Shown: positions 1 through 20,618 of the stretch, one piece after another | How the letters are laid out: the number at the start of each line of letters is the position of its first letter | Numbering within the stretch: the first letter of the stretch is position 1 | Origin: a virus | Length of the DNA stretch: 20,618 nucleotides | Virus record (IMG/VR): IMGVR_UViG_3300043786_000772 | Location: 1 to 20,618 of that record | Direction: 5' to 3' (one strand) | Made by a program: the position numbers and the translations under genes | The notes under the pieces: model-generated | The model's database searches: none | What the model was told of the DNA's origin: nothing | What the model saw: only the letters and a program-made list of their open reading frames with translations

Positions 1-256
1 CAGCAGCCTTCTCGATCGCCTTGGCGGGAGCACCACGCTCCAGCACGGCACGCAGTTCGAGGTTCTTCGCCTCGATGGCACGCAGCAGCTCGATCTGGCT
101 GCGGAGCTTGTCGGCACGCTCGGACAGAGAGCGAAGCGACGACTCCTCCTCCGCGTCCATCGCGGGGGCGTCGCCCTCGGCGGGAGCCTCGCTCATCGCC
201 TCCATCTCGGCGACCACCTGGGCGAGCTCGTCGAGAAGCTGCTTGATCTTGTCCAC
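1..256 (-). CDS. Major capsid protein, HK97-like, N-terminal part (cut by window edge)
   Basis: Only the first 85 codons are visible; the gene runs off the left edge. The start is GTG at 256-254, with a strong ribosome binding site (AAGGAG, 270-265) eight bases upstream. The visible protein begins MDKIKQLLDELAQVVAEME, then has an acidic stretch and a long charged helix rich in Leu, Glu, Arg and Lys with heptad-like spacing. HK97-type major capsid proteins often begin with such a helical delta (scaffolding) domain, which the prohead protease removes during maturation. The position directly after portal, protease and a zinc-ribbon gene is where the capsid gene is expected. The capsid fold itself lies outside the window, so the assignment rests on context and the N-terminal helix. 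A separate scaffold protein is the main alternative. Confidence 0.72.
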   Translation of the reverse strand, partial: MDKIKQLLDELAQVVAEMEAMSEAPAEGDAPAMDAEEESSLRSLSERADKLRSQIELLRAIEAKNLELRAVLERGAPAKAIEKAA

Positions 257-281
257 GGTGCGATCTCCTTGGTCGGGATGC

Positions 282-299
282 GGCGGCGCTCACGCCACC
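282..299 (-). promoter_or_regulatory. Hairpin in the leader of the capsid gene
   Basis: In the 82-base gap before the capsid start there is a perfect-length stem-loop. Bases 282-288 pair with 293-299 (seven pairs, one G-U) around a four-base loop. No U-run follows it in the transcribed direction, so it is not an intrinsic terminator. It lies 12 bases upstream of the capsid ribosome binding site. It could be an mRNA-stabilising or processing structure for a highly expressed gene; this role is a guess. Confidence 0.35.
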
Positions 300-338
300 T
301 ATCCACGAACCTACGGAGCCAGACCGGCACCCATCCAG

Positions 339-524
339 TCAGGAAGCGGCGTTAGTAAACAACTTTCGCCGCCTGACCTCGACCGCCAGAAGCGTCTGCT
401 TGTCGGTCGCACCGCACCTCGGACAGCGCAGATACCGCGTCTGGTAGTCGCCAGACCGCTGGCTCGACGCGATCACGTACACACCGGCCCGGCACTTCGG
501 GCACGAGTCGCCACTAGCAGCCAT
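339..524 (-). CDS. Small zinc-ribbon protein
   Basis: This 61-residue protein carries two CxxC pairs, CPKC near residues 8-11 and CPRC near residues 34-37, typical of a zinc ribbon that binds one zinc ion. The C-terminal third is basic (EVRRRKLF), so nucleic acid or acidic-protein contact is possible. Its ATG overlaps the stop region of the upstream protease gene by 11 bases, which suggests translational coupling, and it sits between protease and major capsid genes. I recognise the fold type but not a named family. A role in capsid assembly, transcription or head decoration would be guesswork. The gene looks real because of the intact Cys pairs, the tight overlap and the lack of any other candidate in this gap. 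Confidence 0.7.
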   Translation of the reverse strand: MAASGDSCPKCRAGVYVIASSQRSGDYQTRYLRCPRCGATDKQTLLAVEVRRRKLFTNAAS

Positions 525-1530
525 GCTTGGTCAGGTACTCGCGGAGTTCTCGGGCGCGGGTCGCCGCAGCCATGCGGCGATGAGCCTCGGCGTCACGCTG
601 ACGAACGAACGCATCGTAGGACCGCTGGGCAACCTTCACGTCGGCGTCGGGGTACGCCGGGAACGTTACCGGCCCGACATCGAGGAGCGAGTCGATGCGG
701 TTGATGACTCGCACACTGCGACCGTCCTCGACGCTCCAGGCATCGCCGCCGCTCGGTACGGTGAACGAGAACGACGAGCCCTTGACGATGCCAGCGCGGA
801 TATTGCTTGCGATGTCCCGCCCGTACGTCGTGTCAGGCACCGGGAACTCGTACCGCAGCCCGACCTCGTCCACCTTGAGCGACAACGTGCCGGGATACCT
901 CGCGAGCGGGTAGTTCGCGTCGTGGTTCCAGAGCGCCCGCGTCTCCAGCGGCTTCCGACGCCCGCGACGCTCGGCGACGATGCCGAACGCGCCAGGGTCG
1001 ATCCGCTCGATGAACGAGCCTTCGAGCTCCAGCGACAACACGCCGAACTTCGCCGCGTAGCCGACGATGTACTCGCGATCGGTGCCGTCGTCCTCGCTGC
1101 GGCTCTCGACCGCGAGCAGCGGGACCGCCGACTCGACCTCATCAATCGCGAGGGAACGTCTCTCGATGTTCATCGTCGTGCTCCTGTCGTTCTCGTCCGC
1201 TGCCTCGATCTGCCGCGTCAACTTGCTCGCCCACGCCTGCCCCGGATCGCCACCCCAGAGAGCCCACGCGATCCGGCCCGCGCTCGGAAACCCGTCCTCG
1301 CCGGGGCTCCACCCTTGGCCCTGCTTGTCCACCTCGTGCCGGGCGAAGTAGCTCGCCATCCGCTTCGCCGTGTCGGGCGAGATGTTCGTGCCGTTGCTCA
1401 GGTCGCGTGCTCGGGCAACGCCGACTGCCGTGCCGCCTCGGCCGTATTCGCTTCGCCACGCGAGACCCTTCGCAGCCTCTTCACGCACGCCGCTCGGCGG
1501 GCTGAAGTCGATGTGGTCATACCTAGCCAC
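514..1530 (-). CDS. Prohead protease (HK97-type) with an extra N-terminal domain
   Basis: This 338-residue protein has two parts. Residues about 1-105 form a helical domain with the motif MASYFARHEVD and then GRIAWALWGGDPGQAWA, a module often found fused to phage head proteins. Residues about 120-300 are the HK97-type serine protease that trims the capsid and scaffold in the immature head. The likely catalytic His is in ALWNHD (His203) and the Ser is in KGSSFSF (Ser252/253). The conserved DVGPVTFPAYPDADVK block (284-299) follows, with Asp284 where relatives often have Glu. The annotated start is GTG at 1530, overlapping the portal stop by eight bases. A second well-placed start, ATG at 1173 (Met120), would give the protease domain alone (219 residues), so two products are possible. 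Confidence 0.9.
   Translation of the reverse strand: MARYDHIDFSPPSGVREEAAKGLAWRSEYGRGGTAVGVARARDLSNGTNISPDTAKRMASYFARHEVDKQGQGWSPGEDGFPSAGRIAWALWGGDPGQAWASKLTRQIEAADENDRSTTMNIERRSLAIDEVESAVPLLAVESRSEDDGTDREYIVGYAAKFGVLSLELEGSFIERIDPGAFGIVAERRGRRKPLETRALWNHDANYPLARYPGTLSLKVDEVGLRYEFPVPDTTYGRDIASNIRAGIVKGSSFSFTVPSGGDAWSVEDGRSVRVINRIDSLLDVGPVTFPAYPDADVKVAQRSYDAFVRQRDAEAHRRMAAATRARELREYLTKHGC
1171..1185 (-). promoter_or_regulatory. Internal ribosome binding site and start within the protease gene
   Basis: Inside the protease frame, AGGAG (1185-1181) stands seven bases before an in-frame ATG (1173-1171). This is a textbook spacing and is stronger than the signal before the GTG start at 1530. Translation from here gives MNIERRSLAIDEV and then the complete protease domain, without the N-terminal module. 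The site falls exactly in the linker between the two domains, which supports a real nested start. Confidence 0.6.
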
Positions 1531-3379
1531 GCTTCCGCCTCCGTGGCTTCGCCCGTGGCTCCTCCGCAGGCGGCGGCTCGGGCAGCGGGTCGATCTTCGT
1601 GAGCGTGCTCACCTTGTGCCCGACCTGCGTCTCGGTCGCCCGCCACCCGCCACTCACTTCTTCGTAGACCGTGATCAGCGCAGCCGGGTCGTCCTCGGTC
1701 GCGTCGATCGCGAAGTCAGTGTCGGGCACGTCGAGCCGCCCGTAGTCCATGACGTGGTCGATGCGTCCACGAGCTCGCCCGCCAGACGAGCCCCACGAGA
1801 CGTAGTCGCCCTCCGAGACGGTGCCGGGCTCGGCTCGCTCTTGGAGCGACCTCGCGGGGGCGTCTTCGACCACCGGCACCGGCTGCGGCTGCGCATCCGC
1901 TGCTGGCACCGGTTGACGCTCGACCACCCCTGCGAGGATCGCGTCGATCTGTGCGGGCGGGATCGAAGGGAACGACGCGGCGATCATCGCCGCCGCACCC
2001 TCGCGGGTGACCAGACCATCGGAGATGGCTTGCACGATCGCGATGAGCCCGGTGATCTGGGGACCGTTGAGGCTGACCTCTGCTGCCTGGGGCGTGGCGT
2101 CCGGTGCAGCCTCGTTCGTCTGCGACGCGGCCTCGGCAACCGGCTCATCGACGACGATCTCTTCGACGACCGGCGTCGGCTCGGGATCGGCCGCAGCCTT
2201 GTCGAGCGTCGTCATGTTCAACTGCACGAACCGCACGTCGCCGCCTTCGACGGGGTTGAGGTTCTCAAGCGCCCGGATCTCGTTGACGCTCAGAACGCCG
2301 AGGTTCCAGAGCGTGTTGTAGTAGGAGCCACGACCCGCAGCGTCTGCCCGCAGCGAGCCGCGAGTGTCGAACTCCGCGAAGAGCGTGTCGTCGGTGATGA
2401 GGTCGCGACCGACCGCAAGCTCGATGCGACGCAGCCACGGCATCAGGCCGTTGGTCACGAAATCGAGCGACTGCTGTTCGATGTTCGAGAACGACGACCG
2501 CGTCAGGTCGCCCACGAGATGCGGCGGCACGCCGTAGATGCGGCAGATTTCCTCGACGGCGAAGCGGCGGGTCTCCAGAAACTGCGACTCCTGCATGTTC
2601 CCGCCGCCGAGCTCGATCGGCTTGAGCCCGCCTTGAAGCACTGCCGTGCGGTGACTTCGCTCACTACCACGGTGCATCCGCTCCCAGCCGTTGCGAAGCG
2701 CCTCGGCCGCCTCGGCTGAGATCGTGCTGTCCGTAGACAGAACCACACCGGGCCGGGCACCGTTCCCGAAGAACGACGCGCCGTGAATCTCGCACGCACG
2801 AGCCAGCCCGATCGCGTCGCGGGCGAGCTCGACCGGCACCATGCCGTTGACGCCGTCATCGGACAGCCACCGCAGGTGCATGATCGCGTCCTGCGAGTAG
2901 ATCGTCTCGGTGCCGCGATCCTCGCGGTAGCGGTAACGCAGCCGCCCGTTCTCGATCCGCTCAACCTGCATCCGGCTCGGGTGCAGCACGATCAACTGCG
3001 TCGCAGGACCGGCACCAGCGATCTCGACGAACGCCTGCCCGTGCGTGAGCAGGTGGAGCATGATCTGCTCTCGCCACTCGTAGCTCGTCTGCCAGCCGTT
3101 CGGCCGCTCGTGGAGGATGCGATACAGCGGCACCTCGCGGGCGATTTCTTTCCCGCCGTTGGGCAACCGCCGATAGAGATGCAACGGAAGCCCCGCGACG
3201 CTAGACGAGAGCACGCGGACGCAGGCGAGAACCACCGTCGAGCGGAGCGCCGTCTCGGGGTCAATCCGCACGCCCGAAGGATTGCGGTTGCCGCCGTAGT
3301 CGCCAGACTCGTGGTCCCAGTTGCGAGACTCGTACTCGGAGGTCGGAAGCCAGAGGATGCGGTCGGATGGTGCGATCAT
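1523..3379 (-). CDS. Portal protein, HK97 family, with extra C-terminal domains
   Basis: The portal forms the dodecameric ring through which DNA enters and leaves the head. Residues 1-395 are a standard HK97-type portal: VLACVRVLSSSVAGLPLHLY (50-69), the core around EICRIYGVPPHLVGD (277-291), and the SNIEQQSLDFVTNGLMPW segment (298-315). Relatives usually end near 400-450 residues; this one has 618. After an acidic, Pro/Ala-rich linker comes a helical domain (about 436-485, SLNGPQITGLIAIVQAISDG) of a kind known from other portal C-termini. A small Tudor/SH3-like domain follows (about 521-597, GDYVSWGSSGGRARGRI and VGHKVSTLTKI), resembling the HVA1/DUF2945 group. The tail end is strongly basic (KPRRRKRG). 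The ATG overlaps the terminase stop (ATGA). The core assignment is very secure; the roles of the extra domains are not known. Confidence 0.95.
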   Translation of the reverse strand: MIAPSDRILWLPTSEYESRNWDHESGDYGGNRNPSGVRIDPETALRSTVVLACVRVLSSSVAGLPLHLYRRLPNGGKEIAREVPLYRILHERPNGWQTSYEWREQIMLHLLTHGQAFVEIAGAGPATQLIVLHPSRMQVERIENGRLRYRYREDRGTETIYSQDAIMHLRWLSDDGVNGMVPVELARDAIGLARACEIHGASFFGNGARPGVVLSTDSTISAEAAEALRNGWERMHRGSERSHRTAVLQGGLKPIELGGGNMQESQFLETRRFAVEEICRIYGVPPHLVGDLTRSSFSNIEQQSLDFVTNGLMPWLRRIELAVGRDLITDDTLFAEFDTRGSLRADAAGRGSYYNTLWNLGVLSVNEIRALENLNPVEGGDVRFVQLNMTTLDKAAADPEPTPVVEEIVVDEPVAEAASQTNEAAPDATPQAAEVSLNGPQITGLIAIVQAISDGLVTREGAAAMIAASFPSIPPAQIDAILAGVVERQPVPAADAQPQPVPVVEDAPARSLQERAEPGTVSEGDYVSWGSSGGRARGRIDHVMDYGRLDVPDTDFAIDATEDDPAALITVYEEVSGGWRATETQVGHKVSTLTKIDPLPEPPPAEEPRAKPRRRKRG

Positions 3380-4995
3380 AGGAAGAGCATCGAGGGTTCT
3401 GGTGTGCTGTCAGGCGGCTTTTGCGCTGCGTGACATCCGATTCCCATCACGAGTGCCACGACACCGTCGATTCGGTCGGAGCTTCCATGCGGCGGCTTGA
3501 TCGGCTTGATGTTTCCGGCGGCATCCACCTTGACGCTGACGTTGCTTGCCATCCACGACAGCACCGGATTGCCGCCGTGTCTGAGCTTGCCAGAAACGAC
3601 GAGCCCTTCGAGTTGCTTCGACGGGCTGGACATCGAACCGAAGCCCTGCCCGAAACCTACCACCTCGATCCCGTCCCCTTGCAGTTGCAGGGAGAGTTGC
3701 GTCGCGTTCCAGCGGTCGATCGCGATCTGCCGCACGTTGTATTTTTTGGCGAACTCGTTGATGTCGCGGCGGATCACGTCGTAGTCGGTGACGTTGCCGT
3801 CGGTCATGACGAGCCCGGTGTCGGGGTCTTTGGCCCAGGTGATGTACGGCACGCGGTCGCGCTTTTCGCGGTCGAGTGCGTTGACGCCGGGAATCCAAAA
3901 ACGGCACAGCACGTCAAACGTGCCGTCGGGTTCCGGAAACACCGCGACGAACGCCGACGTGTCGTACGTCGTTGCGAGGTCGAGGCCGCACCAACACTCG
4001 CGGCCGTCAAGCGGAGCGGGGGGGGCGGATGCGCACGCGTCCCAGGTCTCCATCTTGATCCACCGTGTGTCTTGCTGCGTCCACTGATTGAGCCGGTATC
4101 TGCGGAACGAGTTTTCCTTGGTGCTGGAGAGTTGGGCCTCCCGGCAGTCGGCGGCGAAGTCGTCCGGTTTGATCGTCACCCCCCACGACGGATTCGCCTT
4201 CGGCCACGTGTCCTCGCTCGTCCACTCGTCGTTCTCCTCGGCCTCGTAGATGCACGGAAAGAACGTCGGATCGTGAGTCCAATCTCGCAGCACCGCCTTG
4301 GCGTAGGCGTACTGCTCCCAGCAGATCGAGTTGCGATCGTAGCCCGCCGTCGTGATCGACACGATCAGCGGTTGCTCACGGGCCGCACCGCCGTACCGCA
4401 GGGCATCCCAGAGCCGCCGGTCGCGCTGGGCGTGGAGCTCGTCGAAGAGGAGCCCGTGGATATTGAGACCCTCGGCCCGGAACGCGTCGGCAGACAGGAC
4501 TCGGTAGAACGACGACGCGTTGCGGTACGCGATCGTGCGGCGCGAGTCGATGACTTCCAGCACTCGCGAGAGTTTTGGCGAGGCGCGTACCATGCTCGCC
4601 GCCTCGCGAAACACGATCGACGCCTGCTCGCGGTCGGCCCCGCAACCGAAGATTTCCGCCCCGATCTCACCGTCGAAGGCGAGAAGGTACAGGCCGATGC
4701 CAGCAAGCAGCGTGGACTTGCCCTGCTTCTTCGCGGTCGAGATGTACGCTATCCGGTAGCGACGGGTGTTGTCGTCGAGCCGCTTCCAGCCGAACAACTC
4801 GCCAAGCATCGCGGTCTGCCAATCGAGCAACGCGAACGGCTCGCCTGCGTGCTTGCCCTTCGAGTGCCGCAGCCACTTCTCGAAAAAGCCGACGACGTGT
4901 TGCGCAGCCTCTGGATCGAAGTAGTAGTCAAGCCCCTGGCGTTCGGCGTCGCTTCGCAGCGTAATCGGCAACCGGGTCTGCTTCTTCTTGGGCAT
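3376..4995 (-). CDS. terL: Terminase large subunit (packaging ATPase and nuclease)
   Basis: This 539-residue motor protein pumps DNA into the prohead and cuts concatemers. The N-terminal ATPase shows a Walker A-like loop at residues 86-95 (STAKKQGKST), and Walker B at 182-187 (LLFDEL) with Glu186 as the catalytic acid. The C-terminal RNase H-like nuclease shows three acidic sites: Asp339 in GLDLATTYD, Asp427 in IAIDRW, and Asp507/Asp510 in DRIDGVVAL. Length and motif order match the HK97-type Terminase_1 family. The ATG at 4995 has a good ribosome binding site (AGGTGA, six bases upstream), so the 68-base overlap with the small subunit gene is probably real. The stop overlaps the portal start. 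A run of eight C on the coding strand near 4018-4025 does not disturb the frame. Confidence 0.97.
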   Translation of the reverse strand: MPKKKQTRLPITLRSDAERQGLDYYFDPEAAQHVVGFFEKWLRHSKGKHAGEPFALLDWQTAMLGELFGWKRLDDNTRRYRIAYISTAKKQGKSTLLAGIGLYLLAFDGEIGAEIFGCGADREQASIVFREAASMVRASPKLSRVLEVIDSRRTIAYRNASSFYRVLSADAFRAEGLNIHGLLFDELHAQRDRRLWDALRYGGAAREQPLIVSITTAGYDRNSICWEQYAYAKAVLRDWTHDPTFFPCIYEAEENDEWTSEDTWPKANPSWGVTIKPDDFAADCREAQLSSTKENSFRRYRLNQWTQQDTRWIKMETWDACASAPPAPLDGRECWCGLDLATTYDTSAFVAVFPEPDGTFDVLCRFWIPGVNALDREKRDRVPYITWAKDPDTGLVMTDGNVTDYDVIRRDINEFAKKYNVRQIAIDRWNATQLSLQLQGDGIEVVGFGQGFGSMSSPSKQLEGLVVSGKLRHGGNPVLSWMASNVSVKVDAAGNIKPIKPPHGSSDRIDGVVALVMGIGCHAAQKPPDSTPEPSMLFL

Positions 4996-5455
4996 GCGTG
5001 CTCACCTGCGAACGGCTGCTCGGCGTCATGCCGAAGTCCTGCTGAAGGCGGCGCAGATCGTTGCGGAGCGATCGCTCGTCAACCGCCCACGAGTACGGCT
5101 GCGTCCACTTGATCCGCATCCTCCCGTCCGTTCGATTCGGGTCTGGCTCCATCTGCACGTTGTCGCGGCCGAACTGCTTGCACTTCTCTTTCGCCTCAAT
5201 CCACTTAGACCACGTGTGGCAATAGATCGCCCACGCATCCACGTCGGCCTCCGTGAACACGCGCATCCGCCGCAGCGTCGGAACGGTCTCGTGCCACTTT
5301 TGCACGGCGACCGGATCGTCCTTGATCGAGGCTGGCGGGTCGAGCTTGTCAAGCAGGTCTGGCGTCGGCTCGTCCTTCGGCAGCGCCGTCTTCGACGGGT
5401 TGCCGCGAATGTACTTGAGGATCGACGGTTCGGGGGCGGGGCCGCGTTTGCCCAT
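4928..5455 (-). CDS. terS: Terminase small subunit, P27 family
   Basis: This 175-residue protein opens with MGKRGPAPEPSILKYIRGNP, the characteristic start of P27-type small terminases (GRPPKPT...RGNPGK in relatives). It continues with a helical body containing PTLRRMRVFTEADVDAWAIY and a second helical part with the polar C-terminus typical of the family. The small subunit recognises the viral packaging site and delivers DNA to the large subunit. GGAG lies six bases before the ATG. The start is three bases from the stop of the amidotransferase gene, and the gene overlaps terL by 68 bases, so packaging genes and the upstream cassette share one transcript. P27-type terminases often work with an HNH endonuclease; one is encoded at 10069-10410. 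Confidence 0.93.
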   Translation of the reverse strand: MGKRGPAPEPSILKYIRGNPSKTALPKDEPTPDLLDKLDPPASIKDDPVAVQKWHETVPTLRRMRVFTEADVDAWAIYCHTWSKWIEAKEKCKQFGRDNVQMEPDPNRTDGRMRIKWTQPYSWAVDERSLRNDLRRLQQDFGMTPSSRSQVSTHAQEEADPVADYAAKRRRTPGA

Positions 5456-5458
5456 TGG

Positions 5459-6052
5459 TCACTCCAGTCTTGCGAAAAACGACTTCACTAGCATCGTCGC
5501 GCCGGTGAACGACTTTGAGGAGAAGTAAAACCCTTCCTCGGTAGACTTGAAAAACAGCGGGTGCTGCTGTCTCGCAACTGCAAACCGAGCGCTAGAGAGA
5601 AACGCCACCACAAACGGCACATCGACGTGCATTTCTTTTGCGATGTCCCACAGTTTGTCACCTCGCACCTCTCCTCTCGCTGCAACTTCGCACGCGACGA
5701 TCTCGGTGTCGCACGTTGTTTTCGTGGCGTGTGAATATCTCTTTGCATCGTAGACGTTGCCGTTGTGAACAAGCCAGCCGTCCCCGCACGGGAACGGATG
5801 CTTGGCTTGCCGACCACCTTGAGTGGGCAGTCGGCAGTGCCCTAGGATCGCTTTTGCGTCCATAGTGGTGGCGAGTGCGTCGAGCGAGTCTAGAAGACAT
5901 CCATCGCCGTACTGCACCGTCACCTTGTCGCCTGACTTGTGGGAGATTCCGAATCCGTCTGGCCCACGCTCGGCAGCCCGGCTTGCAACCTCCTCCAACG
6001 CACCCTTCTTAGGCGGCATCGTGTTGCCGACAAATCCAAATATGCCGCACAT
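5459..6052 (-). CDS. Stand-alone class II glutamine amidotransferase domain
   Basis: The chosen start, ATG at 6052, makes Cys the second residue (MCGIFGFVG). After Met removal this Cys is the N-terminal nucleophile of class II glutaminases, which release ammonia from glutamine. Other family positions are present: RGPDG (29-33, as in asparagine synthetase), GHCRLPTQGG (71-80), the HNGNVYD loop (96-102) and CDTEI (114-118). The protein has 197 residues and consists of the glutaminase domain only. No synthetase, isomerase or phosphoribosyl partner domain is attached, so the ammonia acceptor must be handled by another protein. The start overlaps the upstream PP-loop gene stop (TGATG). It is the last gene of the cassette before the terminase genes. 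The fold and nucleophile are secure; the substrate is unknown, and an adenylated or otherwise activated nucleotide made by the neighbours is an inference. Confidence 0.9.
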   Translation of the reverse strand: MCGIFGFVGNTMPPKKGALEEVASRAAERGPDGFGISHKSGDKVTVQYGDGCLLDSLDALATTMDAKAILGHCRLPTQGGRQAKHPFPCGDGWLVHNGNVYDAKRYSHATKTTCDTEIVACEVAARGEVRGDKLWDIAKEMHVDVPFVVAFLSSARFAVARQQHPLFFKSTEEGFYFSSKSFTGATMLVKSFFARLE

Positions 6053-6834
6053 CAGAGGGTGTCCAAGAAATGTTTCGCGGAGTCGATGCCTGCCTCGGCT
6101 GCATCCCGAACGATGCCAGCGTCGATCTCGTGCACTTCGAACCATCCGTGCAAGTCAGAGTCGCACCATTGGCGAGCGGGCCAACTGTGAGTGCCGCAGC
6201 GATACCCTCTCGGCCACCGATAAAACGGGGGAAGATCGTTCGCCTTGCCTTCGTAGTGCAAACACGCGAGGACATCTTCGTGCGTCCAATCCGCAATCGG
6301 CGAGACGCGGTATACGCCTTTGGATTCGTAGGCGAAACCCTTGCCGCAGAAGTTTCCGTCAGCAAGTCGCCGCCCAAGAAACAAGACTGAAGCCTTGAAG
6401 ACCTTGAAAAAGCGTTTTTGTGCCGCGTGCTGCGTCCCTTTGAACCACTCGGCGGCAACCTTGGCTGTTTTGGGGAACAACATCCGCTGGTTCTTTTTCA
6501 GCCACTCCAGGTCCCAGCCGTTTGAGTAGACTGCTAACTCGTGCGGCATGTGGTCGGTGATCCACTGGAGAAAAGCCGGGTATTCAAGGTTCGTCATGCC
6601 GAGGCAGCACTCGTAGACACCGGCCGCCTCGCACACGACTTGCAAGGCTAAGGAATCCTTCCCGCCCGACCACGCAAACGCGGGGCGTTTCCCAGCGAAG
6701 TGCCGCACCCTGGCGATCGCGTTAGCCTTCTTTCGCTCGTACTCGTCGCGAGGCACAAGTTCTTCAATGCGGCCCATTGCGGCCACGAAGTGCTCGTGCG
6801 TCGCGGTTTGCTTGCGAGGGATTGCTACTCGCAC
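6052..6834 (-). CDS. PP-loop ATP pyrophosphatase, PAPS-reductase-like (second copy)
   Basis: This 260-residue protein has the PP-loop signature FAWSGGKDSLALQ (SGGKDS at 56-61), which binds ATP and activates a substrate by adenylation in the PAPS reductase / N-type ATP pyrophosphatase superfamily. Later segments include PIADWTHEDVLACLHYEG, the usual C-terminal PAPS-reductase-like block, and a Cys/His/Trp-rich tail (YRCGTHSWPARQWC). The Cys-containing active-site signature of true PAPS reductases is not seen, so sulfate reduction is unlikely. The GTG start at 6834 overlaps the cupin stop by ten bases; its ribosome site is weak, so translation is probably coupled. The gene differs strongly from the longer PP-loop gene at 8074-9249, so it is not a recent duplicate. 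The substrate is unknown; a nucleotide or base in DNA, tRNA or a free metabolite are the main options. Confidence 0.88.
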   Translation of the reverse strand: MRVAIPRKQTATHEHFVAAMGRIEELVPRDEYERKKANAIARVRHFAGKRPAFAWSGGKDSLALQVVCEAAGVYECCLGMTNLEYPAFLQWITDHMPHELAVYSNGWDLEWLKKNQRMLFPKTAKVAAEWFKGTQHAAQKRFFKVFKASVLFLGRRLADGNFCGKGFAYESKGVYRVSPIADWTHEDVLACLHYEGKANDLPPFYRWPRGYRCGTHSWPARQWCDSDLHGWFEVHEIDAGIVRDAAEAGIDSAKHFLDTL

Positions 6835-7568
6835 CGGATGTCACCCGTTGTGCGGATGGCTTCAATCTGATTGGCCGCCGTGCCGTCCACGATGGTGCGG
6901 TTTATCATTGGGTGATCATCGTCGTTTGGCCCCGTGTCGGAGTCGGGATGCCACGCGATAACGTCCATCGTTTCGTCGTAGGTGAAGAACGAGTGCGGCG
7001 TGTCCTCGGGGAGCAGCCAGAGCATCCCCGGCTTCAAGTCAAAGTCTCCGGTCGGCGTCTTGCAGATTCCGTGCCCCCTGGCAACCACGCCGACGCGGAT
7101 GCTCGGATGCGTGTGCATCGTCTGGGAGATGTTCTTTGGAAAGTGCAGGAAGTTCAGGCACGGTTCCCCGAGTCGCGGCGGACAGATTAGCAGCGTATCC
7201 GAACAACCGTCGATGTAGCGAAGTCGCCCGCGATCTTCAATCGGCCCGCCAATAGAGAACAGACCGCGATACCCGTGGCGAACGATAACGAGCGCGGCGT
7301 TGTCGCCGACTTTCTTGCCGTCGCGCCCAACCGCCACCGACTGAATCCGCACTGGCGACGGCACGCAGAAATACATCCCTGGGGCGAGGCTAAATTGCCC
7401 CTGATTCGTGATGATGTAGCACCACTCGCACGCGAAGCCGTACACCGTGTCAGCGTCGCCTTCGTTGCGGTACTCGTCGCCAGATCGCACCATCGAGGCC
7501 GACACCGGGAAGCGGTAGTCGCGAAAGTCAAGTTCGCCCGTGACGTAGCCGATCTTTGCGTTGCTCAT
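6825..7568 (-). CDS. Two-lobed cupin-fold protein
   Basis: This 247-residue protein appears to be a bicupin. The first lobe ends in GQFSLAPGMYFCVPSPVRI. The second has the metal-type HTH (152-154), then RVGVVARGHGICKTP and DFDLKPGMLWLLPEDTPHSF (177-196), close to the canonical cupin motif 1 and 2 pattern with the last His in PEDTPH. Cupins may be dioxygenases, isomerases, sugar epimerases or binding proteins, so the reaction cannot be named. The start chosen is ATG at 7568, which overlaps the IbrB-like stop (ATGA); an in-frame ATG at 7580 is the alternative but has its AAAGG directly against the codon. It sits in the middle of the cassette, coupled on both sides, so it probably acts in the same pathway as the two PP-loop proteins. 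Confidence 0.8.
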   Translation of the reverse strand: MSNAKIGYVTGELDFRDYRFPVSASMVRSGDEYRNEGDADTVYGFACEWCYIITNQGQFSLAPGMYFCVPSPVRIQSVAVGRDGKKVGDNAALVIVRHGYRGLFSIGGPIEDRGRLRYIDGCSDTLLICPPRLGEPCLNFLHFPKNISQTMHTHPSIRVGVVARGHGICKTPTGDFDLKPGMLWLLPEDTPHSFFTYDETMDVIAWHPDSDTGPNDDDHPMINRTIVDGTAANQIEAIRTTGDIRCE

Positions 7569-8077
7569 CCTGGTACCCATCCTTTGTTGAACTCGGCGTG
7601 ACTTCGTGAAACCACTTCGGGCAATCCTGCCTTTTCGGCCAACCGCTCGACCTCTTCCTCCTCCATCTGGAGCAAGAACTGAACGTCATCCTTCTCGATG
7701 CCGCCGTCGAGCAAGGACCGGACGATCTCGGCCATCGGGAGAACGTGATGCTCGCCACGGGCGCGGTTGTGACGAATCGTGGACATCATCCGGTGCTCGC
7801 GGCTCCCGGCAATCCGAACGATCGGCACTTTGCCCTTGGTGAGTTTCTTGATTTCTTTATCGCCTGACACTCGCCAGCGATGCTCGCCATCGACGATGAC
7901 AGGCTTCTTTCCGCTGCCGTCATCGAACACGACGATAGGCTGCGTCCAGCCGTCTTCAAGGATCGAAACCTTGAGGAGCCGGTGCTCGGGCGGCGGTTGC
8001 TTGTTCGGGTTGTAGTCGTTCGGCTCGATGGAATCGCGGTCAACCCATTCGACTAAATCAAGCGGCTGTTTCTTCAT
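7565..8077 (-). CDS. IbrB-like ParB/sulfiredoxin-fold protein
   Basis: This 170-residue protein starts at ATG 8077, overlapping the IbrA-like stop (ATGA). It shows ParB N-terminal domain features: EPNDYNPN (18-25), VIVDGEHRWR (60-69, the ParB box II position), and KVPIVRI. It then has TIRHNRARGEHHVLPMAEIV (100-119), a segment characteristic of IbrB-type proteins. IbrB is known from E. coli, encoded next to the PP-loop protein IbrA; the pair affects expression of immunoglobulin-binding genes but its biochemistry is not established. ParB-type domains bind CTP or cleave nucleotides or DNA. The adjacency to an IbrA-like gene reproduces the known pair in the order A then B. I expect the two products to work together; the activity is unknown. 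Confidence 0.88.
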   Translation of the reverse strand: MKKQPLDLVEWVDRDSIEPNDYNPNKQPPPEHRLLKVSILEDGWTQPIVVFDDGSGKKPVIVDGEHRWRVSGDKEIKKLTKGKVPIVRIAGSREHRMMSTIRHNRARGEHHVLPMAEIVRSLLDGGIEKDDVQFLLQMEEEEVERLAEKAGLPEVVSRSHAEFNKGWVPG

Positions 8078-9249
8078 GCCTGAGCCCTCTTCTTTCTTTG
8101 CTTGAGTACGAAGTTGTTCGCCTTGGTGTTGACTTTGCGAAACTGCCTGCCGAACTTGTTGCCGCCAACCCGCGCAACGATGCAAATATCCTTCCAGCAA
8201 TATCCGGTCTCATGATGCGGATCGGCGTCAGGAATAGGCTCTGATGTCCTGTTGCGGTGCACGCTGCACAGTTTGCGAATACACTCTGCAACCTCGGCCT
8301 TTGCCTTGCCTTCAAGCGACTCCAGCAACTCCATAGTGTGCTGTTGCCACGTTAGACCAGCAGGTAAGTCTTGGTCGGAGAGCCCAAACCCGTAGAGAGA
8401 GGTATTGGCATACCTTGCTGCCGTTGCTGCCCCGGCTACTCGCTGAGTCATCTTCCCCCAGAGTTCGGGCCAGCATACCTTGAACTTGTGAAGCCCTCGG
8501 ATTGGCTGCTCTCCGAAGGGCGGGGCGCATCGCTGGTTGTGCCGAGAAACTCCTGCCTTCTCCATAACGTCGTAGGCCGTGTTGTGATCCCAGCCGTAAA
8601 TCAGCGGCGCGCGCCACACGTCCTCCGTGTTCCAGTCGTAAATGGGGTACGCTCTCGTGATCCATCTGTAGTCTGGATCGGCAGTCAGGAAAGCCTCATC
8701 AGTTATGTGCTTCGGTTTTTGGGCAATCATTCCGAATCGACTCATCGACTCCTGGCACCGTATGCCAAGAATCTGACAAACCGTTCCGTTGCTCGGCCCG
8801 AACACCAATGGTGCCGACTGAGGAATGGCCATCCCGAGTTTGAATCCTCGCAGTTCCGTAATCGCCTCTGGCGGCAAGTCGCGGACCCACTTCTCGCGAT
8901 CATCTGGAAGCCACGGATACCAGTGCGGCTGTTTCTCAGAGCAAGCGTTTTTGTGCTGCACCGGGATGCAGTACCAGTGAAAACGAACCTCTGGCAACTG
9001 AGACACGCGGCGCATGTAGTCAACGGTATCTGGAGGGATTGCCTCCTCGTCAAATGATAAAACGTCCAGCGGTAACTGGCCGCGCCGCCGCGCCGCTTCG
9101 ATCGCGATGTTGAGGCAAGCCGTGGAGTCCTTGCCGCCACTGAAACTAACCACGACTTTGTCGAACTTGTCGAAGCACAGTTCGACCCGCTTGACAGCAA
9201 GGTCGTAGCATGTCTCTTCAGTGTGCTTCTTTGATCTAGTCTTAGGCAC
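8074..9249 (-). CDS. IbrA-like PP-loop (PAPS-reductase-type) protein
   Basis: The chosen start is GTG at 9249, with GGAGG ten bases upstream and an eight-base overlap with the preceding ParB-like stop; this gives 391 residues. An ATG at 9312 would overlap the previous gene by 71 bases and add 21 non-conserved residues. The PP-loop is VVVSFSGGKDSTACLNIA (SGGKDS at 37-42). Further family segments include DVLSFDEEAIPPDTVDYMRR, GIRCQESMSRFG, PIYDWNTEDVW and the C-terminal Cys/His-containing region. Length and blocks match the IbrA/DUF3440 type rather than classic PAPS reductase (about 240-300 residues). DndC of the DNA phosphorothioation system is a distant relative with the same ATP-activating core. 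The protein probably adenylates an unknown substrate; the IbrB-like partner is encoded immediately downstream. Confidence 0.9.
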   Translation of the reverse strand: MPKTRSKKHTEETCYDLAVKRVELCFDKFDKVVVSFSGGKDSTACLNIAIEAARRRGQLPLDVLSFDEEAIPPDTVDYMRRVSQLPEVRFHWYCIPVQHKNACSEKQPHWYPWLPDDREKWVRDLPPEAITELRGFKLGMAIPQSAPLVFGPSNGTVCQILGIRCQESMSRFGMIAQKPKHITDEAFLTADPDYRWITRAYPIYDWNTEDVWRAPLIYGWDHNTAYDVMEKAGVSRHNQRCAPPFGEQPIRGLHKFKVCWPELWGKMTQRVAGAATAARYANTSLYGFGLSDQDLPAGLTWQQHTMELLESLEGKAKAEVAECIRKLCSVHRNRTSEPIPDADPHHETGYCWKDICIVARVGGNKFGRQFRKVNTKANNFVLKQRKKRAQA

Positions 9250-9877
9250 CGGTGCTTGCCCTCCATGCCGCGAAGATCGCGCAGAGCGTGTCGCCAGCGG
9301 TCTTGGTTCCAAAGGTTTCCTTCGCGTCCTTCATGATTCCACGGACGGCCGACTCCTGGGCCACCGTCAGCGGAACCGAGAACTGAACGTAGTCCTCGTA
9401 CTGCTCAAGCACCTCGTCGGCAGGATTCTCGTTGCCGCCAAGATCTGCGGCCGTCTGTTTCATCTGTGCCTGAATGCTGTCTTCGTACTGCTTTGATAAC
9501 ATGACCTGCAACGCCTCGCTGCCCGTGTTCACGCTGCGAAGCAGTTCATCCAACTTGGCCGCGTCGGAGTCGGCCATCGCAGCAAGCGGATCGAGCGTAG
9601 CCAGAATCTTGTCGGCCTCGGTCTCGGTCACATCGAGAACCAGCACCGGCACGTCGCCGTCGCCAAGCGTCTCGGCACGGAGGTGGCCGTCGATCAGCAT
9701 GAGCGAGCCGTCTGGCAACTCACGTGCGAGGCAGGCGTCGGCAAGGCCGACCTCGGCCAGCACGCCCCGGAGGGCATCTTGCTGGGCTTTGGGGTGTGTC
9801 CGCCAGTTCTTCGGATTGGGTCGGAGGTCGCTAGCAGGGACCATACGGAGCGATTTGACGCGGTTTCGAATGTTCAT
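9242..9877 (-). CDS. ParB-like nuclease-domain protein, first gene of the cassette
   Basis: This 211-residue protein has a ParB N-terminal fold signature: ASDLRPNPKNWRTHP (15-29) and LMLIDGHLRAETL (59-71, box II position), followed by VPVLVLDVTETEADKILATL. In many phages such domains precede or are fused to DNA methyltransferases; no methyltransferase is visible here. The last 60 residues form a separate helical tail. It differs from the IbrB-like protein in sequence and size, so the cassette has two distinct ParB-type proteins flanking the IbrA-like enzyme. The ATG at 9877 has no clear ribosome binding site. It follows the 191-base non-coding gap, so a promoter or leader probably lies there. 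The role may be sequence recognition, CTP use or nucleotide cleavage; none is shown by the sequence alone. Confidence 0.85.
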   Translation of the reverse strand: MNIRNRVKSLRMVPASDLRPNPKNWRTHPKAQQDALRGVLAEVGLADACLARELPDGSLMLIDGHLRAETLGDGDVPVLVLDVTETEADKILATLDPLAAMADSDAAKLDELLRSVNTGSEALQVMLSKQYEDSIQAQMKQTAADLGGNENPADEVLEQYEDYVQFSVPLTVAQESAVRGIMKDAKETFGTKTAGDTLCAIFAAWRASTGA

Positions 9878-9947
9878 GTGTGGGAACTATTGGCTAGTGG
9901 AAACGGGCCTCAGAACGCATGTGCGGGGCTCGCGGAAGGGGGGGGCT

Positions 9948-9985
9948 AAAAACTCCCGGCCACGTGAGCCTAGGATGCAACCGGG
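9948..9985 (-). terminator. Possible weak intrinsic terminator, alternative fold to the 9981-10005 hairpin
   Basis: In the minus-strand transcript CCCGG (9985-9981) can pair with CCGGG (9959-9955), leaving a 21-base loop, and five U (9952-9948) follow two bases later. The stem is short and the loop long, so termination would be weak. The same CCCGG is also the 3' arm of the hairpin at 9981-10005, so the two folds exclude each other. Confidence 0.25.
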
Positions 9986-10005
9986 GTTTTTATCGGAAGC
10001 CCCGG
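9981..10005 (-). promoter_or_regulatory. Hairpin in the cassette leader
   Basis: CCGGGG and CCCCGG (9981-9986 and 10000-10005) form a perfect six-pair stem with a 13-base loop, about 100 bases upstream of the ParB-like start. It competes with the possible terminator fold at 9948-9985. An attenuator-like switch is one reading; a simple repeat in a G/C-rich gap is the other. Confidence 0.4.
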
Positions 10006-10015
10006 GCAAGGCTTG

Positions 10016-10046
10016 ACCCACCCCCCCTGTCGGGGGGTCTGTGGGT
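10016..10046. repeat. G/C-rich inverted repeat beside the HNH gene
   Basis: Bases 10020-10026 pair with 10032-10038 (seven pairs, mostly C-G) around a five-base loop. Flanking ACCC (10016-10019) and GGGT (10043-10046) can extend the structure after an internal loop. It lies 23 bases after the HNH stop. There is no U-run in either direction, so it is not a classic terminator. It may block or stabilise the transcript end, or be a protein-binding site. Confidence 0.5.
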
Positions 10047-10068
10047 TGTTATATCGGTCTTCGGCAAC

Positions 10069-10410
10069 TCAGTGCCCTCCAGAAAGTCGATGCTGATCGG
10101 TTTTTGTCTTGCTGGCGTGGCACGCGATGCAGAGGCACTGCCCGCCATCCACGTCATACCGACTGCGTCCATCCTCGCAGCGGTCGGTCCCGTGCACCAC
10201 GGGCGATACGTGATCCGCGTGCGCCTCCCTCTTGTTCGCGCACACTCGCCCGCACCGGCGACACGTCCACGCGTCACGCAGGAGCACAGCCATCCGCCAC
10301 GCCCGGTGCCGCTCGTCGCAGTAGCCACGCTGGTAGGCGTTGGGTCGAGCCTCGGGCCTGCGTGGCGTGCGGAGCCGAGGAGGGCGGCACGTCGGTATCC
10401 GCTGCGGCAT
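10069..10410 (-). CDS. HNH endonuclease
   Basis: This 113-residue protein has a Cys4 zinc-stabilised HNH fold: CRRCGRVC (50-57), the HADHVSPVV block (64-72, with Asp66-His67 as metal and catalytic site) and CLCIACHASKT (92-102). The central Asn of the motif, usual about five residues before the first Cys of the last block, appears to be Gly here (GGQCLC). Many HNH proteins vary at this point. Phage HNH proteins of this size often act with the terminase in cutting DNA during packaging, especially in phages with HK97-type terminases. Here the gene is separated from the terminase genes by the modification-like cassette. The ATG is four bases after the gmd-like stop. A homing endonuclease is the less likely alternative. 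Confidence 0.88.
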   Translation of the reverse strand: MPQRIPTCRPPRLRTPRRPEARPNAYQRGYCDERHRAWRMAVLLRDAWTCRRCGRVCANKREAHADHVSPVVHGTDRCEDGRSRYDVDGGQCLCIACHASKTKTDQHRLSGGH

Positions 10411-10414
10411 AGCC

Positions 10415-11383
10415 TCACGCTACCACGCGTCCCCGTAACGCTTGCAGTTCTGCGTCCATCATCCCCGCTACCAACCCCTCGAACGTCACGCTCGGCACCC
10501 AGCCCAACTGCCTGCGTGCCTTACTCGCGTCGCCCTGTAGCAGGTCCACCTCGGCCGGTCGGTAGTAGCGCGGGTCGATCTCCACGTGGTCGCGGTAGTC
10601 CAGCCCCACGTGGGCGAACGCCCGCTCGCAGAACTCCCGCACGCTGTGCGTCTCGCCGGTCGCGATGACGTAGTCGTCGGGTTCGTCCTGTTGCAGCATG
10701 AGCCACATGGCCTCGACGTAGTCCGCTGCGTAGCCCCAATCACGCCGGGCGTCGAGGTTGCCCAGGTACAGCGTCTCGGGGATGCCGCTGGCGATGCGTG
10801 CCGCTGCCCGCGTGATCTTGCGGGTGACGAACGTCTCGCCGCGCCGAGGGCTCTCATGGTTGAAGAGGATTCCGCACGAGGCGTGCATCCCGTAGCTCTC
10901 GCGGTAGTTCACCGTGATCCAGTGAGCGTAGACCTTCGCCACGCCGTACGGTGATCGTGGCCGAAACGGCGTCGTCTCCCGCTGGGGTGTCTCGGCGACC
11001 TGCCCGTACATCTCGGAGGAGGACGCTTGATAGACGCGGCATCCCGGCACGACGCGTGCTGCTTCGAGGACGTTGAGCGCTCCGATGCCGACCGCTTCCG
11101 CCGTGTACGCGGGCTGGTCGAACGACACCCGTACGTGGCTCTGTGCCGCGAGGTTGTAGAGCTCGTCGGGTTCGATCTCAGCGACGAGCCGTGCCATCGC
11201 ACCGCCGTCGGTCACGTCGCCGTAGTGGAGGTTGAGCCGGTTGAAGATGTGCTCGATCCGCTGCGTGCCGAACGTGCTCGACCGTCGCACGATGCCGTGG
11301 ACGACGTAGCCCTTCGCGAGCAGGAGCTCGGCGAGGTAGGAGCCATCCTGCCCGGTGATGCCGGTGATCAGAGCGACGCGCAT
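10415..11383 (-). CDS. gmd: GDP-mannose 4,6-dehydratase
   Basis: The enzyme converts GDP-D-mannose to GDP-4-keto-6-deoxy-D-mannose, the first step to GDP-L-fucose and other GDP-6-deoxysugars. The 322-residue protein shows the NADP-binding motif [13 protein letters not shown] (7-19), the [12 protein letters not shown] block (77-88), catalytic SSSEMYG (121-127) and YxxxK at 146-150 (SPYGVAK). It also has [16 protein letters not shown] (175-190), which is diagnostic for GMD. The start is ATG 11383, because GGAGG lies just upstream; a GTG at 11398 is weaker. The gene overlaps the GDP-fucose synthase gene by 16 bases. The product acts in the cytosol of the infected host and should be fed by the host GDP-mannose pool, since no mannose-activation gene is visible. 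Confidence 0.97.
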
Positions 11384-12294
11384 TGATCCCTCCACCACGC
11401 GACCGTCTCGGCGATTCCGTTCTCCAGGCTAACACTCGGCGTCCACCCGAGGATTTCGCGGGCTCGCGTGGCATCCACCGCACGGCGTGGCTGACCGTCG
11501 GGCTTCGAGGAGTCCCAGCGGATCATGCCCATGTAGCCGCACTCACCCGCGATCATCTCGGCGAGCTTCCTCATCTGCACCTCGCCGCCGCCGCCCAGGT
11601 TGATCGGGTCGGGTGTCGTCACCGTCTCCGCTGCTCGCACGATGCCCTCGGCAGCGTCATCGACGTGGAGGAACTCTCGCGACGCACAGCCCGTGCCCCA
11701 GAGCGTCACCGGATCGGTTCGGCAGAATCGGCGGATCATCGCCGGGATGACGTGCGACGATGCCGGATCGAAGTTATCAAAAGGCCCGTAGAGGTTCGTC
11801 GGAATCACAACGGCACCGGGGAGCGAATACTGCTTGTGGTATTGCTTGAGGAGTTCGTACACCGCTCGCTTCGCCACGCCGTACCCGGCGTTCGTTTTTT
11901 CTGGGTAGCCGTTCCAGAGATCCGACTCGACGAACGGCACGGGCGGATCGAGTGGATAACTGCACACCGTCCCGACGACGACGACCTTCTCGACCTCGAA
12001 CCGTCGGCACTGCTCGATCACGTGCAGCCCCATCGCGAGATTGGCGTAGGTGAACCGTCCCGGCGTCGCCATGTTCGCCCCGATGCCGCCGACTTCGGCC
12101 GCGAGGTGCAGAACGACTTCGGGTCGGTGGTCGTCGAAGAGGTCGATCGTGTCCTCCTCGCTGGTCAGGTCGCACGCGACCCTGCGAGGCACGATCACGT
12201 GGCGGCATCCGCGACCGTGCAACACGCGACAGACTGCCTTGCCGAGAAACCCGGCACCGCCCGTGACGAGGATTCGCTTGGTTGATATGTCCAT
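11368..12294 (-). CDS. fcl: GDP-L-fucose synthase (GDP-4-keto-6-deoxymannose epimerase-reductase)
   Basis: This 308-residue short-chain dehydrogenase-type enzyme makes GDP-L-fucose from the GMD product. It shows the dinucleotide motif [14 protein letters not shown] (8-21), CDLT, the [18 protein letters not shown] block (61-78), the VVGTVCSYP segment (107-114) and YGVAK at 138-142. [11 protein letters not shown] and [12 protein letters not shown] are further family blocks. The VGGIGAN segment is typical of GDP-fucose synthases rather than of other epimerases. The start chosen is ATG 12294, giving a compact N-terminus; a GTG at 12312 is possible. Neither has a strong ribosome binding site. It lies between a glycosyltransferase gene and gmd, so the three genes form a plausible GDP-fucose production and transfer unit. 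Confidence 0.95.
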
Positions 12295-12320
12295 GCCCGC
12301 ATGGTGCGGCACGTGTCAAC

Positions 12321-13256
12321 TCAGCCGTCCTCGTTTCGGCTCGCGAAGTAGCCTCGCACCCACTCGACGAGTTGCGGCGGTGCCGAGTCCGTCCAGCGGA
12401 GCAGCCCGTTCTCGTCCACCTCGACGTGCGTCGCCGGGTCATAGCCGCCGTTCACGACCGGATACCACCGGGAGTGGTACTGGCGGTCGGCGAGGCTCCC
12501 GTGGTGCAGGTGCATCGCGTCACCGGGCAGGCACGCGATCTCGCCTCGGACCTTCGCGTACGCCACCTCGCTCCACTCGCGGAAATGCCGTGCCATCGGC
12601 TCGTTCATTAGTCGCAGGCATCTTTTGACCTGATGCCCCGTCCATCCCTCGACCATCATCGAGTCGCCGCTGCCTACGATGTGCCGATCATAGAGCGGCC
12701 AGATGTCGCGTCGTGCCGCCCACGCACCGCCAGGGCAGCAGTTCTGTTCGCTCAGATACCTTTCGCAGCGATGCCCGACGCACAGCTTCTTGCTCTCGAT
12801 CTGCCCGTCAGGCCCTGCACAGTGCCACTCGTTCCACATCTGCACCACCGGCCACTCTTCGAGCGTGCGGCACAGCCGCTCGGGCCACTGGTGGTCGAGG
12901 AAGACCATGTCGGCGTCGATCCATGCGATTTTGTCGAAGCAGTCGGGCAGGCGTTCGACCGCGAGGTTGATGAGGCGCTCTTTCTGCCAGAGCACGTTGC
13001 GGTCTCCGCCTCGGACCCTGAGCCACGCGTCGTCGCACGTGTAGTCCTGCCCTTCATAGGCGAGCTCTACGTTGAAAGTAGGCACGCCCCACCACTTCAT
13101 CTCGTGGAGGAACCGTAGGTAGTTCCTCCGCAGCGACTTCCACCCAGCCGGGTTCCAGAACACGCACACCACGGCGAGCTCGCCGGGTAGCGGCACCCGC
13201 TCGCGTCGCTCGCGCTGCGGCTCTTCGCGACGCAGGATCGACGACAGGACGACCAT
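12321..13256 (-). CDS. Putative glycosyltransferase (GT-A-like fold)
   Basis: This 311-residue protein begins with a polar N-terminus and then AVVCVFWNPAGWKSLRRNYLRF (28-49, written here in part: residues of the first beta strand and helix). NVLWQKERLINLAVERL and KIAWIDADMVFLDHQWP follow; the DAD at 114-116 fits the DxD metal and sugar-nucleotide site of GT-A enzymes. Further on, NCCPGGAWAARRDIWP and MHLHHGSLADRQYHSRW resemble acceptor-side segments of this kind of phage glycosyltransferase. It lacks a signal peptide or membrane segment, so it is cytosolic. It is directly followed by fcl and gmd, so GDP-fucose is a plausible donor. The acceptor could be a fibre protein, host surface sugar or phage DNA; the sequence does not decide. 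Confidence 0.8.
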   Translation of the reverse strand: MVVLSSILRREEPQRERRERVPLPGELAVVCVFWNPAGWKSLRRNYLRFLHEMKWWGVPTFNVELAYEGQDYTCDDAWLRVRGGDRNVLWQKERLINLAVERLPDCFDKIAWIDADMVFLDHQWPERLCRTLEEWPVVQMWNEWHCAGPDGQIESKKLCVGHRCERYLSEQNCCPGGAWAARRDIWPLYDRHIVGSGDSMMVEGWTGHQVKRCLRLMNEPMARHFREWSEVAYAKVRGEIACLPGDAMHLHHGSLADRQYHSRWYPVVNGGYDPATHVEVDENGLLRWTDSAPPQLVEWVRGYFASRNEDG

Positions 13257-13568
13257 TCACTCGCCCGCCGCGACCACGCCCTGCTCGACGCCGACCTTCG
13301 CCACGTATGCCATCAACGCCCCCACCGCCGCCGCGAGGTCCGCGTCGGCCTCCGCTCCCGCGAGCAGGTCGCGGACGTGGAGCCGCACCGGCTCGGCCGG
13401 TGCCTCTTCGACGCCGGTCTCGGTGGTGCGGAATCGGACGAGTGTCACGCGGGCCTCGGCCTCGCCGCCGACGACACTGGACACAACGATCTCGCGGACC
13501 CACAGGCGGTCGTACGTGGCTGCGTAAGACAGCGGCTCGGCAGCGTACAGAGTGGGGATGTCAGCCAT
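13257..13568 (-). CDS. Small unknown protein after the large fibre gene
   Basis: This 103-residue protein starts with ATG 13568, overlapping the fibre stop by eight bases, and ends one codon before the glycosyltransferase ATG. GAGGAG lies seven bases upstream of its start only if read inside the end of the fibre gene, so translation is well supported. The sequence has a beta-rich first half (LWVREIVVSSVVGGEAEARVT) and an acidic, Ala-rich helical second half. There is no signal peptide, membrane segment or metal motif. I do not recognise a family. Its place directly after a long fibre gene suggests a fibre-assembly or capping role, which is inference only. Confidence 0.65.
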   Translation of the reverse strand: MADIPTLYAAEPLSYAATYDRLWVREIVVSSVVGGEAEARVTLVRFRTTETGVEEAPAEPVRLHVRDLLAGAEADADLAAAVGALMAYVAKVGVEQGVVAAGE

Positions 13569-15777
13569 TGAGTTGCTCCTCTAGTGCGGCGATGCGTGCT
13601 TCCAGTTGCTGGATGTACTTCAACATCGGCGTGATCAACTTGCTGTACGTGATGCCACGCAGTTGCGCCTCGCCGTCCACGTCGTCGTAGAAGCAGAGTT
13701 CCGGCTTGACCGCTTCCACGTCCTCAGCGATCAGACCGTAGTCGGTGACGCCGTCGGCCTCGTCGCTGTACGTGCCGTCGGCGTTCTTCTTGCGATAGCG
13801 GTACGAGACAGGCGCGAGCGCCGAGAGCCATGACACGTCGTCAATCGCGGCGATGTCGGTCTTGCTCTCGCGGATGGAGGAGACGTATCCGAGTTTGCCA
13901 GTGGAGTCGATGAATAGATCGCGGTTGGTCGCTCCGACGGTGTCTTCGTACACGTCAGACATGGTTACTACGCCGTCACTGGCAATACGCATTCGCTCGC
14001 CAGCATTTGTCACAAATCGCAAGGCGTTTGCGCCTTCTGCGCTTATCTGCGCAAAACCGCTACTGTTCTGCGGCGGATTGAACGACAGCACATTGCCGCC
14101 TGTGCTGGTGTCGGAAAGCGCCATTGAGCAGGAGCCGTTATTTACGATCAGTAAAGGACGGTTAGGCGACCCACCAATCCCCACATTCCCCGACGCATCA
14201 ATCACCATCCGCTCGGTGTACGTCCCAGTATCGACGCGGCGCCGACCGAACGAGATGCGGCCGTGCGTGTCTGCTGTTCCGCCAGCGAAGATGCTGCACT
14301 CGTATGCCGCACCGCTCAGGTCAGTGCCGATGCCTGCGTTTGCGCCAGAGGACTTGTAGGTGAAGACTTTGACTCCAGTTGCGCTGCCGAGATCAAGAAG
14401 TGCGGCTGGCGCAGTAGTCCCGATGCCAACTTTCCCACCGCCGCCCTGAAGCACAAGGTCGCCCCAGACTCCGCCGCCAGTAGTGAGTGCGCCTATTCCT
14501 CCGTATGTGTTTCCGGTGGTAGCGCCCGTGTACATCGTCACTATGGAACCAGTACCGCCTGCCAGCGAGAAATTGCTGTTCGTCAGCCAAAACTCGCCAC
14601 CAAGCACGTGGAGCGACTGGCCGGGCAGGTTGGTGCCAATCCCTACTCGCCCGCTCGCATCAACCCGCACCCGCTCAACGTCGCCAGTCGAAAGCGCCAG
14701 CGTATTGGCTAGCGGGAAAAACATCCCCGTATCCGGGTCGCCCGTCGGTGCCACGCTGCACGTCGTCTTGCTGCCTGCGGTGACGAGGACCTGCCCCGCG
14801 AACGTGGCGGCGCCGGTGGAGGAGACTGTAACGGCGGTGACATACCCGGCACGCTGTATCTTTACGTTGCCGGTTGTGTTGCCTGACCCAAGACCGAGAT
14901 ACAGATCATTTCCGTTGACCAGTTCCAGCACCCTCGTCCCAGTGCCGCCGACATGATCTATCAGCGACGCCTGCACTTCTGAGGTCGTATACAACGAAAT
15001 CTCGCCGCCGTTTTCGTTGTAGCCGAAAGCGTGCGACAGACTGCCACTGTTTGCCTTGACTTGAAACACGCCGGATACGATCGCGGTGCCAGTGAACGTA
15101 GGACTCGCCGTCGGCTGCACGCTCATCACCGTGCGTGCCGTCGCGGCGTCCAGCTCCTCCACGTCGCCTGCACCCGCAGACGAGCGACCGAGAATGCGGC
15201 TGGTGGCGGAGACGTTCTGAATCTTGGCGTAGGTGACGGCGTCGTTGGCGATCTTCGCCGTCGTCACGCTGCCATCGGTCGGCGTGCGGGTGTCGCTCAA
15301 TCGACTGTCATCGCCGCGACAGGCAGAGGTGTTGCTCGTCCCGTACGTCACGCTGACTGTGCCCGACGACACGCCGAGCCCCGTGCCGACGATCACCGCA
15401 CCGGCGGCCAGCGTCGTCGCGAGGGGCAGGCGGGCGGCGTCCAGCGTGCCGGACGTGATGTCGCTGGCGGCGTGGGCGTGCGACGACGACGCCTTGCCAT
15501 CCAGCGCCGTCTGAAGCCCGGTCACGTCGGAAATCGAATGGGTGTGGCTGGAAGCCGCCTTGCCATCGAGCGCCGTCTGCAAGCCGGTCACATCGGAGAT
15601 CGAGTGCGTATGGCTGGCGAGCGCATAACTCTGGAAAGTGAACGACGTGATCACGTCGCTCGCGTTCTTCCAGAAGACTTTGCCGTCTGCGTAGTTGATC
15701 GCGATCTCGCCGTGCTCAAGCGCCGACGGCGTTGCCGACGCTGTGCCGCTGCGGCGAATCTTGACTGTTGTGGGCAT
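13561..15777 (-). CDS. Tail fibre/receptor-binding protein with C-terminal S74 self-cleaving chaperone
   Basis: This 738-residue protein begins with MPTTVKIRRSGTASATP and GEIAINYADGKVFWKN, similar to the N-terminal domain of the major tropism determinant (Mtd_N-like). Two 22-residue repeats (56-99, HTHSISDVTGLQ...) follow, then beta-rich segments such as ASGRVGIGT and VGIGTTAPAALLDLG that recur in fibre shafts. Residues about 633-738 match the Peptidase S74 intramolecular chaperone: SSIRESKTDIAAI at its start, YGLIAEDVEAVKPEL, GITYSKLITPMLKYIQ and a C-terminal coiled coil (QQLEARIAALEEQLNG). This domain helps fibre trimerisation and is then cut off at the Ser before Arg/Lys. The gene is next to another fibre gene with a similar N-terminus. 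The host receptor is unknown. Confidence 0.92.
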   Translation of the reverse strand: MPTTVKIRRSGTASATPSALEHGEIAINYADGKVFWKNASDVITSFTFQSYALASHTHSISDVTGLQTALDGKAASSHTHSISDVTGLQTALDGKASSSHAHAASDITSGTLDAARLPLATTLAAGAVIVGTGLGVSSGTVSVTYGTSNTSACRGDDSRLSDTRTPTDGSVTTAKIANDAVTYAKIQNVSATSRILGRSSAGAGDVEELDAATARTVMSVQPTASPTFTGTAIVSGVFQVKANSGSLSHAFGYNENGGEISLYTTSEVQASLIDHVGGTGTRVLELVNGNDLYLGLGSGNTTGNVKIQRAGYVTAVTVSSTGAATFAGQVLVTAGSKTTCSVAPTGDPDTGMFFPLANTLALSTGDVERVRVDASGRVGIGTNLPGQSLHVLGGEFWLTNSNFSLAGGTGSIVTMYTGATTGNTYGGIGALTTGGGVWGDLVLQGGGGKVGIGTTAPAALLDLGSATGVKVFTYKSSGANAGIGTDLSGAAYECSIFAGGTADTHGRISFGRRRVDTGTYTERMVIDASGNVGIGGSPNRPLLIVNNGSCSMALSDTSTGGNVLSFNPPQNSSGFAQISAEGANALRFVTNAGERMRIASDGVVTMSDVYEDTVGATNRDLFIDSTGKLGYVSSIRESKTDIAAIDDVSWLSALAPVSYRYRKKNADGTYSDEADGVTDYGLIAEDVEAVKPELCFYDDVDGEAQLRGITYSKLITPMLKYIQQLEARIAALEEQLNG
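15481..15612 (-). repeat. Two 66-base tandem repeats in the fibre gene
   Basis: Two adjacent 66-base units (15612-15547 and 15546-15481) encode almost the same 22-residue segment, HTHSISDVTGLQTALDGKA plus Ser-rich end. A degenerate third start (SHAHAASDIT) follows. Base differences are mostly silent, so the protein repeat is under selection. Copy-number change here would alter shaft length. Confidence 0.85.
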
Positions 15778-15780
15778 GCG

Positions 15781-16857
15781 TCAGAACGTCCCGCCGTCGA
15801 TGCTCGTCGCCCAGGCGATTGTGTCGCTCGATGCCGTGTAGGCGAGGAGTCCATCGTTCGTACCGCCACCGTCAAGCGCGGTGTACGTGTTCGCCGTGTT
15901 CGCCACGAGCACCGAGCCCTGCGGTGCGGACGTGAGCCCGGTGCCGCCGTAGGCGACGCCGACGGCTGTGCCCTGCCAGACACCGGTGGCGATCGTGCCG
16001 ACGCTCGTGAGCGAAGACGACACGACCGTGGAACCCAGAGTCGTCTTGCTCAGCACTGACACGGCGTCGATGCGGTAGGCGTAGGTGGCAGTGAGCTCGA
16101 TGTTCTGGTTGTAGGTCCACGAGTCTGTCGAGTTCGTCCAAAGGATCGTCTTGTCCGTAGACCCGCGAAGTGTCAACCCGCCTCCGTCGGCGGTCGTGTC
16201 GGTCGGGTTGTAGACCGACCCGAGCTCGATGTTCTTGTCGTCCACCGTGACGGTTGTGCTGTTCACGGTCGTGACCGTGCCGTTGACCGTCAGGTTGCCG
16301 GTCACCGTGAGATCGCCGCCGACCGTCGCGTTGCCGCTGGTCGTGAGCGTCGTCGCCGCGATCTGCCCGGCCGATCCGTAGATCACTGCCTTCGAGTTCA
16401 CGACCGTGTTCGCGATCGAGCCGTCTACGAGGTTCAACTCGGCCGCCGATGACGTGACGGTCGTCGAGCCCAACTGAAAGGTGCCCGTGACGTTGACCGT
16501 GCCGCTGAACGTGTACGTGCCGGTCGGCGTCGCCGTGCCCGTCATCGGGATGTAGACGCCCGAGAGCGACGGGATGTCGTCGGCAGTCAGCGCCCGGAAC
16601 GTCGGAGCGGCAGCGGCTCCGCTCGTCGGTCCAGCGAGGACCGTGTTCGCAGCGCGGACCTCGGTGATCGAGACGAACGCGCCCGATCCGGCAATCGCAA
16701 TCACGCTGGTCGCCGAGCCAGACTCGCCGCCCGTTCCTGTGCCGTAATAGAGGATGTTCGAGTTCTCATTGAACGCGAGCTCAGCGTTCGCGAGCGAGCT
16801 CGGCGCTCCGGCACCACCGGACGATGCGCGCCTCTTGATTCTGATCGTGTTCGGCAT
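15781..16857 (-). CDS. Modular fibre or baseplate-spike protein
   Basis: This 358-residue protein starts MPNTIRIKRRASSGGAG and ELAFNENSNILYYGTG, a Mtd_N-like opening closely similar in pattern to the S74 fibre gene that follows. The middle is rich in Thr, Val and Gly, with alternating beta-type segments such as GDLTVTGNLTVNGTVTT and VDDKNIELGSVYNP, common in cyanophage and other marine phage structural proteins. It ends SIDGGTF, resembling the end of the 94-residue protein before it (LTDGGNF). AAAGGA lies seven bases before the ATG at 16857. There is no S74 domain. It is probably a homotrimeric fibre or a fibre-linking protein; receptor contact is possible but unproven. Confidence 0.82.
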   Translation of the reverse strand: MPNTIRIKRRASSGGAGAPSSLANAELAFNENSNILYYGTGTGGESGSATSVIAIAGSGAFVSITEVRAANTVLAGPTSGAAAAPTFRALTADDIPSLSGVYIPMTGTATPTGTYTFSGTVNVTGTFQLGSTTVTSSAAELNLVDGSIANTVVNSKAVIYGSAGQIAATTLTTSGNATVGGDLTVTGNLTVNGTVTTVNSTTVTVDDKNIELGSVYNPTDTTADGGGLTLRGSTDKTILWTNSTDSWTYNQNIELTATYAYRIDAVSVLSKTTLGSTVVSSSLTSVGTIATGVWQGTAVGVAYGGTGLTSAPQGSVLVANTANTYTALDGGGTNDGLLAYTASSDTIAWATSIDGGTF

Positions 16858-16876
16858 CTCAGTGTCCTTTCACCCT

Positions 16877-17161
16877 CTAGAAATTTCCGCCATCGGTCAG
16901 GTTGATCTCAGCGTAGTCGGCCCACCTCGAGCCGTTGTATCGGAGCACGTCACCATCGGCGGCCGACGTGATCTGCACATCGGACAGCGTCGCGAGGCTC
17001 GTCGCACCGCCGCCTTCGCCGGTCGCGCCCGCCGGTCCCTGCGGCCCGATGCCAGCGAGCACGGTCGCCGAGATCGCCACGGGCGACACCGCGACGCTCG
17101 CGCCGCTTTCGGTCACGCTTGCCGTGATCGGTGATCCCGAGACGCTCGCCGTGATGCTCAC
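16877..17161 (-). CDS. Small collagen-like phage structural protein
   Basis: The start chosen is GTG at 17161, overlapping the upstream stop (GTGA), with GGAGG seven bases upstream; this gives 94 residues. The first 35 residues are Ser/Val/Thr-rich with repeated SITASV/PITASV-like units. A short Gly-X-Y run follows (GPQGPAGATGEG, 39-50), as in many phage tail proteins where it forms a small collagen-like triple helix. The last 30 residues contain DVLRYNGSRWADYAEINL and end in DGGNF. The SxRW segment and DGGxF end are typical of phage tail-associated modules. It sits between a BppU-like gene and a larger fibre, so it may be a linker or adaptor. The function is inferred. Confidence 0.78.
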   Translation of the reverse strand: MSITASVSGSPITASVTESGASVAVSPVAISATVLAGIGPQGPAGATGEGGGATSLATLSDVQITSAADGDVLRYNGSRWADYAEINLTDGGNF

Positions 17162-17493
17162 CGCGTCACCTCCAGTACGCCAGACAGTGCGGTGCGAGTG
17201 ACCGCGCCGGGCGCGATCCACCGCAACGACCAAGCATAGGAACCCGACGCAAGCGCCGAGGTCTCGTTCTCCTGTAGCGAGATCGAGACGGTGCCAGCCG
17301 TCGCCGAGACGACCGAGCAGGTGAAGTCGTCAACGCTCGTGCCGTCCACGAGCGACGTGATGCCCGCCGTGACCGTGTAGCCGGTGAGACTGAACGCCGC
17401 CGTGCCCTGCGAGAGCGTGACGGTTGCCGAGAACTCGTCGCCACGCCGCGTCTTCAGGGCAAGCTGACCGGGAAGCAGGCTGAACTCTGCCAT
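17158..17493 (-). CDS. BppU-like beta-sandwich virion protein
   Basis: The start is ATG 17493, one base after the previous stop, with AGGAG seven bases upstream; this gives 111 residues. An upstream in-frame extension is Arg/Ser-rich and lies antiparallel to no conserved sequence, so I exclude it. The protein begins MAEFSLLPGQLALKTRRGDEF and has SLTGYTVTAGITS, SISLQENETSALASGSYAWSL and TALSGVLEVTR. This pattern (short polar N-terminus, LTGY, L.A.ETA.L..G.Y, G.v.V) is common in the BppU N-terminal / phage baseplate beta-sandwich group. It probably anchors or caps the fibre complex. No catalytic motif is seen. Confidence 0.78.
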   Translation of the reverse strand: MAEFSLLPGQLALKTRRGDEFSATVTLSQGTAAFSLTGYTVTAGITSLVDGTSVDDFTCSVVSATAGTVSISLQENETSALASGSYAWSLRWIAPGAVTRTALSGVLEVTR

Positions 17494-17494
17494 G

Positions 17495-17764
17495 TCACTT
17501 CTCCTGCACCGGGGCGGCGACCTTGTACTGCGTCTCGCGTGCGCTCGGCTGCAAGGCGTACAGCAGGCGGGTCTGCTCCTGCACCGCCGAGGCGATCTCC
17601 CGCTGCGTCTCGCCGAGTTGCGTGAGGAACTGCCGGTGAGCCTCGACAAGCGGAAGCAGAACGTCCTGCCGCATGACGTATCCAACCGCCACGGCCACGA
17701 GCACCGGGAAGCCCCAGCGCTCCATGATCGAGTGCAGGCTCGTCGTGACTTCCTCTCGCGTCAT
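17495..17764 (-). CDS. Small membrane protein, holin-like or spanin-like
   Basis: The start is ATG 17764, overlapping the preceding stop (ATGA), with AGGAG eight bases upstream; this gives 89 residues. One membrane helix is clear (about 17-33, WGFPVLVAVAVGYVMRQ). After it comes a polar helix with heptad-like spacing (about 38-70, EAHRQFLTQLGETQREI). This architecture (N-terminal helix, then cytosolic or periplasmic coiled coil) occurs in BhlA/UviB-type holins and in some inner-membrane spanins. It stands beside another small membrane protein and downstream of a peptidase gene, which suggests a lysis role. The evidence is topology and context only; a baseplate-linked membrane protein is also possible. 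Confidence 0.6.
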   Translation of the reverse strand: MTREEVTTSLHSIMERWGFPVLVAVAVGYVMRQDVLLPLVEAHRQFLTQLGETQREIASAVQEQTRLLYALQPSARETQYKVAAPVQEK

Positions 17765-18120
17765 CGAGTCAACTCCTGTTGCCACGCCGCCATGAGAACG
17801 CGATTGACACTACGTTCGAGCCACCACTTGACGATGATTTGCACGATCGCATTGACGATCGCACCGAGCATCAGCGTCCAGAAAAAGCCGTACTCCTGCG
17901 GTTCGCGGCCCGACTGCCACTGGTGGGCTCGCTTGACCTTCCCGGCGATCGACATCGCCACGATGTCGCGCCCCTCCTCGCTCTCGGCGTGGCCCAGGTA
18001 CTCGGCCTCCCAGTTCTCGATCGCCAGCGTCGTCAGGTCATGGACGGTCTCGCGGCCCACCATGTATTTCCGCATGGGGAGCCGTCGCCAGACGTGCTCG
18101 TAGAGTTCGTCGCGGGTCAT
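17761..18120 (-). CDS. Small membrane protein with C-terminal helix
   Basis: The start is ATG 18120, overlapping the lipoprotein stop (ATGA), giving 119 residues. Residues 1-75 are soluble and mixed-charge, with RDELYEHVWRRLPMRKYM and an ENWEAEYLG segment. One long hydrophobic helix follows (about 79-100, FFWTLMLGAIVNAIVQIIVKWW), then a short basic/polar tail ending QQELTR. No Cys, signal peptide or enzymatic motif is visible. It lies between a small lipoprotein gene and a holin-like gene, so it may belong to a lysis or envelope-contact set. I do not recognise a named family. Confidence 0.65.
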   Translation of the reverse strand: MTRDELYEHVWRRLPMRKYMVGRETVHDLTTLAIENWEAEYLGHAESEEGRDIVAMSIAGKVKRAHQWQSGREPQEYGFFWTLMLGAIVNAIVQIIVKWWLERSVNRVLMAAWQQELTR

Positions 18121-18371
18121 AGGACTCCGTCTCCACCGCACGGCTGACACGGGACACGAACCCTCCCGTCGCCGACGTACCCGCGCCCGTCGCAGTTCTG
18201 GCACTTGCCGCCCGGCGCTGGCGGCACCGGCGTCGGTGCGACCTCGTGACGCAGGCGGATCACCTCGCGTGCCGTCTCGGCTGCGAGGTCCGCAGTGATC
18301 GCGGCATCGTCACGCGGCAGCGATGCCACGCATCCCACAAGCACGATCGTGAACGCGACGAGCCATCTCAT
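18117..18371 (-). CDS. Small lipoprotein with a DnaJ-type zinc knuckle
   Basis: This 84-residue gene begins at ATG 18371, overlapping the peptidase stop (ATGA); in-frame sequence upstream lies inside the peptidase gene and is rejected. The N-terminus MRWLVAFTIVLVGC is a lipoprotein signal with lipobox LVGC (Cys14 is the likely lipidated residue). A charged helix follows (DLAAETAREVIRLRHEV), then a Pro-rich linker (PTPVPPAPGG), then CQNCDGRGYV...CQPCGGDG (57-82), two CxxCxGxG-like knuckles as in DnaJ zinc domains. A lipid-anchored zinc knuckle is unusual. Small Pro-rich lipoproteins beside lysis genes are often outer spanins, but no partner is assured here. The topology is well supported; the function is unknown. 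Confidence 0.75.
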   Translation of the reverse strand: MRWLVAFTIVLVGCVASLPRDDAAITADLAAETAREVIRLRHEVAPTPVPPAPGGKCQNCDGRGYVGDGRVRVPCQPCGGDGVL

Positions 18372-19300
18372 CCGAGGATGTCTCCGGTCCAGTTGGGGAT
18401 CTGCGTCCGCCTGAAACCGCTGTATCCGGCATAGACGTAGGAGTCGCGACCCGAGAGCATCCGGGTGCAGACCTCGGCGTCGATCCAGAACGAGCAATTC
18501 CGCACCGCTGTCGGCATCGTCTCTGGGTAGTGCTTGCCGGTCGTGTTCGAGTCGCCCCACGAGTTGATGCAAAGCAGACCGGGACGACTGCCCCACCTCA
18601 CCGCAGCCAGGCACATACAGTGCCACCACGTACCGCCCGGCTTGCAGAACCCGTCGGCGTCGCGGCTCATCGAGAACCCTTGGCCGCTGCACACGACGAC
18701 GGGGTAGCCGTTCTGGATCGCCGCCGCCGCCTGCTCGAAGTCCACGGCAAGCGTGACCTCGCTGCACCGCCGCTCGCGGGCGTACGGTTCGAGTTCGTCC
18801 GGCACGCCGTTGCGGCCCCACGCTCTGTCGCGCTCTGCCTTGCCGCTCTCGGCGATGACGACCGATCCGTACTCGACGCCGTAGTGCAGGCACCCGCACT
18901 CGCGGATCGCCTTCGCAGCGTGGAAGCCCGTGGAGCCGTCGCCGCCGTTGTTCACGGTTTTGCCGCGAGCCTCGACGCGAGAGAACCCGTACAGAGAACT
19001 TTCGATCGTGCGGCCACGCCAGACCTCGGGCTCGCGTCGGTAGACGATGTCGCACGCGCTTGTGAGGTCCACCGCGAGGCTCGCGCCCCAGCCGACGCAC
19101 GAGCCGACCGTGCCCTGCGAGCCACGCCGCCAGCTTGGCGAGCACTGGAGCAGGGCGGGCCAGAGGTGCGTCTCGGTCTTGCCGTCAGCGACGAGGTCCG
19201 GCCCCGCCTGGGCGAGCGTCGGACGCGGCAGCGTCGAGGCGAACGCCTCGGCACCAGCCGGATCGGGATCGTAGCCGAAGGCGTGAGCGTCGAGTGCCAC
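18368..19300 (-). CDS. Papain-like (C1A) cysteine peptidase
   Basis: This 310-residue protein carries the papain layout. Gln62 and Cys68 lie in QGTVGSCVGWGASLA, with the six-residue Gln-to-Cys spacing of papain. His227 is in GGTWWHCMCLAAV, and Asn246 is in CINSWGD, the classic NSWG motif. The length is near that of a C1A catalytic domain with an N-terminal arm; no signal peptide is seen. The start is GTG 19300 with GAGGTGA upstream. C1A peptidases are unusual among phage genes. It could cleave host cell-wall peptides (an endolysin-like role), mature virion proteins or act on host surface proteins. It precedes a lipoprotein and two membrane proteins, which favours a lysis or entry role. The protease fold is strongly supported; its target is not. 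Confidence 0.88.
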   Translation of the reverse strand: MALDAHAFGYDPDPAGAEAFASTLPRPTLAQAGPDLVADGKTETHLWPALLQCSPSWRRGSQGTVGSCVGWGASLAVDLTSACDIVYRREPEVWRGRTIESSLYGFSRVEARGKTVNNGGDGSTGFHAAKAIRECGCLHYGVEYGSVVIAESGKAERDRAWGRNGVPDELEPYARERRCSEVTLAVDFEQAAAAIQNGYPVVVCSGQGFSMSRDADGFCKPGGTWWHCMCLAAVRWGSRPGLLCINSWGDSNTTGKHYPETMPTAVRNCSFWIDAEVCTRMLSGRDSYVYAGYSGFRRTQIPNWTGDILG

Positions 19301-19303
19301 GGG

Positions 19304-19906
19304 TCACCTCGCAGCCCACGCCAGAGCACGCACGAGAGCCACGTACCGCTCACGCAGCGACGCATCGACCGTCACGTCATCGAGCCCGAGCACCTCGGCG
19401 AACGCAGTTTCGACGCCGTCCTTCAGCCCCGGATACTTGCCGGGCGCGACGCCAGCAATGCGACGCCACGCCACGTCGAGAGCGATGACCTGAAACGCAC
19501 GCAGCGCCCGCACGTCCGCGAGTACTGGCGTCGAGTGGACGTTGTCGGCAGCGACGACGACGCCTGACTTCATCCACGTCTCGGCCCATGTCGCACGGTC
19601 ACGCATCGACGCCGACGCGAGGGCGGTCCTGACGGGTTCGACGAGCCGCCGTAGTTCCGGCGTGGGCTCCTCGACCTCGATCATGACCTGGGCCTCGGGC
19701 GTCGGCAGCGTCGGCATCGGCACCTTGCCCCACGCGGCTGCGATGAGCAGCCCAGCCGCAGCGACGCGAGTCAGGTAGCCGCTGTGCTGCCGGATGGCTT
19801 CGGCGGCTGCGGTGGCCGCAGCGCGGATGTGCCCTGCGTACGGCGCACCGAGCAGAGCAACCGCAGCAGCGACGGCGATGATGCGTAGGAGTGCATCGGT
19901 CGTCAT
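19304..19906 (-). CDS. Membrane-anchored protein of unknown function
   Basis: This 200-residue protein starts with ATG 19906, overlapping the previous stop (ATGA). Two hydrophobic Ala-rich segments (about 6-22, LRIIAVAAAVALLGA, and about 45-60, TRVAAAGLLIAAAWG) could be membrane helices or a signal anchor and a second span. The remainder is soluble, mixed-charge and mainly helical, with TWAETWMKSGVVVAADNV and RRIAGVAPGKYPGLKDGVE. No catalytic or metal motif is visible. It ends four bases before the peptidase start. A role in the membrane phase of entry or lysis fits the neighbours, but I do not recognise a family. Confidence 0.7.
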   Translation of the reverse strand: MTTDALLRIIAVAAAVALLGAPYAGHIRAAATAAAEAIRQHSGYLTRVAAAGLLIAAAWGKVPMPTLPTPEAQVMIEVEEPTPELRRLVEPVRTALASASMRDRATWAETWMKSGVVVAADNVHSTPVLADVRALRAFQVIALDVAWRRIAGVAPGKYPGLKDGVETAFAEVLGLDDVTVDASLRERYVALVRALAWAAR

Positions 19907-20208
19907 TTCACGCCCACTTGGTAGAGGCAGAACCGGACAAGCGCCTCGCCCTCGGCGGTCTTCAGCACCGCCGCAACGTGCCGCACGAGCTCGTCGTCAA
20001 GCCGCGCGTCGGTCTGCTGGGCGATCCACTCGCACGCATCGGCGACGACCAAGCCCTTTTTGTACGGGTCGATCTCGCCGATGAACGCACGGGCGTAGTT
20101 CACGACTGGCGAGTACTTCTGGAGAAGGCGAAGCGCATCCCAGAACGACAGCGTCGCGCCGTACTGCGTGATCTCGTCGGGCGTGGCACCGAGCTCGCGG
20201 GCGTCCAT
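19903..20208 (-). CDS. Small unknown protein
   Basis: This 101-residue protein has the sequence opening MDARELGATPDEITQYGATL and further helical segments such as FWDALRLLQKYSPVVNYARAF. It lacks membrane helices, Cys pairs and known motifs. A GGAG lies in the leader before ATG 20208 and is part of a stable hairpin (20216-20236). It overlaps the following membrane-protein gene (ATGA). Its compact, probably all-helical fold could be a virion or regulatory protein. I do not recognise a family; the gene is supported by frame, overlap and start signal. Confidence 0.65.
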   Translation of the reverse strand: MDARELGATPDEITQYGATLSFWDALRLLQKYSPVVNYARAFIGEIDPYKKGLVVADACEWIAQQTDARLDDELVRHVAAVLKTAEGEALVRFCLYQVGVK

Positions 20209-20215
20209 GGCACGT

Positions 20216-20236
20216 ACTCCGGGGGATTCCCCGAGT
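20216..20236 (-). promoter_or_regulatory. Hairpin overlapping the ribosome binding site of the 101-residue gene
   Basis: ACTC and GGGG (20216-20219, 20221-20224) can pair with CCCC and GAGT (20229-20232, 20233-20236), eight pairs with one bulged base and a four-base loop. In the transcript the GGAG used by the start at 20208 lies within the 3' arm. The structure could limit access of ribosomes unless translation of the upstream gene opens it. It is not followed by a U-run. Confidence 0.35.
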
Positions 20237-20252
20237 CTGCCACGCTATCCCC

Positions 20253-20618
20253 CTAGCCTTGCAGTTCGTCATTGGCGAACCGCTGGACGATGTCCTTCGC
20301 GTTGATCCACCGCAGCATCCCTCCGCTCGGCGTGGTCGCCATCGTGCGATCGCGGCGTTGCTGCTCAGTCCAGAGTGCCTGCACGCACGTCGCACGGGCG
20401 GCGATCTGCGGAGCCAGCGACAGGCTCTCGCGGCTCGCCCGTTCCTCCTCGTCGTCGGGGCCGGGGTCGCGAGGCGGCTTGTATCGGAGCGAGCGGTCGT
20501 GACGCTTTGGCAGATGCCACACGTCGCGCAGGCGTATGAGCTGGTCCTTAGCGATCGTCCAGTGCGTGCAGATTTCCGCCATCGGCATCTGCGATTCCCA
20601 CTGCACGCGGAGGATCGC
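20253..20618 (-). CDS. HTH-like protein, 5' end beyond the window
   Basis: The frame is open to the right edge, so the true start may lie outside; the first possible start inside is GTG at 20606. 121 residues are visible. The segment PMAEICTHWTIAKDQLIRLR looks like a helix-turn-helix, with RDVWHLPKRHDRSLRYKP after it giving a basic wing-like end. The rest is acidic, then helical (SLAPQIAARATCVQALWTEQ). Such a protein could be a phage transcription regulator or a DNA-binding packaging factor. A 44-base gap follows before the next gene. The exact family is not recognised. Confidence 0.6.
   Translation of the reverse strand, partial: AILRVQWESQMPMAEICTHWTIAKDQLIRLRDVWHLPKRHDRSLRYKPPRDPGPDDEEERASRESLSLAPQIAARATCVQALWTEQQRRDRTMATTPSGGMLRWINAKDIVQRFANDELQG

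Follow-up and report, generated by a model that had tools for sequence, protein, structure and literature searches.

Several described systems share components with the locus reported here. The IbrA/IbrB pair (E. coli YbdN/YbdM; phrog_2302 and phrog_2159) was named decades ago and, to our knowledge, no chemistry has been established for it. Its genes are also chromosomal, as ybdNM in E. coli K-12, where they are derepressed by deletion of citR, without known DNA modification (PMC9068703). The CmoA/CmoX/CmoY pathway, which leads to 5-carboxymethylcytosine, includes a PP-loop amide ligase, in some cases with a glutaminase domain, and is often found beside ParBc (PMC12783734). The 7-deazaguanine phage DNA pathway involves Gat-QueC and, in some phages, the precursor transporter YhhQ (PMC6884629). 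In DNA phosphorothioation, DndC possesses a 4Fe-4S centre with three cysteines and a further cysteine dyad (PMC10853773).

The window analyzed here, a stretch of 20,618 nucleotides of viral DNA, contains six co-directional genes on its minus strand (Table 1), which successively overlap by 8, 4, 4, 10 and 1 bases according to their ORF coordinates, the last one being separated by a 3-base gap from the gene of the terminase small subunit (terS). This organization had been described in an earlier note on this DNA and was confirmed, as were the domain names given to the six genes, which were recovered with Pfam and PHROG (by PHROG for ParB1 and for the second PP-loop protein, PP2).

Table 1. Features of the cassette and of its flanks (window coordinates).
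Feature	Position	Strand	Support
HNH endonuclease, constant upstream flank	10069..10410	-	phrog_589, E 1e-14
ParB1, ParB/Srx-fold protein, 211 aa	9242..9877	-	PHROG ParB families, E ~1e-10
IbrA-like PP-loop (PAPS-reductase type) protein with DUF3440, GTG start, SGGKDS motif	8074..9249	-	PF01507, PF11922, phrog_2302
IbrB-like ParB-domain protein, 170 aa	7565..8077	-	PF02195, phrog_2159
Bicupin	6825..7568	-	Pfam AraC_binding above cut-off
PP-loop-2 (PP2), PAPS-reductase-type PP-loop ATPase, GTG start, SGGKDS motif	6052..6834	-	phrog_424
Class II (Ntn) glutaminase, stand-alone, MCGIFGF start	5459..6052	-	GATase_6, 40 bits
Exchanged segment (cassette proper)	5456..9505	-	breakpoints common to L181, L184, L201, L202
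Terminase small subunit (terS), right-hand constant flank of the slot	4928..5455	-	PF05119, 57 bits

Two of these genes reproduce the IbrA/IbrB pair, with the same families, adjacency, order and ATGA-type overlap, to which the window adds ParB1, a cupin, a second PP-loop enzyme, a glutaminase and a DNA-modification slot. The cassette resembles the 7-deazaguanine pathway in that a glutaminase and a PP-loop enzyme would act together on a DNA base, and in the occasional presence of a precursor transporter in phages; however, no FolE, QueD, QueE, QueC or DpdA-like gene is present in the cassette and its PP-loop enzymes belong to a different family. In contrast to the Cmo pathway, neither the C5-methyltransferase (C5-MTase) CmoX nor CmoA is encoded between ParB and terS in the window, the PP-loop enzymes are of the PAPS-reductase type instead of Asn_synthase, and the glutaminase is a separate gene. 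Regarding the Dnd/Ssp systems, DndC and IbrA are distantly related PP-loop proteins and DndB has been assigned to the ParB-fold group, but IbrA and PP2 do not contain the Fe-S cysteine set, and the cupin and the glutaminase have no Dnd counterpart. None of DndA-E was found among the cassette genes; as the window is a fragment, such genes may lie elsewhere. Our literature search returned no description of this cassette, although its parts may have been predicted earlier.

The position of the cassette is informative regarding its function. Four close relatives (L181, L184, L201 and L202) are 90–96% identical in DNA to the window from 9506 to ~13950 and from 5455 downward, while the segment in between, from ParB codon ~124 to the start of terS, is swapped out with the same homology breakpoints (9505/9506 and 5455) in all four. 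Residues 1–124 of ParB1 (9506–9877) are constant among relatives, and its C-terminal part (9242–9505) travels with the exchanged cassette. The upstream HNH endonuclease gene was found in 41 of the 74 relatives, a set with many truncated contigs. In the four relatives, the cargos replacing the cassette are a TET/JBP oxygenase with an FkbM methyltransferase, a TET-associated glycosyltransferase (TAGT), or TET/JBP with a Pfam-negative glycosyltransferase-like gene. More broadly, recognised DNA-modification genes were found in 61 of the 68 other contigs having ParB and terS, a raw count which, like the co-occurrence counts given below, exceeds the number of independent events since near-identical contigs are included. 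These cargos comprise TET/JBP (19 contigs), C5-MTase (14), TAGT with or without UDP-galactopyranose mutase (13), FolE/QueC/QueD of the 7-deazaguanine pathway (8), a Cmo-type set of C5-MTase, AsnB-GATase and CmoA-like genes (4; L194, L195, L196 and L206), N4/N6 MTase (2) and Mom (1). Five of the remaining seven contigs carry the same Pfam-negative glycosyltransferase-like gene, and evidently metabolic or regulatory cargo was found in none of the 68. As close relatives place recognised modification enzymes at the exact same site, the proposal of an undescribed phage DNA-modification cassette is strongly supported, and it gains further support from the finding of all six families together in other lineages. 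DNA or nucleotide modification is hence very likely to be the function of the cassette.

IbrA scores above the Pfam gathering cut-offs for PAPS_reduct (PF01507, 31 bits) and DUF3440 (PF11922, 52 bits) and matches phrog_2302 with 268 bits; its match to QueC is sub-threshold (13.6 vs 22 bits) and those to DndC are weak and partial. Across 157 aligned relatives, C94 is its single strongly conserved cysteine (~98%). IbrB, encoded directly after IbrA with a 4-base overlap, matches ParB_N (PF02195, 28.9 bits) and phrog_2159 (195 bits), with a weak sequence match to ParB/Noc structures, and both genes have the features of the IbrA/IbrB pair. ParB1 has no significant Pfam match, although PHROG ParB families do match it.

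PP2 scores 20.8 bits against PAPS_reduct, just under the cut-off of 22.5 bits, matches phrog_424 (E 4e-22) and has no match to QueC. Its structure prediction gave a PAPS-reductase-type PP-loop fold of high confidence (pLDDT 95), with Z ~15 to PAPS/APS reductases, at ~15% identity to CysH, and Z ~13 to the GMP synthetase ATPPase. The SGGKDS motif (residues 56–61) is ~97% conserved except for its first glycine, often replaced by alanine, and PP2 thus combines the SGGxDS signature with the adenine nucleotide alpha-hydrolase fold of PP-loop ATPases. Phages are often credited with 'PAPS reductase (cysH)' as an auxiliary metabolic gene. The operon context of PP2 is one of DNA modification and not of sulfate assimilation. 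In E. coli, the catalytic C-terminal cysteine motif of CysH is ECGLH; this sequence is absent from PP2 and IbrA, and no equivalent was located in PP2, whose CGTH (residues 213–216) is placed before the CysH tail by a structural alignment which ends at CysH residue 220. Two PP2 cysteines are conserved in the alignment, C68 (90%) and C213 (83%). The adjoining glutaminase, which overlaps PP2 through TGATG, has the class II active site, residues C2, R74, N97, G98 and D115 being conserved in 13/13 sequences. Its true start is the MCGIFGF at 6052; in the longer ORF, which begins at 6145, the catalytic cysteine would be buried.

The bicupin scores above the Pfam cut-off for AraC_binding and just below that for Cupin_2. 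Its alignment revealed five invariant histidines (H141, H151, H153, H191 and H206), metal-type ligands (the HTHP motif and H191) being kept in the second cupin domain only. A profile search of the PDB returned nothing significant. The best Foldseek matches of its low-confidence model (pLDDT 65) were two-domain cupins including ureidoglycine aminohydrolase/YlbA-type proteins, none of them close, and naming an activity from such a weak model was rejected. An IbrB-cupin fusion adjoins IbrA in the Mycobacterium phage Gaia. In prophages of gut Clostridia and Bacteroidales, a Na+/solute symporter is present and a cupin never is; no locus among those examined carries both, a mutual exclusion which is only suggestive as the split tracks host phylum. 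One such prophage, in Anaerotruncus colihominis DSM 17241 (L135), has the order symporter-PP2-ParB-IbrA-IbrB. The nearest models of this transporter are PanF/PutP-like, far below cut-off. Bacteroidales phages encode an outer-membrane barrel in addition to the symporter.

A search for co-occurrence, as proposed earlier, found all six families together in an unrelated phage (L076, in the order ParB-bicupin-PP2-glutaminase-IbrA-IbrB) and, with a single-domain cupin, in five loci (L075, L077, L084, L088 and L137), such loci being actinobacterial. Among 97 complete loci from Clostridia, Bacteroidales and Actinobacteria, PP2 is flanked by ParB, IbrA and IbrB in 95 and accompanied by a transporter in 90. 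With the full set present in other lineages, this co-occurrence exceeds chance. The six genes, suggested in the earlier note to form one system, do recur as a set but are not indivisible: IbrA and IbrB were found without PP2, either with a cupin or with a symporter, and every glutaminase observed had PP2 as its neighbour. ParB, IbrA and IbrB constitute a core, the cupin or the transporter is accessory, and PP2 with the glutaminase forms an optional layer. Glutaminase and symporter were considered as interchangeable nitrogen sources, a possibility rejected as both are present in L097, L099 and L109. Since PP2 usually occurs without the glutaminase in gut prophages, ammonia from glutamine is not a universal donor.

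Collectively, these data make it likely that this is a phage DNA-modification cassette installed in an exchange slot between the ParB N-terminal domain and terS. Chemical disguise of phage DNA by a pathway not yet worked out is the most likely purpose. Tentatively, the core formed by the PP-loop ATPase IbrA with IbrB and ParB1 would adenylate and substitute a base in phage DNA or a nucleotide, giving a base which bears a small carboxylate-bearing group. This group may be made or held by the cupin in this phage and imported by the Na+/solute symporter in gut prophages. In the optional layer, PP2 would adenylate the carboxylate so introduced, and ammonia from the stand-alone glutaminase would turn it into an amide, the two proteins being a split equivalent of the GATase and PP-loop enzymes of the phage 5-carboxymethylcytosine and archaeosine DNA pathways. 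Such layered amidation chemistry is possible but less likely than not. It counts against the DNA-modification reading that the cassette lacks any MTase, TET, DpdA or Mom, enzymes whose chemistry on bases is known. The cassette may represent a new class of DNA hypermodification, a suggestion still speculative, in which the first group would be put on a DNA base by PAPS-reductase-type PP-loop enzymes and not by a methyltransferase, a hydroxylase or a transglycosylase, with a precursor supplied by a cupin or imported by the dedicated phage-encoded symporter (and, in Bacteroidales phages, the outer-membrane barrel) and split PP-loop/glutaminase amidation, widespread in gut prophages and annotated as sulfur metabolism.

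Among alternative explanations, the product could be a modified free nucleotide (dNTP), incorporated by a polymerase or inhibiting the host, instead of a base edited within the polymer. ParB folds bind nucleotides, and PP2 with the glutaminase is reminiscent of the logic of GMP synthetase. This explanation is unlikely, as the slot alternatives include enzymes acting on polymer DNA (C5-MTase, N4/N6 MTase, Mom and TET/JBP) and PP2 is closer to CysH than to GMP synthetase. Sulfur transfer, in which one or both PP-loop enzymes would thiolate a base or the backbone like DndC or tRNA thiolases, appears rather improbable: while the PAPS-reductase/DndC-type fold and the conserved cysteines of IbrA and PP2 are consistent with it, neither protein has a conserved set of three to four cysteines for a 4Fe-4S cluster, the cassette encodes no cysteine desulfurase or sulfur carrier, and the glutaminase would have no obvious role in thiolation. 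As both the Fe-S cysteine set and a desulfurase were not found, amidation is favoured over sulfur, and of the two products suggested earlier, amidated or sulfur-containing, the former fits better.

It is also very unlikely that IbrA, IbrB and the cupin form the DNA-modifying core and that PP2 and the glutaminase are an unrelated small-molecule moron inserted in the group of the window. The pair is indeed absent from close core-bearing relatives (L005–L008), and for L007 and L011 a scan of the complete record did not reveal PP2 elsewhere. The wide search, however, makes such an accident of one group unlikely, with the association of PP2 with ParB, IbrA and IbrB extending to three bacterial groups and the PP2-glutaminase pair recurring in distant lineages with its gene order unchanged. 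Finally, auxiliary metabolism or regulation, with sulfate assimilation by 'PAPS reductase' genes or IbrA/IbrB as regulators or virulence-linked factors, follows existing annotations (PMC11318856, PMC10434257), and IbrAB are annotated as co-activators of prophage gene expression. This explanation is highly improbable, as CGTH appears to lie off the CysH catalytic cysteine tail and the slot relatives carry DNA-modification cargo.

Replacement within the slot gives a concrete prediction for IbrA/IbrB and 'cysH'-type genes, namely phage DNA modification. If this is true, it would add a pathway without known base-level enzyme, account for a solute transporter beside the terminase in gut prophages, and lead many supposed sulfur-metabolism genes to be re-labelled as probable counter-defence. 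The slot could also serve as a discovery tool, any cargo that takes the place of TET, Mom or QueC in the stretch from this ParB to terS being a candidate DNA-modification pathway. Among the cultured phages of INPHARED, only distant relatives were found, with PP2 in one unverified contig. The ParB1 N-terminal domain has matches of 37% in Stenotrophomonas and Xanthomonas phages, two of the three lying under genes annotated as DNA methyltransferase.

The strongest evidence as to what the cassette may do comes, by sequence comparison, from the gene for ParB. Many of the 398 viral contigs that it matched share its first ~125 residues (identity up to 96%); the best 80 matches were analysed. Close relatives have the same HNH gene upstream and terS, terL and portal genes downstream, and the intervening genes vary. 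The window is 90-96% identical in DNA to four sister contigs (L181, L184, L201 and L202) from about 13950 to 9506, and this identity resumes at 5455 and continues downward, with breakpoints common to all four, one at codon ~124 of ParB and the other at the start codon of terS. In place of the exchanged segment, L181 encodes a TET/JBP oxygenase and an FkbM-type methyltransferase, L184 a TET-associated glycosyltransferase (TAGT), and both L201 and L202 pair a TET/JBP oxygenase gene with one that is glycosyltransferase-like.

Among the best 80 of the 398 matches, 74 contigs contain both ParB and terS; the following numbers are contigs, many near-identical, and not independent events, with cargo classed by Pfam on gene-cluster representatives. 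The IbrA cassette occupies the slot in 6 of the 74, while 61 of the other 68 carry a recognised DNA-modification family: TET/JBP (19), C5-methyltransferase (14), TAGT with or without UDP-galactopyranose mutase (13), 7-deazaguanine genes (8), C5-methyltransferase with an AsnB-type GATase/PP-loop ligase and a CmoA-like methyltransferase (4), N4/N6-methyltransferase (2) and Mom (1). Five of the remaining seven have in common one glycosyltransferase-like gene without Pfam match, whereas the sets in L220 and L239 are different; evidently unrelated cargo was found in none of the 74. It is thus very probable that the cassette modifies DNA or nucleotides.

Features of the window and of compared viral or bacterial loci (L-numbers)
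Locus	Position	Feature
Window	5459-9877 (-)	Cassette
Window	5456-9505	Exchanged segment
Window	6052-6834 (-)	Second PP-loop enzyme (PP2)
Window	5459-6052 (-)	Class II glutaminase (GAT)
Window	10415-13256	GDP-mannose dehydratase, GDP-fucose synthase-like and glycosyltransferase-like genes, with tail genes on one side and packaging genes on the other
Window	13561-15777	Tail protein: phage tail repeats, C-terminal Peptidase_S74 intramolecular chaperone
L199	1811-2665	Slot gene between TAGT and UDP-galactopyranose mutase
L224		Same cluster and setting
L225	3679-4560	Same cluster and setting
L250	9702-10538	Same cluster and setting
L239	98-5513	Slot: two ParB genes; amidoligase-, low-molecular-weight phosphatase- and P-loop kinase-like genes (by eye)
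L220	1910-3686	Slot: ABC-like ATPase, seemingly fused to GNAT-like domain, then formyltransferase-like gene; no recognised modification enzyme
L233	2783-5356	Slot: TET/JBP, radical-SAM-like protein, two more unassigned genes
L061	1051-2433	Na+/solute symporter gene beside gut-prophage terminase region (also in about 100 other loci)
L174	3967-4641	GP88-like gene before ParB-bicupin-IbrA-IbrB core
L174	8129-8716	Small cysteine-rich gene after core; radical-SAM-like by eye, no Pfam match
L168 (Microbacterium phage Hendrix)	1586-5134	IbrA-type gene after annotated glucosyltransferase, methyltransferase and N-acyltransferase

The gene flanked by TAGT and UDP-galactopyranose mutase belongs to a sulfotransferase family (Pfam on L250), possibly giving a sulfated, glycosylated DNA base, and the L239 slot holds another putative modification set, so far unassigned. 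The sugar genes of the window are retained in sister phages regardless of slot cargo and so probably lie outside the cassette.

The overlapping, co-directional run described in the earlier note is borne out in this 20.6-kb fragment: ParB1, IbrA, IbrB, bicupin, PP2 and GAT (families assigned via Pfam, PHROGs and NCBIfam) overlap successively by 8, 4, 4, 10 and 1 bases and end 3 bases from terS. IbrA and IbrB fall into the IbrA/IbrB (YbdN/YbdM) families. PP2, a PAPS-reductase-type PP-loop enzyme, falls narrowly under the Pfam cut-off and matches phrog_424; its predicted model (pLDDT 95) scores Z about 15 against PAPS/APS reductases and about 13 against the ATPPase of GMP synthetase. The SGGKDS motif is intact in both IbrA and PP2, as is the active site of the stand-alone GAT (C2, R74, N97-G98, D115; invariant in 13 sequences). 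The bicupin model is of low confidence.

Genes defining the Dnd, Cmo and 7-deazaguanine systems are absent between ParB and terS of the window, so that the cassette is none of these, as already argued for Dnd and 7-deazaguanine; Cmo and 7-deazaguanine sets are alternative slot cargo in sister phages. Two papers (PMC11318856, PMC10434257) list phage genes of such type under PAPS reductase or host metabolism. The PHROG numbers in PMC11318856 (424, 2302) are those matched by PP2 and IbrA, and the genes in both papers may belong to this or related systems. An earlier published prediction of part of the cassette function is possible.

A PP2 search yielded 80 viral and 73 bacterial loci. Among the 97 complete on both sides, 95 contain ParB, IbrA and IbrB, 90 a transporter and 80 terminase genes. 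All six families co-occur beyond the window: in L076 (ParB-bicupin-PP2-GAT-IbrA-IbrB; bicupin 43% identical) and in five loci of actinobacterial type, where the cupin has a single domain. The five include L137 in a Streptomyces cavernae genome, whose cassette is also preceded by GP88 (Pfam). The order of the [IbrA-IbrB] and [cupin-PP2-GAT] blocks differs among lineages, which argues that the set is a recurrent association and not a single inherited arrangement.

The ParB-IbrA-IbrB core occurs with a cupin but without PP2 and GAT in L005-L008, L010-L013 and L174, and with a symporter but without PP2 in six loci. In GC-rich loci genes can be missed by E-value thresholds and greedy ORF calling. 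GAT was found only directly after PP2, most loci having been retrieved with PP2 as the query. PP2 or ParB is preceded, in Clostridia and Bacteroidales, by a sodium/solute symporter, distantly PanF/PutP-like, or by cl37, a transporter-like membrane protein without Pfam match; Bacteroidales loci also encode a protein that by eye resembles an outer-membrane barrel and has no match in Pfam. Cupin and symporter never shared a locus among those compared, a split that tracks phylum. In gut prophages the symporter gene, unusual in phage, adjoins or overlaps PP2 or ParB.

Members of the PP-loop superfamily use adenylation to activate a carbonyl or carboxylate. The nested gene pattern suggests a layered chemistry, which we propose tentatively: IbrA, with IbrB and ParB1, would attach to a base a small group supplied by the cupin or symporter; PP2 would activate a carboxylate on this group, and GAT would provide ammonia, leaving an amide. 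Glutaminase/PP-loop pairing has precedents in phage DNA, namely CmoY-type ligases acting on 5-carboxymethylcytosine, often near ParBc proteins (PMC12783734), and Gat-QueC in archaeosine (PMC6884629), and precursor import in phage-encoded preQ0 transporters (PMC6884629). Of the amidated or sulfur-containing product originally envisaged, the amide is favoured, if cautiously; thiolation is less likely, as the cassette lacks both an Fe-S cysteine set and a desulfurase.

In Mycobacterium phage Gaia, an ectoine-synthase-type cupin is fused to an IbrB-type ParB adjoining IbrA. The cluster of the cultured phage Hendrix is possibly another hypermodification cluster.
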